Below are positions 1-64,000 of a stretch of DNA of 64,000 bases, piece by piece; the stretch's first letter is position 1; each line of letters begins with the position of its first letter. This DNA is from Tautonia marina (GTDB taxonomy: Bacteria > Planctomycetota > Planctomycetia > Isosphaerales > Isosphaeraceae). A program made the position numbers and the translations under genes. The stretch covers positions 245,674 through 309,673 of the forward strand of contig NZ_WEZF01000006.1 of NCBI RefSeq assembly GCF_009177065.1, written 5' to 3'. The notes under the pieces are model-generated. The model saw only the letters and a program-made list of their open reading frames with translations, was not told the origin of the DNA and made no database searches.

Positions 1-1019
1 ACGTGAGACTCGTCAATGAACATCAAGGCATCGTCCGGGAAAAAGTCGAGCAAGGTGTTCGGTGTTTCCCCGGCCTTGCGACCGGAAAGATGGCGGCTGT
101 AGTTCTCGATTCCCTGGCAGTAGCCGACTTCGAGCAGCATTTCCATGTCGTAACGGGTTCGGGCGGAGAGGCGCTGGGCTTCGAGCAGCTTGCCGTGTTC
201 CTTGAGCTGGGTCAGACGCTGATCGAGTTCTTCCTTGATGGCATCGACGGCCCCCTTGATCCGTTCTTCGGGAAGGACGAAGTGCTTGGCCGGATAGATG
301 TAAAGATCCGGACGTTTTTCGATGACGGCTCCCGAGATGGGGTCGATCTCGGCCAGGGTCTCGACCTCGTCGCCGAACAGCTCAATGCGGACGGCGGTTT
401 CTTCGTAGGCGGGCCAGACCTCGACCACGTCGCCTCGAACGCGGAACTTGCCGCGCTCGAAGGAGATGTCGTTGCGGTCGTACTGAATGTCAACGAGTTT
501 CAGGAGCATCTCGTCGCGGTCGATGATGTCGCCGAGGCGGAGGTGAACCATCATCTTCCGGTAGTCATCCGGAGAACCGAGGCCGTAGATCGAGGAGACG
601 GAGGAGACGACGATCGTATCGCGGCGGCTCACAAGGGCACTGGTGGCGGCCAGGCGGAGGCGTTCAATCTCCTCGTTGATCGACGCATCCTTTTCAATGT
701 AGATGTCGCGCTGGGGGATATAAGCTTCGGGCTGGTAGTAATCGTAGTAACTGACGAAATAGCGAACGGCGTTGTGGGGGAAGAAGTCGCGAAACTCAGC
801 GTAGAGCTGAGCGGCAAGGGTCTTGTTATGGGAAAGAATCAACGCTGGCCGGCCTAACTGGGCAATCACGTTGGCCATCGTGTAGGTTTTGCCGGAGCCG
901 GTCACGCCGAGCAAGGTCTGGTGTCCCTTGCCCTCGGTCACTCCCGAAACGAGAGCCTCGATCGCCGCCGGTTGATCGCCGGCTGGGGGAAATGGACGTT
1001 CGATCCGAAACTCGGACAT
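1..1019 (-). CDS. uvrB: UvrABC excision repair subunit B (5' part; runs off the window)
   Basis: UvrB is the DNA-damage verifying helicase-like subunit of nucleotide excision repair; it is loaded by UvrA and recruits UvrC. I translated this by hand from the ATG at 1019: about 339 residues are present and the frame stays open to the window edge, so roughly the C-terminal half is outside. Visible motifs are the Walker A stretch [14 protein letters not shown] near residue 35, helicase motif [11 protein letters not shown], the beta-hairpin [12 protein letters not shown] that clamps DNA, and the [11 protein letters not shown] box at the cut end. All are hallmark UvrB features. The long plus-strand reading frame over this interval is only its antisense shadow. 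The next gene upstream on the same strand ends 70 bp away. Confidence 0.97.
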
Positions 1020-1088
1020 GGCGGCCTCGATGGATTGACGCGATCAATAGGGCAGGGCAGCGCGAGAGGAGTCGACAGTTGCCGGAGA

Positions 1089-1463
1089 TCAAGGTGACGC
1101 CGGTATCGCTCGGTCGTCACGCGAGGGGATGCCGACTCGAACGAAGGGGCGGATTCCTTCGATGGTTGCCGGGCCGATCCCCTTGACCCGATGGGCGAGG
1201 TCGTCGAGCGACTTGATCGGCACTTCCTCGCGAGCCGAGAGAATTCGATCGACGCGAGTCGGCCCGAGGCCCGGCAAGGCGAGCAAGGCCATCGGCGGGG
1301 CGGAATTGAGTTCGACAACCATCGACGACGGAGGCAACTGGTCGGGGGTTGGCTCAGTCTTCGGGGAAAGGAGCCCGAGCAGGCTCGCCGGCAATCCGAC
1401 CAGGGCGGCGAGGACGCCTCGATGCCACACCCCCCATCCCCAGAGCGGCCGAGTTGGTGGCAT
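1089..1463 (-). CDS. ComEA-like helix-hairpin-helix protein
   Basis: A 124-residue protein with an N-terminal hydrophobic segment (about residues 15-33, GVLAALVGLPASLLGLL) and a C-terminal pair of helix-hairpin-helix motifs (VELNSAPPMALLALPGLGP and GIGPATIEGI). This is the architecture of ComEA-type membrane-anchored DNA-binding proteins, which in competent bacteria bind incoming DNA. The ATG at 1463 is preceded by GGGAGGGG at good spacing, which decides the start; a much longer open frame upstream is not supported. There is no linked comEC. A DNA-binding role is family inference; transformation competence is not shown here. Confidence 0.8.
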   Translation of the reverse strand: MPPTRPLWGWGVWHRGVLAALVGLPASLLGLLSPKTEPTPDQLPPSSMVVELNSAPPMALLALPGLGPTRVDRILSAREEVPIKSLDDLAHRVKGIGPATIEGIRPFVRVGIPSRDDRAIPASP

Positions 1464-1879
1464 GAAATCCCCTCCCTGAGGGCTTCGGACGTTTCGACGA
1501 CGAACAGGGTGATAATCGACAGAATTACAGTTTAGGACCGAGGGGATGGCAGACTCAAGCCGAGTCTTTCCGCAGAGAGGTCCGGCAGGGCTCAAGATCA
1601 AATGCCGGTTGGACCGATCCTTCCGTTGGAAACGCTCGATCGATCCTAAAATCGGGATTGACCGGGGAACCGCGGCCTCCACCGGCGTCGCGGAATTTCT
1701 CACAGCCGGAGCGATCTTGGTTCGATAATCGTTACGAGCCAGGAACCTGGGCCGGCCTCTCGCCGGAACCGACGGGGATCGTCGGAGTCCATCAGGCGAG
1801 AGTGGTCCCGGCGCCGGAGTCGGAGGGGTGGAGGGCCCCCCGAACGGATGGCGATTGATCCCAAGGAGGGGAAGACACA
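1464..1879. other. Intergenic region between divergent genes
   Basis: About 416 bp between the ComEA-like gene (minus) and the lipoprotein gene (plus). I see no convincing coding frame, RNA gene or strong hairpin. It should hold the two divergent promoters, but I cannot point to clear -35/-10 boxes. Confidence 0.5.
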
Positions 1880-2494
1880 ATGACCCGTTCCGCGCGGCAC
1901 CGGGGCCCGCACACCCCGAAATGGGTTCGCGGCCTGTTGACGGGTGCCCTATTTTTGACAATGTCCGCCGGCATTGGCGGATGTGGCATCCCGTACGTGT
2001 TCCGAAATATTTCGCCGCTTCACCCGACCGGCTGGTCGTTTGCCTGGCCGATCTTGCCTTCCCAGTCTCAGCGACTGGAAGAAGATATCGCCAAGGAAGA
2101 ACTGGACCGCGTGCCGATTCTCGACCCGGTCCCCGGCGAATTCGCACCGCCCCCATGCCTGGATCCGCCGAGCGAGGCGGAAATCTGGGCCAAAGTTCCC
2201 AAGTTCCGGGCTGGAATGGACCCGTTCTACACGGTTCAGCGGAACAACGCTCGCTTCGTGATCGAGAAGATCGGCGAGTCGGTCGATCCGTGCAAGGTCT
2301 ATCCTCTGGCCGGACCTTGCCAGCTGATCCACTGTCACTACAAGTGCACCGTCTACTTCGACGAGTTGTACTGGTCTGACTATCCGATTCCGTTCAATCA
2401 CCGCGACGCTCGCGTCGAAGTGATTTACATCGACAAGGATTACCTCCGCCGTTGCGGTGGTCCCGACGTCGGAACGGTTCCCGGAGGCGGTTGA
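1880..2494 (+). CDS. Hypothetical lipoprotein
   Basis: A 204-residue protein of unrecognised family. It starts at an ATG preceded by AAGGAGGGG, a strong ribosome binding site. Residues 17-35 form a signal peptide ending in GIGGC, a plausible lipobox, so the mature protein would be lipid-anchored at the envelope. The mature part contains several cysteines (GPCQLIHCHYKC, RRCGG) and a tyrosine-rich C-terminal half with DELYWSDYPIPFNHRDARV. Two hairpins that look like terminators follow the stop. Probably a planctomycete-restricted envelope protein; no function can be assigned. Confidence 0.75.
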   Translation: MTRSARHRGPHTPKWVRGLLTGALFLTMSAGIGGCGIPYVFRNISPLHPTGWSFAWPILPSQSQRLEEDIAKEELDRVPILDPVPGEFAPPPCLDPPSEAEIWAKVPKFRAGMDPFYTVQRNNARFVIEKIGESVDPCKVYPLAGPCQLIHCHYKCTVYFDELYWSDYPIPFNHRDARVEVIYIDKDYLRRCGGPDVGTVPGGG

Positions 2495-2501
2495 TCGTCG
2501 G

Positions 2502-2529
2502 GAGGGCCGGACCCCCTGCACCGGCCCTC
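2502..2529 (+). terminator. GC-rich hairpin after the lipoprotein gene
   Basis: Perfect 9-bp inverted repeat GAGGGCCGG / CCGGCCCTC with a 10-nt loop, starting 8 bp after the stop codon. There is no T tract directly after it; a second hairpin with a T tract lies just downstream. Confidence 0.5.
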
Positions 2530-2558
2530 TCTCCGCGAGCATCCTTCCTTCCCTCAAT

Positions 2559-2608
2559 CCCCGAACATCGGCGCCGACGTGGTGGCGGCTCGATGTTCGG
2601 GGATTTTT
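2559..2608 (+). terminator. Rho-independent terminator
   Basis: Perfect 12-bp stem CCCCGAACATCG (2559-2570) / CGATGTTCGGGG (2591-2602) with a 20-nt loop, followed directly by ATTTTTC. It lies between the convergent lipoprotein and PIG-L genes and fits a plus-strand terminator. Confidence 0.75.
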
Positions 2609-2647
2609 CATTAGATGACCACTCGCGACGACTCGACGAGCGCTTTG

Positions 2648-3571
2648 TTACTTCTGCTCACCGAAGAAGGGGAAGAGCTTGGCCAGTTCCTCTTTTGAGG
2701 GTTGAGAGCCGTACTCACAGATCTCAAAGGCTTCGGCCACCTTCACCTTTTCGGCGGCATCGGCACCGACCCAATCGGCCAGTTCCTCGCGGAACCGATC
2801 GGCCACGCCTCCCCAGCGCCGGAGCGCTCGTTCGCGAGTCCATTCGAGCCGACCTTCGGGCGACTCAGGCACCTCGTCCAGGTAGCCGAACAGCCAGGGG
2901 TTCCACTCGTAAAATTGCGAGCCGAGGGCGTCGATGGCGGCGACCTTCTGGTCGAGCACCTCATCGATGGGCACGACGACATCGGGTGTAAACGGGTTCG
3001 GCTTCTGGAAACCGTCTTCGGAGTACATGAAGACTGGATTCTTCCGAAGGGCCGGCACATCGGGGCAGAAGTAAGGAACGATGACCATGAAGGCCGCGTC
3101 CTGCACGAGGATGCCGGTATAGCGGTGGTCGGGGTGGTAATCGTTGGGTCGGTGAGAGATGACGAGGTCGGCCTCCCATTCTCGGATCAATCGGGTGATG
3201 GTCCGGCGGTTTTCGAGCGTCGGCATCAGCTCGCCATCATGGATGTCGAGCACTTCGGTTTCGATTCCGAGGATTTCGGCACATCGTTCGACCTCGGCGG
3301 TGCGGCGCTGGGCGAGCGCACCACCGGCCATTTCATGATGGCCAATGTCGCCGTTGGTGGTACTGACGAACTTGACCTTATGGCCGAGCTTGGCCCATCG
3401 GGCGGCGGTGCCTCCCGCCTTCAGTTCGCAATCGTCCGGGTGCGCGCCGAAGACGATAATCCGGAGCGGTCGATCGGCGTCGGTGGCCTCGTCCTGGGCA
3501 AAGACCACATGGGACCATGGCAGCACGAGGATCATCGAAAGCAGAGCAAGGCGACGAGCAATTGAAGTCAT
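2648..3571 (-). CDS. Secreted PIG-L (LmbE-like) family deacetylase
   Basis: A 307-residue protein with a cleavable-looking signal peptide (residues 1-25, ending HVVFAQ) and a full PIG-L/LmbE domain. The zinc site is visible: FGAHPDDCE near residue 42 gives His-Asp-Asp, and NDYHPDH further on supplies the distal histidine. Family members remove N-acetyl groups from GlcNAc-like or related amide substrates; the substrate here is unknown. AGGAGA at 9 bp before the ATG supports the start. Export is inferred from the leader and is common for PIG-L proteins in planctomycetes. The gene stands alone. Confidence 0.9.
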   Translation of the reverse strand: MTSIARRLALLSMILVLPWSHVVFAQDEATDADRPLRIIVFGAHPDDCELKAGGTAARWAKLGHKVKFVSTTNGDIGHHEMAGGALAQRRTAEVERCAEILGIETEVLDIHDGELMPTLENRRTITRLIREWEADLVISHRPNDYHPDHRYTGILVQDAAFMVIVPYFCPDVPALRKNPVFMYSEDGFQKPNPFTPDVVVPIDEVLDQKVAAIDALGSQFYEWNPWLFGYLDEVPESPEGRLEWTRERALRRWGGVADRFREELADWVGADAAEKVKVAEAFEICEYGSQPSKEELAKLFPFFGEQK

Positions 3572-3901
3572 CGGGGGCGGTCTCCTGGTGAGAACAGATC
3601 GTGATTCCTGAAGGATTGGTTCTATCGCGGTTCACGTTCCGGGTCGAGGACTCGCTGCCGGGCGCCGACAGAAGCGAGCGATCCCGGTACACTAAACGCC
3701 TCAGGGAAGGGGGGAGCCTGCACGGGCCTCTCGTCCCTTCGCTTGGAGCCGATCGCCACAGGGAATCGGCCGCGCGATCGCTTGAAGTGCCGCCCGTCGC
3801 ACTCCGCTCCGAAACGGATCGCGGCACGAACCGGCGCGGTGCGGCGCGAGAGACCGATCGGTTGGCCGCTCGACGAACCCCAACGGCCCGGAGGTCGCAC
3901 C
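3572..3901. other. Intergenic region between divergent genes
   Basis: About 330 bp between the PIG-L gene (minus) and the 607-residue protein gene (plus). An open frame reads through the plus strand from 3743, but it has no ribosome binding site and the composition is unlike the gene that follows. I see no RNA gene or clear promoter. Confidence 0.4.
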
Positions 3902-5725
3902 GTGATTGCCCGGAGAATGCCTTCGTACAGACTGGCGCTCTGCTTCTGCGGCCTCGGCCTGCTCTCACTGGTTCCAATGGGACTTCAGGGCAGCCAGCGA
4001 TCGGTGATGATGCGGCAGGTCGCCGAACTGCGGGACGGACAGCGCGTCGTCGGGCATTTGGCCGGCTCGCCCGACGGCTCGATCACGTTCGAAACCGACT
4101 CGGGATCACCGCCGAGGATTCCCCTGGACCAGATCGCACGACTTCTACGCCTCGACGGGGACAATGAGGACGCGCCGCGAGCCGAAGCTCAGCCGTTTCT
4201 GCTCGCGTTTGGATTCGATCAGCGGCTTTCCGGACGACTGGTTTCCGTCGACGACGAGACGATCCGGATGAGGCTGGGCTCCGACGCCCAGCCCGTGACC
4301 ATCGACCGTCTCGCCGTTGCTTCACTCATTCAGCGGCCGGGAGAGGCCCAGGTTTTTACGGATCGGTTTGACTCGCCCGATCCTCAGGAGCTTTGGAGCC
4401 TTCAGCCAGGGGCAGACATCGTTCCCCGGCAGGACGATGAAGGTGCCCTTCTGAGACTCCAGCCCGGAGCGTCGCAGGCACGACTCGAATTTCCGGAACC
4501 GGTTGATGCCGGTCGGGTTGAGTGTTCGTTTTCCTGGGAAGGGCGACGCTTCGCCGGTCAGCGCTGGTTTGTCGATCTGATCTTCGACGGCCCGAACGGT
4601 GAGGAGATCACGCGAGTTGTCCTTGGCTGGAAGGACGAGTTCCCCTCGGTCGAGTCTCGGGGGGGGCCGGAGATCGTGGTGCAGCCATTGATTCTGGAGC
4701 CGGGTTGGCACCGTTTGGTGGTCCGGTTCGGCCCCGGACGGACCTTGTTGACCATCGACGGCAACGATCTGGGCCGAGGAGGGGGGCCGAGGGGAGCTCT
4801 CCTCGCCCTTCGCTTCCAGGCCGAGGCTGCCCGAGACGCGGACGATCCGGAAGACGTTGCGGCTCAAGTCGACGATCTCCAGGTGATTCGATCGTTCGAG
4901 CCGACGAATGATCCGGAAATTGATCCGACTCAGGATGAGCTGCGGATGGTTTCCGGGAATCAGCTCTGGGGTTCCGTGGAGTCGGCCGATGAGAACGGCG
5001 TTCGCATTCGGCTTCTTGGGGACGTTCGAGAGGCGTTGTGGTCTCAGGTGGCGGGGATTTTTTTTCAGCGTAAGCCGATTCCGTCTGAACCGCTGTCGGG
5101 AACCTGGGTACGGGTCGAGTGGGAGGTGGGCGATCCGGAGTCACGACCAGATCGAGTGGAAGGAGTGCTCAAGGGAGTCGATGCCGAAGGCTTCGAGATT
5201 GAGGTGCCCTTTGCCGGGACGTTCACCGTTCCCGGCACTCAGCTCCGCCAGATGGAACTTCTCGGGGAAAAACGCAGGCAGATCCTCGACCCTCACGCCC
5301 GACACCTCGGCGATCAGATCATGCCCGAACTCGACCCACCCATGCCCGATGCCGACGAGTATGAGGTCTCCTTCACGATCGATGCCCTTCCGGAGGCGCC
5401 GATCACCCTCGTCCTGGATGCCGTTCATGTGGAAGGAGAGTTTGACGGCGGACGCTTCGCCGAGGAATTGCGAGCAGGATTCCAGCGCACGAACCTCCTG
5501 ATCAATGGCGAGGTGTTCGACGCGCTGAATCGTTACGTCCGCGATGCGAACCGAATCCCGACCCGGATCCGAATTCCGATCCCAACCGATCAGCTTCGGA
5601 TCGGTGAGAATCACCTTCGCTTCGAGCAGCTTGGTCGCGAACAGGACGAGAACTATCGAGACGATCTCGGCTTGCTCCAGATTGCCCTGGAATGGAGCAA
5701 TGCAGCGCAAGCCGCGTCGGATTGA
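3902..5725 (+). CDS. Secreted protein of unknown function with repeated beta-type units
   Basis: A 607-residue protein. I chose the GTG at 3902 because GGAGG sits 7 nt upstream and a signal peptide follows at once (RLALCFCGLGLLSLVPMGLQG). The mature part shows four similar units of about 35-45 residues with the pattern L.G.L...D...(I/F)...(I/V)..L: near DGQRVVGHLAG, FDQRLSGRLVSVDD, GNQLWGSVESADENG and DRVEGVLKGVDAEG. The units look like small SH3/Sm-type beta barrels. Between units 2 and 3 lies a jelly-roll-like segment (RWFVDLIFDG to GALLALRFQ) that resembles concanavalin-type domains. Function unknown. It is convergent with the next gene, 30 bp apart. Confidence 0.75.
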   Translation: MIARRMPSYRLALCFCGLGLLSLVPMGLQGSQRSVMMRQVAELRDGQRVVGHLAGSPDGSITFETDSGSPPRIPLDQIARLLRLDGDNEDAPRAEAQPFLLAFGFDQRLSGRLVSVDDETIRMRLGSDAQPVTIDRLAVASLIQRPGEAQVFTDRFDSPDPQELWSLQPGADIVPRQDDEGALLRLQPGASQARLEFPEPVDAGRVECSFSWEGRRFAGQRWFVDLIFDGPNGEEITRVVLGWKDEFPSVESRGGPEIVVQPLILEPGWHRLVVRFGPGRTLLTIDGNDLGRGGGPRGALLALRFQAEAARDADDPEDVAAQVDDLQVIRSFEPTNDPEIDPTQDELRMVSGNQLWGSVESADENGVRIRLLGDVREALWSQVAGIFFQRKPIPSEPLSGTWVRVEWEVGDPESRPDRVEGVLKGVDAEGFEIEVPFAGTFTVPGTQLRQMELLGEKRRQILDPHARHLGDQIMPELDPPMPDADEYEVSFTIDALPEAPITLVLDAVHVEGEFDGGRFAEELRAGFQRTNLLINGEVFDALNRYVRDANRIPTRIRIPIPTDQLRIGENHLRFEQLGREQDENYRDDLGLLQIALEWSNAAQAASD

Positions 5726-5755
5726 CCCGGCCTGAACAGATGGCTCCCAAGCGGA

Positions 5756-7396
5756 TCAGTCGTTCTGATCGCGGAAGGAGTTGATGTAGCTTTGCACGTG
5801 TTGTTCGATGTGCCGAGGAACTTTCTGATTGGAAAGCGCCTCGGCCTGGGCGGCGGTGTTGGCCTCGGTGACCGCTTGAGCCTCAATGATGCTCTCGCCG
5901 ATCGTCTGGGCATTCGGGGGACCGAAGCCTTCCTGAACCGCCTTCCCCTGGCCGAGTTGCTGCTTCACCTGGGTATTGAAGGTGCTGGTGTTGTCGGCGG
6001 CGATCGGGCGATCTCCCTGACCGCGACCCCGGCCAAGTCCGTCTCCCGGGTTGTTGCCCATTCCTTGACCGAAGGCGTTCATTCCACTGAGGCGGTCGCC
6101 CATCTGGTTCAGACCGTCGCCGCCGGTCATTCCGTCCTTGGCCATCTCGAGATCGGCCATGGCGGAGTCGAGCATTTCCAGTTCCGCCAGGTCGCTGGCC
6201 ATTTGCTGAAGCTGTTCCTGGCTCATCCCGAGGGCATTGGCGGCCTGCTGCAGGTCTCCTTCGGCAAGTTGCTGCTGGGCCTGACCGAGTTGCTGGGCGA
6301 GTTGCTGAAGCTTTTGCAGATCTTCGGCCTGATCGTTGAGCTTGGCCATCTGCTGATCGAACTGCTCCTGGCTGATCGCGCCCCGGTCTCGGGCCTCTTC
6401 GAGCTGTTTCTTGCGTTCGTCGAGGTTGGCGAGTTGTTCGAGCTGTTCTTTCATCTCGGAAAGCTGCTCGCGGAGTTCCTCTTTCTCTCGATCAGACATT
6501 GAGCCGGAGAGGAGCTTGTCGCGGAGTTCCTGAACTTTTTCGGCCGCTTGCTGAAAATCTCCCTTGGCCAGTTCTCGGGCAAACTCGTCGGCCGGGCCGT
6601 CAGAGGTCATCTGATCGAGCTGTTGCAGTTTCTTGCTGACTTGCTCAGAATCCCCGATCTGCTTCTGCCGCTCTTCCAGGGCGTTCGTCAGGGAGTTGAG
6701 CTTGACCAGAGCCTCGTCTTTCTCGCTGGGAGGGGCCTTGGACAACGCTTCGGCGGCTTTTTCGATTTCGACGAGCAGCTTATCGGTCTCGGCGAAGGCG
6801 TTTTGGTCAAGCTTTTGCCGGGTTTCTGCAATCCGTTTGTTCAAGGCATCGGCCTGCTTGGCAATTGCGTCGAGCTGTTCCGGATCGAGGGATTCACCCG
6901 CCACGGTCGTGGCTCGGGACAGTTCCGGAACGAACAGAAGCCCCACGGCAAGCAACCCGGTGACCAACGGCAACCAGGCCGCCCTGGGAAGTTTGGGGCG
7001 GAACGGACCGGCGACATCGAGCGAGTCCAGATGCCGTTTGGTGTCTTCGATCAAGGCTCGTCCGGCCGGTGTTTCGAGCAAGTCCGCCGGAAGGCTCAAG
7101 GCCGTGCCCAGGCGTTCGTTGAGGTGGAAGGCCCGGTCGATGGCGACGGCTGCGTCGAGCCTGCTCGGGCCTCCCAGCATGGCGATCAGAATCGCCAGCG
7201 CAATCCCGACCCCGCCTGCAACCACGAACAGCAGCTCGTGGCTGATCGGCAGGGGTTCCGCAAGGATCTTCTCAGCACCGATGGCAATCGCTGCGAGAAA
7301 CAGGGCTGCTCCCAGGCTCCAGACCAAAGCCGAGAGGAACCGTTGAAACCGCAACCGCCGCCAGACCCTGCCGATCTGTGAGTCGAAGTCGCTCAC
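5756..7396 (-). CDS. Membrane-anchored coiled-coil protein
   Basis: About 546 residues. Two transmembrane hairpins lie near the N-terminus (FLSALVWSLGAALFLAAIAIGA and HELLFVVAGGVGIALAILIAML) and a further one near AAWLPLVTGLLAVGLLFVP. The rest is a long coiled coil very rich in Gln, Glu, Lys and Leu (for example QQLDQM, QLSEMKEQLEQL), followed by a Gly/Met/Asn-rich low-complexity stretch. The GTG at 7396 has GAGGGAG at ideal distance and is the better start; an upstream ATG at 7441 would add 15 residues but lacks a binding site. The arrangement recalls DUF4175-like proteins, tentatively. A role at the cell envelope is inference. Confidence 0.75.
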   Translation of the reverse strand: MSDFDSQIGRVWRRLRFQRFLSALVWSLGAALFLAAIAIGAEKILAEPLPISHELLFVVAGGVGIALAILIAMLGGPSRLDAAVAIDRAFHLNERLGTALSLPADLLETPAGRALIEDTKRHLDSLDVAGPFRPKLPRAAWLPLVTGLLAVGLLFVPELSRATTVAGESLDPEQLDAIAKQADALNKRIAETRQKLDQNAFAETDKLLVEIEKAAEALSKAPPSEKDEALVKLNSLTNALEERQKQIGDSEQVSKKLQQLDQMTSDGPADEFARELAKGDFQQAAEKVQELRDKLLSGSMSDREKEELREQLSEMKEQLEQLANLDERKKQLEEARDRGAISQEQFDQQMAKLNDQAEDLQKLQQLAQQLGQAQQQLAEGDLQQAANALGMSQEQLQQMASDLAELEMLDSAMADLEMAKDGMTGGDGLNQMGDRLSGMNAFGQGMGNNPGDGLGRGRGQGDRPIAADNTSTFNTQVKQQLGQGKAVQEGFGPPNAQTIGESIIEAQAVTEANTAAQAEALSNQKVPRHIEQHVQSYINSFRDQND

Positions 7397-7626
7397 TGCC
7401 TTGCTCCCTCGTTCGGACCTGCCGGGCTCCGGATGATTCATGAACCTGTTACGAGTGTACGAAGCACCTGCCGCCCCTTCAAGTCTCGGCGCCGAAGTGA
7501 TTCGGACACCGAGGACGGAATTCCGAGTCAGGACACCTTGAACCCAGGGTGGGAATCACGTCATAATCATGGTTTCTCGCCCCTTCGAACCGGGTGGCGG
7601 TCCAGATCGACAAGGGAAGCCGTGTT

Positions 7627-7773
7627 ATGAAGAAGAAGACGAAGCATCGCAAAAGCTATGCATGGCGGAAACGAGCCGATAGCTCCCCGGTGGCCAAGGG
7701 TCGTCGTCGGAAGCGTCTCGGGGTTCGCAATCCGAGCAAACTGCGATTTGCGGGCGGCAAGAAGAAGTCCTGA
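7627..7773 (+). CDS. 48-residue highly basic protein
   Basis: A short frame that starts KKKTKHRKSYAWRKRAD and ends KLRFAGGKKKS; about 22 of 48 residues are Lys, Arg or His. AAGGGAAG lies 9 nt before the ATG, and a strong inverted repeat follows 41 bp after the stop. The composition resembles small ribosomal proteins or nucleic-acid binding tails, but I do not recognise the family and it is not a clear bL34, bL35 or bL36. The regular basic pattern and the genetic context make it more likely real than chance. RNA or DNA binding is inference from charge. Confidence 0.6.
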   Translation: MKKKTKHRKSYAWRKRADSSPVAKGRRRKRLGVRNPSKLRFAGGKKKS

Positions 7774-7814
7774 CGCCGTACCCAAGCTAGACGAAGCCTG
7801 ATGAAACGGAAACA

Positions 7815-7862
7815 GGGCCAGTCCCCGACCCATTCCAAAGCGAACGGGTCGGGGACTGGCCC
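7815..7862. terminator. 17-bp perfect inverted repeat between convergent genes
   Basis: Left arm 7815-7831 and right arm 7846-7862 are exact reverse complements (core CCAGTCCCCGACCC) with a 14-nt loop. It lies between the 48-residue protein (plus) and the sufT-like gene (minus). On the minus strand it is followed by TGTTTCCGTTTC, a modest T-rich tail, so it probably terminates the suf transcript. A dispersed palindromic repeat is the alternative. Confidence 0.6.
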
Positions 7863-7933
7863 CGTGTGTATCTCGGGAGACGCGATATCCCTCTCCGTTC
7901 CGGATCGTCGGACAGGAGGGAGGAGTTCTGAGT

Positions 7934-8290
7934 TCAAAACATCCCGAGTTCGTCTCGGGCATCCTCAGACATCCGATCGGGGGACCAGGGGGGATTCATC
8001 ACCAGTTTGACATTGGCTTTCGAGACCCCTTGGAGCGACTCGATCACCTCGGTGGATTCTCGGATGATTTGAGGTCCGGCCGGGCAGGCTGGCGAGGTCA
8101 GTGTCATTTCCACATCGATCTCACCCTCTCGGGTCGCCACAGTGTAGACGAGGCCGAGGTCGACGATGTTGACGCCGAGTTCCGGGTCCTTCACGGCCTT
8201 CAACGCGGTCAGGACGATCTCCTGATCGGGCCCCTGGCCTGCGTCGGTGGAAGGGGTCGAATCGGGCTGGGGCGTGGGTGCGTCGGTCAT
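7934..8290 (-). CDS. SufT-like (DUF59/MIP18) Fe-S maturation factor
   Basis: A 118-residue protein with a low-complexity Thr/Pro/Asp N-terminus and a full DUF59 domain. Conserved marks are DPELGVNIVDLGLVY and the cysteine in TLTSPACPAGPQI. DUF59 proteins such as SufT and the PaaD-like factors help load Fe-S clusters on client proteins. It is the last gene of the minus-strand suf group, 53 bp after sufE, which supports that role. I leave the symbol empty because SufT, SufT-like and PaaD-like members cannot be told apart by eye. Confidence 0.88.
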   Translation of the reverse strand: MTDAPTPQPDSTPSTDAGQGPDQEIVLTALKAVKDPELGVNIVDLGLVYTVATREGEIDVEMTLTSPACPAGPQIIRESTEVIESLQGVSKANVKLVMNPPWSPDRMSEDARDELGMF

Positions 8291-8343
8291 GGCAAGAATT
8301 CCGAAGTCGGGAACAAGGATTCGGGACGAGGGAGGAGCCGGCC

Positions 8344-8790
8344 TTAGTTCTGCTGGGCCTGGTTGGTCGAGGCCGCTTCGGTTCGGGCCACCATGGCTTT
8401 GAGGCGGTGGAGAACTCCGGACAGACCGCTCGTGCGTTGCATGCCCAGAATTTCCGCCATTCCCGTGCGCTGAATCAGGTCGTTGGGGACATTGAGGACG
8501 TCCTCAACCGTCGCACCGTCGAGCCCTCGAACCAAGAGGCAGACGAAGCCCCGGACGGTCGGGGCTTCCGGGGGGACGTCCGCGAAGAGGTGGATGCGAG
8601 CCCCCTCGCGTTCCAGAAAGAGGAAGACCGGCGATTGGCATTCGGGGACCCGATGCGCCTCATCCTTGTATTGAGAAAGCCGGTCGGGGAGCGGTGGAAG
8701 CTCGTTGGCCAGATCAATCAACAGTTCGATGCGTTCCTGGCGGTCCGCCTCGCGCAGTTCCTCAACAAGTTCATCGAGCGCAGGGGGCAA
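8344..8790 (-). CDS. sufE: SufE sulfur-acceptor protein
   Basis: SufE takes persulfide sulfur from a SufS-type cysteine desulfurase and passes it to SufB. The 148-residue protein has the family core: LPPLPDRLSQYKDEAHRVPE, the acceptor cysteine in VPECQSPVF at residue 51, and the LVRGLDGATVEDVL helix. The length is normal; the last 15 residues (rich in Ala, Thr, Gln) are extra. It lies 61 bp after the rhodanese gene in the suf group. No sufS is present in the window, so its desulfurase partner must be elsewhere. Confidence 0.93.
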   Translation of the reverse strand: MPPALDELVEELREADRQERIELLIDLANELPPLPDRLSQYKDEAHRVPECQSPVFLFLEREGARIHLFADVPPEAPTVRGFVCLLVRGLDGATVEDVLNVPNDLIQRTGMAEILGMQRTSGLSGVLHRLKAMVARTEAASTNQAQQN

Positions 8791-8851
8791 CGGTCACTCT
8801 CCATCGGGGTCGGGGACTCGCAAACGGGGAGATTCCTCGGATCAACGCCGA

Positions 8852-9706
8852 TCACTCAGCGCCGCGAGCAATCGGGACACCAACGAGATTCCCCCATTCG
8901 GTCCAGGAACCGTCGTAATTGCGAACCTTGGGATAACCCAGCAAGTAGGTCAGCACGAACCAGGTCAGGCTCGATCGTTCGCCGATCCGGCAGTAGGCGA
9001 CGACCTCATCGGCCGAGTTGAGGCCGCACTCCTGTTCGAAGATCCCCTTCAGTTCGTCGGCTGACTTGAAGGTGCCATCCTCGTTCACCGCCCGAGACCA
9101 GGGAACGCTCTTGGCAGTAGGAATATGGCCGGCCCGGAGCGATCCTTCCTGAGGATAGTCGGGCATGTGCAAGAGTTCTCCGGTGTATTCCCCCGGGCTT
9201 CGCACGTCGATCAGCTTCTTGCCGGCCTTGAGATGGGCCAGCACCTCGTCTCGGAAGATCCGAATCGTCGAGGGGTCGCTCCCCTTGACCGAGTAGTTGG
9301 TTCGGGGGTAACTGGGGGTCTCCTTGCTGAGGGGACGCTTCTGGTCGATCCAGAGTTTCCGGCCGCCGTTCATGATCCGGCAATCATCGTGTCCAAATAG
9401 CTTGAAAGCCCAGAAGGCGTAGCAGGCCCACCAGTTCGATTTGTCGCCGTAGAAGACAACCGTGGTGTCGTTAGCGATGCCGCTCCGGGCGCAGATGTCC
9501 GCGAATTTCTCGGCGGTGATGTAGTCTCGGATCAACTGATCCTGGAGATCCCCTTGCCAGTCGATCTTGACCGCACCGGGCACATGGCCCATGTCGTACA
9601 GCAAGACGTCTTCATCACTCTCGACAATCCGGACCTTGGGATTGTCGCGGTTTTGCTCGACCCAGTCGGCGGAAACGAGGACTTCGGGGTGGGCGTAATC
9701 GGCCAT
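8852..9706 (-). CDS. Two-domain sulfurtransferase (rhodanese)
   Basis: A 284-residue thiosulfate/mercaptopyruvate sulfurtransferase with two rhodanese modules. The second module carries the active site [15 protein letters not shown], with the persulfide cysteine followed by the CRxGERS loop typical of thiosulfate sulfurtransferases; the first module is the inactive structural copy ([20 protein letters not shown]). I start at the ATG at 9706 ([12 protein letters not shown]), since the 9 residues upstream do not match family starts. It lies inside the suf gene group between sufD and sufE, which suggests that it feeds or shuttles sulfane sulfur for cluster assembly; that link is inference from position. 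Confidence 0.92.
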
Positions 9707-9823
9707 GGTTGGGGGGTTCCTGAATGCACTCACAAGGGATTCGAACTCCGCTGACGGCGCGACCGCCCGCGGATCGCAGGATGAAGGGGAGCGACGGGTG
9801 ATGACGAGCGGAGCCTCTCTCGC

Positions 9824-11194
9824 TCAGGAGCTTGCCGTTTCGGTCAGGCTCAGCGAGGACGTGCTGCCGTGTCCGAGCTTCTGAGCCACCGCATTGGCCA
9901 GGGTGTCTCGGACGGGTTCCACGCTGATCCGGTCGTAGACGTTGGCGAAGAAGCCCTCGACGATCAATCGAGTGGCCGTGGCGCGGTCGATCCCTCGGGC
10001 CTGAGCGTAAAAGACCATGTCAGGATCGACGGGACCGGCGGTCGCCCCGTGGGTGCAGCGGACCTCGTTGGCCTCGATTTCCAGGCCGGGAATCGAGTCG
10101 GCGCGGGCGTCTTCGTCGAGGACGAGGTTGTCGTTCTTCTGGTAGGCGTCGGTATGTTGCGCGTCGGGTTCAACCTTGATCATTCCTCGCCAGACGAGGC
10201 GTGATTTGTCCTTCAGGCCACCCTTGTAGAGCAGGTCGCTGGTGGTGTTCGGGGCGATGTGATCCTGGCGGGTGATGTACGTCAGGTTCTGCCGTCCCGA
10301 GGTGAACATGACGCCGTTGACCTGGGCCCTGGCCTTTTCACCCACCAGGGCCACATCCTGATTGACTTTCGCCACCCGGCCGCCAAGGCCGCCGACGGTC
10401 CATTGCAGGGCGGCATCGGCACCGACGAGGGCCCGCTCTCGGCTCAAATGCCAGGTTGCGTCGTCCCAGTTCTGAAGGTTCACGAATCGGAGCCTCGAAC
10501 CGCGCCGGAGGATCAGTTCGACGCCGCCGACATGCAGGCCGGGTTCCTTCCCTCGGTTTGCTCCGGCCGTCTCCTGAACGAGGGTTGCCTCGGCCCCTTC
10601 ATCGAGCAGGACCAAGGTATGATTCAGGTCCGTGGTCCCCTCGGGAGACAGGCCGATGAGGTGGAACAACGGCACCTCGACCTTGATCCCCTTCGGCACA
10701 TACAGCAAGACGCCGCCGGTCCAGAAGGCCGCATGCAGCGCGGCGAAGGCGTCGGCGTCGGCCTGATACGCCTCGGTCATGAGGTGGTCACGGAGCAAGT
10801 CGGGATGCTCCTTGATCGCGGTCGCAAGATCAAGGAAGACCGCTCCACCGAGTTTTGTGGGGTCGGCCTGCCGAGTGGGAGACCCATCGACCTGCGCGAT
10901 TCCAGTTCCATAGAGGGAATCGAGGCCGGAAGCGATCGGCTCAAGCGCCTTCCGGGCCGCCTCGGAGGGCTCACGATGGGACGGGGGAGCAAACCGATCG
11001 AGCTTGAGCGGGCGGATGTCGGTTCGCCGCCATTCCTCATCGCGAAGCGTCGGGAGCGGCGTGACCTTGAACCGGTCGAACGCCGATCGGCGGCGATCGA
11101 GTAACCAGCTCGGCTCGTCGCGGGAGTCGAGGAAGGAGGTGAAGGTTGCGTCGGTGAAGCCGCCGGCGGCTGGGGTCGTGGTGGCGCTGCTCAT
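9824..11194 (-). CDS. sufD: SufD, Fe-S scaffold complex subunit
   Basis: SufD pairs with SufB and the ATPase SufC in the SufBC2D scaffold that builds Fe-S clusters. The protein has 456 residues from the ATG at 11194. It shows the right-handed beta-helix core, the YVPKGIKVEVPLFHL strand, and the C-terminal RCTHGATAGPVD box whose histidine is essential in SufD proteins. It lacks the long SufB N-terminal region, and its position after sufB supports the assignment. Thirty-two in-frame residues upstream of the chosen start look non-coding. Confidence 0.95.
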   Translation of the reverse strand: MSSATTTPAAGGFTDATFTSFLDSRDEPSWLLDRRRSAFDRFKVTPLPTLRDEEWRRTDIRPLKLDRFAPPSHREPSEAARKALEPIASGLDSLYGTGIAQVDGSPTRQADPTKLGGAVFLDLATAIKEHPDLLRDHLMTEAYQADADAFAALHAAFWTGGVLLYVPKGIKVEVPLFHLIGLSPEGTTDLNHTLVLLDEGAEATLVQETAGANRGKEPGLHVGGVELILRRGSRLRFVNLQNWDDATWHLSRERALVGADAALQWTVGGLGGRVAKVNQDVALVGEKARAQVNGVMFTSGRQNLTYITRQDHIAPNTTSDLLYKGGLKDKSRLVWRGMIKVEPDAQHTDAYQKNDNLVLDEDARADSIPGLEIEANEVRCTHGATAGPVDPDMVFYAQARGIDRATATRLIVEGFFANVYDRISVEPVRDTLANAVAQKLGHGSTSSLSLTETASS

Positions 11195-11406
11195 CGCATT
11201 TGGTCTTGATGTCTTGGGTCGCAGACGGACAGGTTCGATCGGCACGCCGGGTGGGGTTTGATCGGCGCAGAAAGGCCAGAAGTTCCGCAAACAACGATCC
11301 GATCGGAAGCACGATTCCGACCGGGGGCGAGGAGATCATCGCAGAAGACGCCCATCGAGTCCCGGCTCGGGTTCGAGCCGAGACCGATGGGCGGGTGAAG
11401 CTCCGA

Positions 11407-12822
11407 TCAGCCGACCGAGCCTTCCATCTGAAGCTGGATCAGCTTGTTCATCTCGACGGCGTATTCCATCGGCAGCTCCTTGACCAGGGGCTCGATGAAG
11501 CCGGAGACAATCAAGGTGCTGGCCTCGGCCTCCGAGAGACCTCGGCTCATCAGGTAAAACAGCTGTTCCTCGCCGATCTTCGAAACACTGGCCTCGTGGC
11601 CGAGCTTGACGTCATCTTCCTCGATCTCGATGTACGGGTAGGTGTCCGATCGGCTGATCGGGTCGAGGATCAGGGCATCGCAAACGACGTTCGACTTCGA
11701 GCCCTTGGCCCCGTCCATCACCTTCAGGAGGCCTCGGTAGCTCGACCGGCCACCGTTCTTCGAGATCGACTTGGAGATGATTCGGCTGGAGGTGTAAGGG
11801 GCCTCGTGAACGACCTTGCCGCCGGCATCCTGGTGTTGCCCCTTGCCGGCGAAGGCGATCGAGAGGATCTCGCCGCGGGCCCCCTTGCCGCGCATGTGGA
11901 CGGCGGGGTACTTCATGGTCAGGCGGCTGCCGAGGTTGCCGTCGACCCACTCCATCAGGGCGTCCTCATGGGCGACCGCACGCTTGGTCACGAGGTTGTA
12001 GATGTTGTTTGCCCAGTTCTGGATGGTCGTGTAGCGGCAGCGGCCACCCTTCTTGACGATGATCTCGACGACGGCCGAGTGCAGGCTTTCGGTCGTGTAC
12101 ATCGGGGCGGTACAGCCTTCGACATAATGGACCTGAGCCCCCTCCTCAACGATGATCAAGGTCCGCTCGAACTGGCCCATGTTCTCGGCGTTGATCCGGA
12201 AGTAGGCCTGGAGCGGGATATCTACCTTCACCCCGGCGGGGATGTACACGAATGAGCCGCCCGACCAGACGGCGGTGTTCAGGGCGGCGAACTTGTTGTC
12301 GTCGTGCGGGATGATCGTGCCGAAGTACTCGCGCACCAGGTCCGGATACTCGCGGACGGCCGAGTCGGTATCGGTGAAGATCACGCCGAGCTTCTGAAGG
12401 TCCTCGCGGAGGCTGTGGTAGACGACCTCTGATTCATACTGAGCGCCGACGCCCGCGAGAAACTTCTTCTCGGCTTCGGGAATGCCGAGCTTGTCGAAGG
12501 TTCGCTTGATGTCGGCCGGCACGTCGTCCCACGACTTGCCTTGCCGGTCGGCGGCCCTCATGTAGTAGTAAATGTCGTTGTAGTCGAGTTCCGAAAGGAC
12601 GCCGCCCCAGTTCGGGGTCGGCTTCTGCCAGAAGACCTCAAGCGCCTTCAGGCGGATCTGCCGCATCCAGTCAGGCTCTCCCTTCATCTCGGAGATCTGG
12701 TTGACGACCTCCGCGGACAGGCCTTTCTGGCTCTTGAAGTTGTAGTTGGCGTCCGAGTCTCGGAAACCATACTTGTACTCTTCGTTGATGCCCTTGACCT
12801 GGGCGTTGAGGTCGGTTGCCAT
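11407..12822 (-). CDS. sufB: SufB, Fe-S scaffold complex subunit
   Basis: SufB is the main scaffold of the SUF system; clusters form at its interface with SufD. The 471-residue protein matches the usual length and has the family signatures [59 protein letters not shown], the catalytic cysteine in [12 protein letters not shown], and [19 protein letters not shown]. Nothing is missing. It lies 99 bp after sufC and 212 bp before sufD on the minus strand. Confidence 0.97.
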
Positions 12823-12921
12823 GCGGAATTCTCCACCTTCGGGCGGTGAGCGGGGACGAAGCGAGAGACCGAGATCAGAGGAATCGCGATGTTTGAGAGG
12901 AGAGCGTCGGACCGGTAATTC

Positions 12922-13755
12922 TCAGAAGGCCGAGGAGGACGTCAGGCCGGCACGCTCTTCCAACTCGTCCTCGTCCTTGGCGGCCTCGGGATACTTGGCT
13001 CGGACCCAGTCGTATCCTTCCCGTTCCAGTTGATCGACCAGTTCAGGTCCACCGTTCTCGACGATTCGCCCTCCGAACAAAATATGCACAAATTGCGGTT
13101 TGATGTAGGTGAGGATGCGCTGATAGTGGGTGATCACCAGGACACCGGTTCCCTGGCGTTCGGCCACGCGGTTCACGCCTTCCGAGACGATGCGGACGGC
13201 GTCGATATCGAGTCCGCTGTCCGTCTCGTCGAGAATGGCGAAGGAGGGCTGAAGCATGGCGAGCTGAAGGACTTCGGCTCGCTTCTTTTCCCCGCCAGAG
13301 AACCCTTCGTTGAGGTAGCGACGAGCAAACTCGGGGTCCATGCCGAGTTCGTTCATCACGCTGCGAAGGTCCTTGCGGAACTCCCGCATCGGGATCAGTT
13401 CCTCCCCTTCCTTGCGGTCGGGGTTGCGAACGTTGGACACGGCGTGCCGGAGGAAGTTGGCAACGGTGACACCGGGGATGGAGGTCGGGTACTGAAAGGC
13501 GAGGAACAGCCCTGCTTTGGCCCGTTCATCGGCCTCCATCTCCAGCAGATCGACACCGTTGATCGTGGCCGATCCTTCGAGGATCTCGTAGTTCGGGTGC
13601 CCCATCAGGGCGTAGCTCAGGGTGCTCTTGCCCGAACCGTTGGGACCCATCAAGGCGTGGACTTCTCCTTGTCGGAGGGTCAAATCGACCCCCTTGAGGA
13701 TTTCCTTGCCTTCGACGGCGACACGAAGGTTCTTGATCTCCAGGACTTTGCTCAT
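12922..13755 (-). CDS. sufC: SufC, Fe-S assembly ATPase
   Basis: SufC is the ABC-type ATPase that drives conformational change of SufB-SufD. The 277-residue protein has Walker A GPNGSGKSTLSYALMG, the signature FSGGEKKRAEVLQLAML, and Walker B FAILDETDSGLDIDAV, all typical of SufC. The start is the ATG at 13755 (MSKVLEIKNLRVAVEG). The last about 25 residues (KDEDELEERAGLTSSSAF) are an acidic tail. The gene is 118 bp downstream of sufR, consistent with co-transcription. Confidence 0.96.
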   Translation of the reverse strand: MSKVLEIKNLRVAVEGKEILKGVDLTLRQGEVHALMGPNGSGKSTLSYALMGHPNYEILEGSATINGVDLLEMEADERAKAGLFLAFQYPTSIPGVTVANFLRHAVSNVRNPDRKEGEELIPMREFRKDLRSVMNELGMDPEFARRYLNEGFSGGEKKRAEVLQLAMLQPSFAILDETDSGLDIDAVRIVSEGVNRVAERQGTGVLVITHYQRILTYIKPQFVHILFGGRIVENGGPELVDQLEREGYDWVRAKYPEAAKDEDELEERAGLTSSSAF

Positions 13756-13873
13756 CGTTCGGTGGCCTCGGTGGCTCTCGTCGCGGGTGCCGCCGGTCGG
13801 CGCGTGGTCCGACCGGCATTCAGGTCCATTGGTTTCGGGCAATCGGGCCAGACATGAGTGACCGGCGGTAAGG

Positions 13874-14557
13874 TCAGCTTGCCTGGGCCCGGGAGGGGTC
13901 GGAGGTTGGGGAGGGCTTGGCTTCGAAATCGCACGACCGGTGCCCATCGAGGCGGCACTGGCTCAGGCGAAGCCCCTGACCAAGCACCTTTTCAAACATC
14001 TTGCGTTCCAGGGCGCAGATGTCGCGGTCGGCCTCGGCCAACTCGAAGTAAGGGCAAGAGTGAAGCTCGAGGACCGGCATTGCATCGCCTCGCTGGGCGA
14101 CCTCGGTTTCGACCCCCCGGCCGTGCAAGACGGTTCCGAGTTGTTCGAGCCGCTCTTGCCAGCCGCGGCCACGGACCTCGTTCCGATACAGATCGGCCAG
14201 GCGATCGGTGATCCGGGCGAATAGGATACGCCTGAGTTTCCGATCCTCGACATTGCGCATCAGCTCTTCCCAGAGCGCGACGGCAAGATCCGCATAGTTC
14301 TGACCAAGCCGACGGTGCGCCTCGACACTTGCCTGATACACGTGCCGGGGCCGCCCCCTGCCAACATGCTCTGCCCGACGCTCGACCAGCCCGGCGCCGC
14401 AGAGCCGAATCAGCCGATTGCGGACGGCGGTCGCCGTGACTCCCAGCTCCGTGGCCATCTCGGCGACCGTCAGCGGACCCCGTCGCCGGATCAAATCCAG
14501 CAACGGACGGTCGGAACTGTCCGGGTCAAATCCGTGGCGGTCGAACTGGGTGGTCAT
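13874..14557 (-). CDS. sufR: SufR-type Fe-S sensing transcriptional regulator
   Basis: SufR proteins are winged-helix regulators of the suf operon that hold an Fe-S cluster. The 227-residue protein has an N-terminal winged HTH (PLLDLIRRRGPLTVAEMA to AGLVERRAEHVGRGRPRH) and a C-terminal domain with four cysteines: ELHSCPYFELAEADRDIC, then LSQC and HRSC. The first two are 12 residues apart, as in known SufR proteins. GGAGG lies 9 nt before the ATG at 14557. It heads the suf gene group, and a candidate operator lies 76 bp upstream, which suggests autoregulation and control of the whole group. Confidence 0.9.
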   Translation of the reverse strand: MTTQFDRHGFDPDSSDRPLLDLIRRRGPLTVAEMATELGVTATAVRNRLIRLCGAGLVERRAEHVGRGRPRHVYQASVEAHRRLGQNYADLAVALWEELMRNVEDRKLRRILFARITDRLADLYRNEVRGRGWQERLEQLGTVLHGRGVETEVAQRGDAMPVLELHSCPYFELAEADRDICALERKMFEKVLGQGLRLSQCRLDGHRSCDFEAKPSPTSDPSRAQAS

Positions 14558-15083
14558 GGTCAAAGCCCTCCCCCTTCAATCATCATGCGGCTCATTCTAA
14601 ACCGACCCCGGCGAGTCGTCCACGGATTATTCGATTTTTCCACAAAAAATAGTGTGAAAAATCCCCGGGCGGTCGGTCAGGAAATTGGGCGTTGCATGGA
14701 TTGAGCGTAGTGTCACGAGAATCGCCGACCGGCGTTTAATCAGGAAAGCGGAGGGGTATGGCGTGCTTCCACGAGAGGGGGTACGATCGATTCGGGAAAC
14801 ATCCATGACGAAAATGGGAAACCAGGATATGGATGGAACGCCCGTATCTTTATAGAACTCAATGACTGATTCATCCCTGACGCGATCCTGATCCAGAGCC
14901 GGACGTCATCGACGGGCGATGGCGTGGGTGAAGCGAGGTGGCTTGCACCGGAGACGGTGACGCTCCTGGCCTCTTGACAACCATCGACGGTTTTCTAATT
15001 TAAACCAACTTAGGCCGCGGTTCGGCTGCCGTGCCGGCCCCGAGCGGCGATGCTTCGGGAGGTCCCCCGCCGGGGTTCTGATT
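14558..15083. other. Divergent regulatory region of suf and the next regulator
   Basis: About 526 bp, relatively AT-rich around 14620-14670. It holds the candidate SufR operator and must contain the suf promoter and that of the plus-strand repressor-like gene. No coding frame with a ribosome binding site is visible. Confidence 0.5.
14633..14663. promoter_or_regulatory. Candidate SufR operator (inverted repeat)
   Basis: Left arm GATTTTTCCACA (14633-14644) and right arm TGTGAAAAATC (14653-14663) are reverse complements except for one extra C on the left. The CACA-N8-TGTG core recalls the ACACT-N5-TGTGA type operators described for actinobacterial SufR. It sits 76 bp upstream of the sufR start. 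Binding is inference. Confidence 0.5.
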
Positions 15084-15878
15084 GTGGCACGAAAGAAGAC
15101 CTCGCATACCCGCCTGAAACTCAAGACGGTGATCTCTCACCGATTGAAAGAGGTTCGCCAGGAGCTCTTCGGAGAACATGGCGGGCCTGAACTTGCGAGG
15201 CGGCTGAACCTGCCGGCCCGCACCTGGTACAACTACGAAACCGGTGTCACGGTTCCGGCCGAGGTCCTGCTTGCCTTTATTGATCAGACGGGAGTCAACC
15301 CGGTCTGGCTCCTCTCGGGCGAAGGGCCTCGCTATCGTCGAGGCTTGGAAGATCAGGTCCTTTCCGACCTGACCCCACAGGAGTTGATTCGTCGGGGCCT
15401 GGAGAAGCTCGAAGAGCGCGATCCGGACGCGCTCGCCGTCGACCACGACAATGCCGAGCAGACCGAGGAGTTTGTGACCGTCGGCGTGGTCAATTCCGAA
15501 GACCTCGCCGGTGATGTGAGCCCGCTGCGGGCGATTGATTCGATTCTTGTGTATCACGGCTGGTTGAAGCATCCGAAATCCACCGTCGCGCTTCGGGTCG
15601 AGGACGACGCGATGCACCCGATCCTCCCGATCGGCTCGATGGTTGCGGTCGACTGCGCGATCCGAAGTGCCGAGGAGCTTCAGGGCCGCATCGTTGCGGC
15701 TCGGGTAGAAGGTCGGGCCGTGATTCGATGGCTCGAACTCAGTGGCCGGCACCTGATCCTTCGGCCGAACCGATCGAGTCCTGATACGCCCACCGTGGCC
15801 ATTGAACCCGCGGCGGTGGGGCAGGGTTCGGGGCCCATCCTTGGTCAGGTGGTCTGGTCCTGGAGTCGGTTTAGCTGA
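15084..15878 (+). CDS. Repressor-like regulator: HTH plus S24-like domain with lost catalytic residues
   Basis: A 264-residue protein beginning at GTG. Residues about 25-75 form a Cro/CI-type HTH (GGPELARRLNLPARTWYNYE) with NPVWLLSGEG, typical of phage-type repressors. Residues 160-250 look like a peptidase S24/LexA-like fold (VALRVEDDAMHPILPIGSMV, GRIVAARVEGRAVIRWLEL). In S24 proteins the first box is usually SM and the later box contains a Lys; here the positions read AM and RW, so the Ser-Lys dyad is missing and self-cleavage should not occur. It lies between suf and a sigma-54 activator-like gene. Its targets are unknown. Confidence 0.8.
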   Translation: MARKKTSHTRLKLKTVISHRLKEVRQELFGEHGGPELARRLNLPARTWYNYETGVTVPAEVLLAFIDQTGVNPVWLLSGEGPRYRRGLEDQVLSDLTPQELIRRGLEKLEERDPDALAVDHDNAEQTEEFVTVGVVNSEDLAGDVSPLRAIDSILVYHGWLKHPKSTVALRVEDDAMHPILPIGSMVAVDCAIRSAEELQGRIVAARVEGRAVIRWLELSGRHLILRPNRSSPDTPTVAIEPAAVGQGSGPILGQVVWSWSRFS

Positions 15879-16003
15879 GCTTCCTCGGTCGATTTCTGAA
15901 ATCGAGCGCGGTTGGTGCTTGCATCGGATGCGTCCGCGCACGATCCTGATCGCAGCTTGCGATCTCGCCGGCAGGCGTGGGCCTCGGGCGGCGACGCCCC
16001 TCT

Positions 16004-17461
16004 ATGTCGGCGGTGCACATCCTCTCGTTCGTGCCGGCCATCATGGCAGCAGTCCGATCCTCGGGCCCAAGACGCCCGGAGACATTGTTGCAGCTTTCCG
16101 GAGAGCCGGTCTTTTTCCTCGGGCCGACCGGGCGCTTTCTCTACGTCAATCCTGCGTGGGAAGAGTTGACCGGAATTCCTGCCTCAGCGGTCCTCGGCCG
16201 TCCCGACGAATCGGCGGGCCAGGACCAGCCTCATTCCGAGTCGCTTGACTGTTTTCATCCCCCCGTTGAGGCGATTGATGGAGTCGCCGTTTCGACGCTC
16301 GGGCGGATTCAGCGACTTGGTGGTCCTCGGGAATGGCGGCGGCTCGAATTCTGGCCGCATCACGACCGAGACGGACGAGTGCTGTTCATCCTCGGCCTGG
16401 TCCGGTCGATGGACGAGGCATCGCTCGCTCCCGAATCTCCCGGGGCTCGACTGCGTGCGGAACTCTGGAAGATCCGCGAGGCGTTCGAGCAGCGACTGGG
16501 AACGGATGCCCTGATTGGTTTCGGCCCGGCCCATCGTCGCCTGACGGTCCAGATCGAGGCGGCCGCCGTGGCGAAAGTGCCGGTCCTCATTGTCGGCCCC
16601 CCCGGTTCGGGCAAGCGTCAGGTGGCCTGGACGATCCACTGTCGGGCCGGGCGATCGGATGCGCCGTTTGTGGTGATCGACTGTGCGGCCCTTCCCGCCG
16701 AGGTGCTCGATCGGGAGCTTTTTGGTCCTCCCGGGACCCGATCGGAAGGTCCACCTCGTCTCAAGCTCGAGCATGGAAGCCTGGTCTTGAGGGACATCCT
16801 GGAACTCCCGAGAGATCTTCAGGCCCGCCTCGGCGAGGCCCTGACCCATCCCGACGCGCTCCAGGTACGGGTTCTTGCCCTGACACACGGTGATCCGGAG
16901 GCTGCACTGCAGGATGACCGGCTCCGGTCTGACCTCTACTTTGCGCTTTCGACCCTGGTAATCCGGCTTCTGCCCCTTCAAGAACGGCTGGAGGAGATCC
17001 CGGTTCTGGCTCAGCACTTTCTCGACCGCGCGAACCGCCGAACCGGCCTTCGGCGGCTCGGCTTCCGACCCGAGGCGATCGAGACGCTGGTTCGGTACGA
17101 TTGGCCCGGCAATCTCAGCGAGTTGGCTCGGGTCGTCGACTTCGCCCACCAACGGGCGGACACCGAGACAATTGGCCTCGAACATTTACCTCCGGAGATT
17201 CAGGGGCATCTCGGGAGCGCTTACCTGCCTCCCGCGATCGCCCAGGAGCAATTTCCGCTCGACGCGATGCTCGAACGGCTTGAACGCCGTCTGATCGAGC
17301 AGGCCCTGCGATCGGCTCGGGGAAACAAGTCGCTGGCAGCCAAGATGTTGCACATTTCCCGGACACGATTGCATCGCCGTGTCCAGGAACTCGGCTTGGC
17401 AGGGGAGTCGGAGGACGAAGGGAGCCCTCCCGTCTCTCGGAACGATTCCGACCGCGACTAA
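16004..17461 (+). CDS. PAS - AAA+ - Fis-type regulator, degenerate sigma-54 activator
   Basis: About 485 residues. An N-terminal PAS domain (SGEPVFFLGPTGRFLYVNPA) is followed by an AAA+ domain of the sigma-54 activator type and a Fis-like C-terminal HTH (SARGNKSLAAKMLHISRTRL). Walker A is present (VGPPGSGKRQ). The sigma-54 contact loop GAFTGA is absent: after ELFG the chain reads PPGTRSEGPP. Walker B, usually LFLDE, reads LVLRDI, so the acidic pair is lost. It should therefore neither hydrolyse ATP normally nor remodel sigma-54 polymerase; it may act as a simple DNA-binding regulator. The ATG at 16004 is a cautious start; a GTG at 15977 is possible. Confidence 0.8.
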   Translation: MSAVHILSFVPAIMAAVRSSGPRRPETLLQLSGEPVFFLGPTGRFLYVNPAWEELTGIPASAVLGRPDESAGQDQPHSESLDCFHPPVEAIDGVAVSTLGRIQRLGGPREWRRLEFWPHHDRDGRVLFILGLVRSMDEASLAPESPGARLRAELWKIREAFEQRLGTDALIGFGPAHRRLTVQIEAAAVAKVPVLIVGPPGSGKRQVAWTIHCRAGRSDAPFVVIDCAALPAEVLDRELFGPPGTRSEGPPRLKLEHGSLVLRDILELPRDLQARLGEALTHPDALQVRVLALTHGDPEAALQDDRLRSDLYFALSTLVIRLLPLQERLEEIPVLAQHFLDRANRRTGLRRLGFRPEAIETLVRYDWPGNLSELARVVDFAHQRADTETIGLEHLPPEIQGHLGSAYLPPAIAQEQFPLDAMLERLERRLIEQALRSARGNKSLAAKMLHISRTRLHRRVQELGLAGESEDEGSPPVSRNDSDRD

Positions 17462-17583
17462 TCGGCGGATCGGGCTGGAGAAGTGCCTCGCCTGGGGTTC
17501 ACCCCTCGGCGGTCCTCTGCTAGCCTGCGGCGAGGGCCAAAGGGATTGGCCCGCGACCGATGCATGGAGGCGAGCGTCGCGCA

Positions 17584-18804
17584 ATGCGGATCTTCATCTC
17601 TTGCGGCGAGCCGAGTGGCGACCTGCATGCCGCGAACCTGATCCGGGCGCTCCGTCGCCGGTTGCCCGGTGCCAAGTTTGTTGGCTTCGGCGGCCCCCGG
17701 ATGTCCGAGGCCGGGGCCTCATTGCTTTACCCTCTGGTCAACCTGGCCGTCATGTGGATCGCCCAGGTGATCCTGAATCTTCACGTCTTCATCGGCCTGC
17801 TGCGCCAGGCGGGGCGTTCCTTCCGAGAGGATCGGCCCGACGCGGTGGTCCTGATCGACAACCCCGGCTTCAACTGGGGAGTGGCCCGCAGGGCCAAGGC
17901 CCTGGGCATTCCGGTCATCTACTTCGTCCCGCCGCAGCTCTGGGCCTGGGCCGGCTGGCGCGTGGTCAAGGTCAAGAAGTACGTCGATCACGTCCTCTGC
18001 ACCTTGCCTTTCGAGCCCTCCTGGTACCGTGACCGAGGTTTTCAGGGGGCTGAATACGTCGGCCACCCTTACTTCGACGAACTGGCCGATCGCGTGCTTG
18101 ACGATGCGTTCCTGGTCGAGCAACGGACCCGATCCGGCCGGGTTGTTGCCCTGCTTCCAGGGTCAAGGACGCAGGAAGTCGAACGAAACTTCCCGATGAT
18201 GCTCCGCGCCGCGGCCATCGTGGCTCGGTCGCGACCGGATGTCCGGTTTGCGGTGGCCTGCCTGAACGATCGGCACCGGGAGCGGTGTGCAGAGATGATC
18301 GCCGCCGAGCCGCTGGTCGCGGGTCTCCCGATCGAACTCTACGCTGGCCGGACCCCGGAATTGATCCGGCTGGCGGATCTCTGCTGGGCGGTTTCCGGAT
18401 CCGTCAGCCTGGAGCTGATGACCGAGGCGTTACCGACCGTCGTTGTCTACAAGCTCGGGGCCGCGCATCTGTGGCTGGCCAACAAAATTGTCCAGGTTCG
18501 CTACATGACCCTGGTCAATCTGCTGGCCGACGCCGAGTTGATGCCCGAATATCCCACCTCGAGCGATGTTTCCCACGAGATGGCCGACCACGCCCTCACT
18601 TGGCTGAATGATGAGGCCGAGCGGCTTCGCGTTTCGGAATCGCTCGCCGCGCTACGCGATCGGGTTGTCGTGCCCGGAGCGACCGAACGGGCGGCCGAAC
18701 ACATCGCCGCGATTCTGACGGCGGATCGTCCGGCCCCTCGTGGTCCTCACCGGCCCTTACGGGTGCCGAGCGGTCAGGACGAGCGCATCGAACAGGCGGG
18801 TTGA
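17584..18804 (+). CDS. lpxB: Lipid-A-disaccharide synthase
   Basis: LpxB (GT19) joins UDP-2,3-diacylglucosamine and 2,3-diacylglucosamine-1-phosphate to form the lipid A disaccharide at the inner membrane. The 406-residue protein has IFISCGEPSGDLHAANLI at the N-terminus, GFGGPRMSEAGASLLYPL, DNPGFNWGVARRAKALGIPV, FVPPQLWAWAGWRV, and the donor-site box LLPGSRTQEVERNFPMML. All are family signatures. I start at 17584 because the family starts there; a GGAGG 14 nt upstream is rather far. The C-terminus is slightly extended with a basic tail. Its presence implies lipid A synthesis in this planctomycete. Confidence 0.95.
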   Translation: MRIFISCGEPSGDLHAANLIRALRRRLPGAKFVGFGGPRMSEAGASLLYPLVNLAVMWIAQVILNLHVFIGLLRQAGRSFREDRPDAVVLIDNPGFNWGVARRAKALGIPVIYFVPPQLWAWAGWRVVKVKKYVDHVLCTLPFEPSWYRDRGFQGAEYVGHPYFDELADRVLDDAFLVEQRTRSGRVVALLPGSRTQEVERNFPMMLRAAAIVARSRPDVRFAVACLNDRHRERCAEMIAAEPLVAGLPIELYAGRTPELIRLADLCWAVSGSVSLELMTEALPTVVVYKLGAAHLWLANKIVQVRYMTLVNLLADAELMPEYPTSSDVSHEMADHALTWLNDEAERLRVSESLAALRDRVVVPGATERAAEHIAAILTADRPAPRGPHRPLRVPSGQDERIEQAG

Positions 18805-18827
18805 TCGTTCAAAGGACCGATCGGGAG

Positions 18828-20636
18828 TCAACGCGACTCCCGGTCATTGATCCACTGGCGAAGGGTGTTGGCCGGGATTCCCAGGTCCTTCTCTGCCGGT
18901 GAAGGGCCCCCGAGCCAGCTCACGGCGAAGCATCGCCAGAGGTCCTCCCAGAGTGGCAAGGGAAGGGGGGGCTGATCTGATTGCCAGTGTCTGCTGCTCT
19001 GGACAGCGTCCCAGGCCGCGGGAAACCGTTCGTCGAAAAGCGTGTCGGTGACCGTCCGGGCCTCCTCAGGATCGAGGTCCGTACCCTTGGCGAGGATCTT
19101 GGCGGCCAGGGTGCGAAGACGGCGCTGCCAGTCGTTCTGAGACGCGGACGACGGGGGACGAGATGGGGAGGCCGACGCCACGGAGGCCGCGAGGGGCCTG
19201 GCGGTTCGTTCCCCATCGGACGCAAACGGCTCGACCTGTGCCCATTCCAGCTGGTCTGCTTCGCGATAGTGGCGATAGATTGCCCGCTCCAGCACATTCC
19301 GCAACTCTCGGCTGTTGCTTTCCTGAAACGTGAGCGTTTGCAAGCGAGCGACGGCTTCGTCGGACAGTTCGAGATCAACCCCCAGCTCGGCTGACAGAGT
19401 GCGCGTGAGCCATCGGGCCTGAGCCTCGATGTCTTCCGGACGGTCACGCAGGGGAGGAACGGCGACGAGCAAGCGCTCCACTCGAGCCAGAAAGGCGACG
19501 GGGAGTTCGCCCGATTGCCGACGCTCACGCCAGGGGCCGGTTTCGACGGTCAACACAACGGCACACTCGGCGCGTCGGCGGATTTCTTCCTCACCGAGCC
19601 GTCCGTATTCGCCATCCTCAAGAAACGAGTGCAGAATCGCGGAGCAAGCCGGCGGCAACCGATGCACGTCGTCGAGCAGGAGAACGCCCTTGCCGGTGGC
19701 CGACACCAGGCCGGGGCGATCTTCCCTGGCATCGGTAAAGGCCCCTCGCTTGTGGCCGAAGAGGATGCTTCGGAGCAAGGTTTCGTTGGTCAGTTCACTG
19801 CAGGATGCGACGACCAGCGGGGCGGATCGCCGATCCGATGCCGCGTGGAAGAGTTCGGCCAACCCTCGCTTACCGGTGCCGCTCTCACCGTCGATTAGCA
19901 GGCAGGGGAGTGGTCGCCTCATCCGACTGCCGGAAGGCACGTCCGCCGATCCGATCAACTGCGCCAGATCGAAGAGCTGCGCGACCACGGCGCCGAAGCT
20001 CTCTGACTGATAGATCAGGCCGCGGTCGCCGATCTCCTGAGCAAAGGCCCGGGCTGCCGGCTGGGCCAGGTGACGCTCGACGGCTCGAACGACCTGTTCG
20101 GCCAGATCGTCGGCTCCCCCCGAGCCTCCTGCCCCCTTTCGGATGAACCGATCGCTTGGGAAGTCGTCGGGCCGAGGATAGGCCGAGTAGAGCAGACCCT
20201 GGACTTCAGGATGGACCCTCGCCGCCTCTGCCACGAAGTACTGGCCGGCTCGCTGCCCTCCCGCATCGTCCGAGAACCGCTGGTCGGAGACGACCGCGGC
20301 AAAGGTCTGCTGGTTCAGGAGTCGTCGTGCCAGCTCAAACGATCCTCCCCGTTCCCGGACGAGATGGAGATGAACTTCGAACGGAGCACGGTAGCGGTAG
20401 GACTCGACCCGGCTACTCTCAAACCCATGTGCCGAAACCTTGACGCGTACCGGCCCCCTCGCATCGTCGGGAGCGGCACCGCGACGAAGCAACCCGGCGA
20501 TCTCTCGGCTCTGCGACAGACCGCGTCCCAGTTCCTGCACGAACCCGGGGACGAGCGATTCGAGGACCCTCGGATCGTCGTCGAGGATCATGACATGAGG
20601 AATCCAGGGCATCAGCGAAACCTTGGCCAGGGTCAT
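18828..20636 (-). CDS. Receiver-like plus sigma-54 activator (AAA+) regulator
   Basis: About 602 residues. The N-terminus resembles a response-regulator receiver: VMILDDDPRVLES gives the acidic pocket, AAVVSDQRFSDD the phospho-acceptor Asp, and FIRKGAG the Lys, but about 55 unusual residues separate pocket and acceptor. The AAA+ domain has Walker A IDGESGTGKRGL, Walker B LLLLDDVHRL, and a GAFTGA variant GAFTDA in FGHKRGAFTDA. The C-terminus carries an HTH (EKDLGIPANTLRQWIND). It is a plausible bacterial enhancer-binding protein. The start is uncertain among ATGs at 20636 and 20612. It overlaps a small hairpin at its 3' end and is convergent with lpxB. Confidence 0.8.
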   Translation of the reverse strand: MTLAKVSLMPWIPHVMILDDDPRVLESLVPGFVQELGRGLSQSREIAGLLRRGAAPDDARGPVRVKVSAHGFESSRVESYRYRAPFEVHLHLVRERGGSFELARRLLNQQTFAAVVSDQRFSDDAGGQRAGQYFVAEAARVHPEVQGLLYSAYPRPDDFPSDRFIRKGAGGSGGADDLAEQVVRAVERHLAQPAARAFAQEIGDRGLIYQSESFGAVVAQLFDLAQLIGSADVPSGSRMRRPLPCLLIDGESGTGKRGLAELFHAASDRRSAPLVVASCSELTNETLLRSILFGHKRGAFTDAREDRPGLVSATGKGVLLLDDVHRLPPACSAILHSFLEDGEYGRLGEEEIRRRAECAVVLTVETGPWRERRQSGELPVAFLARVERLLVAVPPLRDRPEDIEAQARWLTRTLSAELGVDLELSDEAVARLQTLTFQESNSRELRNVLERAIYRHYREADQLEWAQVEPFASDGERTARPLAASVASASPSRPPSSASQNDWQRRLRTLAAKILAKGTDLDPEEARTVTDTLFDERFPAAWDAVQSSRHWQSDQPPLPLPLWEDLWRCFAVSWLGGPSPAEKDLGIPANTLRQWINDRESR

Positions 20637-20847
20637 CAGTCGTGATTCTTCAATGTACCAGACGAGTTCGACCCTCCGCGACGGGTGGCACCACACGAGG
20701 GAGGGAATTCACCGGGAGACTGTGTCGGCTGACCCTTCCCGGATCGCTTGGCCTGGTGGACACTTGCAACCTGCGCGTCGGGTGGTACCATCCGATCATG
20801 TCCAGGGCCAGAGGCGATGGAGCCGGCCTGTTCCGGCGGGGTTTGTC

Positions 20848-22380
20848 ATGCTCGCCAAGCTCGCGTCGTACACGCTGATCGGAATCGAAGCCGAACCGGT
20901 CGAGGTTGAGGTTGACGTCTCGGCGACTCCTGTGCCGAAAACCGTACTGGTGGGTCTGGCCGAGGCCGCCGTCCGGGAAAGTACCCACCGGGTCGAACGA
21001 GCGCTGGTCAATTCCGGCTACCGGCGCCCTTCCGATCGTGTTGTGATCAATCTTGCCCCCGCCGATCTGAAGAAGGATGCCGGTGGCTTCGACCTGCCGA
21101 TCGCTCTGGGACTGTTGCTGGCCAGTGGTCAAATCAGCCTGGAACGACTGGGAACCTTCGCGGTGGTCGGGGAACTGGCCCTGACCGGCGAGACGCGGCC
21201 GATCAAGGGGGCCCTGGCCATGGCCCTCCGTGCTCGTCAGGAAGGTCGAACCGGGCTGCTCGTGCCCGCCGCCAATGCCTCGGAGGCCGCCGTGGTGGAG
21301 GGGCTCGACGTCTTCCCGATCGGCAGTCTGGCCGAGGCCGTTGGCTTCCTCTCCGGACAACTTGATACGGAACCAACCGCCGTTGACGTCGACGATGTCT
21401 TCCATCGCGCCGCCCATTACGAAGAAGACTTCTCCGACGTGAAGGGCCAGGACGGTGCCAAGCGGGCCCTCCTGATCGCGGCCGCCGGTTCTCACAATTT
21501 GCTCATGATCGGCCCTCCCGGGACGGGGAAGACGCTCCTGGCGCGCCGCCTGCCGACGATCATGCCCCCCTTGACGCCATCGGAAAGCCTGGAAACGACT
21601 CGTATCTACAGCGCGATGGGCTTGCTGGGTTCGCAACCCTTACTCGGTGTTCGCCCGTTTCGATCCCCGCACCACTCGGTCAGCGATGCCGGCCTCGTCG
21701 GAGGCGGAAGCACGCCCCAGCCCGGCGAGATTTCGCTCGCCCATAAAGGGGTTTTGTTCCTCGATGAGCTTCCCGAATTCAATCGGAAAACTCTGGAAGT
21801 CCTGCGCCAGCCTCTGGAAGAAGGGTGCGTCACCATCAGCCGGGCCTTGCGAAGTGTGACCTTTCCGGCCGATTTCGTACTCGTCGCGGCGATGAACCCG
21901 TGTCCCTGCGGGTATCGCGGTGATCCGCGCAAGGCGTGCAGTTGTTCGCCCCCTCAGGTCGAGCGCTACCTGGGAAAGATCAGCGGACCGTTGCTCGACC
22001 GGATCGACCTGCACATTCACGTCCCGGCGGTTCCCTTTACCCAGCTTGCCGAAGCGCCTCCCGGACCGAATTCGGCCGAATTCCTCGACAAGGTTCTCGA
22101 TGCCCGAGCGCGACAACTCGACCGATTTGGTCCGAGCGGCCCCGGCGTCAATGGTCGAATGACTCCTCGGCAGGTTCGGAAGATCTGCACCTTGAAACCC
22201 GAGTCGGCCGCCTTGCTCAAAGGAGCAATGGAGGAGCTTGGCCTCTCGGCCCGAGCCCACGACAAGGTCCTTCGCGTCTCGCGGACCCTGGCCGATCTGG
22301 AAGGAACCGACGCCATCGAACCGCAGCACGTGGCCGAGGCCGTCGGCTACCGATCGCTCGACCGCAGCGTCTGGGCCTGA
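20848..22380 (+). CDS. YifB/ComM-family Mg-chelatase-like ATPase
   Basis: A 510-residue protein, the normal length of YifB/ComM. It has the ChlI-like N-terminal Lon-type domain (VEVDVSATPVPKTVLVGLAE, NLAPADLKKDAGGFDLPIAL), Walker A MIGPPGTGKTLLARRLP, LAHKGVLFLDELPEF as Walker B, and MNPCPCGYRGDPRKAC. ComM is a hexameric helicase that drives branch migration during natural transformation; YifB homologues are also called competence proteins. With the ComEA-like gene at 1.1 kb it hints at DNA uptake ability, though the genes are not linked. The start MLAKLASYTLIGIE matches the family. Confidence 0.93.
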   Translation: MLAKLASYTLIGIEAEPVEVEVDVSATPVPKTVLVGLAEAAVRESTHRVERALVNSGYRRPSDRVVINLAPADLKKDAGGFDLPIALGLLLASGQISLERLGTFAVVGELALTGETRPIKGALAMALRARQEGRTGLLVPAANASEAAVVEGLDVFPIGSLAEAVGFLSGQLDTEPTAVDVDDVFHRAAHYEEDFSDVKGQDGAKRALLIAAAGSHNLLMIGPPGTGKTLLARRLPTIMPPLTPSESLETTRIYSAMGLLGSQPLLGVRPFRSPHHSVSDAGLVGGGSTPQPGEISLAHKGVLFLDELPEFNRKTLEVLRQPLEEGCVTISRALRSVTFPADFVLVAAMNPCPCGYRGDPRKACSCSPPQVERYLGKISGPLLDRIDLHIHVPAVPFTQLAEAPPGPNSAEFLDKVLDARARQLDRFGPSGPGVNGRMTPRQVRKICTLKPESAALLKGAMEELGLSARAHDKVLRVSRTLADLEGTDAIEPQHVAEAVGYRSLDRSVWA

Positions 22381-22427
22381 GACGCAATTCCACGCTCCTT
22401 CCCCTCCGCGTCAAGGAATCGAGAATC

Positions 22428-23321
22428 ATGAGATCGCCGATCCTGTTTGCTGCTGCGTTCTTCTGCCTGGCATCACTCGCGCAGGCAAGCCAGGAGCGAA
22501 CCGCCGAAGTGACCGCCGACATTGTGTACACGACGGTGGAGGGCCGGGAGTTGAAGCTCGACCTTGCCCAGCCGGCCGACCGATCCGCCCCTCGGCCCGC
22601 GATCGTCGCCATTCATGGGGGGGCCTGGAGGGCCGGAGACAAGGGTGATCTCCGGAACCTTCTCGTCGAATTCGCCGAAGCCGGGTACGTGGCGATCTCC
22701 CCCGAGTACCGCTTCTGTCCCGAGTACACCTTTCCCGCCCAGATCTACGACGTGAAGGCCGCGGTCCGATGGCTCCGAGCGAACGCTGACACGTATGGCG
22801 TTGACCCCGACCGGATCGGCGCGGTCGGTTTCTCGGCCGGAGGACATCTGGCCTTGCTCCTTGGACTGACCGATGTCGGTGACGACTTGGAGGGGGCAGT
22901 TGCCGAGGATGCTCCGGCCTCAAACGTTCAGGCCGTGGTCAATTTCTTTGGACCGACCGACCTGCTGGCCGACGATCTCCCGATGATCTCCATTCCCTTG
23001 CGAAACGATTTCATCGGCGGCACTCCCGAGGAAAAACCCGGGGCAACCGCCGCGGCGTCGCCGATCTCCCACGTTTCGAAGGGAGATGCGCCGATCCTCG
23101 TCTTCCAGGGCACGGCCGACCCCCTCATCCCGACCTCACAGGCCATCACTTTGGCCTCGGCGATGGCCGAGGCGGGTGTCCCCGGCCGTGTCGAGCTCAT
23201 TATTGGAGCAGGGCACGGGGTGAGCGGTCCGGAACTCCCCCGCACCAAGGAAGCAACCTTTGAGTTCTTCGATCTCCATCTGAAGTCCGAGGGAGCGGTT
23301 CCCGAATTCCTCAAACCGTGA
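22428..23321 (+). CDS. Secreted alpha/beta hydrolase (esterase/lipase, BD-FAE-like)
   Basis: A 297-residue protein with a signal peptide (SPILFAAAFFCLASLAQAS) and an alpha/beta hydrolase fold. The oxyanion box is IVAIHGGAWRAGDKG, the nucleophile elbow GAVGFSAGGHLALLL, and the late histidine GAGHGVSGPELP; an Asp in TADPLIPTSQA completes the triad. This pattern fits BD-FAE/hormone-sensitive-lipase type esterases, often acting on feruloyl or acetyl esters of polysaccharides in planctomycetes. The substrate is not known. GGAATCGAG before the ATG supports the start; it follows the YifB gene by 47 bp and ends at a bidirectional hairpin. Confidence 0.88.
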   Translation: MRSPILFAAAFFCLASLAQASQERTAEVTADIVYTTVEGRELKLDLAQPADRSAPRPAIVAIHGGAWRAGDKGDLRNLLVEFAEAGYVAISPEYRFCPEYTFPAQIYDVKAAVRWLRANADTYGVDPDRIGAVGFSAGGHLALLLGLTDVGDDLEGAVAEDAPASNVQAVVNFFGPTDLLADDLPMISIPLRNDFIGGTPEEKPGATAAASPISHVSKGDAPILVFQGTADPLIPTSQAITLASAMAEAGVPGRVELIIGAGHGVSGPELPRTKEATFEFFDLHLKSEGAVPEFLKP

Positions 23322-23335
23322 GCCAAGGGCGAACA

Positions 23336-23370
23336 GACCGCCTTGGTGGGGTAAGCGAGCCGAGGCGGTC
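23336..23370. terminator. Bidirectional hairpin between convergent genes
   Basis: GACCGCCTTGG (23336-23346) and CCGAGGCGGTC (23360-23370) pair over 11 positions with one G-U, in the 65-bp gap between the esterase and the DUF4432 gene. There is no clear T tract. Confidence 0.5.
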
Positions 23371-23386
23371 AATCGGTCATCCACGA

Positions 23387-24622
23387 TCAGGCGGGGGCAA
23401 AGGGTTCACAAGGATTCGGATGGACCTCGGGACCGTTCCCGGACTGGAGACCTTGGATTTCCTCCTCGACGGCGGCGACGGCGTCGGCCGATCCGAGCAA
23501 TTCCAGGGTGAGTTCCGCGACGTGAGACGCTCCGGGGGCCAGTTCCACAAACCGGCCTTGCCGTCGCTCGAAATCTTTGGGGTTCGGGTAGTTGGTGGCC
23601 GGTTCGAGGCCGGTCACATACCCTTCGTTGGGCCCCATCGTGTTTTTCCAGAGGGTGAAACACGGCAACTGCGACGTGGCAAACCAGAGCACAAACGCCT
23701 TGTCTCCTGAGGCGTTCCGGAGCATCACGGCCGTTCTTCCCTCGGGGCCGGCTCCTTTTAATGTGTAAAGATACACCTGCTCGGCAAAGCCGGGTTCGGG
23801 CGAGCCGAAGGTGTCGTAGTGACCAATCCCCTCGGCGGCTCTCGTGGTCTGAGGCACGACGGTTTCGGCAGCGGCCACGACCCGGGCACCTGCTTCGAGA
23901 TACGGCGGCCCGAGATTCCAGTGGTAGAGAATCACCAACGGGGTCGGCCGATCCCCGAGGTTGACAAACTCATCACGAACCACCAGGCGGTTTGACCCCG
24001 GAGTGGTGGAATATCGGGTCATCATGCGGAGCCTCGGCCCAAACAAGCGGGCCTCATCCACCTGTCCAGTCACAACGAGTTCATGGGGAGGTGCTTCGGA
24101 AACCTCGATCGAAACCTGGTGAGCAGGGATGTTCTGGATCCGACCATGCAGGCCATGAGCAAACGGCCCGTCCTGACCCGGTGGCCCGTTGTGCTCCAGG
24201 CCACAGCGCGCGAGCAGTTCGTCGAATCCATCGAGCCAGCCAAACCCTCCCAGTCCAGCAAGGTTGACGTGCGCAGGGTGAACGGGGCCATCGCCGACCG
24301 GTGAGGTCCAACCGACGGGGGCTCCCTGGAACTGACCTCGCCAGAGCCCCATGCCTCGCGTTGCCACGATGTCGAAGGCCAGGGCACCGTTGTCGACTCG
24401 AATCAACTCGACCCCGTCGCGTCGGCCTCCCCGAAGCGTTCGCGCGTTGATCGACCACGATGGAGTCGAGGGAAGACCGAGCGACGCGGGAGTGATTGTT
24501 GTTCCGTCGCTCTGCCGTTCGATCCGCAGATCATCACGTTCAATCCGCACCAGGAAGACTCCGTTGTGGGAACGCGCCGAAGACGATGAGCCCCAGGGCA
24601 CGTTCCAGGCAACCATGACCAT
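23387..24622 (-). CDS. DUF4432 family, aldose-1-epimerase-like protein
   Basis: About 411 residues with a galactose-mutarotase-like beta-sandwich. Typical DUF4432 marks are DGVELIRVDNGALAFDIVAT, RGMGLWRGQFQGAPVGW, GLEHNGPPGQDGPFAHGLHGRI with the first catalytic-type histidines, ILYHWNLGPPYLEAGARV, and TGLEPATNYPNPKDFERRQG. Relatives bind hexose or keto sugar substrates and may act as epimerases. No signal peptide is evident, so it is probably cytosolic. The exact start is unclear: ATGs at 24664, 24622 and 24616 all lack a strong binding site. Confidence 0.85.
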   Translation of the reverse strand: MVMVAWNVPWGSSSSARSHNGVFLVRIERDDLRIERQSDGTTITPASLGLPSTPSWSINARTLRGGRRDGVELIRVDNGALAFDIVATRGMGLWRGQFQGAPVGWTSPVGDGPVHPAHVNLAGLGGFGWLDGFDELLARCGLEHNGPPGQDGPFAHGLHGRIQNIPAHQVSIEVSEAPPHELVVTGQVDEARLFGPRLRMMTRYSTTPGSNRLVVRDEFVNLGDRPTPLVILYHWNLGPPYLEAGARVVAAAETVVPQTTRAAEGIGHYDTFGSPEPGFAEQVYLYTLKGAGPEGRTAVMLRNASGDKAFVLWFATSQLPCFTLWKNTMGPNEGYVTGLEPATNYPNPKDFERRQGRFVELAPGASHVAELTLELLGSADAVAAVEEEIQGLQSGNGPEVHPNPCEPFAPA

Positions 24623-25027
24623 CGACAAGGACCCCGATTGGCACCAAAGGCTAACGCACCCCATTCCTTCAGAAAAGGGGACAAGTCTCGCGACATCGTG
24701 TTACGTTATCTTCACCGAACATGCAGCGAACGACACGATCCAACGGATTCAGCGATGCGTCTTGCATACAATGAACTTATCAATCTCAGGAACGTCATCT
24801 CTTCGACGATTGTTCGTGGTTCCTCAGACCTGACAACAATCTGCGTCTCTGGAGATGGAAATGACCGGCTCCCATCCTGAAGGACCAGAACTAGGGGGTG
24901 GATGGGTTTGCTGGCAGGGGGCAGTCTGCTTGTGTTGAGGCGTCGGAGTACCACGCGACTTCGCCGAACATCCCAATCTGGGCGATGCTCTCTCGATGCC
25001 GGGAACGGGAAACAGAGGAGGGATGAG
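24623..25027. other. Intergenic region between divergent genes
   Basis: About 405 bp, AT-richer around 24690-24850 (TTACGTTATCTTCACC, TACAATGAACTTATCAATC). It must contain the two divergent promoters. I see no RNA gene. A plus-strand frame continues upstream of 25028 but lacks a ribosome binding site. Confidence 0.4.
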
Positions 25028-26581
25028 TTGGACCTGTTCGGCCGCGCAAAACAATGGGTCAAAGGGATGGCTCCGGCCGATCCCCCAGAGGTGCAAACCT
25101 TTCGAGTCAGCTGTCCAGAGGGTCATGTCATCCGGGGACGCAGACTGGAAGGGTATCAGGCACTTCGGTGTCCGGAATGTGGCCTTGGGGTCTTCGTGCT
25201 CCCGAGCAGCCCTCTCCCCATGCCGCCTACCCCCGCCACCCGTGTTGATCCGAATCAACAGGCAGGGGCAGGGTTCGACGAGGCCCCGATCCCTCTCTCC
25301 GAGCATGTGCCCGACCCGCTCCACGAGGCTTCGGAGATCGACTGGCTCGAGCCGGTTGACCCGGCCGGGGAGCTGCTGCCAGGGGAGTCCTCCGGCTTCG
25401 ATCCGGTCGAGGCGGCCGTTTCGGACTTGCCGTCCTCCGAGAAACGGCGTCCGACACCTGGACGTGCTTCCCCCCTTGCAGATCGGCCTTCGGGCAGCAC
25501 ACTTCGTCCCTCGGTCCGGGGCCAGACAAAGGCCGATGAGCGTTTGCGCCCCGTCCAGCCCTCCTCATACGCGGGCCGACAGATCCTGGTCCCGACTCGA
25601 TCAGGTCTGGGAGCGCGTATCCGGCGGAATCGGCCCTTGCTGGTCGCGTTGGGGGTTGTCATGGTCCTGGGGGGAACCGTCGCCTGGACGATGGTGCAAA
25701 ATCAGCGGAGAAACGCGCCGATTCTGGTGGAGCAAGGCCGAGAGGAAGGGATCCCGGCCCTGAACCAGGGGGATTTTGACCGCGCTCATCGCATCCTCTC
25801 TCGTGCTGCAGAGGCGGTCGAGGCGCTCAAGGGTCAGATTCGAGGGGCCGATGAGGTCCGTCAGGCTGCTCGTGAGGCGTCCATTTTCGTCGACCTGATC
25901 CCCGATCGTCTGGAGGCGATCCTCGATCAACGGGCGCGATCGAGTGATGAATCCGAGTGGCAACAGCTCTTTGATCGTTCTTACAAAGGGCGAGCCATCC
26001 TCATCTCGGCACAGGTGACGGCCACGCCGGCCGACGCTGCCGGGCGCTACGAGCTGAACTACCGGATCCTGTCGGAGGGGCCGCTTGCTCCTCGAGAGGC
26101 TCGGATCGACTTTGAGGGGTTCCGACTGTTCGAGGTCAGCGAGCCTCAGGTGGGTTGGCAGATTCAGTTTGGGGCTCGGCTGGCGGCGGTCGAGTCGGAA
26201 CCGAACGGCTGGCGTTTTCGGCTTCAGCCGAACAGCGGGGTGACGATCACTCACCAGGAGGCGATCCAATCGCTCGGGTGGACTCCCGTGGAAACCGCCT
26301 CGTTCGCTCCCGAACCGGCCGAGGGGCTTCAGCGATCGCCTCTTTTGTTGACAGTGCTGCTCACCCCTTTAGTTCCTCAGGCACTGAGGGGGGAGACTCC
26401 CGATCGAATCTTGCAGCAACTCGGCGCCCCTCAATCCTTCGCCAGGTCCGCCTCACAGGGGGAGTACGTCGAACAGTGGATCTACAATGCCCCCTCAGGC
26501 GCTCGTCAGTATCTCAATTTTGTCCGATCGACCGGTCGCAGCGGTCCCGCCGTTGTTGACCAGGACTTCTATCTCCGATAA
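25028..26581 (+). CDS. Zinc-ribbon and single-span membrane protein of unknown function
   Basis: About 517 residues from a TTG start that has GGAGG 6 nt upstream (after CAGAGGAGGGATGAG). An N-terminal zinc-ribbon-like motif (CPEGHVIRG then CPECG) is followed by a Pro/Glu/Asp-rich linker of about 120 residues, one membrane span (PLLVALGVVMVLGGTVAWTMV), and an extracytoplasmic domain with an alpha-helical repeat-like start (GDFDRAHRILSRAAEAVEAL). The tail ends with a beta-rich part (EYVEQWIYNAPSGARQYLNF). The layout resembles planctomycete proteins with a zinc-finger head and a periplasmic sensor tail; the function is unknown. Confidence 0.7.
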   Translation: MDLFGRAKQWVKGMAPADPPEVQTFRVSCPEGHVIRGRRLEGYQALRCPECGLGVFVLPSSPLPMPPTPATRVDPNQQAGAGFDEAPIPLSEHVPDPLHEASEIDWLEPVDPAGELLPGESSGFDPVEAAVSDLPSSEKRRPTPGRASPLADRPSGSTLRPSVRGQTKADERLRPVQPSSYAGRQILVPTRSGLGARIRRNRPLLVALGVVMVLGGTVAWTMVQNQRRNAPILVEQGREEGIPALNQGDFDRAHRILSRAAEAVEALKGQIRGADEVRQAAREASIFVDLIPDRLEAILDQRARSSDESEWQQLFDRSYKGRAILISAQVTATPADAAGRYELNYRILSEGPLAPREARIDFEGFRLFEVSEPQVGWQIQFGARLAAVESEPNGWRFRLQPNSGVTITHQEAIQSLGWTPVETASFAPEPAEGLQRSPLLLTVLLTPLVPQALRGETPDRILQQLGAPQSFARSASQGEYVEQWIYNAPSGARQYLNFVRSTGRSGPAVVDQDFYLR

Positions 26582-27055
26582 ATTCCTCCGTCACACCAGC
26601 CTCAACGAAGTTGGCACTGGAGTTGCTGTTTGTCTTGTGAGGTTGCTGGTCTTGGTCATGAGGCCCTGAGTCGGTGGATCGTCCGTCAGGCCTGTCAAGA
26701 ACGAAGGGAAGGAGTGTCCGGGTTCTGATCGAATTTTTTCGGGGAATCCATCAAACCTTTCGCCTGGCTGGGCGTACTATTCTACACAGGTGACATCGAA
26801 GGCTCTGGTATCTTGCCCTTGGCGCATAATGTGCTAGGCTTCGCCACCCGGACGACGATCCTCACCTGAAGGTTTTTTCAGATCAGATTGGACTGGAGTC
26901 CGTCTGGATTCGAAGCGTCAGTTGCTTTAGAGCAACCTTGCACGAATCATTGCACCGCATCCGGTCCTTCACGTGGGTTCGGTCATCTTGTCCGGTTGCG
27001 GTCAGGATGTTGCCCATCGTCCCGCCCGCTCGCGACGAACATCTGGAGGTGTGTC
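26582..27055. other. Intergenic region upstream of the TraR/DksA gene
   Basis: About 474 bp. I see no coding frame or hairpin of note. The stretch CTATTCTACACAGG near 26780 could be part of a promoter, but I would not assign boxes. Confidence 0.4.
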
Positions 27056-27535
27056 ATGGCTCGTAAAGACGCGCTGTTTCGTTTGCACTCGCGATTGGTC
27101 GCCCGTCGCGACGCCTTGCGGAAAGCATTGGCTGGTGATCTTGAATCGCTCAACGATCTTCGGGCGATGAATGACGTGGGCGATAGCGTCGACGCGGCCG
27201 TGGATTCGGCCAACGATGAAATCAGTTCCCAGATTGCCCAGATTGAGAGTCGGGAACTCAGCCAGATCGAGCATGCGCTGGACCGCATGGCCGAGGGAAC
27301 CTATGGTCAGTGCGAACACTGCGGTGGAAAGATCGCCGTGGCTCGTCTGAATGCCCTGCCATATACCTGCACTTGCATTGATTGCCAGCGCGAGCAGGAA
27401 CGGATGGGCCACACCGGGATGAGCCAGGCGATTGATTACCGCTGGTCCGAAATTTCCGATCGTCAATTCGACGAGAACGATCGGCAAATTAACCTGAGCG
27501 ACTATGAGATGGACATGAGCGAGTCGGGTCGCTGA
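27056..27535 (+). CDS. TraR/DksA family zinc-finger regulator
   Basis: A 159-residue protein with a coiled-coil N-terminal half (RLVARRDALRKALAGDLESL, SSQIAQIESRELSQIEHAL) and a DksA-type zinc finger (GQCEHCGGKIAVARLN then CTCIDCQRE). DksA-like proteins bind RNA polymerase through the secondary channel and modulate initiation, often with ppGpp. This one has a polar, acidic C-terminal extension after the finger (DRQFDENDRQINLSDYEMDM). A GGAGG site 7 nt before the ATG and a strong terminator just after the stop show a single-gene transcription unit. Confidence 0.88.
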   Translation: MARKDALFRLHSRLVARRDALRKALAGDLESLNDLRAMNDVGDSVDAAVDSANDEISSQIAQIESRELSQIEHALDRMAEGTYGQCEHCGGKIAVARLNALPYTCTCIDCQREQERMGHTGMSQAIDYRWSEISDRQFDENDRQINLSDYEMDMSESGR

Positions 27536-27578
27536 CCCTTTCCTGAAGTTCTGGCCACGACTCCTTCGGAACATTCCA

Positions 27579-27614
27579 CGAGGCGGGACGATGTCACCAT
27601 GTCGTCCCGCCTCG
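27579..27614 (+). terminator. Terminator of the TraR/DksA gene
   Basis: Perfect 13-bp stem CGAGGCGGGACGA (27579-27591) / TCGTCCCGCCTCG (27602-27614) with a 10-nt loop, then TTCTGTTTCG. It lies 44 bp after the stop. Confidence 0.75.
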
Positions 27615-27808
27615 TTCTGTTTCGAGAGACGTGAGGGCGATCGCATTCTCTCCCAGCTTCGCTGCTTTGACTCTGGCGAACGGCGAGGCATATACTCTAC
27701 GGACGATCATGAATTGTGGGCGAGGGAACGTCGCCACACCTGCCAGGTCATCTCGGCTCTTGCCGGGAACCTTTTTCAGGTCTCATTCGACGAGTGGAGC
27801 GCATCTTG

Positions 27809-29056
27809 ATGGCACCGCGACCCTCCACCGCCATGATGCTTGCCGCGTTCGGCTGCATCGGCCTTGGTTTTGGTCTGGGCTCGATCCTTGATCGGGATGT
27901 CCGGCTCAATGCGGAGCCCTCTCCGACTCGTTCTAGTGATCCGGACCGGATCGTTGAGCCCGTCGGACTCGAACATTCTGACGAGGCGATTTATCAGAGT
28001 CTCGCCAGGCAGTACGAACAGTTCTATCAGGTCAACCGAACGTTCGAACTGGTTTCCAAGGTTGTGTCCCGCACTGTGGTTCACATTGTCGCTGTGAAGC
28101 GTGCCGAGGAACAGGAAGGGCGGACCCGTCGCACATTCGAGGAGAGTGGATCGGGGGTGATCGTCCAGTCGTCGATTCGTCCCGGCCTCTTCGTGCTGAC
28201 GAACAATCACGTCATCAGCGGGGCCGATCCCGACAATATCCACATCAATCTCCACGACGGCCGGCTCCTCCGCCCCAAAGCCATCTTCCGAGATGAAGAT
28301 TCCGACGTGGCGGTGCTGGAACTCCCCGTCAACGATCTCCCTTCCGCGCGACTCGGAGACAGTGACGAAGCGGTTCCGGGCACGTGGGTGCTGGCGGTCG
28401 GAAGTCCGTTCGGGCTGACGCACTCGGTGAGCCAGGGAATCATTAGTGCCCGTGGCCGTCAGGAACGCGACCTCTACGAAAATGGCGTACACAACCAGGA
28501 CTTTCTCCAGACCGATGCCGCCATCAATCCCGGTAATTCGGGAGGTCCGCTCGTCAATTTGCGAGGAGAGGTGATCGGAATCAATACCGCCATCGCGTCG
28601 CATGGCGGCGGCAACGAAGGGGTCGGCTACAGCATCCCGATCAACCTTGCTCGATGGGCGATGGACCAGCTGATCACCACCGGCAGGGTTCGACGAGGCG
28701 CCATTGGCATCTCGCTGCAGGACATCTTCCCCGAGGACTACGAGCGCTATGGTCTCGATCGGCCCCGAGGAACGCGCATTTCAGATGTCGCCCCTGATTC
28801 TCCCGCCAAGTCGAGCGGCATTCAGAAGGGAGACGTGATCGTTCGCTTCAACGGAATCCAGGTGAATAACACCTGGCATTTGATCAACATGGTGTCGACG
28901 ACTCCGATCGGTCAGGCCGTGGAACTGGTGGTGAAGCGAAACGGGAGTGAAGTCGCCTTCAAGGTGGAAGTGGCCGATTTTGAAGAATTGACGGCCAAGC
29001 TCCCTCAGGTTCCCTCGCGAAACCTCAGCCCGGAAGGTTATCTCGTTCGACCTTGA
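27809..29056 (+). CDS. HtrA/DegP-type trypsin-like serine protease with PDZ domain
   Basis: A 415-residue protein of the S1C family. The N-terminus has a membrane anchor/signal (MMLAAFGCIGLGFGLGSIL). The catalytic triad is complete: His in TNNHVISGAD, Asp in DEDSDVAVLELP, Ser in NPGNSGGPLVNL. A single PDZ domain follows (RRGAIGISLQDIF to VNNTWHLINMVSTT). HtrA proteases degrade or chaperone misfolded envelope proteins under stress. The start at 27809 gives a clean leader; the 31 codons upstream do not. Length and domain order are normal for one-PDZ members such as DegS. No sigma-E type operon is nearby. Confidence 0.93.
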   Translation: MAPRPSTAMMLAAFGCIGLGFGLGSILDRDVRLNAEPSPTRSSDPDRIVEPVGLEHSDEAIYQSLARQYEQFYQVNRTFELVSKVVSRTVVHIVAVKRAEEQEGRTRRTFEESGSGVIVQSSIRPGLFVLTNNHVISGADPDNIHINLHDGRLLRPKAIFRDEDSDVAVLELPVNDLPSARLGDSDEAVPGTWVLAVGSPFGLTHSVSQGIISARGRQERDLYENGVHNQDFLQTDAAINPGNSGGPLVNLRGEVIGINTAIASHGGGNEGVGYSIPINLARWAMDQLITTGRVRRGAIGISLQDIFPEDYERYGLDRPRGTRISDVAPDSPAKSSGIQKGDVIVRFNGIQVNNTWHLINMVSTTPIGQAVELVVKRNGSEVAFKVEVADFEELTAKLPQVPSRNLSPEGYLVRP

Positions 29057-29168
29057 GTCTCATGAGGTTTCCGTCTGTCAAGGGACGCACAGGCCGCTTA
29101 CCGAGTGCCAATCCGATCGTCTCGGGTTGCCTTCCTCAATTTGCCCAACGTTTCAATGAGTCGTAATC

Positions 29169-30212
29169 TTGCCTCCCTCGTCTGATGATTGCAGATCGCT
29201 GGTACTCGCTCTCCGGGAACTCGGTCAGTCTCGGTCGATCAGTCGAGCGGCCACCAGTGATGCCGTGGCCGAGATTGTCGCCGGTCGAGCGTCCGAAGTC
29301 CTCATCACGGCGTTTCTGGTCGGGTTGCGTGTCAAGGGAGAGACGGACGAGGAACTCGCCGGTGCTGTCGATGCGGTTCGGCAGGCCATGACCCCGCTCG
29401 ACGTTCCCGTTCGGCCCATCCTCGACACCTGTGGAACGGGCGGAGATGGGGCATCGTCCGTCAATGTCTCAACCGCCTCGGCCATCGTCGTCGCGGCCTC
29501 GGGCGTTGCGGTAGCCAAGCACGGAAACCGTTCCGCCTCAGGGGTTTCCGGCAGTTCCGAGGTGCTCGAACGTCTGGGAGTCGCGATTGATCCCGGCCAC
29601 GAGATCCAGAAACGCTCCCTCGCGGAACTCGGTTTGACGTTTCTCTTTGCGCCGAGTTTCCATCCGGCGTTGCGGCATGTGGCGGGGGTTCGGAAACAGT
29701 TACCGTTCCGGACCCTGTTCAACCTGATTGGCCCGCTGGCCAATCCGGCGCGTCCCGAGTATCAGCTTGTCGGGGTTCCCGACCTGCGACTTGCTCATTT
29801 AATGGCCAATGCCCTGGCCCGACTGGGGGTCTGCCGCGCGGCCGTTGTCTCAGGGCCGGAAGGTCTGGATGAGGTCGGGCTTTCCGGACCAACCCAGGTG
29901 CTCTGGATTGAGGGGGATCAGGTCGAGTCTCGCACCTGGTTGCCCGAAGAGTTTGGCTTGCCCGCAACTCATGCCGAAGAACTTCGCGTTTCCGACCCCG
30001 CCGAAAGCGCCGATCGAATTGTTCGAATGCTGGAAGGTCAGGCCGGGCCTGTCCGATCGGTCGTGCTGGCGAATGCCGCCGCCGCCTTGATGGTGGCTGG
30101 ACGAGCCAAGCATCCGGCCGAAGGGGTCGCGCAGGCGGCTGAGGCGATTGATTCCGGCAACGCTCGGCAGTTACTCGAACGCTGGGTCACGCTGACGAAT
30201 CCCTCGGCGTGA
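29169..30212 (+). CDS. trpD: Anthranilate phosphoribosyltransferase
   Basis: TrpD transfers phosphoribosyl from PRPP to anthranilate in tryptophan synthesis. The 347-residue protein has DTCGTGGDGASSVNVSTASA (the PRPP loop), VAKHGNRSASGVSGSSEVLE, and FNLIGPLANPARPEYQLVGV, all diagnostic. The start is TTG at 29169: the in-frame stop TGA lies only 12 nt upstream, so no earlier start is possible, and the TTG gives the usual N-terminal helix. No other trp gene is adjacent, so the pathway is split. It is convergent with a GNAT gene 64 bp away. Confidence 0.95.
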   Translation: MPPSSDDCRSLVLALRELGQSRSISRAATSDAVAEIVAGRASEVLITAFLVGLRVKGETDEELAGAVDAVRQAMTPLDVPVRPILDTCGTGGDGASSVNVSTASAIVVAASGVAVAKHGNRSASGVSGSSEVLERLGVAIDPGHEIQKRSLAELGLTFLFAPSFHPALRHVAGVRKQLPFRTLFNLIGPLANPARPEYQLVGVPDLRLAHLMANALARLGVCRAAVVSGPEGLDEVGLSGPTQVLWIEGDQVESRTWLPEEFGLPATHAEELRVSDPAESADRIVRMLEGQAGPVRSVVLANAAAALMVAGRAKHPAEGVAQAAEAIDSGNARQLLERWVTLTNPSA

Positions 30213-30275
30213 AGGGGAATGCGGGCGTCCGTGTCGCCGGGGACACGATTGGCCTCATCCCGCTCCAAGGTTCGA

Positions 30276-30761
30276 TCAGTCTGACCGGCCATAGCGATCG
30301 GGCCAGAGGTCTTCGAAGACGAGATATCCGCCCGGAGTCATGCCCAGGGCATCGTAGGTCTTCTGGGCCCGATGGTTATCCTGCTCGACGTAGAGTCGAA
30401 GTCCGATGACCTCACTCGTCTGGCGTGCCGTGTCTCGGATGTGGGTATGCAAGGCTCGAAAGACTCCGAGTCCTCGGGCCTCTTGGGTCACGTAAACACT
30501 CTGCAACCACCAGATCCAGCCGCATCTCCAGTCGCTCCACTCGCGGGAGATGGCCGACTGACCGATGAGCTGGCCGTCTCGTTCGGCCACCCAGTAGCGG
30601 AGCCGGTCCTCGGTTGCGAGAGCACGTTCGACACCCCGACCGACCACCGACCGGTCGAGCTGTTTATCTTCGGTCTCAAGTGCTAGCGAGCAATTGAACG
30701 CAACAATGGCATCCCGATCGGAGAGCCGAGCGTCGCGGACAAGCAGGGAACCGGTCTTCAT
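30276..30761 (-). CDS. GNAT family N-acetyltransferase
   Basis: A 161-residue GNAT protein. The acetyl-CoA binding motif is QSVYVTQEARGLGVFRALHT (Q/R-x-x-G-x-G/A type, here RGLGVF), followed by LRLYVEQDNHRAQKTYDALG, the classic C-terminal motif. Tandem Trp residues (SDWRCGWIWWLQ) lie in the substrate side. The acceptor cannot be predicted. Its ATG overlaps the stop of the rhomboid gene by 4 nt (ATGA), so the two are translationally coupled; the functional link is unclear. Confidence 0.88.
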   Translation of the reverse strand: MKTGSLLVRDARLSDRDAIVAFNCSLALETEDKQLDRSVVGRGVERALATEDRLRYWVAERDGQLIGQSAISREWSDWRCGWIWWLQSVYVTQEARGLGVFRALHTHIRDTARQTSEVIGLRLYVEQDNHRAQKTYDALGMTPGGYLVFEDLWPDRYGRSD

Positions 30762-31717
30762 CGGAGTCGCTCGCCTCGGCGATTGCGGGCGCGTTCGCTG
30801 GCCTCTTGGAGGATTCGATGTTCTTCTTCGGTCAAACCGGATCGTCCTTCCCGGGCGATCTTGGCGAGAATCTCATCAAGCTTGGCTTCGAGGTTGTCGT
30901 CAGGGAAGGGGTCCGAGGCTCCCGCCAGCCCCTTGCTCCCCGATCGGGCCGGAGTTTTCGCTCCCTGGCGTGAGGGCCGACGGCTTCTCGGTTCGGGAGA
31001 GAAGATCTTCAGGCGACTCCGACGGCCCAATCTCCAGTTCCACCCGCTGGTGATCCGCGACCATCGCAGGTCATATTTCTTGTAGAGGAACCCGTAGCCC
31101 GCCCCACTCAGGTGCGCGGCGAAGGCGATCGGCGCAGTCGTCGAGCCCTGGAGGTTCTGGAACAATCCGATGAGATCCTGGCCAAAAAAGATGACGGCGA
31201 ACAGCCACATCGGCACGGGGAGGACAAAGAAGAGCAGAATCTCTCGATGCGGGTAGTACAGGACATAGATGAACAACGCCGCGGCGACGGCCCCGGAGGC
31301 ACCAACCATCCGAGCCTGTCCCCCCTGGCTCAGATCGAGGATCGACCAGCACAGACCCGCGATAATCGCGGCCGTGAGGTACATGGCCAGAAAGTCGCGC
31401 TGACCGTAGATCTCTTCCAGTTCTCGACCGACGAACCAGAGGAAGATCATGTTCCAGAGGATGTGGAACAGGTTCGAGGGATCATGAAGGAAGGCGTAGG
31501 TCAGCAGTTGCCAGACCTGGAAGTGACGGAAGATCGACTCGCTTCGGGCCGCGAGATAATCGTCGTAAAAGGCCCGAACGGGCGGTCCTCCGATCCATCC
31601 GAACAGGAAGACCGCGACATTGATGAGGATCAGGGTCTTGACGACCGATCCACCGCCCGCAAAGAGGCCGAATCCGCCGGGGCGGTCCTGGATATAGTCG
31701 CGATCGTAAATTCCCAT
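30758..31717 (-). CDS. Rhomboid family intramembrane serine protease
   Basis: About 319 residues. Six membrane spans are visible, beginning at VVKTLILINVAVFLFGWIGG. The catalytic serine lies in VGASGAVAAALFIYV and the histidine in FAAHLSGAGYGFLYKK, the expected GxSG and H pair; the LFHILWNMIFLWFVGRELE loop is typical. A charged cytosolic C-terminal tail of about 100 residues (DDNLEAKLDEILAKIAREG) recalls the tail found in bacterial rhomboids of the DUF6576 type. Rhomboids cleave membrane proteins within or near the bilayer. I start at MGIYDRDYIQDRPGG (31717); 20 residues further upstream are not typical. Confidence 0.92.
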   Translation of the reverse strand: MGIYDRDYIQDRPGGFGLFAGGGSVVKTLILINVAVFLFGWIGGPPVRAFYDDYLAARSESIFRHFQVWQLLTYAFLHDPSNLFHILWNMIFLWFVGRELEEIYGQRDFLAMYLTAAIIAGLCWSILDLSQGGQARMVGASGAVAAALFIYVLYYPHREILLFFVLPVPMWLFAVIFFGQDLIGLFQNLQGSTTAPIAFAAHLSGAGYGFLYKKYDLRWSRITSGWNWRLGRRSRLKIFSPEPRSRRPSRQGAKTPARSGSKGLAGASDPFPDDNLEAKLDEILAKIAREGRSGLTEEEHRILQEASERARNRRGERLR

Positions 31718-31829
31718 GATGGCGCGGCGGTCAGGCCCTCCCTCCTCGAGGCGATCATTCCGGCATCCTTCCATCATCGGTCGGGCTCCGTCGCCCTGTC
31801 AACCGAGACTGGATGGGAAGCGTGTTCGC

Positions 31830-32204
31830 TCAGTCGGATTGCAAGGCCGTAAGCGCTTCGGACCGGTTAGCATAGAGGGGCCAAACGATGTCCAGCGAAG
31901 TGATGCGAAGCAGCTCCCGAGCCCGGGGAGAAACGCCGGCCAGGACCATCTGTCCGCCTTTGACCAGAACGGCCTTCCAGCAGCGCAGCAGGAGACTCAA
32001 AAAGCTCGAACCGAAGAAGTCGACCCCTTCAAGATCGACGATCAACATCGGCATGGGCAATTCTTGAATCGGGCCGAGCAAGACCGCGCTCAATTCTTCG
32101 GCGGTCGAGAGATCAAATTCCTCGAGGTGCGGAGAAGGGACGAAGATCAGTACGTCGCCTCGACGCTCGAGCGTGAATCCGTCGTCGGCGGGGGTCAGGG
32201 ACAT
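31830..32204 (-). CDS. STAS-domain protein (anti-sigma factor antagonist-like)
   Basis: A 124-residue single STAS domain. The key box is LIVDLEGVDFFGSSFLSLLL; the serine pair in FFGSS corresponds to the phosphorylation site of SpoIIAA/RsbV-type antagonists. Such proteins bind or release anti-sigma kinases. No anti-sigma kinase or sigma factor is adjacent, so the partner is unknown; in planctomycetes many STAS proteins are orphans. Length and fold are standard. Confidence 0.85.
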   Translation of the reverse strand: MSLTPADDGFTLERRGDVLIFVPSPHLEEFDLSTAEELSAVLLGPIQELPMPMLIVDLEGVDFFGSSFLSLLLRCWKAVLVKGGQMVLAGVSPRARELLRITSLDIVWPLYANRSEALTALQSD

Positions 32205-32378
32205 GAGCGTGTGACTACCGTTCCAGGGCTCGGGATACGGGACAATCGAAGCAATGGCAAGAATTCACCGATTGTCCCTGATCTAGCCTAGAGCCGGAAG
32301 GCGTCGCACACAAGAGAACACTGTGATTGGAGAGAGAATCTCGGGCGATCCGACGCATCACGTCCCTCGACCGCGGCC

Positions 32379-32606
32379 TCAGGCCGAAGGTCGGTAATCC
32401 GAGAACGCTCGGACGACCTCGAACAGATCATTGCTCACCAGAAGTTCGTCTTCTTCGAAGTCACGAAGCCAAACGAAGTTATCGCGATAAGCCTGGGCAA
32501 GTAGTGGATAAAGATCGGCCAGTCGGATTGGGACGGCCGGAGAATCGGTTTCGAGATCAAAGTCGTCCTGGGGACGGGGAAAAATGCGAAGTCGGGGGCT
32601 AGGCAT
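32379..32606 (-). CDS. Small acidic protein of unknown function
   Basis: A 75-residue protein. The ATG at 32606 has the strong site GGAGGAGGAG 6 nt upstream, so I prefer it over a longer 107-residue frame. The sequence is acidic (DDFDLETDS, RDFEEDELL) with a hydrophobic helix (IRLADLYPLLAQAY), and looks like an alpha-helical small domain. It is not recognised. It lies alone, 174 bp after the STAS gene, on the same strand. Confidence 0.65.
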   Translation of the reverse strand: MPSPRLRIFPRPQDDFDLETDSPAVPIRLADLYPLLAQAYRDNFVWLRDFEEDELLVSNDLFEVVRAFSDYRPSA

Positions 32607-33106
32607 CGGATCTCCTCCTCCGAGCAAATCGTCTCCAGGAGTGTCGGCAACCGATGACCTCGCCGGTTCGAAGTGCCCGTAAACCCGTGATCGGTGTCGC
32701 ACGTGGCCGAAGGCGCTTCGGAGACGATTGTTTTCTCAACGGTGGCCGAGACCGCTTGCCGGAATCCAACCGGTTTGCGACGACTCGCCATAATCGATGA
32801 CCTGATGACTTATCGGACGCTCAGGGGGACGCCCATCAGCGAATCTTCGGCAAATCCTCCTGAAGGGTCGTGAAACCCCTCGAAATCGGTACCTTCCGGG
32901 GCATGTTGCGGTGGAACACCTGATTTCGGGAGTTGCGCACGTCAGAATCGCCCGCTCGTCAAATCGGGCATCACGCTGCAACCGTGGCGAGGAGCTGGCG
33001 GACCTGTCATACTTGGTTCCCCTCGGTGGATCAATGAACGGTTGGGTTCGGGAGGCCCCGGATCGACCGTGTCCTGATGCCACTCGAACGGGTTGGAGAA
33101 CTTTCG
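32607..33106. other. Intergenic region before the DapA-like gene
   Basis: About 500 bp. No coding frame with a ribosome binding site, RNA gene or strong hairpin is visible. Divergent promoters for the small protein and the DapA-like gene are expected here. Confidence 0.4.
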
Positions 33107-34030
33107 ATGGATTTGCCTCATTTACATGGGATCGTTCCCCCGCTGGCCACTCCGCTCGGTCCCGACGATGTGATCGACGAGCCCTCGCTCGAACGCTTGA
33201 CCCGCGCTCTGATTGACGCCGGGGTGCATGGGTTGTGGATCATGGGGACGACCGCCCGCTTTGATCTGGTGACCGATCGCGTCGCTCGTCGAGCGGCCGA
33301 GCTGGTCGTCACGATCAACGGAGGGCGCATTCCCCTGGTGCTGAATGTCTCGGACATGAGTACCCGCCGGACCTTGGAACGAGCCTCCCGCTTTGATGAC
33401 CTGCCCTATGACTATTACGCCGCCTTGCCCCCGTGGTATCTGAACCTCTCGGCCGGCGAGTTGATGGCTTACTTCCACGCCCTGGCCGATCATCTCAGCA
33501 AGCCGCTGGTCATTTACAATGCCCCCTGGGTTTGTAATCAGCTCAGCTTCGAACAGATTCAGACCCTGGCTGAGCATCCGCGGATCGTCGGCGTCAAGGA
33601 TGTGAGCCCCAGTCTCTTCCGAACCCAGAACTGGTCGACCACCACACGACGCGAGCGGAATTTTACGTATCTGCATGGCTCAGATCTGATCGGCACCTCG
33701 ACCGCGCTCGGGGCCGACGGGTTCGTGCCCGCACTCGGCAACGCCTTCCCCGAGCTTTGCGTGGCCGTCTGGGACGCGGCTCGGGCCAATGACGAAGCTC
33801 GCGCGTTCCGGCTTCAGAATCAGCTCACCCGGCTCGCCCGAACGATGGAGTTCGGCTCGATGCACGCCTGCCTCGAAGTGGCGTGTCGTCACCGGGGATT
33901 TCTGACGCGGATGCTCCCGGCCCCTCTGGCCTCGCTCGACGACGCCACCGCGCGTCGCGTGGTTCAGGAGATCGAGGCAGTGGGTTTCTTGCCTCAATCG
34001 GAGCTGGCTGTTGGTCGCGTGTCGGTCTGA
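33107..34030 (+). CDS. Dihydrodipicolinate synthase (DapA) family aldolase
   Basis: A 307-residue class I aldolase of the DHDPS/NAL family. The Schiff-base lysine is in IVGVKDVSPSLF, the tyrosine in PLVIYNAPWVCN, and the threonine pair in IMGTTARFDLV. The canonical GTTGE motif reads GTTAR, so it is probably not a true DapA but a relative acting on another 2-keto acid, such as a sugar acid. GGAGA 8 nt before the ATG supports the start. A strong hairpin follows the stop, so it is a single-gene unit. Confidence 0.88.
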   Translation: MDLPHLHGIVPPLATPLGPDDVIDEPSLERLTRALIDAGVHGLWIMGTTARFDLVTDRVARRAAELVVTINGGRIPLVLNVSDMSTRRTLERASRFDDLPYDYYAALPPWYLNLSAGELMAYFHALADHLSKPLVIYNAPWVCNQLSFEQIQTLAEHPRIVGVKDVSPSLFRTQNWSTTTRRERNFTYLHGSDLIGTSTALGADGFVPALGNAFPELCVAVWDAARANDEARAFRLQNQLTRLARTMEFGSMHACLEVACRHRGFLTRMLPAPLASLDDATARRVVQEIEAVGFLPQSELAVGRVSV

Positions 34031-34107
34031 CCTTCACGCAGGGAATTCGGAACCGCAATTCGACAGAAGTCGCTCGCCGGAGCGCGCAACTCCCTGTGGT
34101 TGAATCG

Positions 34108-34146
34108 GCCTGTCACACCCCCGACGATCAGCGGGGGATGACAGGC
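34108..34146 (+). terminator. Hairpin after the DapA-like gene
   Basis: GCCTGTCACACCCCCG (34108-34123) pairs with CGGGGGATGACAGGC (34132-34146), with one bulge. No T tract follows, so it may be a terminator or only a transcript-end stabiliser. Confidence 0.5.
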
Positions 34147-34291
34147 GTCTCGACTTCTGCTAAATTTCGCCGCGGTCGCGGTCGAAGGGGCAAGAAGCCT
34201 CGGCTCGACCCGCGGCTCAGGTCGGAATCGAACGGAATCGAACGGCGGGTTCATGACGGACCCGTTTCAGCCGGTCAGGGAGGACTCGGGC

Positions 34292-35119
34292 ATGGGTATC
34301 CACCCCCGAACCCGGAGGGTCGGTCTCCGTCTGCGGGTAGTTCTGGGTCTTGCCCTGCTGCCGATGCTGATGGGGGCTTCGGCGCGGTCAACCAATTTCG
34401 AGGTCGAGGCCCCGACCCCCGAAATCGCGCAACAGGTTGCTCGCTACGCCGAGCATTATCGAGACGAGATCGCTCGTCGATGGCTTGGCGAACCGCTTCC
34501 GGACTGGCCAAGGCCGTGTGCCATCCGGATCAAGATGACCGGCGGAGAAGCTGGGGGCGTGACCTCCTTCGGCTTCGGTCGTGGGAAGATGCTCGACCAG
34601 GAGATGAGCCTGGAAGGACGCCTCGATCGGATCCTGGCCTCGGCTTTGCCTCACGAGATCACTCATACCATTTTTGCGTCCTACTTCGGTGGGCCCTTGC
34701 CGAGATGGGCCGATGAGGGAGCCTCGCTGCTCAGCGAAGACCGTCGCGAACGCCTTCGCCACGAGCAATTCGCCGCGGATCTCCTGGCTCGGAGTGGTGG
34801 CTGGGCACTCGGCGAGTTGTTCACGATCGAAGAATACCCGCAAGACCTAATGGGCTTTTACGGTCAGGGGTATTCCGTGTCCCGATTCCTCGTGGAAATG
34901 GGAGGCAGACCTCGGTTCCTTGCCTTCCTCCGAGACGGCATGAAGCATAACTGGGATGCCGCAACCCGCGCTCATTATGGGTTCACCAACACACGAGAAC
35001 TGGACCGAGCCTGGCGATCGTGGCATCTGGTCGCATCCCGGACCATGCCGACCGAGCCGTCTCCCGGAGATGCGCTGGTGGTCCGCGCCCAGTCGCCACA
35101 CGACCACGACAGTCGTTAA
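34292..35119 (+). CDS. Secreted gluzincin-type zinc peptidase (peptidase MA-like)
   Basis: A 275-residue protein with a signal peptide (VGLRLRVVLGLALLPMLMGASA). The zinc motif is SALPHEITHTIFAS, an HExxH helix, with WADEGASLLSE downstream supplying the third ligand Glu, as in MA-clan gluzincins. The FYGQGYSVSRFLVE helix is typical of the peptidase MA-like group. Substrate unknown; export is inferred. GGAGG 8 nt before the ATG at 34292 decides the start over an ATG 39 nt upstream. Confidence 0.85.
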   Translation: MGIHPRTRRVGLRLRVVLGLALLPMLMGASARSTNFEVEAPTPEIAQQVARYAEHYRDEIARRWLGEPLPDWPRPCAIRIKMTGGEAGGVTSFGFGRGKMLDQEMSLEGRLDRILASALPHEITHTIFASYFGGPLPRWADEGASLLSEDRRERLRHEQFAADLLARSGGWALGELFTIEEYPQDLMGFYGQGYSVSRFLVEMGGRPRFLAFLRDGMKHNWDAATRAHYGFTNTRELDRAWRSWHLVASRTMPTEPSPGDALVVRAQSPHDHDSR

Positions 35120-35192
35120 GATCAAAGGGGGTAAAGGCCGCCGCATCACGAGCGATGCCGGCGGTCGTCACGATCCCTCGGATCTCTCGACA

Positions 35193-36173
35193 ATGATGCG
35201 CACGCCTCCTCCGCTTGCAACGTCGATCCTTGAGACGATCGGACACACTCCCCTGGTGGAGCTGGCCCGCCTGGTGAGCCTGCTCAACCTGAGCGGCCGT
35301 CTCCTGATGAAGCTGGAGTATTTCAGTCCCGGCGGGAGTAAGAAAGACCGCGTTGCCCTGCAAATCATCCGTCAGGCTCGGCAAGACGGGAAGCTCCGAG
35401 AGGGGCAGACCGTCGTCGAATTGACCAGTGGGAATGCCGGAACCGGTCTGGCGATCGTCTGCCGGATGCTCGGCCATCCGTTCGTGGCGGTGATGTCGCG
35501 AGGCAACAGCATCGAGCGAGTTCGAATGATGGCGGCGCTGGGAGCCGAGGTCGTGTTGGTGGACCAGGTTCCCGGATCGGTCCCGGGCCAGGTCTCGGGG
35601 GCTGATCTTGCTCTAGTGGAGGTTGAGACGGGCCGCATTGTCGCGGAGCGATCGGCCTTCCGAGTGCAGCAGTTTGAACATCCCGGGAATGTCCTCGCTC
35701 ACGAACAACAGACCGGCCCTGAACTCTGGGAACAGTCCGGAGGGATGATCGACGCTTACGTCGATTGTCCCGGGACCAGCGGTTCCCTGACCGGTGTGGC
35801 TCGGGCGCTGAAACGGAAGAATCCATCGGTCAGAATCTACGCGGTCGAGCCGATGTCGGCGGCCGTCCTCTCCGGCAGGACCACTGCACCCCAGGGACAT
35901 CGGATTCAAGGGGCAGGCTACTCTCGAAGCGACCCGGAGTTACCCCTGTTTGATCGCTCCCTCGTCGATGGATTCCTCCCGGTTACCGATGAGGATGTGA
36001 TTGCTTCGGCGCGTTTGCTCGCCCGGGAGGAAGGCGTCTTCGCCGGCTTCTCGACCGCCGCCCATTTGACCGCCGCTTTGCGATTGCTGGAAACCACCGA
36101 GCGCGGTTCCACGATCGCGATGCTTGCCTGCGACAGCGGAATGAAATACGTGTCTACGGATCTCTATGAGTGA
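35193..36173 (+). CDS. Cysteine synthase / pyridoxal-phosphate beta-lyase family protein
   Basis: A 326-residue fold-type II PLP enzyme. The Schiff-base lysine is in FSPGGSKKDRVALQII, and the substrate loop reads ELTSGNAGTGLAIVCRM, where SGNTG is SGNAG. The phosphate-binding glycine loop is PGTSGSLTGVARALKRKN. It resembles O-acetylserine sulfhydrylase and cystathionine beta-synthase-like enzymes; the changed loop warns against a plain CysK call. No serine acetyltransferase is nearby. The start at the ATG pair 35193/35196 is chosen by family length. Its stop codon overlaps the start of the next gene in TGATG. Confidence 0.88.
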   Translation: MMRTPPPLATSILETIGHTPLVELARLVSLLNLSGRLLMKLEYFSPGGSKKDRVALQIIRQARQDGKLREGQTVVELTSGNAGTGLAIVCRMLGHPFVAVMSRGNSIERVRMMAALGAEVVLVDQVPGSVPGQVSGADLALVEVETGRIVAERSAFRVQQFEHPGNVLAHEQQTGPELWEQSGGMIDAYVDCPGTSGSLTGVARALKRKNPSVRIYAVEPMSAAVLSGRTTAPQGHRIQGAGYSRSDPELPLFDRSLVDGFLPVTDEDVIASARLLAREEGVFAGFSTAAHLTAALRLLETTERGSTIAMLACDSGMKYVSTDLYE

Positions 36174-36544
36174 TGGCTGTCGAGTCAGTGCACGAGCAGG
36201 TCGGACCAGATTATGGCCCGTTGGCCTCCGCCGCGCTTGCCATCGCCCTGGCTGTCGTGAGTGCGATTGGAGCGGCCTCGATGACCGCGATCACCCTGGC
36301 CGCCACATTTGAGATGGTAGTGATCCTGCCAAGTCCCTTTGAGCAATATCGACTGATCGATGCTTGCAGTCGCTTTGCGGCTGAAGTCTCAGCCCTGATC
36401 GTCCTCATTCTATCGTATCGCAACGGTCGAGGTCGGCCCCTGTGGCCTCGGCGGCTCTCGCTGCTTGGCTTGATGAAGGGGGTCGCCATTCTGGGGCTCA
36501 TCGCGAGCCGATTTCTCGTTCATTTCAGTGTTTGGATGGCCTGA
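36173..36544 (+). CDS. Small membrane protein of unknown function
   Basis: A 123-residue protein with three predicted membrane spans (LASAALAIALAVVSAIGAAS, FAAEVSALIVLILSY, LLGLMKGVAILGLIASRF). The ATG overlaps the stop of the cysteine synthase-like gene in TGATG, which suggests coupled translation; a GTG 3 nt upstream is possible. It overlaps the 3' end of mobA by 20 bp on the other strand. Not recognised. Confidence 0.65.
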   Translation: MAVESVHEQVGPDYGPLASAALAIALAVVSAIGAASMTAITLAATFEMVVILPSPFEQYRLIDACSRFAAEVSALIVLILSYRNGRGRPLWPRRLSLLGLMKGVAILGLIASRFLVHFSVWMA

Positions 36545-37190
36545 TCGGTGAAGGCTCGGTGAGGGAGTGAAACGACAAGAGTTCATTGTAATCTGAAAGC
36601 GAGTTCATGTTGCGGAGTGTCCAGAAGTCCGGGTCCACTGCCGCAAGGATTTCAGCGCCGATCGTTCGAGTGCGAAGGCGATTGCAAATCAGCCCCAGTT
36701 TGGTCTGTCCGGATGCGAGCAAGTCGGCCGCTGCGGCAGCGGCGACCTTGGGGCGGTAGAGTGCGGCGAGCGGTTGGTCGCGTTCTTCAAGGTGGGGAAG
36801 AATCAGGTCAACATCTTCCGAAGTGAAGTCGAGGAGCCGATCGATCCATTCCGGCCGGAGCAGGGGAGTGTCGGTCGCACAGGCAAAGCCCCAGTGAACT
36901 CGGCCCACCAGCGCTTGCATGCCGAGCGCGAGCCCTTGCAACGGGCCTCGATCGGGTTCCAGATCGAAGACATGTTCGACCTCCGGGGGTAATGCCGGGA
37001 GGTCCTGCCCCTGGGCCGCCGCGACAATCACCAGGGAAGCTCGGGCAGAAACCTGCCGAACGACGCGCTGAAGGAACACCTCATCGTCGATCGGCAGCCA
37101 CGCCTTTGGCCGTCCCATCCGGCGACTTTGACCTCCACACAGGACGACAGCCCCGAGTCGTTCCATGATGAGCGTCTCGCGTGGGTTCAT
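36525..37190 (-). CDS. mobA: Molybdenum cofactor guanylyltransferase
   Basis: MobA attaches GMP to molybdopterin to make the bis-MGD cofactor. The protein has the signature GAVVLCGGQSRRMGRPKAWLP for GTP binding and FACATDTPLLRPEWIDRLL. Length (up to 221 residues) is normal. The start may be the ATG at 37166 (MERLGAVV), since family members begin shortly before the GG motif; I give the longer frame as the outer limit. No molybdoenzyme gene is linked. Confidence 0.92.
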   Translation of the reverse strand: MNPRETLIMERLGAVVLCGGQSRRMGRPKAWLPIDDEVFLQRVVRQVSARASLVIVAAAQGQDLPALPPEVEHVFDLEPDRGPLQGLALGMQALVGRVHWGFACATDTPLLRPEWIDRLLDFTSEDVDLILPHLEERDQPLAALYRPKVAAAAAADLLASGQTKLGLICNRLRTRTIGAEILAAVDPDFWTLRNMNSLSDYNELLSFHSLTEPSPIRPSKH

Positions 37191-37649
37191 TAGGCGACCC
37201 AGAGCGTTGGGTGGTCTGGGCCGAGAATCAAACTCCTGAGTTTACGAGGAGCGAAGGTCGAGGGACAGGACATCCCGAATTCCGGCAGGTCCGATGGACC
37301 TTCTCGACCATTGGTTTGGGCTGCGGTGGGCCGGGTGATCCGCTTGGGAAATTGGGAAGAGTTCTGCAAAAAAATCTTTGGGCGAACGGTTGGACGAGGT
37401 GTCAAAGCCGGTCTAGAATGGAGCCACTGTGACGGAGGCGTCGTTTCATGAATCGGTTTTCCGAAGCATAAACTGATCAAAGCTTCGGAGCGGAATGCTT
37501 TCGGTCGGAAAACCATTCCGACGCCGGGCATGGTTAGGTGATTCTTGCTGGGGGGTTCTCCCTGGCGAAGTCGAACGACGGGTGCTGCAGGTCATGTGAC
37601 CTGTCTCGTCGTACGAGCCATTATCCTGACACGACGGGAGTTCACACCG
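37191..37649. other. Intergenic region with nested inverted repeats
   Basis: About 459 bp between mobA and the LEA-like lipoprotein gene. Apart from the nested repeats noted separately, I see no gene. A homopolymer AAAAAAAT near 37370 and TTTGGG motifs are present. Confidence 0.4.
37455..37513. repeat. Nested inverted repeats
   Basis: Outer arms GGTTTTCCG (37455-37463) / CGGAAAACC (37505-37513) and inner arms CCGAAGC (37461-37467) / GCTTCGG (37482-37488) share bases, so two alternative stems can form. The structure lies 137 bp upstream of the lipoprotein start. It could be part of a 5' leader; function unknown. Confidence 0.45.
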
Positions 37650-38135
37650 ATGAGTCCTGTGCTCAAATCATGGGCCAGTGGGTTCGGGATCCTGACCGCC
37701 TCGCTGTTGACGCTTGGCTGTGCCAGCGAGCAACCGGCAGACGTGACGAATGCCGTGGACGCGACTGGGGAGGCCGCTCCGGAGTCGATTACGGAGCAAG
37801 CTGGAGCGATGCTCGATTCGGCCGTGGATTCCGCGGGTGACGCCGTTGATTCTGCTCGTCAGGCAACGGGAGAGGCTGTCGAATCGGTGGGTGAGAAGAT
37901 CGAGGCCTCCTCCGATGAGGTCGGACAAGCCGCTGAGACGACGACCGAGAAGGTTGGTGAGGCGGCAAAGGCGGTCGGACTTGAAGAAACCGGTCAGAAG
38001 ATTGAAGACGCAGCCGGTGAAGTTGGCGAGAAGGCCACCGGTGCGACGGATACGACGGGTGAAGCGGTGAAGAACGCCGGGGAAGCGATCAAGGGAGAAC
38101 CCAAGCCAGACGAGGCTCCCACTCCCGAGCGTTGA
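37650..38135 (+). CDS. LEA-like lipoprotein with amphipathic repeats
   Basis: A 161-residue protein. The leader SGFGILTASLLTLGCASEQ ends in a clear lipobox (LTLGC). The mature part is nearly free of aromatic residues and consists of degenerate 11-residue-like repeats rich in Ala, Glu, Val and Gly (DSAVDSAGDAVDSARQATGE, EVGEKATGATDTTGEAVKNA), as in LEA/YtxH- or apolipoprotein-like amphipathic helices. It is probably an extended helix on the envelope surface. Function is unknown; desiccation or stress protection is a guess from composition. A strong terminator follows. Confidence 0.8.
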   Translation: MSPVLKSWASGFGILTASLLTLGCASEQPADVTNAVDATGEAAPESITEQAGAMLDSAVDSAGDAVDSARQATGEAVESVGEKIEASSDEVGQAAETTTEKVGEAAKAVGLEETGQKIEDAAGEVGEKATGATDTTGEAVKNAGEAIKGEPKPDEAPTPER

Positions 38136-38159
38136 CCAATCCTCGATCGCCGCAATCCT

Positions 38160-38200
38160 CGGAACCTCGACGTTTATGCGGAACGTCGGGGTTCCGTTTT
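38160..38200 (+). terminator. Rho-independent terminator
   Basis: Fifteen-bp stem (38160-38174 with 38182-38196; one G-U pair), 7-nt loop, then TTTT. It follows the LEA-like lipoprotein gene by 25 bp. Confidence 0.85.
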
Positions 38201-38352
38201 GGTATGGTCTCAGGAGAACCCTTGAAACCAAAACGATCGTCTGGTCATCCTCCTTTGTCAGGTGAAGCTGGGTTGCTCCTCAACTCCTCAGAGCGAGCAT
38301 CCGATCGAGAATGGTTCGTCTGATCAACCCTCGCCGAACGGGAGTCTCCTCG

Positions 38353-39714
38353 ATGCTCAAGATCCTTGGTGCTGGTTCACGAGACTGCGATGGGGTGACC
38401 CGTCGGAGCTTTCTTCAGGCAGGGATTCTCGGGCTTGGTGGTCTGACGCTTCCCGATCTCCTGAGACTTCGAGCTGCGGGAATGACCTCCGGTGCCAACA
38501 CCGATCGAAGTGTCATTCTCCTCTGGCTCAGTGGCGGACCCGGGCATATGGAAACCTGGGACCCGAAGCCCGAAGCCCCCGATGGCTTCCGAGGCCCCTT
38601 TGGAGCCATCCCGACTCGCCTGCCGGGTGTCCAGTTTGGTGAGCTGATGCCCGAGAATGCCAGGAGGGCCGATCGTCTCGCGATTGTCCGAACCGTCAAT
38701 CACGGATCGGGTGACCACACCAAGGGCAATCACTGGATGCTCACCGGCTTCGAAGGCCCCGCCTTCAATGCCGCCGACAACAAGGTGCAACGTCGGCCTG
38801 CGATGGGCTCGGCCGTGGCCCGACTGATCGGCGAGCGAAGGCCCGGCATTCCTCCTTACGTCGCCGTTCCTCATCTTCGAGGAGGGACGGACAACTTTTT
38901 CCACTATGCAGCCTATCTCGGAGGCGGTGCCAATCCCTTTATCGTCGAGTCGGATCCGAACGATCCGAAGTTCCGGGTCAGGAACCTCCAACGTCCCGGA
39001 GAGCTGTCCATGGCTCGCCTTGAGGACCGTCGGACCCTGCTCGAAACGCTCGATGCCCAGCGTCGCTGGGCCGAGCCCGCTCTGGGAGATCTCGACGACC
39101 ATTTCGGCCGAGCCTTCGACATGCTTGCCGGCAAGGCCGTCGCCCGAGCCTTCGACATCGCCTCGGAACCGGACGCCTTGCGCGATCGTTACGGGCGGCA
39201 TACCTTTGGCCAAAGTGCCTTGATGGCTCGACGGCTGGTCGAAGCAGGCGTGCCGTTCGTGACCGTCAATTGCGTGCCGTGGGACCATCATGGGACCGGC
39301 AACCAATTGAAGACCGAGGAAGGGGCTCGCCAGCTGATCCCGCCGCTCGACATGGCCATCGGGGCACTCGTTGATGATCTGATCGATCGTGGGCTTTATG
39401 ATTCGACGCTGATCGTCGCCATGGGAGAGTTCGGCCGGACCCCTCGGATGAACAAGGATGCGGGACGCGACCACTGGGGCAAGACCTTTAGCGTCTTGTT
39501 CGGTTGTGGGTCAATGCGGATGGGGCAGATCATCGGGCGAAGCAGTGCCCGTGGTGAAACGGTGGTCGATCGCCCCGTGAGTCCTCAGGATGTGTGTGCA
39601 ACAATTTACCACCATCTCGGCATTGATTCCCGCCACGTCATGTTCGAGGATCGTACGCGACGGCCGGTCCCGCTGATCGAAACCGGAGAGCCGATCCAAG
39701 AACTGGTCGGTTAG
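38353..39714 (+). CDS. DUF1501 family secreted protein (TAT leader)
   Basis: A 453-residue DUF1501 protein. It has a twin-arginine leader (GVTRRSFLQAGILGLGGLTL) and family marks SVILLWLSGGPGHMETWDPK, RTVNHGSGDHTKGNHWMLTG and MGEFGRTPRMNKDAGRDHWG. DUF1501 proteins have a sulfatase-like/alkaline phosphatase-like fold and in planctomycetes usually occur beside DUF1549/DUF1553 genes. This copy stands alone without such a partner next to it. The biological role of the family is not settled. GGAG 8 nt before the ATG supports the start. Confidence 0.9.
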   Translation: MLKILGAGSRDCDGVTRRSFLQAGILGLGGLTLPDLLRLRAAGMTSGANTDRSVILLWLSGGPGHMETWDPKPEAPDGFRGPFGAIPTRLPGVQFGELMPENARRADRLAIVRTVNHGSGDHTKGNHWMLTGFEGPAFNAADNKVQRRPAMGSAVARLIGERRPGIPPYVAVPHLRGGTDNFFHYAAYLGGGANPFIVESDPNDPKFRVRNLQRPGELSMARLEDRRTLLETLDAQRRWAEPALGDLDDHFGRAFDMLAGKAVARAFDIASEPDALRDRYGRHTFGQSALMARRLVEAGVPFVTVNCVPWDHHGTGNQLKTEEGARQLIPPLDMAIGALVDDLIDRGLYDSTLIVAMGEFGRTPRMNKDAGRDHWGKTFSVLFGCGSMRMGQIIGRSSARGETVVDRPVSPQDVCATIYHHLGIDSRHVMFEDRTRRPVPLIETGEPIQELVG

Positions 39715-39842
39715 GCATTCCGGGCAAGCAATCCGATCACGCGGTGACGGTGAAGAACCTGTCCTGCCCGCCTCGGAACAACGCGTTGAGTTGCGATCCG
39801 AGGTGGGGCCGACATTCGCACGATCCAGGGTCGAACCGCACC

Positions 39843-41039
39843 ATGAGCACGTCTCCCTCGCCGCAACCCTCCCCGGGCCGCCTGGCGTCCATCGACGCCT
39901 ATCGGGGCCTCGTGATGTTTCTGATGATGGCCGAGGTCATGCACTTTGCCGGTGTGGCCGCCGCGGTGCCGGGGAGCCCATTCTGGGACTTCCTGGGGTA
40001 TCATCAATCTCATGTCGAATGGATTGGATGCTCGCTTCATGACCTGATTCAACCATCATTCTCGTTTCTGGTCGGAGTCTCCCTGCCGTTCTCGCTGGCA
40101 AGCCGGAGCGCACACGGGCAATCTCGACGTCGGTTGTTTTTCCACGCGATCTGGCGCGCCGCGATTCTCGTCGCGTTGGGAATCTTTCTCAGGTCGCTCG
40201 GAAAGCCTGGAACCAACTACACCTTTGAAGATACATTGACGCAAATCGGGTTAGGGTATCCCTTTTTGTTTCTGCTTGGGTTGCGACCCCAACGCGACCG
40301 TTGGTTCGCCGTTGCCTTGCTCCTCGTCGGGACGTGGGTTGCCTTCGTTCTCTATCCCCTCCCAGGCCCCACGTTCAATCTTCAGGATGTCGGGGTCCCG
40401 CCCGATTGGCCTCATCTGATGGACGGACTGGCTGCCCATTGGAACAAGAACACAAACCTGGCGTGGGCGTTCGATCGCTGGTTTCTCAATCTGTTTCCGC
40501 GAAGCGAGCCGTTCCAGTTTAACGGGGGGGGTTACGCGACCCTGAATTTTGTCCCGACGCTGGCGACGATGACGTTGGGCTTGATCGCCGGTGAGGTGCT
40601 TCGAGGGACTCGAACGAACCGAGGGAAAGTCAGCTGGTTACTCGCGGCCGGCGCGATCTCAATGGCCGCCGGTTGGGGGCTCGGAGAACTCGAACTCTGC
40701 CCAGTGGTCAAGCGGATCTGGACGCCAAGTTGGGTGTTGTTCAGCGGTGGCTGGTGCTTCCTGTTCCTCGGAGCGGCCTACGGGGTGATTGATGGATTCG
40801 GGTGGAAACGATGGGTTTTTCCCCTCGTCGTGATTGGGATGAACTCCATCGCCGCATATCTGATGAGCTGGCTCATCGAGGGATTCATCGGCGATGCACT
40901 CACCCGTCACCTCGGAGCTGAGACGTTTCGGGCATTCGGCGACCCGTACGAACGTTTGGTACACGGCGCCGCGGTGCTGGGAATCATGTGGCTGTTGCTT
41001 TACTGGATGTACCGGCGGAAACTCTTTCTGAAAATTTGA
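39843..41039 (+). CDS. DUF5009-type multi-span membrane protein (acyltransferase-like)
   Basis: A 398-residue integral membrane protein with about ten predicted spans. The N-terminal box RLASIDAYRGLVMFLMMAEV, with its Arg and Asp pair, and IGCSLHDLIQPSFSFLVGVS are typical of the DUF5009/COG4299 group, which is related to heparan-alpha-glucosaminide N-acetyltransferase. An acyl transfer across the membrane is the likely role; substrates are unknown. It shares a strong bidirectional terminator with the following minus-strand gene. Confidence 0.85.
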   Translation: MSTSPSPQPSPGRLASIDAYRGLVMFLMMAEVMHFAGVAAAVPGSPFWDFLGYHQSHVEWIGCSLHDLIQPSFSFLVGVSLPFSLASRSAHGQSRRRLFFHAIWRAAILVALGIFLRSLGKPGTNYTFEDTLTQIGLGYPFLFLLGLRPQRDRWFAVALLLVGTWVAFVLYPLPGPTFNLQDVGVPPDWPHLMDGLAAHWNKNTNLAWAFDRWFLNLFPRSEPFQFNGGGYATLNFVPTLATMTLGLIAGEVLRGTRTNRGKVSWLLAAGAISMAAGWGLGELELCPVVKRIWTPSWVLFSGGWCFLFLGAAYGVIDGFGWKRWVFPLVVIGMNSIAAYLMSWLIEGFIGDALTRHLGAETFRAFGDPYERLVHGAAVLGIMWLLLYWMYRRKLFLKI

Positions 41040-41081
41040 TTGCCAGACATGAGTTCGCGGCGATCCATGAATCCTAACGAA

Positions 41082-41117
41082 AACACGGACGAACTCGACA
41101 TCGAGTCCGTCCGTGTT
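41082..41117. terminator. Bidirectional terminator between convergent genes
   Basis: AACACGGACGAACTCG (41082-41097) and CGAGTCCGTCCGTGTT (41102-41117) pair over 16 positions with one mismatch or G-U and a 4-nt loop. On the minus strand the stem is followed by TTCG after the TGTT arm end, a modest T-rich tail. It separates the DUF5009-type gene and the NHL-repeat gene. Confidence 0.75.
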
Positions 41118-41163
41118 CGATCGCTGTTACGGAAGTCATTCGAACCGTTCTGGAACAGACCGA

Positions 41164-42231
41164 TCATTCGTCTCCTGCGTCTGCAACGGGACCGGCAATT
41201 GCTCCATTGGTGATCGGAACAAACTTCTGAGCCCGTTCACCGATAATATCGCCGACATAGAGATTCCCCTCCGTGTCGGCGGCGATGCAGTGGACCCAGT
41301 TGCAATCGCCCGGATGCTCGTGGCCGTCCTCTCCCTTGGGTACGGACCACTGCATGAGCAATCGGCCCTCGGTCGAGAACTTCATGAAGACCTGATCCTT
41401 CGGCGGGCAACCGAGGGTGATGTCCTCGACGCGCCAGGGCATCGGAGACGATCCACAGACCCAGATCTCATCCTCGGGGGTGACCCAGAAGCCCCAGGGC
41501 ACAATGATGTTGGCCCAGGTGTCGAGCAGAGTTCCTTCCTGGTCGAAAATCTGGATCCGAACGTTGTTGCGATCGGCGACGTAGAGCCGCCCTTTTGAGT
41601 CGATCGCAATCGCGTGGGCGATGCTGAACTGGCCGGGCTCGATCCCGAGCTCGCCCCACGACTTGACGAAGTTACCGTCCTTGTCAAAGTGGACGACCCG
41701 GCCATTCCCGTAGCCATCGGACACGAAATGATCGCCGGCCTCGGTGACGACAATGTCCGTGGGCATATTGAAGTGAGTCTCGTCGCAACCCTTCTCGTTC
41801 GGAGTTCCGAGCGTCTTGAGCAGTTCCCCGGAGGTCGAATACTGCTTCAAAGTATGATCACCGACATCGGCGACCCAGAGGTTTCCTTCGGGGTCGAACT
41901 TGAGGTGATGGACCATCGAGTTCTCGCCTTCACCGAAGGCTCGGACAAAGGTGCCATCGGGCTTGAACACGCGAATGGGAGGCTCGGCGCGGACGGCCAC
42001 GTAAACGTTCCCATCGGGACCAACCGCGATGCCCGGGACGTGACCTCCCGGCATGCCGTCTGGTGTGCCCGGCCACTCGGGATCGACCTGAAACCAGGTG
42101 GTGACGCTCACCCGGGGATAAACGGCCGGAGGTCCCTGATTGGGCGGGGGAGGCTTCTGGGCGGAGGAAACGCTCGGGAACAGCATCAGAGCGAGCGAGG
42201 CGATCGCGGCAGAGCAGCGGCGGTCAGGCAT
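41164..42231 (-). CDS. Secreted NHL-repeat beta-propeller protein (PAL-like)
   Basis: A 355-residue protein with a signal peptide (SAAIASLALMLFPSVSSAQ) and at least five NHL-type blades (VPGIAVGPDGNVYVAVR, FDPEGNLWVADVGDHTL, VVTEAGDHFVSDGYGNGR, AIDSKGRLYVADRNNVRIQI, AADTEGNLYVGDIIGERAQK). It resembles the peptidyl-alpha-hydroxyglycine alpha-amidating lyase fold; ligand histidines are plausible, but I cannot confirm catalysis. GGAGA 7 nt before the ATG at 42231 decides the start. It is the 3' gene of a minus-strand group with DUF1501 and DUF1549 proteins. Confidence 0.85.
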   Translation of the reverse strand: MPDRRCSAAIASLALMLFPSVSSAQKPPPPNQGPPAVYPRVSVTTWFQVDPEWPGTPDGMPGGHVPGIAVGPDGNVYVAVRAEPPIRVFKPDGTFVRAFGEGENSMVHHLKFDPEGNLWVADVGDHTLKQYSTSGELLKTLGTPNEKGCDETHFNMPTDIVVTEAGDHFVSDGYGNGRVVHFDKDGNFVKSWGELGIEPGQFSIAHAIAIDSKGRLYVADRNNVRIQIFDQEGTLLDTWANIIVPWGFWVTPEDEIWVCGSSPMPWRVEDITLGCPPKDQVFMKFSTEGRLLMQWSVPKGEDGHEHPGDCNWVHCIAADTEGNLYVGDIIGERAQKFVPITNGAIAGPVADAGDE

Positions 42232-42279
42232 CAGTGGGTCTCCGTCGTCCATTCAAGGGAGAGGATCTCTCGAATTTGC

Positions 42280-43743
42280 TCAGGTCAGCAATTCGGTCAG
42301 AACTCGGGCATCTTCCACGCCCGTGAGCTTCATGTCGAGCCCCTGGAACTTGTGTGTGAAGCGTTCGTGATCGATCCCAAGCAGATGCAGCATCGTCGCG
42401 TGCAGGTCCCGAACATGGGTCGGATTCTCGACAGCGTTGTATCCGAGTTCATCGGTCGCGCCGTAGGTCTGGCCACCTCGGATTCCACCACCGGCAAGGA
42501 ACATCGAAAATCCTTTGATGTGATGATCGCGGCCGGCGTCCTGTCCCTTGCCCTGGAACATCGGGGTGCGGCCAAACTCGCCTCCCCAGATCACCAGGGT
42601 GTCTTCGAGCATCCCTCGCTGCTTCAAATCCGCGATGAGGGCGGCAGAGGGGCCATCGCAGAGGTGACAACAGGTGTCCATGTAACGGACCAGGTCGCCG
42701 TGATGGTCCCACCCCCGGTGATAAAGCTGGATGAATCGGACCCCTCGCTCCGCCAGGCGACGGGCCATCAGGCAGTTCGCGGCGAAGGAACCATCGGCCC
42801 CGCTCGTCCCATAGGAACGAAGAATATGTTCAGGCTCGTCTCGGAAATCGGCCAGTTCGGGAATGCTCATCTGCATCCGAGAGGCGAGTTCATACTGCGC
42901 AATCCGCGTTTCCAGCTCCGGGTCGTGCCATCGTTCATTGCCCAGCGCATTCAGTTCGTTGACCGTGTCGATCAGTTGGCGCTGTCCCGATCGGTCCACG
43001 CCGGGCGGGTTCTCCAGATAATGAACAGGGCTTCCCACCGAATTGAATTGGACTCCTTGATACTTGCCGGGCAGGAAGCCGCTGCCCCATTGTCGAGAGG
43101 AAATCGGCTGGGGGTTTCGTCCGCCTTCACTTGTCAAAACGACAAACCCCGGCAGATCGTCCGCCTCGCTTCCAAGCCCGTACGTGACCCAGGACCCCAT
43201 GCTCGGCCGTCCCGAAATCGACGTGCCGGTGTTCATCACCGTATGGGCCGGATCATGGTTGATCTGGTCGGTGTACATGGATCGAAGAATGCACAGATCG
43301 TCAGAAACTTTTGCAAGCTCCGGGAGGCAATCGGCAATTTCCAAACCCGACTCACCATGCTTGCGAAAGCGGAACTGAGGCCCGAGGCACTTCAGCTCCT
43401 GGCCCTGCAGCTGAGCAATCGGTTGGCCTGCGGTGAACGACTCGGGCATGGGCCGGCCATCCATGCGGGCCAGTTCAGGCTTGAAGTCGAACGTTTCCAG
43501 ATGGCTTGGTCCACCAGCCATGTAGAGAAAAATGACCCGTTTTGCCCGAGGGGCGAAGTGAGGCAGATGTGGCAGTCCACCCCTCTGATCGGCCCCTCCC
43601 GCGAGTCGGTTCTGATCCGAAGCAACCGACGATTGAACTCCGCCGAGAAGGGTCGCCAGGGCCGCCGCTCCCAGGCTCATCGAATTTTGACCGAGGAATG
43701 CGCGGCGGGAGAGACGCAGGTGATGGCCTTCGATCGGATGCAT
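42280..43743 (-). CDS. DUF1501 family secreted protein (TAT leader)
   Basis: A 487-residue DUF1501 protein with a twin-arginine-like leader (LRLSRRAFLGQNSMSLGAAA) and the marks VIFLYMAGGPSHLETFDFKP, YTDQINHDPAHTVMNTGTSI, and WGGEFGRTPMFQGKGQDAGR with histidines at RDHH. It lies 19 bp downstream of the DUF1549 gene and 48 bp upstream of the NHL gene, so the three likely form an operon. This DUF1549-DUF1501 pairing is common in planctomycetes and is thought, without firm proof, to serve polymer breakdown. Confidence 0.92.
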   Translation of the reverse strand: MHPIEGHHLRLSRRAFLGQNSMSLGAAALATLLGGVQSSVASDQNRLAGGADQRGGLPHLPHFAPRAKRVIFLYMAGGPSHLETFDFKPELARMDGRPMPESFTAGQPIAQLQGQELKCLGPQFRFRKHGESGLEIADCLPELAKVSDDLCILRSMYTDQINHDPAHTVMNTGTSISGRPSMGSWVTYGLGSEADDLPGFVVLTSEGGRNPQPISSRQWGSGFLPGKYQGVQFNSVGSPVHYLENPPGVDRSGQRQLIDTVNELNALGNERWHDPELETRIAQYELASRMQMSIPELADFRDEPEHILRSYGTSGADGSFAANCLMARRLAERGVRFIQLYHRGWDHHGDLVRYMDTCCHLCDGPSAALIADLKQRGMLEDTLVIWGGEFGRTPMFQGKGQDAGRDHHIKGFSMFLAGGGIRGGQTYGATDELGYNAVENPTHVRDLHATMLHLLGIDHERFTHKFQGLDMKLTGVEDARVLTELLT

Positions 43744-43762
43744 CGGGCAAGGTCTCCGGCAA

Positions 43763-46114
43763 TCAGAATCGAGTGATCGTCTCGTGCAAGTTCAGGAGCG
43801 CCCGACACACGGCGGTCCATGCGGCCAGTTCGACCCGGTCGAGTGGCTCGGGAACTTCGGCCATCCCCGTCGAGCAGACTGCCGACGCTGCGGCGGGGTC
43901 AGCGTCGTACCGGGTTCGAGAGGCATCCAGCAACCGCTGCAAGGCTGCCAGCTCGGGAGCGTCCGGCTCTCGGATCAAGGTCGATCGCCAGGCCGCCGCC
44001 AACCGGTCGTGATCGTTCCCCTCGGTTTCCAGCAGCACCCGAGCCGCCAGAACCCGCGCGGCCTCGACGAAGCTCGGATCATTCAGCAAGGTCAAGGCAC
44101 CGATCGGCGTATTGCTCGACGGCCGCTTGGTGGTGCACTCTTCTCGGGTTGGCGCATCGAAGGCACGGAGCATCGGATGGAGAAACTGGCGTTGCCAGTG
44201 GACGTACAGCCCTCGTCGGTACTGGTTCTGGTCGGTGTCGGCGAGGTACTGGCGTTTCGGGAAATTCAGATGAGCGTAGTACCCTTCGGGTTGATACGGG
44301 CGTGCGCTGGGGCCGCCAAGCTGTTCCACCAGCAGACCACTGATGGCGAGCGCCTGATCTCGAATCACTTCCGCAGGCAGTCGGAACCGCTCCTGACGGG
44401 CAAACAGATCGTTAGCGGGATCGGCCTTGAGCATGGCCGGGTCGGGGATCGACGATTGTCGATACGCTCGGGACGTGACGATCAATCGGATCAGGTGTTT
44501 CACATCCCAGCCGCTTTCCACGAATTCCACGGCGAGCCAGTCCAGTAGTTCCGGATGGCTTGGCATGTCGCCTTGCAAGCCGGTGTCGTCGAGTGATCGG
44601 GAAAGGCCGCGACCGAAGAAATGATTCCAGAGCCGGTTGACGAAGACACGAGCCGTCAGCGGATGATCAGGACGGGTGAGCCATCGCGCCAGGTCCAGCC
44701 GGCTGGCACGCGAGGCCGAGGTTTCCAGCTCAGGAAGCACCTCGGGGACCCCCGGATCGACCACCTCTCCGGTCGTGTCCATCCAGTCACCCCGGGCGAG
44801 AACCCGCGTAATGCGAGGCTCGACCGAAACGCTGACCATCGTTCGTCTCGCCCGGGCAGTGATGGCCTCGCGACGGCGTTCCAGTTCCTCCAGGTCGTTC
44901 TCGTGACCCTCGGCGTTCTTCAACGCCTCGATGGCCTGTTCGACTTCGAGAAGCGCACGCCGATCGATGGGGTCGAGGACATCAATTTCGGGGGCTCGCA
45001 CCGTCGGCGTGGCGTCGGGACCGGGATAGGCTCCTCGTTGATCGAGGTCCGCGAAGAACGCGGCGAGTCGGTAAAAGTCCCGCTGAGCGTACGGATCATA
45101 CTTGTGATCGTGGCACTCGGCGCAGCCCATCGTGGCCCCGAGCCAGACGGCCGAGACATTTCGAACACGGTCAGCGGCATACTTGGCCAGGTACTCGCCG
45201 TCCTGAGCCCCTCCCTCGTGCGTCGTCTGGAGCAATCGGTTGTAACCGGAAGCGATTTGCTGATCGATCGACGCGTTGGACAGGAGATCTCCGGCGAGTT
45301 GCTCATGCGTGAACTGGTCGAACGGCATATTCTTATTGAATGCGTTGACCACGTAATCCCGGTAGGGGGTTGCGTGATGCTCCTGGTCGCCGTGGTATCC
45401 GACTGTATCGGCGTACCGCACCAGGTCGAGCCAGAGAATCGCCATCCGTTCGCCGTATCGGGGAGATGCGAGCAGTTCCTCGACATATCGCTCATAGACT
45501 CCTGCTCGATCACCCTCGATCAATCGATTCAGGGCATCTCGCTCGGGAGGCAGGCCGGTCAGATCAAGGGCAACCCGCCGACCCAGGGTGACCCGATCCG
45601 CTTCCGGGGCAGGGGAGAGGCCCTCCGCCTCGATCCGGGACAACAGGAACTGGTCGATCGGATTGACGGGCCAGGACGTGTTGGTGACGTCTGGCAAGGG
45701 TGGTCGAGACAGCGGCACGAAGCTCCAGTGCGGCTGGTCCTCCGCGCCCTCGGCAATCCACCTGCGGAGGAGTTCGATCTGCTCGTTCGTCAACTCCTTG
45801 CCCGAGTCGGGAGGAGGCATCCGATCCAGTTCGTCCTCGGACGTGATCCGAAAAAGCAGCTCGCTTGCCTCGGGATTATCTCGATCGATGACCCGATATC
45901 CCCCTCGGTCGGCCCGAGCATCATCCAACTGGTCGAGTCGCAGGCTTCCGCGTCGATCCGAGGGATCGGGACCATGACAGAAAAGACAATTATCTGACAG
46001 GATTGGGCGAATATCCCGGTTGAATACGATGGGCAGTTCGTCTTCAAACGCTCCTCGAGCCGGGTTCACCCCGGAGATGAGCACGACGAATCCAATCAGA
46101 ATGGAACGAGGCAT
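43763..46114 (-). CDS. DUF1549/DUF1553 secreted protein with heme c motif (PSCyt1/PSD1)
   Basis: A 783-residue protein with a signal peptide, a Planctomycete cytochrome C domain (NRDIRPILSDNCLFCHG, a CxxCH heme-binding motif), then DUF1549 (WPVNPIDQFLLSRIEAEGLS, LDLTGLPP, ATMGCAECHDHKYDP with a second CxxCH), then DUF1553 (LARWLTRPDHPLTARVFVNR, NHFFGRGLSRSLDDTG). This is the classical planctomycete domain order. It is presumed to act in the envelope or periplasm; activity is unknown. The start at 46114 has GAGG 9 nt upstream. It is the first gene of the minus-strand group. Confidence 0.94.
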   Translation of the reverse strand: MPRSILIGFVVLISGVNPARGAFEDELPIVFNRDIRPILSDNCLFCHGPDPSDRRGSLRLDQLDDARADRGGYRVIDRDNPEASELLFRITSEDELDRMPPPDSGKELTNEQIELLRRWIAEGAEDQPHWSFVPLSRPPLPDVTNTSWPVNPIDQFLLSRIEAEGLSPAPEADRVTLGRRVALDLTGLPPERDALNRLIEGDRAGVYERYVEELLASPRYGERMAILWLDLVRYADTVGYHGDQEHHATPYRDYVVNAFNKNMPFDQFTHEQLAGDLLSNASIDQQIASGYNRLLQTTHEGGAQDGEYLAKYAADRVRNVSAVWLGATMGCAECHDHKYDPYAQRDFYRLAAFFADLDQRGAYPGPDATPTVRAPEIDVLDPIDRRALLEVEQAIEALKNAEGHENDLEELERRREAITARARRTMVSVSVEPRITRVLARGDWMDTTGEVVDPGVPEVLPELETSASRASRLDLARWLTRPDHPLTARVFVNRLWNHFFGRGLSRSLDDTGLQGDMPSHPELLDWLAVEFVESGWDVKHLIRLIVTSRAYRQSSIPDPAMLKADPANDLFARQERFRLPAEVIRDQALAISGLLVEQLGGPSARPYQPEGYYAHLNFPKRQYLADTDQNQYRRGLYVHWQRQFLHPMLRAFDAPTREECTTKRPSSNTPIGALTLLNDPSFVEAARVLAARVLLETEGNDHDRLAAAWRSTLIREPDAPELAALQRLLDASRTRYDADPAAASAVCSTGMAEVPEPLDRVELAAWTAVCRALLNLHETITRF

Positions 46115-46612
46115 TGGCGGGGCCTCGGAGTGGAGGAGGATGGGCTGGCGTCGACGCGCCTTGGACAGAGCGAGGGATGCCGCTCTCAGGCACACTTCGA
46201 AGATCTTAATCTTCCCACAACCACCCTCACAAGCCAATCACGACCGAACAGAGTAAGCCTCGGCTTTGGGGACTCACCGTTCTTCAACCATCGAAACGAT
46301 CAAGCGTCTGTTCCGAAGTGAGATGAAACCGCTTTATGAATTCCGAATCCCGGTCGTGTTCATCCACAATCGCAGAGCTCATCCGCGTGACATCTTCGTG
46401 GTCTTCGACACCGTTTCGTGGTCTTCGACACCTTTCGCGCAAAGCCAATCGAATCGGTCCCCGACTGAATCGTATGCCCACCATCCGTACTCGTGTCAGT
46501 TCCTCGTCACCCAGGATCGCTTTGTGCCTTGGGGCTCCTGAGCTGGCACCTTGACTCTCCAAGGTTTGCAGGAGATGATAAGACATCTCAATCAGAGCGA
46601 CCGTGTGCCTGA
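46115..46612. other. Intergenic region before tadA
   Basis: About 498 bp. Short frames on both strands lack ribosome binding sites and recognisable sequence. A tandem direct repeat is noted separately. Confidence 0.4.
46395..46432. repeat. Tandem 18-bp direct repeat
   Basis: TTCGTGGTCTTCGACACC occurs exactly at 46395-46412 and again at 46415-46432, with a 2-nt gap. It looks like a small duplication in non-coding DNA. Confidence 0.6.
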
Positions 46613-47146
46613 TTGTCCGGATCGTTTTCCTCACCATCGAGGTTGAACCCCGTTCTCTCGCCCTCTGGACAACTGTTCTCTGCTGGTGACATTGCGGCGA
46701 TGCGACGCGCCATTGAGTTGGCCCGTGAAGCAGAACGGCTCGGTGAAGTGCCCGTGGGTGCCGTCATCACGCAAGGGCACCGCATTGTTGCGGAAGCGTT
46801 CAATCTTCGGGAGACACTCTCTGACCCAACCGCACACGCCGAACGATTGGCAATTTCGCTGGCCGGGAAAGCCCTTGGCACCTGGCGGCTCGATCACTGC
46901 AAGCTGTACGTGACACTCGAACCCTGTTCAATGTGCGCAGGCTCAATAGTCCTTGCTCGGCTGTCTTCAGTCTATTACGGTGTGCCTGATCCCAAGGCAG
47001 GAGCCTGTGATTCTCTTTTCCGAATCACGAATGACCGGCGACTCAATCATCAAGCCGATGTTCGAGGTGGACTTCTCGCTCCCGAGTGTGCTAATCTACT
47101 TTCCCAATTTTTCCGAACGCTCCGCACACGTACGAAGCTCTCATAA
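46613..47146 (+). CDS. tadA: tRNA-specific adenosine deaminase (TadA)
   Basis: TadA deaminates adenosine-34 to inosine in tRNA-Arg(ACG). The 177-residue frame contains the zinc-site motifs TAHAERLAIS (HAE) and LEPCSMCAGSIVLARL (PCxxC), plus MRRAIELAREAERLGEVPVG and GVPDPKAGACDSLFRI. All catalytic residues are present. The start is uncertain: the longest frame begins at a TTG and there is no ATG before 46700; family members begin about 10 residues before that Met. It is immediately upstream of a tRNA-Ser gene. Confidence 0.9.
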   Translation: MSGSFSSPSRLNPVLSPSGQLFSAGDIAAMRRAIELAREAERLGEVPVGAVITQGHRIVAEAFNLRETLSDPTAHAERLAISLAGKALGTWRLDHCKLYVTLEPCSMCAGSIVLARLSSVYYGVPDPKAGACDSLFRITNDRRLNHQADVRGGLLAPECANLLSQFFRTLRTRTKLS

Positions 47147-47151
47147 ATTCT

Positions 47152-47238
47152 GGAGGGGTGCCTGAGTGGTTGAAAGGGCCGGTCTCGAAAACCGGTGTAC
47201 CGGCAACGGTACCGTGGGTTCGAATCCCACCTCCTCCG
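47152..47238 (+). tRNA. tRNA-Ser(CGA)
   Basis: An 87-nt cloverleaf. The acceptor arms GGAGGGG / CTCCTCC pair with one G-U; the anticodon loop CTCGAAA in the stem CCGGT/ACCGG gives anticodon CGA; the long variable arm (GTACCG-GCAA-CGGTAC) is typical of serine tRNA; the T-arm is GTGGGTTCGAATCCCAC. No CCA is encoded. A perfect hairpin follows. Confidence 0.95.
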
Positions 47239-47268
47239 CTTGTACGTCGTTGAAAGCCTGGTCTTCAT

Positions 47269-47301
47269 GCCGAACGCCGCGTCCCAAACGCGGCGTTCGG
47301 C
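47269..47301 (+). terminator. Terminator after tRNA-Ser
   Basis: Perfect 13-bp stem GCCGAACGCCGCG (47269-47281) / CGCGGCGTTCGGC (47289-47301), 7-nt loop, followed by GTTTCC. Confidence 0.75.
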
Positions 47302-47510
47302 GTTTCCGGGACGGTGGCAGGACCGGCCCGGATTATGCCTTCCTTGTCGCAGACCGTCGCATGTCGGCGGATCGGTAGGCGTATGGGAAGGCATATGCAT
47401 GCGCCGCGATCCGCCTCATCGGTCCACTCTACCCAGAATCCCGATCGGTGAGCCTCCACCTGGTATGATGGATTTGTACCGGAAACGGTGGTATCGATGA
47501 GGATCCTGGA

Positions 47511-48425
47511 ATGGACGGGGATGCTGAGCACTGGCTCCGGGTCTTAGGGCGGCTCAACGTGTACAGGGCCCGAGGCGGACCGGCACCCCACAAGCCGCTC
47601 CTGCTCCTGGTCCTACTGGAGCTGGCCGAGAAGGGGGAGCCACCGGCCAGGGTCCTGCCGTTGACGCCGGAACTGGCCTTCCGCTTCTGCTCCTACTGGG
47701 GCATCGTCGCCCATCGCAGGACCCAGCGGCCCGACGTGCGACTCCCGTTCTTCCACCTCGGCAGCGATGGCTGCTGGGACGCCTTGTGTGAGGATGGCGG
47801 GCCTGCGGACACTCCGCGAACGGCACGCTTCGCCTCGTTCGCCCCGACCTTCGAGGCCGCCATCCGCGACCCGGAATTCCGACGGGCGGCACGTCGGTTC
47901 CTGATCCGCACCTACTTCACGCCCCCGGAGCAAGAGGTCCTCGGGATTCTGGTCGGCGATCCGGAGCCGACCGATGGGGAGGATGGGGCATCGACCGAGG
48001 TGGCTCGAGAGTCGGATTCAAATCTGGCGAGGGGGAGTGGGCGCTCGGCCCGATTCCGACTCGATGTGGTCGCGGCCTACAGCTACACATGTGCCCTGAC
48101 GGGCCGCCGCCTGACGACGGTCACGGCCGGGAGCCTGGTCGACGCGGCCCACATCCGCCAGTTCGCCCGCTCGGGGAGCGACGAGATCGGCAACGGCCTG
48201 GCCCTGAGCAAGGACGCGCACTGGGCGTTCGACAGCGGCCTCTGGTCGCTGACCGACGACTGCCGGGTGATCGTCGCCGTGGGTTGCTTCGTCGAGGAGT
48301 GCCCGGACGGTCGCCCGCTCGGCGAGTATCACGGCCAGCAGATCCGGCTACCAGCAGAGCGGACGCTGTGGCCGAATCCCGTTAATCTCGCATGGCATCG
48401 GCGACACAAGCTTCAAAGTGATTGA
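47511..48425 (+). CDS. SBD-HNH endonuclease, probably phosphorothioate-DNA dependent
   Basis: A 304-residue protein in two parts. Residues about 1-150 match the sulfur-binding-domain (SBD) pattern: WLRVLGRLNVYRARG, then APHKPLLLLVLLEL, then LPFFHLGSDGCWDAL. Residues about 180-300 form an HNH nuclease with YSYTCALTGRRL, AGSLVDAAHIRQFARSG and NGLALSKDAHWAFDSGLWSL (His214, Asn228, His237). Proteins with this layout, such as the SprMcrA/EcoWI type, cut DNA that carries phosphorothioate sulfur. The gene is followed at once by a dndD remnant with a 4-nt overlap. GAGG 8 nt before the ATG supports the start. The specificity is family inference. Confidence 0.85.
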   Translation: MDGDAEHWLRVLGRLNVYRARGGPAPHKPLLLLVLLELAEKGEPPARVLPLTPELAFRFCSYWGIVAHRRTQRPDVRLPFFHLGSDGCWDALCEDGGPADTPRTARFASFAPTFEAAIRDPEFRRAARRFLIRTYFTPPEQEVLGILVGDPEPTDGEDGASTEVARESDSNLARGSGRSARFRLDVVAAYSYTCALTGRRLTTVTAGSLVDAAHIRQFARSGSDEIGNGLALSKDAHWAFDSGLWSLTDDCRVIVAVGCFVEECPDGRPLGEYHGQQIRLPAERTLWPNPVNLAWHRRHKLQSD

Positions 48426-49036
48426 ACGAGCTTGAGTTCGTAAATGAACAGTGTTGTCAAGTTCATGAAGGGTGTTCCCACGACGTCGCGAAGCTGAACG
48501 AGGAGGGCCGTCGGCTCGACGAGGCCATCGCGGTCCGGCGGTCAGAGCTCCAGGAGTGCGAGGCCCGGCGGGACCGGGCCCTGCAGGGCGACCTGGACAC
48601 TGAGTTCGAGTGGGAGGACTACGCCCGCATGGTCGGGCTCGCCGGGCGGACGAGGGCGACGATGCAGGCGTTCCTCCGCCGGGCGACCGAGCGAAAGATC
48701 GACCGCCTGTCGGGCCTGATCACCGAGTCCTTCCGGTTCCTGCTCCGCAAGACCACGCTGGTCGAGCGCATCCACATCGACCCGTCGGACTTCGCCATCA
48801 CGCTCTTCGACAAGGCCGGCCACGAGCAGTCCAAGCAGCGGCTCTCGGAGGGCGAGAAGCAGATCTTCGCCATCGCCGTGCTCTGGGGACTGGCCCGGGC
48901 CGCCACGAGGCCCTTGCCGGCGGTCATCGACACGCCGATGGCCCGGCTCGACGCCGCGCACCGCCGCAACCTGATCGAGCGTTACTTCCCCAACTGTCAC
49001 CGATCGCGCGAAACGGGTTCTCCCGGAATGGCATGA
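48422..49036 (+). pseudogene. dndD: dndD remnant (DNA phosphorothioation ATPase), truncated at both ends
   Basis: An open frame of 204 residues that matches the C-terminal third of DndD, the SMC-like ATPase of the Dnd DNA sulfur-modification system. The recognisable region is ITESFRFLLRKTTLVERIHI followed by RLSEGEKQIFAIAVLWGL (the ABC signature), then AVIDTPMARLDAAHRRNLIE (Walker B/D-loop). The N-terminal Walker A part, about 400 residues, is absent, so the gene cannot be functional. At the 3' end the frame runs into the left inverted repeat of the insertion sequence after YFPN, losing the last about 60 residues. The apparent start is a TTG overlapping the nuclease stop. Confidence 0.85.
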
Positions 49037-49049
49037 AGTTAAGCCGGAA
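48994..49049 (+). repeat. Left terminal inverted repeat of the IS
   Basis: Begins CTGTCACCGATCGCGC and matches the reverse complement of 50486-50541 with three mismatches at positions 17, 21 and 22. Confidence 0.9.
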
Positions 49050-50388
49050 GTCGTTGCTCCAGCTGGCGTTGTCGCAACACCTTTCTCGGCTGGATCATGT
49101 AGGGATACTTCTTCGCGCGCCTCTTCTTGCATCTCGGTTCCACCCGCTCCGGCCGACTCGGGTTGACGATCAGCTTGGACAGCGCCGAGCCCGGCGGCGA
49201 CGAAAGCCAGCGCAACGCGTCCACGAAGCTGACCCGGTTCACCGCGACACCTTGTCGCCGACTGGCCTCGAGCATGACCAGACGGACCAGGTTGTATACG
49301 ATCGCGAACGTCGCCAGCTCCTTGAGGACGCCCGACTCCGTCTTGCAATGCAACACATCCATGCCGAGTGTTGTTTTCAAGTGACCGATATCGGTCTCGA
49401 CCGCCCACCGAGCGAGGTAGAGTTCGGCCAGCTCCTCGAGCGGATACATGTCGGCATCCAGCAGCGTGGTCACCAGGGTCACCGAGCTGACCCGGAAGCC
49501 GAGCCGACTGACCTTATACCGACACTCGCGGATCGTCAGGGTCTCGGGCAGCGCGTCGTGCTCCTCGGCCGTCATCCACGCCGACCGTACATAGGGCTTG
49601 TACCACGCGACGACCTGGTCCTCCGGGCCCAGGGCGCGGACCCACTGCGAGCGTGCCTTGCCGGTGAGCTTCCCCGTGTTCCAGCGTGGCGGCCGCGTTC
49701 GATCCGGGGTGAAGTCGACGACCCGCCGCTGGCTCATGCGGAAGACGCCGTGAAGCCCGCGGTCCATGAGCAGGGCCAGGTGGGCGAACGTGCCAAACGC
49801 GCGGTCCCCGACCAGGACGTCGCCGGTGCGGAGCTCGGGATGCAGCAGGGCGACGCGCGACATCTCGTGCGATCGTAGAGGGGCGGTGATGAATTGCTGG
49901 AGCAGTCCGGAGCCGGCGTGGAACAGGGCCAGGACGCGGGCAACCGGGAAGCCGCAGCCGACGGCCTGGTTGGTCGGCTGGCCGAAGGCGCGCTGCAGAT
50001 CCGGGGTGTCGGGCATGCTGATGCCGGTCCCGTCGACGAGCCAGGTGCGATGCCCGTGCCAGAGCCCGGCGGCGTCGGTCAAAGGCTGGCATACCTCGAC
50101 GATGCGTCGGAGCAGGGCCTGGAGGATCGCCAGGGGGAGTCGCGAGCGCGCCTGACAATACCCCGAGGCCGTGAAGTCGAGCCCGGTGAGTCGCGGCAGG
50201 TGGGCGCAGGCGGTGTTGCGGTGGAGGATCTGGAGGAGAAACAGATGGATGGTCGTGACCGGGTCGAGGACGCGCTCACGCCAGCGACATCCCCGGGACT
50301 GGCAGAGGTCGTGCAGGGCGAGCGGCTCGAGCCGGTCGGCAAGGTCGTCGCGAATCTGCCGCAAGGCCGAGACGAGCGATGGGGTCAT
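49039..50388 (-). CDS. IS4-family transposase
   Basis: A 449-residue DDE transposase from the ATG at 50388, which has GGGAG 9 nt upstream; an in-frame ATG at 50445 is possible. The catalytic residues are visible: first Asp in TWLVDGTGISM, second Asp in VLVGDRAFGTFA, and Glu in RWAVETDIGHLKTTLG, which contains the YREK-like context of IS4 members. The C-terminus is basic (RCKKRRAKKYPYMIQPRKV). The gene appears intact, so the element may still be mobile. Confidence 0.93.
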   Translation of the reverse strand: MTPSLVSALRQIRDDLADRLEPLALHDLCQSRGCRWRERVLDPVTTIHLFLLQILHRNTACAHLPRLTGLDFTASGYCQARSRLPLAILQALLRRIVEVCQPLTDAAGLWHGHRTWLVDGTGISMPDTPDLQRAFGQPTNQAVGCGFPVARVLALFHAGSGLLQQFITAPLRSHEMSRVALLHPELRTGDVLVGDRAFGTFAHLALLMDRGLHGVFRMSQRRVVDFTPDRTRPPRWNTGKLTGKARSQWVRALGPEDQVVAWYKPYVRSAWMTAEEHDALPETLTIRECRYKVSRLGFRVSSVTLVTTLLDADMYPLEELAELYLARWAVETDIGHLKTTLGMDVLHCKTESGVLKELATFAIVYNLVRLVMLEASRRQGVAVNRVSFVDALRWLSSPPGSALSKLIVNPSRPERVEPRCKKRRAKKYPYMIQPRKVLRQRQLEQRLPA

Positions 50389-50463
50389 GGTGAAGGGCTC
50401 CCGCCTGAGGTGTCCAGGCGAGGCCATCTTGCGCATGGCGAGCAAGGGCCGACAACGGATTCG

Positions 50464-51762
50464 CTACTTGAAGCGAGGTATAGAGTTCCGGCTTAACTTC
50501 ATGCCATTCCGGGAGAACCAATTTGGCGCGATCGGTGACAGTCTCGTGGGGAAACGCCGGCCGTTGAGGGTCGCGCCGATGAAGGTCGGACGCACGAGGT
50601 AGTGGTAGCTGACGATCAGGATCGGCACGGAGACGGCGAGGACGATGGCCATCTTCACCAGCGCCGGCAGCGACAAGGGCGCCAGCACGCCCGGCAGCCA
50701 GATCATCAACGGGAGATGGGCCAAGTAGAGCCAGTAAGACGCATCGGTCAGGTAGCGGAGCCGGGGCATGGGATGGTCGAAGTAGCGCAGCACCAGGCCC
50801 GTGAAGCCGAAGAAGAACAGCCAGACCATCAGCGCGCCCGAGCTCGCCGTGGCAATCAGGGCGACCGGGTCTCTCTCGGGGAGCGATCCCATCAAGCTTG
50901 TGACGGCGATCAGGTTGACCGGACAGATGAGCAGACCCAGGGACACGTGGAGCCAGGCGCGATTGCCGAACCTCGGCAAGAGGTCGCGCTGTGCGTAGAG
51001 CAACCATCCGAATCCGAAGAACAGGAAGTAGCCGATCAGAGCCTTGGGGGCGGGCAAGAAACGGGACGACGTCTCGAACGTGCCGGCCCTCATGGTCAGC
51101 AGCAGGAGCGTCGTCGGCACGGCCAGGATGAGCGCCCGCCAGGGGGAGGAGACGATCCTTCTCACGGTGGCGTCGGCCCGATTCCGGGGCCCGTCGCCCA
51201 GCCGGCGACCCAGCATGTCCAGGATCGCCACAAACGTATAAAAAATGATCAGGAAGTAGAGGAACCAAAGGTGCATCGTCGATCCATTCACATACGGCCC
51301 AGTCGGTCCGAACTGGGCGCGGACCTCGGGCGGGAGTTCGAAACCGCCGGCCTTCCTCGCGAATCGGAACCCGTAGACGAGCAGCGGATTGAGGATGATC
51401 CAGCCGATGACGAACGGGATCAGGATCCGCCGGACGCGATTCCTCAGCAGGTCGCCCAGGCCACGACGGTCACGGACGAGGGCCGCGAAGAATCCCGCCA
51501 GGACGAAGAAGATGGGCATCCGGAACGTGTGAATGAAAAACACGAGGATGTCGCAGACTGGGCTGGTACTCGGATCCTGATAGGGCCAGGCCGCACCGAG
51601 AGACACCGTGGTATACGATACGGCGGCGTGGATCACCAGGCCCAGCGACATCATCGAGGCCCGGAGGCAATCGAGGGCGTGGTAGCGGACGTGGTGGGTC
51701 GCCCCCTCCGGGGCGTGATCTCCGGGGCTCTGGCTCTGGGCCGGGGCCTCGTGGATGCTCAT
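50464..51762 (-). CDS. Acyltransferase family 3 membrane protein, 3' end replaced by IS sequence
   Basis: A 432-residue integral membrane protein with about ten spans. The N-terminal acyltransferase box is RYHALDCLRASMMSLGLVIH with a catalytic-type His, and the chain ends in the typical YHYLVRPTFIGATLNGRRFP. OpgC/MdoC-like and O-acetyltransferase proteins belong here; they acylate periplasmic glucans or surface polysaccharides. The last about 26 residues are read from the right inverted repeat of the insertion sequence, so the native C-terminus is lost, though the core fold is complete. The start has AAGG upstream. Confidence 0.85.
   Translation of the reverse strand: MSIHEAPAQSQSPGDHAPEGATHHVRYHALDCLRASMMSLGLVIHAAVSYTTVSLGAAWPYQDPSTSPVCDILVFFIHTFRMPIFFVLAGFFAALVRDRRGLGDLLRNRVRRILIPFVIGWIILNPLLVYGFRFARKAGGFELPPEVRAQFGPTGPYVNGSTMHLWFLYFLIIFYTFVAILDMLGRRLGDGPRNRADATVRRIVSSPWRALILAVPTTLLLLTMRAGTFETSSRFLPAPKALIGYFLFFGFGWLLYAQRDLLPRFGNRAWLHVSLGLLICPVNLIAVTSLMGSLPERDPVALIATASSGALMVWLFFFGFTGLVLRYFDHPMPRLRYLTDASYWLYLAHLPLMIWLPGVLAPLSLPALVKMAIVLAVSVPILIVSYHYLVRPTFIGATLNGRRFPTRLSPIAPNWFSRNGMKLSRNSIPRFK
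50486..50541 (-). repeat. Right terminal inverted repeat of the IS
   Basis: Reverse complement of the left repeat with three mismatches; it ends GGTGACAG at 50541. Confidence 0.9.
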
Positions 51763-52060
51763 CGGTCTGCCTTTCGTGCCAGAGGATCATCTCGCGCTCT
51801 GTCATCCGATGAAGAACGCTCTGCGTCGTCCCGGCCCGAGGACGCCTCGGCGCCGGGATGCGGATGGCGGGCCGGGAAGCCCTTCCGATCGGGTACGGCT
51901 CGAGCGGGAGGGAGAAGGGGAAGTCGGGACTCCAGGCCTATCGGCCGCAACGCGGCGGGAGGGCCGGGACGAGGTGGGTGCGTGGGGCAGGGCCGGTCAG
52001 GATGTCCGTGTTTGGCCGCTCCCGGCTGACGACCGGGTGCCCACACCGGGGACGATCCGC

Positions 52061-53782
52061 TCAGTCTTCCCCGATCGGGTCAAGGCATTCGACGAGTGTC
52101 CAGACCTCATGGCCGTTCCAGTCTCGGACCTCGGGCGTTCTGGCGACTTGCCGGCGAAGCTCCTCCGGGTCGGCCTCGGGGAAGGCGACCCGCTCCAGTT
52201 CGGCGACGGACCGCTTCGGGGCGTCCTGGTCCGGGGCGACATGCACCGCCAGCATGTTCGGGCCCGAACCCGATCGCCGGCTCATGAGCAGCCAGTTCTG
52301 AAGCTCTCCCCCCCGGACACGCTCGGCCCAGAGCCTCGACCAGTAGTCCTTCTCCAGGCGAAGGTGCTCCTCCGGGTCGGTCGAGGTCATCCTCCCGATG
52401 ACGAGCGTCGTGCCCGGTTCGCGGGCCGGGTTCTTGAGTCGCTCCGAATCGACCGCGATCTCGATCGCCCAGCGGTCGCTCCGGACCAGCTCGCGTGTCT
52501 CGTTGGTCTTCTCCAGGATCGCCCGCTCCTCGTCGCTCCATTCGAGGCTGTCGATGAGCTCAGCGTAGTTGAATCCCGGGCGGATCTGGTCTGGGGAGTG
52601 GAAGACGTGGACGACGGCGTAGTTGTAGTCGGAGTCCTTGTTGTGTTTCCGATCGACCCGGTAGACGGCCCAGTGGTCGACGCCCCCGGCCGTCCGGCGG
52701 GCGGCCTGGATCCGCTTCCAGACGCGTTCGGTTTGCAAGTAGGCCTCGTCGCCGCCCTCGGGGACCGACATGTACTCGACCCGAACCAGGGCCAGGGGTG
52801 GCACCGACTGGGCGGGGGCGTCGGCGACGAGCGTCCCCGACTCATCGACTTGAGAATAGACCAGGAAGCGATCGGGTGCGAGATTCCCCGCCTCCGCGAA
52901 AATGCCGCGCAGCTGGTCGTACCACTTCCCGTCGTGGATCTTGTAGATCGAGGTGTAAGAGCCGGGCACGGGCGTGGGTGGCTCGGAGTCGAGCCGGACT
53001 CGATTGGTCACGGTGAAGAACGCGATCCCCTCGTGACGCTCGATCGCCATGTCGCATCGAGTCTTGAAGGCCAATTCGCCTTGCGGGTTGTACGTCTCGA
53101 GGATCTCTTCGCCCTCCGTGATGCGCTTGATGCGGTACCCGCCGTTGGGGAGATCGGCCCGCCAGTTGCCGGTCAATTCCTCCCACTGCCGAGCCTTCCA
53201 GGAGTCGTCCCCGGAGCTCGCCGAAGCGGCCGACTCCCACCTCGTGGAAACGAGCGTCATGTCGCCAAGCGCTTGATCGCCCAGCCGGGTGCCGGAGTAC
53301 GAGGCGGTCAGGCGGTCCTCCGCGCACTCAAGGCTGACGGTGGTGCTGGCCTCGGAGGAGCCATCTCCCGGATTGAGGAGCTCGCCCGTCAGCTCAAGCG
53401 TCAGCGAGCCGTCCGCGATGGTCGCCGGTCCGGTCAGCCGGGCCAGGTGATGGAAGGCCCAGACCCCGAGCCGGTTCGCCTCGGGATCCCAGCCGACGAG
53501 GGTCGTCCCGAGGTTGCGAGGCGGCTCGGAAGACCCCTCGACGCTCTCCCAAGAGGTCATCCGCAGGAAGGCCTCGTCCGCGGTCCATCGGATGATGGTC
53601 GTACTGATCAGGGTATTCCCGTCTCCTTGCTCGGTTTCTCTCCTCCAGGCCCCGGCCATCGGGTCCAGCGACCGCAGTTGCTCCAGGGCGGTCGACCGCT
53701 CTTGCTCCTGGGCGGGGGTCGAGTCCGCCGGGGCGAGCAGGCCGAAGCCCAGCACGAGGATCGCGATTCGATGTCGATTCAT
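52061..53782 (-). CDS. Secreted protein of unknown function, two repeated domains
   Basis: A 573-residue protein with a signal peptide (RIAILVLGFGLLAPADSTPA) from the ATG at 53782, which has GGAGA 5 nt upstream. The N-terminal part has two DUF1579-like or lipocalin-type halves, each starting with a G-x-W-R pattern (DPMAGAWRRETEQGDG and ELTGNWRADLPNGGYRIKRI), as in beta-barrel domains. The C-terminal 200 residues have a ferredoxin-like pattern (VRVEYMSVPEGGDEAYLQTE). No enzyme motif is visible. It lies next to the copper monooxygenase pair on the same strand. Confidence 0.7.
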   Translation of the reverse strand: MNRHRIAILVLGFGLLAPADSTPAQEQERSTALEQLRSLDPMAGAWRRETEQGDGNTLISTTIIRWTADEAFLRMTSWESVEGSSEPPRNLGTTLVGWDPEANRLGVWAFHHLARLTGPATIADGSLTLELTGELLNPGDGSSEASTTVSLECAEDRLTASYSGTRLGDQALGDMTLVSTRWESAASASSGDDSWKARQWEELTGNWRADLPNGGYRIKRITEGEEILETYNPQGELAFKTRCDMAIERHEGIAFFTVTNRVRLDSEPPTPVPGSYTSIYKIHDGKWYDQLRGIFAEAGNLAPDRFLVYSQVDESGTLVADAPAQSVPPLALVRVEYMSVPEGGDEAYLQTERVWKRIQAARRTAGGVDHWAVYRVDRKHNKDSDYNYAVVHVFHSPDQIRPGFNYAELIDSLEWSDEERAILEKTNETRELVRSDRWAIEIAVDSERLKNPAREPGTTLVIGRMTSTDPEEHLRLEKDYWSRLWAERVRGGELQNWLLMSRRSGSGPNMLAVHVAPDQDAPKRSVAELERVAFPEADPEELRRQVARTPEVRDWNGHEVWTLVECLDPIGED

Positions 53783-54032
53783 GTGGTTCTCCTTTGAAGA
53801 TGAAGCGGTTCGTTTCCCCGTCCGAGATTCCCGGGACGGCCGACCGGAACCCCTGCGATCTCCGCGGGGATCCGATACGAACCGTTCCCGGCACGCGGTC
53901 GGGGTCGTCGATGGAATCCTCACAAGGGAGGGGCCATCGAGCGGCCGCCTCCCTCATGAGCCGATTGAACACCGTCTCTGGAGCCTTCCGCGTACCGCCG
54001 TCGGGCATGCGAGACGCGAATGGACACACACG

Positions 54033-56012
54033 TCAGTCGTCACGCAGATCGTCCGCGGCGGCCGGCGCCTCCGGCTCGGTCTCTCGTCGGGCGTGCAGCT
54101 CGGCCTTGATCGCCTCGATGCGTTCCCGATCCGGCTTCGCGTCCTTGGCTCGCTGCTCCCACTGGCGTCCGAAGATTTCGCCGAGGTCGTCCGGGTCGCC
54201 GCGGGTCAGGTCCTGGTCGGCCTTGACCACGCCGACGAACCCGATGCACATCTCTTCGGTCGTCGCCTCGCCCCAGAACATCGGCTCGGGCGGGTCGTTC
54301 GGGTTCCAGGGGTTCTCGGCCGAGTTGTCGAAGTGGGCCACCAGCTTGACCCTGCTGCCGACGGGCAGGGGCATCGGCTCCTCGAGCACGTAGATCGACT
54401 GCCAGTTGAAGTCCCAGCGGGCGATCTTGATCAATTCCTGGGTCGAGCCGTCGGGCAGATCCACGGTCATCGTCATGTCCCGGCCGATCTGGTGCATGTG
54501 GGGCGTGACCGAGACGATCTCCAGGTCGACCTCCGGCACGACCCACTCGGCCGTCACCTCCTGGTTGGGCTCGCCGGCGGGGATGTAGAAGTTCCGATTG
54601 ATCGCCATGTTCGAGGCGACGATGCGCTCGAGCGGCTTCCTGGCCAGATAGAGGCCGATCCGGCTCCGGTCGGTCTCCGGCTTACCGCTGGGGTGGTAGT
54701 GGACCTGGACGACGATGTCGGAACCCTTGGGGATGCGGCGGCCGATGCCTTCGCCATAGTCTTCCGGCTCGACTCCCGGGGCCCAGCCGGCCAGCCCCGA
54801 GGCGACCTGGACGCGAGGCCCTCCGAAGCAGGTGTAGCCGGGGCCGTCTTCCTCCTCGTCGAGCTGCCGGGCGCGGCCGGTCGTGTCGACGTAGCCGAGC
54901 ATGTGGTGCACGACCCTGGGGTTGCCCGGCTGGTACTCGACCACCTTGACCTCGGTGTCCTCGACGAGGCCGGAGGGGAGGACGAAGCAGCGGTAGATGT
55001 CGTACCCGCCGGCGGGGATCTCGAACTCGGGCAGGTCGAGGATGATGTCGGGCGTCCCGTAGGTCCACTCGGCGTCGGAGAAGGTCGGCGGTTCGGGCTC
55101 CGGACCCGGGCCATGCGGGGCGTCGGCGTCGGCCCAGGCGACGAGCGTCTCGATCTCCTCGGACGAGAGCGAGCGGTCGTGGGCGAAGGCCGGCCCGAAG
55201 CCCGGGGTGGCCGACCAGGGGGGCATGCGGCGGTCGAGGGTGATGTCGGCGAGGAAGCCGGCGCGGATGCGGGCCTGCTCATAGGTCAGCAGCGGGAACG
55301 GGCCGATCTCGCCCGGGCGATGGCACTCGGTGCAGTTGGCGAAGAGGATCGGGGCCACGTGCTCGGTGTAGGTCGGGGGAGAGGGGGGGACAGGCATCGG
55401 GCAGCCCACCGGCTCGACATAGAGCTCGGCCACCTGGTCGCCTTCGAGGACCGCGGCGATGGCGTCCCGGAGGTCCTGGCTTCGGGGGACGGCCCGCTTG
55501 ATGCCCGGAGCGGCGTAGGAGTCGTCGATCCGGCCCTGGTAGCGGATCGTGCCCTTGTCGTCGATGACGAAAGCCTCCGGGGTCACAGTTGCCCCCATCA
55601 GTTCCGCGACGACACCGCGGTGGTCCCGGGCGAGCCGGAAGGTGTCGAGGCCATACTGACGTGCGTGCTCGCGGATCTGATGCTCATCGAGCTGGGCCTG
55701 GACACAGATGGCGACGAGGTTGATCCGGTCGGCCGGGAATGCGCCTGCGATGTCCGCCAGCGCGGGGCATAAGGCGTTGGCGATGGGGCACTCGGTCGAA
55801 TAGAAGACCGCCACCGTCGTGCCTCGGTCGGGGGCCAGCAGGGGGATCTCTCGGCCGTCGAGCCCTGCCACGGTCAGCGGCACATCGGAGGCCCCGGCCT
55901 GGACCCGGTCCCCACCGACCAAGCCGAGAAGGAGGACGGCCAGGACCGGCCCCGTCCAGGCCATCCGTGGGCTGGAGCCGAGAACTACTGTCACAAATTT
56001 CAATCGGTCCAT
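54033..56012 (-). CDS. Redoxin / cytochrome c / PHM-like copper monooxygenase fusion
   Basis: A 659-residue secreted protein with a TM/signal segment near residue 25. Domain order: a thioredoxin-fold redoxin (VFYSTECPIANALCPALADI, with two cysteines), a heme c motif (FANCTECHRPGEIGPFP), then a type II copper, ascorbate-dependent monooxygenase-like domain. The six copper ligands of peptidylglycine monooxygenase map well: HHM in VVHHMLGY, H in VVQVHYHPSG, H-M-H in TPHMHQIGRDM, and Met in TTEEMCIGFVGV. GGAGA 8 nt before the ATG at 56012 sets the start. Its substrate is unknown. A paralogue lies 0.6 kb upstream on the same strand. Confidence 0.88.
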   Translation of the reverse strand: MDRLKFVTVVLGSSPRMAWTGPVLAVLLLGLVGGDRVQAGASDVPLTVAGLDGREIPLLAPDRGTTVAVFYSTECPIANALCPALADIAGAFPADRINLVAICVQAQLDEHQIREHARQYGLDTFRLARDHRGVVAELMGATVTPEAFVIDDKGTIRYQGRIDDSYAAPGIKRAVPRSQDLRDAIAAVLEGDQVAELYVEPVGCPMPVPPSPPTYTEHVAPILFANCTECHRPGEIGPFPLLTYEQARIRAGFLADITLDRRMPPWSATPGFGPAFAHDRSLSSEEIETLVAWADADAPHGPGPEPEPPTFSDAEWTYGTPDIILDLPEFEIPAGGYDIYRCFVLPSGLVEDTEVKVVEYQPGNPRVVHHMLGYVDTTGRARQLDEEEDGPGYTCFGGPRVQVASGLAGWAPGVEPEDYGEGIGRRIPKGSDIVVQVHYHPSGKPETDRSRIGLYLARKPLERIVASNMAINRNFYIPAGEPNQEVTAEWVVPEVDLEIVSVTPHMHQIGRDMTMTVDLPDGSTQELIKIARWDFNWQSIYVLEEPMPLPVGSRVKLVAHFDNSAENPWNPNDPPEPMFWGEATTEEMCIGFVGVVKADQDLTRGDPDDLGEIFGRQWEQRAKDAKPDRERIEAIKAELHARRETEPEAPAAADDLRDD

Positions 56013-56145
56013 ATCAATTTCTCCGACGCTGAGGGTCATGGGTGCCGCCCCTCGGGAGCGGGAAGGAAGCGGAATTCGGTGAGCCTGGCCACAAAGCCGG
56101 GATGGTCATCGATTGGTCAGGCAGTTCACCCGGAGAACACAACAC

Positions 56146-56415
56146 TCATTCGAGGACCTGGAGGCAGCCGCACGAGTTCAGCCAAGACCACGTGGTGTTG
56201 CCGTTGGGGATCGCCCAGTCTTGCGGGCTGATCGAATAGACGGCAGAAGAGGGCACGCAGCCCTCGTTGTCGGTCGGCTCGACGATGTCGGGACGAGGGT
56301 TTGCTTCGGTAGGCTCGAGCAGGATTGAGGCCGAGGGCCAGATGCCTAGGCCAAGGACGGGGATCGCAACGCACAGGGAGAGCGACAGGCGACTCCAGGA
56401 GCTAAGGCCGGTCAT
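56146..56415 (-). CDS. Small secreted cysteine-containing protein
   Basis: An 89-residue protein with a strong site GGAGG 8 nt before the ATG, so I consider it real. The N-terminus is a signal peptide or anchor (SLSLCVAIPVLGLGIWPSAS). The short mature part has three cysteines (NEGCVPSS, NSCGCLQ) and ends in a Trp/Asn-rich patch. It lies between two paralogous copper monooxygenase fusions on the same strand and may be co-transcribed. Unrecognised. Confidence 0.6.
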   Translation of the reverse strand: MTGLSSWSRLSLSLCVAIPVLGLGIWPSASILLEPTEANPRPDIVEPTDNEGCVPSSAVYSISPQDWAIPNGNTTWSWLNSCGCLQVLE

Positions 56416-56582
56416 CGGGCATTCCTCCGGACTTCAGTCGGCCATTGATCGTCGAAGCGTCCACACCACACATCTCACTGCCGGAAGCCGATCGAACCAT
56501 GCCACCCGACTCCGATCCCAACGCTGCGACGGGGATCGGAGCGCGGACTCCGGTCACCCGGTCGGCCTCAGGTCGCACGAGT

Positions 56583-58526
56583 TCAGTCGCCCGCCCCGGC
56601 GACGGAGCCGGCCTCGGCCAGATCGTCGGGGGGAGCGTCCTCGAAGGTGACGTCGAGGAAGCCAGCGAGCATCTCCTCCCAGGTCTGATCGCCCCAGCGG
56701 ACCTCGATGGTGGGGTCGGGGTTGGCAGCGTTGCCGGCTGAGTTGTCGAAGTGGGCCTCGCACTCGATCACCGTGCCTGCCGGCAGCCGCTTCGGCTCAG
56801 CGAGGCGGTAGACGCTCTGCCAGTTGAAGTCGTAGGCCGGGACCGAGAGGAGGACCTCACGCGAGCCGTCGGGATAGGTCGCCCTGTAGCGGAAGCTCTT
56901 GCCTCGGACGTGCATGTGCGGAAAGAGGCTGTAGAGGGTCGCATCCTTGGGAAGTGTGTACTCGGCCCGCTCGGGATGGTCGGCGGCGCCCGGGGGGATG
57001 TTTAGATTGGGCTGGAGGACGAGCAGGGTCTTCGCCCGTCGGGAGGGGCGATCGGCCTGAATCAGCCCGATCGAGGAGCGATCGACGGCGACCTTGCCCA
57101 CCGGGGTGTAGTGCATCTGGAAGACGAGGTCGGCCCCGGCGGGGATCTTCAGGGCCACCCCCTCGGGGAAGACGGTCGGCGCGTCGCCCGGCACGTACGT
57201 CACGAGGACGTTCTCAAACGCCCCCTCGCCCGCCTCCTTCTCCTCCTTGCCGTCGCGAGCCGAGGCATCATCGATGTAGACGACCACGTGGTGGACCACG
57301 GCGGGGACGCCGGGGCGAGCCTCGACGGCCTGGACCCAGGTGTCCTCCTCGAAGGGAGAGCGGATGCGGATGTACTGGTAGCGGACCGCCCCCTGGGCCG
57401 GCACGACGAACGGCTGGGGCATCTCGATGACGACGTCGGGGGTGCCGATGGTCCACCCTTCGGTGAACTCAGCCGGTTCAGGGGCAAGCGTGGGGTCCCC
57501 CTCGGGGGCGCCCTGGTCGACCCAGGCGACGAGCATGGCGAGTTGCTCGGGGGAGAGGCTACGGTCGTTGGCGAAGCTACCGTGCCGGGGATCGGCGTGC
57601 CAGGGGGGCATGCGATAATCGGACACCACCTCCCGGATCATCAGGCGGTGCCTGTACGCCTGCTCGAAGGTCAGCAGCGGGAACGGGCCGACCTGATCGG
57701 GACGGTGACAGGCCTGGCATTTCGCCTGAAGGATCGGCGCGACGTGCTCCGCGTAGGAGACCTCGCCAAGGTCGAAGGGGCCCGCCGCCTCCTCGATCTC
57801 GACCCTGGCCTCGACGATCTCCTCCGGGGCAGGTCGGATCCGCGGGATGTCGGCCACCACCCGGCTTGCCTCGACCCGGTCGATCAGGCAGCCGACGACG
57901 GGGGTCGCCCGGACGGGCGGGGATTTGTCGTCGAGGATCGCATCGAGCGCATCGGCCAGGAAGTGGGTGGTGGTGCCGTCCTCCCTGCGCGTGGTGAAGT
58001 CGTACTGGTCGTCGATCGCCCCCCGATAGCGGATGCGGCCGTTGTGGCTGAGCACGACGGCCTCGCAGGTCCGCCCGGCGAGATAGACATCGGCGACGAC
58101 GTTGCCGGGATCCCTGAGCACGGGGAACGGCACGTCGAACTCCCTGGCGTGGGCCGCGATGTCTTCCGGGTCGTCATGTGCGTTGGAATTGATCCCGAGG
58201 AAGACGACACCCCTCGGCCCGTACTCGCGTGCCAGCTCTGCGAGCCGGGGCATGTAGAGGTCCCCGACGGGGCACTCGACCCCGAGGAAAACGAGCACCA
58301 CGGCCTTCTTTTGCAGGTCCTCCGCCAGGGGCTGGCCCTGGTCCGGGATCGGCAGGAAGTCGCCGAGCCGGACTGGATCGCCGCCACGCACGTCCCGCAG
58401 CTCGAACGTCGACCCGAGCCGGCCGACCAGCCGATCCTCAGGGAGCTCCTCCGCGCCTCGTGCGGAGCAAGATGTCGCGATCACGGCCAGTGTCATCAAG
58501 AAAAAAACGACGAGAACCCGTGTCAT
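56583..58526 (-). CDS. Redoxin / cytochrome c / PHM-like copper monooxygenase fusion (paralogue)
   Basis: About 647 residues. The start ATG at 58526 is followed by a hydrophobic leader (RVLVVFFLMTLAVIATSCS) that may be a lipoprotein signal. The order matches its neighbour: redoxin (FLGVECPVGDLYMPRLAELA, only one of the two cysteines), heme c (QAKCQACHRPDQVGPFPLLT), and the copper monooxygenase part with HHV in VVHHVVVYID, H in VFQMHYTPVG, HMH in FPHMHVRGKSF, and Met in TWEEMLAGFLDV. All copper ligands are kept, but the redoxin lacks the second cysteine. The two proteins are clearly paralogues. Confidence 0.88.
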   Translation of the reverse strand: MTRVLVVFFLMTLAVIATSCSARGAEELPEDRLVGRLGSTFELRDVRGGDPVRLGDFLPIPDQGQPLAEDLQKKAVVLVFLGVECPVGDLYMPRLAELAREYGPRGVVFLGINSNAHDDPEDIAAHAREFDVPFPVLRDPGNVVADVYLAGRTCEAVVLSHNGRIRYRGAIDDQYDFTTRREDGTTTHFLADALDAILDDKSPPVRATPVVGCLIDRVEASRVVADIPRIRPAPEEIVEARVEIEEAAGPFDLGEVSYAEHVAPILQAKCQACHRPDQVGPFPLLTFEQAYRHRLMIREVVSDYRMPPWHADPRHGSFANDRSLSPEQLAMLVAWVDQGAPEGDPTLAPEPAEFTEGWTIGTPDVVIEMPQPFVVPAQGAVRYQYIRIRSPFEEDTWVQAVEARPGVPAVVHHVVVYIDDASARDGKEEKEAGEGAFENVLVTYVPGDAPTVFPEGVALKIPAGADLVFQMHYTPVGKVAVDRSSIGLIQADRPSRRAKTLLVLQPNLNIPPGAADHPERAEYTLPKDATLYSLFPHMHVRGKSFRYRATYPDGSREVLLSVPAYDFNWQSVYRLAEPKRLPAGTVIECEAHFDNSAGNAANPDPTIEVRWGDQTWEEMLAGFLDVTFEDAPPDDLAEAGSVAGAGD

Positions 58527-58704
58527 CGCCTCACCCGAATTCGTGCACAGATTGAGAGGTTCTTCACGCATAAAAAAGCTCCTCTTGCAAAATAAACGGG
58601 GGGAGTCTTCTACTTTCACTGGCGAGTCGAGACTCAACATGCACGGGACAAAAAGACTTGGATAGGAACAAGCAATGTGGCGGGCACCCCTCCGATGTCC
58701 GGGA

Positions 58705-61700
58705 TCACGGCATCAGGTGCAGCCCGACGGGCCAGGTGTCTTCACCGCCCGTATAGGGCGAGACGCTCGGGTCGTCGGCCCAGAGCACGGCCTGGCTCTG
58801 ATTGGCGTCGACGGGCTGATCGTTGTCGTTGATGGCCAGATTCATCAGCAGGAATGCCCCCGGCCCCGCCGGCTCGAACCCGGGCCCGTCTCGCGTGTCG
58901 ATCATCTCCAGGGGGATCTCGAACTCGATGACGTATCCGTCCCCGGTCAGGACCGCGCGGCAGTTCCAGTCGTCGTTCGTCAGGAGCCGGCTCGTCGTGA
59001 GCCGGTTCCCGGCCGGGTCCGAGGCGATACGGAACCCTTCGCGGGTCCCGAACGCGGGGGCATTCCAGATCAGGTCGTTCGCGGCCCGATCGCCGTCGAG
59101 ATAGACCTCGACGCTATCGTTGAAGTGCGGCCAATCCGACGTGGGGTCGATGTCGAGGGCCGAATCGAAGACCCGGACTCCCAGGAAGAGCGATCTGTCC
59201 GAATAGGCGGCCATGACCGACGCGCTCAGGTCGTCTCGCGTCCTCGGGCTCGCGTCGAGCCATCGGACCATGCGGCCGGGGTTCGCGTTCGTCTCCACGG
59301 TCCATTCGACCGCCGGGCCGTACTCCCCGGGGCGGATCATCCCATCGGCCACGGGCGACTCCGCCCGATACGGCGCCTCGATGGTCAACGGAACTGCCGG
59401 CGGCCTGGACGTTCCTCCCGGGCCGGGAGACTGCCCGAACCGGCGGCGCAGGATCGAGGCGCGGATGAGTTGCTGTTCGCTCGGGCCGGGCCAGGAGGCG
59501 CTCGCGGATTCCTCCCGGTCGGCGGCGTCCGCGAACACCTCGTCGAGGATCTCGACGGCGGGCTCCCAATGGCCATGGAGGTGGAGGAGGGACGCGAGGT
59601 CATTCCAGGAGCGTCGGGCCTCAGGGCCGGGCGGCCCCAGCCGCTCGTCGACGAACGCCCGGGCTTCCTCGACCTTGCCCTGCCCGATGCAATGCGTGAG
59701 GAATTCCAGCGTCGCGACCTGGACCCGCCAATCTCCCGGGGTGTACATGTTCATGCTCGCTTCGACGAGCGATTCGAGCAGCGCCTCCCGCTCCGGCTGC
59801 CTGTCCAGCTCGCCCAGCAACTCTGCGATGTCCAGGGTCGCGTAGAAGGTCTCTGGGTCGTCCGGCCCCAGGGTGCGGCGACGGTCGTCGACGAGACGAC
59901 GGGTGAGGGCCAGGGCTCCTTCGAGATCGCCGCGATCGCGTCGCATCCGGGCGAGGAACGCCGTCCATTCCAGGCCCCTCCGAGGATCGGGCCCCGGCTC
60001 CGCCAGGACTCGACCCCGGGTCGATTCGGCGAGTGCGAGGGCCTCGTCGGCCCGGTCGTGGTGGTCCAGGAAGGAGACGAGCCGGCGGATGGCCTCGAGC
60101 GTCGTCGGATCGGCGAGGCCGAGGGTCGCCTCGCAATCCGCCTCGACCCGATCGAGCAGGCCGATCGCCTCGTCCTCCTCTCCATCCTCGGCCATCACCC
60201 GGGCGAGGCGGTCGGCCGCGCGGACCGTCTCGGGGCGGCCCGGGCCGATGGCTTGCTCGGCCTCGAATGCCTCACCGAGCAGCTGGCGATGGCAAGCGGC
60301 GTCTCCGCGGAGCCGGGCGATGCTCGCGAGGGCGTCCAGCGTGGCGACCGTGTCGCGATCCCCCGGCCCGTAGCGGCTTCGCAGTCCGGGGAGGAGTTGT
60401 TCGAAGAACGCCTGCGCCTCGTCCAGTTCGCCCCGGCCGAGGTGATGCCTGGCGAGCATGCCCGTCCAGTGGAGGCATTCCGGGCTCCCCGGGCCGGCCT
60501 CGTGGCGGGCACGAGCGACCTGCTCTCCCAGGAATTCGCGCCTCGCCTCGTCGTCCAGGCAGATTCCCAGGTATTTATCGACGATCCGCCGGCTGGGCTC
60601 AGGCTCGTAGCCGAGGAGGCGGAGGGCTAACGAGACCGCCTCGCCGTACACCGCCGCGGCCTCCTCGCCCCGGCCCTGACGAGCCAGCGAGTCGCCCAGG
60701 TCTTCGAGCGCGGTCTCCATGTGCGGGTGGTTGGGTCGCGTCCGCCGATAGGCCGCGATCACCGTCTCGAACAGGGGCATCGCCTCCTGATGGTTCCCGA
60801 GCCAGGCGAGCGCCTTCGCCAGCGATTCCATCGAGACCAGTGTGCTCGGGTCCTCCGGTCCGAGCGTCCGCTGCTTGATTTCCAGGGCCTCCGCGTGCAG
60901 GTCCTTCATCCGGTCGAACCGACGCAGCACGAAGTACAAATCGGCGAGCACATCCATCCCGTACAGCGTCACCTCGTCCTCGTCGCCCAGGATCCGACGG
61001 CTGAGCGCGAGGAGCTCCTCGCAGGACCCGACGGCCGTCGCGATCCGGCCCGTGACCTTGTAAATCCAAGCGAGGTAGAACGACGAGGAGATCGTCGAGG
61101 CGTGCTCGACGCCGAGGAATTCCCTCCGCAACGCGACGGCCCGGGTCATGTGGGCCTCGGCCTCGGCGTAGCGCCCGAGACTGGCGTACGTGACCCCGAG
61201 GGTGTGGCGGATCGACGCCTCGATGAGCGGCTGGTCGGCGAACTGCTCGCCGACCCGATCGGCGGCCCGTTCGAGGACGTCGGCGACCGTGACCTCCTCG
61301 CCCTGGTTCTGCTCCGGGGCCGCGGAGGCGAGCATCTCGATGACGAGGAAGTCGACCACCGCCTGGGCCTCGGTCGCCCGGTGATCGGCGAGCGAGCGGG
61401 CCAGCTCGGCCTCTGCGGCGTCGCGATCGGCTCGGCGACCGGCCTCCACGGCGGCCAGCCGGGCCCGCGTCTCCGAGGACGCCAGCCGGTTGAAGTGGTA
61501 GGCCGCGATCGCCGAGCCGATCGCCCCGACGGTCAACAGCAAAGCTGCGACCAGGACCGTGGCCAGGGCCGCCCGATGCCGGTGGGCGAACTTGCCGAAC
61601 TGGTACAGCGCCGACGGGGGACACGCCTCGACCGCCTCGCCGTCCAGGTGGCGGCGCACGTCGTCCGCCAGGGCCCCGGCCGACTCGTACCGCCGCCGAC

Positions 61701-62799
61701 GATCCTTTTCCAGGGCCTTCATCACGATCCAGTCCAGCTCGCCGCGCACCGCCTGGCACCGCCGACGGAGTTCGGTCTGGCGGACGGCCGGGGCCGTCGG
61801 GGAGGTGGTGGCACCCTGCGTGCTCAGCCGCGTGCTGGGCGTCGGAGGCTCGTGCTCGCGGATGATCCGGCGAAGGTCGACAAGCGGCGCCGTACGCAGC
61901 GTCTCGCGGTCGAACGGGGTGGTCCCGGTCAGCAGCTCGTAGAGCAGCACGCCGAGGCTGTAGACGTCGCTGCGCGTGTCGACGTCCACCCCCGAGAGCT
62001 CCGCCTGCTCGGGGCTCATGTACAGCGGCGTGCCCACGAACTCGTGGAAGCCGGTGAAGAGGGTCCGGTCGGTCAGCGTCTCGCCGGTCGCCTTGGCGAT
62101 GCCGAAGTCGATGACCTTGGGCAGCGCGACGCCGTCGACCACGGTGACGAGGATGTTCGACGGCTTCAGGTCGCGGTGGATCACCCCCTTCAGGTGCGCG
62201 TGCTGCACCGCCCGGCAAACCTGAATGAACAGCTCCAGCCGGTCGTCCAGCGACAGCCGGTGCCGCTCGCAATAGTCGGTGATCGGGAGCCCCTTGACCA
62301 GTTCCATCACGAAGTAGGGCCGCCCCGACTCGGTGGTCCCCGCGTCATGGACCCTGGCGATGTTGGGATGGTCCATCAGGGCCAGGGCCTGGCGCTCGGC
62401 CTCGAAGCGCGCGACCACCTGCTTGCTGTCCATCCCCGGCTTGATCACCTTCAGGGCGACCCGTCGCCGGACGGGCTCGCGCTGCTCGGCCATGAAGACG
62501 GTGCCCATGCCACCCTCGCCGATGGCCTCGAGCAGCGTGTAGTGGCCGATCCTGGAGCCCGGGGCCTCGCACAAGGTCCGGTCGCCCGACGGCCCGTAGT
62601 CAGTCGGGTCCAGTGCGGGCACCTCGAGGAAGTCATCACCCTCGATGTGAGCACCAAGCAGTCCCTCGACGCGATCCCGCAGCGCCCGGTCGGCTCCGCA
62701 GACGCGGTCTAGATAGGCTGCACGCTCCTCCGCCGAGGTCAGCTCGAGGGCCTCGCTGAAGATCTCCAACAGCCTCGGAGCCGGTCCGGGGGCGTGCAT
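58705..62799 (-). CDS. Serine/threonine protein kinase with TPR array and CBM9-like C-terminus
   Basis: A 1364-residue protein. The ATG at 62799 has GGAGG exactly 6 nt upstream. Residues about 85-360 form a Pkn-type kinase: GEGGMGTVFMAEQ, RRVALKVIKPG, VIHRDLKPSNILV, and KVIDFGIAKAT, all catalytic residues kept. One TM span follows (TVLVAALLLTVGAIGSAIAA). Then comes a long TPR array (EAEAHMTRAVALRREF and similar). The last about 190 residues are a CBM9-like or DUF1083-like beta-sandwich (YSDRSLFLGVRVFDSALDID, FNDSVEVYLDGD). It probably binds a ligand outside the cell and signals inward. It is preceded by an ECF sigma gene 91 bp away. Confidence 0.92.
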   Translation of the reverse strand: MHAPGPAPRLLEIFSEALELTSAEERAAYLDRVCGADRALRDRVEGLLGAHIEGDDFLEVPALDPTDYGPSGDRTLCEAPGSRIGHYTLLEAIGEGGMGTVFMAEQREPVRRRVALKVIKPGMDSKQVVARFEAERQALALMDHPNIARVHDAGTTESGRPYFVMELVKGLPITDYCERHRLSLDDRLELFIQVCRAVQHAHLKGVIHRDLKPSNILVTVVDGVALPKVIDFGIAKATGETLTDRTLFTGFHEFVGTPLYMSPEQAELSGVDVDTRSDVYSLGVLLYELLTGTTPFDRETLRTAPLVDLRRIIREHEPPTPSTRLSTQGATTSPTAPAVRQTELRRRCQAVRGELDWIVMKALEKDRRRRYESAGALADDVRRHLDGEAVEACPPSALYQFGKFAHRHRAALATVLVAALLLTVGAIGSAIAAYHFNRLASSETRARLAAVEAGRRADRDAAEAELARSLADHRATEAQAVVDFLVIEMLASAAPEQNQGEEVTVADVLERAADRVGEQFADQPLIEASIRHTLGVTYASLGRYAEAEAHMTRAVALRREFLGVEHASTISSSFYLAWIYKVTGRIATAVGSCEELLALSRRILGDEDEVTLYGMDVLADLYFVLRRFDRMKDLHAEALEIKQRTLGPEDPSTLVSMESLAKALAWLGNHQEAMPLFETVIAAYRRTRPNHPHMETALEDLGDSLARQGRGEEAAAVYGEAVSLALRLLGYEPEPSRRIVDKYLGICLDDEARREFLGEQVARARHEAGPGSPECLHWTGMLARHHLGRGELDEAQAFFEQLLPGLRSRYGPGDRDTVATLDALASIARLRGDAACHRQLLGEAFEAEQAIGPGRPETVRAADRLARVMAEDGEEDEAIGLLDRVEADCEATLGLADPTTLEAIRRLVSFLDHHDRADEALALAESTRGRVLAEPGPDPRRGLEWTAFLARMRRDRGDLEGALALTRRLVDDRRRTLGPDDPETFYATLDIAELLGELDRQPEREALLESLVEASMNMYTPGDWRVQVATLEFLTHCIGQGKVEEARAFVDERLGPPGPEARRSWNDLASLLHLHGHWEPAVEILDEVFADAADREESASASWPGPSEQQLIRASILRRRFGQSPGPGGTSRPPAVPLTIEAPYRAESPVADGMIRPGEYGPAVEWTVETNANPGRMVRWLDASPRTRDDLSASVMAAYSDRSLFLGVRVFDSALDIDPTSDWPHFNDSVEVYLDGDRAANDLIWNAPAFGTREGFRIASDPAGNRLTTSRLLTNDDWNCRAVLTGDGYVIEFEIPLEMIDTRDGPGFEPAGPGAFLLMNLAINDNDQPVDANQSQAVLWADDPSVSPYTGGEDTWPVGLHLMP

Positions 62800-62890
62800 C
62801 GTCGACCTCCTCGCCATGGGATTCTGCCCATCAGTGCCCCGTCTGCGCCCGAAATGGGACAAGGCATCCAGGGATTATTCTCCCGGGTCA

Positions 62891-63460
62891 TCAACCAGTC
62901 GGTCCCTCGGCCTCGCCCAGGGCACGTCGCAGCCAGGCGCGAGCAAATGCCCAGTATCGGTTGGCTGTCCGACGCGTCACGCCGAGGGCGGCGGCCGCCT
63001 CCTCCTGGGTCAGTCCGGCGAAGAAGCGGAGCTTGACCAGCTCGGCGCAGTCGGGCTCCTCGCGGGCGAGCCCCTCGAGGGCCTCATCAAGGGCGAGGAT
63101 GTCCAGGATCTTGGTCTCATCGGCGACCAGGGACTCTTCAAACTCGATCCGATCCCGATCTCCCCCTCGCTTCAACCGCTGCTTGTCCCGGGCACGGTTG
63201 ACCAAAACACGGCGCATGGCCTCGGCCGCGGCGGCGAAGAAGTGGCCGCGGCTGTTCCAGCCGGAGTCTTGGTCGCCGACGAGGCGCACATAGGCCTCGT
63301 GGACGAGGGCCGTGGCCTGGAGGGTCTGGCCGGGCCGCTCCCGGGCCAGACGCTGGACCGCGAGTCGACGCAACTCGTCATAGACGAGCGGCAGGAGTTG
63401 CTCGGCCGCCTTCGGATCACCCGAATCGATCGCCGAAAGGACACGCGTCACATCGTTCAT
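62891..63460 (-). CDS. ECF-subfamily RNA polymerase sigma factor
   Basis: A 189-residue sigma factor of the planctomycete ECF type. Region 2 is visible in LPLVYDELRRLAVQRLARER and ATALVHEAYVRLV, and region 4 HTH in FFAGLTQEEAAAALGVTRRT. There is no anti-sigma gene; instead a Ser/Thr kinase with a TM span follows on the same strand, as is common in planctomycetes (ECF-kinase pairs), where the kinase may control the sigma factor. It would direct expression of unknown targets, perhaps the nearby copper monooxygenase genes; that is inference. Confidence 0.92.
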   Translation of the reverse strand: MNDVTRVLSAIDSGDPKAAEQLLPLVYDELRRLAVQRLARERPGQTLQATALVHEAYVRLVGDQDSGWNSRGHFFAAAAEAMRRVLVNRARDKQRLKRGGDRDRIEFEESLVADETKILDILALDEALEGLAREEPDCAELVKLRFFAGLTQEEAAAALGVTRRTANRYWAFARAWLRRALGEAEGPTG

Positions 63461-64000
63461 GGTCCGTGGCCTCCAGGACCGGCCCCGGCGGCCAAGGCAT
63501 TCCCTTCAGATCAGATGGGGCTCATCCCTGCCGACGACCGCGCCGCCATGGAGCAGGTCTGGTCTCCAATTTAACCCGGTTTCCTATCGAGGACGACGCT
63601 CACGTCGAAACAAACCGAGCTCTCGATCTCCATTCGCGTTCCGTCCCAAGGTGCAGCCAATCTCTGCTGAGAGTTCGATCTTACGTGCCACTGGCTCCAA
63701 TAACCCGGGAAAACGGTCCGTCCACGTCACTGCGATGAGATTTGCAAACGCTGGAACGCGAGAGGAATGCGTCTTCCGGAACCGATCGCGCGGCAATAAC
63801 CGCCCCTCGAGTTGGAATCCGGCCTGTCTTCTGCCCTCAACGAGAGGCGATCGCCGTGCCCTCACGGCGGCCCCCAAGTGGTCCGAACCCGGGGGCACAG
63901 CTCACCGAACTCGACCTTCGATTGCTGCCGGTCGACTCCCCCTCGTGGATGCCTGAGCCTGAAAAATGCCGACGCATTCTCGTGATCAGCCAGTATTGTG
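63461..64000. other. Right end of the window, no gene recognised
   Basis: About 540 bp upstream of the ECF sigma gene. Open frames exist on both strands but they have no ribosome binding site and no recognisable sequence. The promoter of the sigma-kinase unit should be here. Confidence 0.4.

What the first reader, a model, noticed from the sequence alone, without database searches (positions are those of the whole stretch)
47511..49036. Phosphorothioate-dependent type restriction nuclease next to a broken dndD
The 304-residue protein has an SBD-like N-terminus and a complete HNH domain, the layout of enzymes that cut phosphorothioated DNA. Directly after it, overlapping its stop, is a dndD fragment missing its Walker A part and its C-terminus. 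A nuclease that attacks sulfur-modified DNA beside a dead sulfur-modification gene suggests either a decayed Dnd locus replaced by anti-Dnd restriction, or a hybrid locus in which the nuclease was once part of the modification system. Both conflict with simple self-tolerance.
Basis: partly seen in the sequence, partly recalled or inferred. Interest (0 to 1): 0.75.

Follow-up and report, generated by a model that had tools for sequence, protein, structure and literature searches.

The report
Surviving nuclease of dead Dnd operon
An intact gene for an enzyme predicted to cut sulfur-tagged DNA sits next to a broken piece of the machinery that makes such tags; it is likely the last survivor of a dismantled bacterial defence operon and would now attack only foreign sulfur-tagged DNA.

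Summary

Relatives explain the pairing. Of 397 Planctomycetia genomes, 9 of 13 with this nuclease subfamily also carry dndD, against 2 of 42 with only weaker hits. One relative reads nuclease-dndB-dndC-dndD on one strand; another has an intact nuclease beside a full dnd cluster. The window is best read as such an operon after an internal deletion plus insertion-sequence damage (inferred).

With Dnd modification gone there is no self-tolerance conflict here; the nuclease most likely works alone as a type IV enzyme against incoming phosphorothioate DNA (inferred, untested). The paradox lies in relatives that keep both parts. Main counter-evidence: Tautonia rosea has the same nuclease at the same tRNA-Ser, decayed, with no dndD or dndE found.

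The parts
47152..47239 (+). tRNA-Ser (anticodon CGA), left border shared with the relative G002
   Evidence: ARAGORN; collinear with G002
47511..48425 (+). SBD-HNH nuclease gene, 304 aa, open reading frame
47511..47966 (+). sulfur-binding domain, residues 1-152; H27, K28 and P79 correspond by sequence motif to the sulfur-contacting residues of ScoMcrA
   Evidence: fold match, profile match, invariance in 55 of 55 aligned rows, residues named in PMC6224610 (passages)
48033..48407 (+). HNH nuclease domain, residues 175-299
   Evidence: Pfam HNH_2, TagI and VcaM4I matches, H214 and N228 in 55 of 55 rows, H237 in 54 of 55
48426..48484 (.). AT-rich stretch between the nuclease and recognisable dndD; place of the inferred deletion junction
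   Evidence: 45.8% GC; G002 similarity ends at 48430; DndD homology starts near 48485
48485..48992 (+). dndD remnant: signature and Walker B part only, no Walker A half, no C-terminal end (mechanical ORF 48422-49036)
   Evidence: TIGR03185 437-603/650, PADLOC DndD E 7.8e-59, alignment
48993..50542 (.). IS4-family insertion sequence that cuts dndD; inverted arms 48993-49052 and 50483-50542
   Evidence: inverted repeat 60 nt, 93%; no target duplication found; one full copy in the assembly
49039..50445 (-). IS4-family transposase
   Evidence: NF033592, 179 bits, cut-off 115
50464..51762 (-). acyltransferase gene whose 3' end runs into the insertion sequence; right flank of the rearrangement
   Evidence: Pfam Acyl_transf_3; alignment to G002 and G003 relatives ends at the element

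Best explanation
This locus holds an intact SBD-HNH nuclease gene followed by a dndD fragment truncated at both ends, and is likely what remains of a Dnd phosphorothioate operon after an inferred internal deletion and an insertion-sequence hit, leaving a nuclease predicted to act alone on incoming phosphorothioate DNA. Shown: the two domains, the truncation at both ends, the insertion sequence, no dndB, dndC or dndE found by search, and the gene order nuclease-dndB-dndC-dndD in a relative. Inferred: that one deletion fused the end of the nuclease to the last third of dndD; that host DNA carries no Dnd-made phosphorothioate; that the SBD grips a phosphorothioate and the HNH domain cuts nearby, as in ScoMcrA and EcoWI; and that the gene is expressed.
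For: SBD and HNH by profile and fold, key residues kept. Host lacks the modification genes: dndD fragment only, no dndC, no dndB, no dndE while 5 of 7 genomes in the same search rang. Same order and strand as in G281 (nuclease, dndB, dndC, dndD). Linkage of the subfamily to dnd: 9 of 13 genomes against 16 of the other 384, and 2 of 42 with only weaker hits; 16 of 42 loci from named genomes have a Dnd gene in the stretch held. The window copy looks maintained: of 46 residue differences from G002, 29 lie on the G002 branch, 6 on the window's, 11 unresolved.
Against: G002 (T. rosea) has the nuclease at the same place with no dndD and no dndE, so the operon stage is not seen within the genus. The nuclease moves on its own: dS 0.146 against 0.88-1.26 for five neighbouring genes. 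The nuclease is only 46% identical to that of G115, whose DndD is the closest of those compared (64%), so the two genes may have different histories. No sigma-70-like promoter was found upstream (weak evidence). Activity, expression and host DNA state are untested; Ssp and BREX-4 systems were not searched.
Confidence: 0.62

Rival explanations
1. Chance neighbours at a variable site: a mobile stand-alone SBD-HNH gene beside tRNA-Ser, and a scrap of dndD that landed next to it through transposition or another rearrangement. The two never formed an operon in this lineage.
For: G002 has the nuclease at this tRNA without dndD or dndE; the nuclease's dS is far below that of its neighbours; an AT-rich stretch separates the parts; an insertion sequence adjoins; neither species' downstream sequence is found in the other beyond short low-identity matches.
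Against: Same strand and order as in G281; strong linkage of this subfamily to dnd; a damaged dndD also follows the nuclease in G128.
Confidence: 0.22
2. A decaying or silent relic: the nuclease gene is still open but not expressed or not active, on the way to the state seen in G002 and G001.
For: G002 has an in-frame stop and changes at conserved SBD and HNH positions; G001 holds two pieces with stops about 1.3 kb apart; no promoter-like site was found.
Against: Only 6 of 35 polarised changes lie on the window's branch (p 1e-4); the conserved SBD and HNH residues are kept.
Confidence: 0.1
3. A protected-self enzyme in the manner of DndI: it cuts DNA that lacks phosphorothioate, and the mark once shielded the host.
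For: Relatives sit beside complete dnd clusters with an intact nuclease, which simple phosphorothioate cutting does not explain.
Against: DndI harms cells without the mark (PMC11662687, passages), yet this gene is open and looks maintained where no Dnd set was found; the domains are SBD and HNH_2, not DUF262 and DUF1524.
Confidence: 0.05

Closest known systems
EcoWI-type SBD-HNH phosphorothioate-dependent restriction enzymes (PMC7461809, passages; NCBIfam NF045808)
   Same: SBD followed by HNH in about 300 residues, no SRA domain.
   Different: Scores 102 bits against the NF045808 cut-off of 180; the subfamily is linked to dnd in 9 of 13 genomes, while the paper reports under 3.6% for its set.
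ScoMcrA (SBD-SRA-HNH; PMC6224610, passages)
   Different: No SRA domain; the lid tyrosine is leucine.
wHTH(SBD)-SAD(SRA)-HNH nucleases of Dnd loci (PMC10853773, passages)
   Same: SBD-HNH nuclease encoded with Dnd modification genes; the paper proposes it as a restriction component.
   Different: That paper's type carries an SRA domain and tends to lie downstream of the modification genes; here there is no SRA, and in G281 the nuclease is the first gene.
DndI (DUF262-DUF1524; PMC11662687, passages)
   Same: HNH nuclease coupled to phosphorothioate modification genes.
   Different: Other domains and other logic: DndI is harmful without the mark; this gene stays open where no Dnd modification set was found.

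Membership tests
SBD-HNH nucleases (broad sense) | N-terminal sulfur-binding domain | tested here: met
SBD-HNH nucleases (broad sense) | sulfur-cavity residues (His, Arg/Lys, Pro) | tested here: met
   H27, K28, P79, matched by sequence motif and not by superposition; 55 of 55 rows; residues from PMC6224610 passages
SBD-HNH nucleases (broad sense) | C-terminal HNH domain with catalytic motif | tested here: met
SBD-HNH nucleases (broad sense) | cuts DNA depending on phosphorothioate | not testable with these tools
   needs an assay
NF045808 (phosphorothioated DNA-binding restriction endonuclease) | score over the curated cut-off of 180 bits | tested here: not met
   102 bits, E 2.9e-29; the other copy in this genome scores 350
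ScoMcrA type (SBD-SRA-HNH) | SRA domain between SBD and HNH | tested here: not met
   only about 22 residues (153-174) lie between the two domains in the model; no Pfam SRA hit
Working Dnd modification system | DndC, DndD and DndE present and whole | tested here: not met
   no dndC, dndD fragment only, no dndE
DndI / SspE | DUF262 and DUF1524 domains | tested here: not met
   Pfam lists HNH_2 only at E<=1
Ssp or BREX-4 phosphorothioate systems in this host | sspBCD or brxP genes in the genome | not tested

The most novel reading that the evidence does not exclude
This SRA-free SBD-HNH subfamily is a built-in effector of Dnd operons that reads the host's own sulfur marks: held in check by a neighbouring DndB-family protein (such a gene lies within 1.2 kb of the nuclease in 6 of 11 strong-match genomes outside the genus), it turns on tagged self-DNA when infection upsets the operon, so the mark is a self-destruct tag. 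Once the modification genes are lost, as in the window, the same protein becomes a type IV enzyme harmless to its host, which would explain why it outlives its operon.
Probability: 0.12. Interest if true: 0.75.

Novelty: new variant of a known kind. Interest (0 to 1): 0.45.

Why it matters
The published neighbourhood analysis of SBD-HNH enzymes found them rarely near dnd genes, as expected of enzymes that cut phosphorothioate DNA. A subfamily that is usually found with dnd, yet keeps open reading frames in genomes where no dnd set is found, appears to be tolerated in both states. That makes a sharp test possible: does it cut, ignore or sense its own operon's mark? Tautonia supplies the orphan state and G289 the complete state. 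It also suggests a route by which type IV enzymes may arise: the restriction arm of a modification operon that has lost its modification arm.

Tried and rejected
Rejected: that the dndD piece is a working gene (no Walker A half, no C-terminal end, cut by the insertion sequence). Rejected: that an intact dnd cluster elsewhere tags host DNA (the assembly is a draft, 97.76% complete). A first DndE search rang in none of the 14 control genomes and showed nothing; a search with a DndE protein in seven genomes replaced it (five rang, G000 and G002 did not). A tRNA-integrated island with att repeats: the tRNA-Ser 3' end occurs once in the window. A plain insertion of the IS4-family element: no target duplication of 4-12 bases found. 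Inconclusive: whether T. rosea lost dnd or never had it here (searches show only short low-identity matches downstream). The promoter and terminator scan found nothing. A paper search for the Hahella SBD returned nothing.

Limits of the counts. The E<1e-85 line for 'strong' was drawn; four genomes with partial matches (G001, G162, G169, G365) were set aside, none with dndD. Several of the 42 weaker hits cover the HNH part only. Searches scored 5 and 2 candidates per genome, and one search scored 7998 candidates and listed 120 of 1623. In the tree L007 and L017 were left out as the same contigs as L115 and L124, L041, L042 and L044-L047 as fragments; 10 of 46 rows had no label; labels mix 'dndD anywhere in the genome' (Planctomycetia rows) with 'Dnd gene in the stretch held' (others). 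The labels are no more clustered than shuffled ones (125 of 500 shuffles as low), so the tree supports frequent change of linkage, not its direction. Statements on the literature rest on searches and on passages; figures and supplements were not seen.

Full report
What is there. The window lies in contig C6 of a 7.07 Mb draft genome (97.76% complete). Its genus is most likely Tautonia (Planctomycetota): the same-genus genome G002 has the nuclease on a contig of the same length (635,111 bases) as that of the Tautonia rosea protein P0006. Rightward from tRNA-Ser(CGA) 47152-47239 come an open 304-codon gene (47511-48425), about 60 bp of AT-rich sequence, a dndD remnant (48485-48992), an IS4-family element (48993-50542) and an acyltransferase gene on the other strand whose end runs into the element.

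The dndD remnant. It matches positions 437-603 of the 650-position DndD profile: signature and Walker B are there, the Walker A half and the end are not. Of the seven DndD sequences compared, that of G115 (same family code, f1) is closest: 64% over 171 residues. The 3' end is cut at the left arm of the insertion sequence; no target duplication flanks the element, so it came with a rearrangement or a flank was lost later.

The rest of the genome. Searches found this dndD piece only, no dndC, no dndB and no dndE (five of seven genomes rang in that search, G000 and G002 did not). A second SBD-HNH enzyme lies at G000:C10:82847-83671, canonical by NF045808 (350 bits, cut-off 180). Two predicted phosphorothioate-dependent nucleases and no Dnd set fit a host without Dnd-made phosphorothioate. 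Ssp and BREX-4 genes were not searched.

Relatives. In 397 Planctomycetia genomes I took the 13 with a strong match to the family profile (E<1e-85, a line drawn after seeing the table). Nine carry dndD at E<=1e-40, against 16 of the other 384 (Fisher 2e-9; without the window's genus 8 of 11 against 16 of 382, 8e-9); of 42 genomes with only weaker hits, 2 do. Four genomes with partial matches were set aside, none with dndD. Gene maps: G281 reads nuclease, dndB, dndC, dndD on one strand (the contig ends in dndD). G289 has the nuclease, then on the other strand a dndB paralogue and a DndA/SspA-type cysteine desulfurase, then dndB, dndC, dndD, dndE. G115 has nuclease, dndB (opposite strand), dndC, dndD, dndE. 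G348 has dndE-dndD-dndC opposite dndB and nuclease, with a canonical SBD-HNH gene (376 bits) after it. G185 has the nuclease with a cysteine desulfurase and dndB on one contig and dndB-E on another. G368 has dndB beside the nuclease and dndD on another contig. G128 has the nuclease followed by a dndD with an internal gap (residues 1-206, then 456-581) and dndD pieces on other contigs. G093 has dndB-E 3-8 kb before a nuclease without the N-terminal SBD motif. G142 and G112 have the nuclease and no dndD, as has G311 (68% complete). A DndB-family gene lies within 1.2 kb of the nuclease in 6 of the 11 strong-match genomes outside the genus.

Of 42 loci from named genomes, 16 have a Dnd gene in the stretch held and 11 have dndC directly upstream on the same strand; many contigs are short. 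In a tree of 46 rows, branches with strong support force at least five changes of linkage, but the labels are no more clustered than shuffled ones and the tree does not give the direction. Among Gallionellaceae, L024 has dndC before the nuclease and L033 the nuclease alone, between alike flanking proteins.

The Tautonia locus. Window and G002 are collinear from 39005, where the comparison began, to 48430, and part 5 bp after the nuclease stop. The nuclease is far more alike (dS 0.146) than five nearby genes (dS 0.88-1.26), so it was exchanged or acquired after the species split, at the same spot. The G002 copy has an in-frame stop and changes at conserved SBD and HNH positions; G001 has two pieces with stops; G003 gave no match. 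Of 46 residue differences between window and G002 copies, 29 are on the G002 branch, 6 on the window's and 11 unresolved (p 1e-4 for 29 against 6). The window's copy looks maintained, that of G002 does not.

Mechanism. Most likely an operon like that of G281 lost dndB, dndC and the first two thirds of dndD in one deletion (inferred from order and strand), and the insertion sequence removed the end of dndD. With no Dnd modification, a phosphorothioate-reading nuclease has no Dnd-made self target and would work as a type IV enzyme: the SBD holds the mark and the HNH domain cuts nearby (inferred from ScoMcrA, PMC6224610, and EcoWI, PMC7461809; passages). An enzyme that cuts unmarked DNA, as DndI does, harms cells without the mark (PMC11662687, passages); an open, apparently maintained gene in a host without a Dnd set speaks against that logic, unless it is silent. 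The main weakness: G002 shows the nuclease here with no dndD or dndE found, so the dndD piece could be a later, unrelated arrival.

Known and new. SBD-HNH enzymes are known; PMC7461809 (passages) puts under 3.6% of them near dnd. PMC10853773 (passages) reports SBD(wHTH)+SRA+HNH proteins in Dnd loci of 698 taxa. In the searches and passages I saw no description of an SRA-free SBD-HNH subfamily that is usually linked to dnd (figures and supplements not seen). The locus itself is a remnant; the interest lies in the subfamily and in the contrast between genomes with and without the modification genes.

Noticed in passing
L012, L015, L020, L024, L039 (also L019, L034, L035 at short contig ends): Pairs of dndC directly followed by the SBD-HNH gene on the same strand, with no DndD found by tblastn against two reference DndDs in the stretch held: possibly a two-gene DndC plus SBD-HNH module.
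   Followed up: partly
L022:2436-6973 (alike in L026, L032; damaged in L031): Order dndC, SBD-HNH, a 304-aa protein matching only the C-terminal half of DndD, then a DndE/HerA-like fusion (DndH C-terminal and DndE profile hits), the ORFs overlapping end to end. L026 and L032 lack the DndD half; L031 has an interrupted nuclease and DndD and DndE/HerA pieces.
   Followed up: partly
L053:1474-2355 (-), that is G000:C10: A second, canonical SBD-HNH gene in the window's genome (NF045808, 350 bits), beside a 388-aa ORF of unknown role.
   Followed up: partly
L120:11213-12235 (+), G128: A dndD after the nuclease with residues 1-206 joined in one frame to 456-581 (340-aa ORF), lacking the coiled coil: another damaged dndD beside this nuclease.
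   Followed up: partly
L116:12785-13798, L119:2786-3763, L120:6785-7687: Next to the subfamily nuclease in G348, G185 and G128 lies a second SBD-HNH-like gene; confirmed by NF045808 only in G348 (376 bits), by BLAST alone in the other two.
   Followed up: no
window 47440-48430 against G002: Nucleotide identity to G002 rises from about 75-80% to about 90% where the nuclease begins (dS 0.146 against about 1), a sign of recent exchange of this one gene between Tautonia species.
   Followed up: partly
window 48993-50542: The IS4-family element has one full copy in the assembly and unlike flanks without target duplication, a sign of rearrangement.
   Followed up: partly
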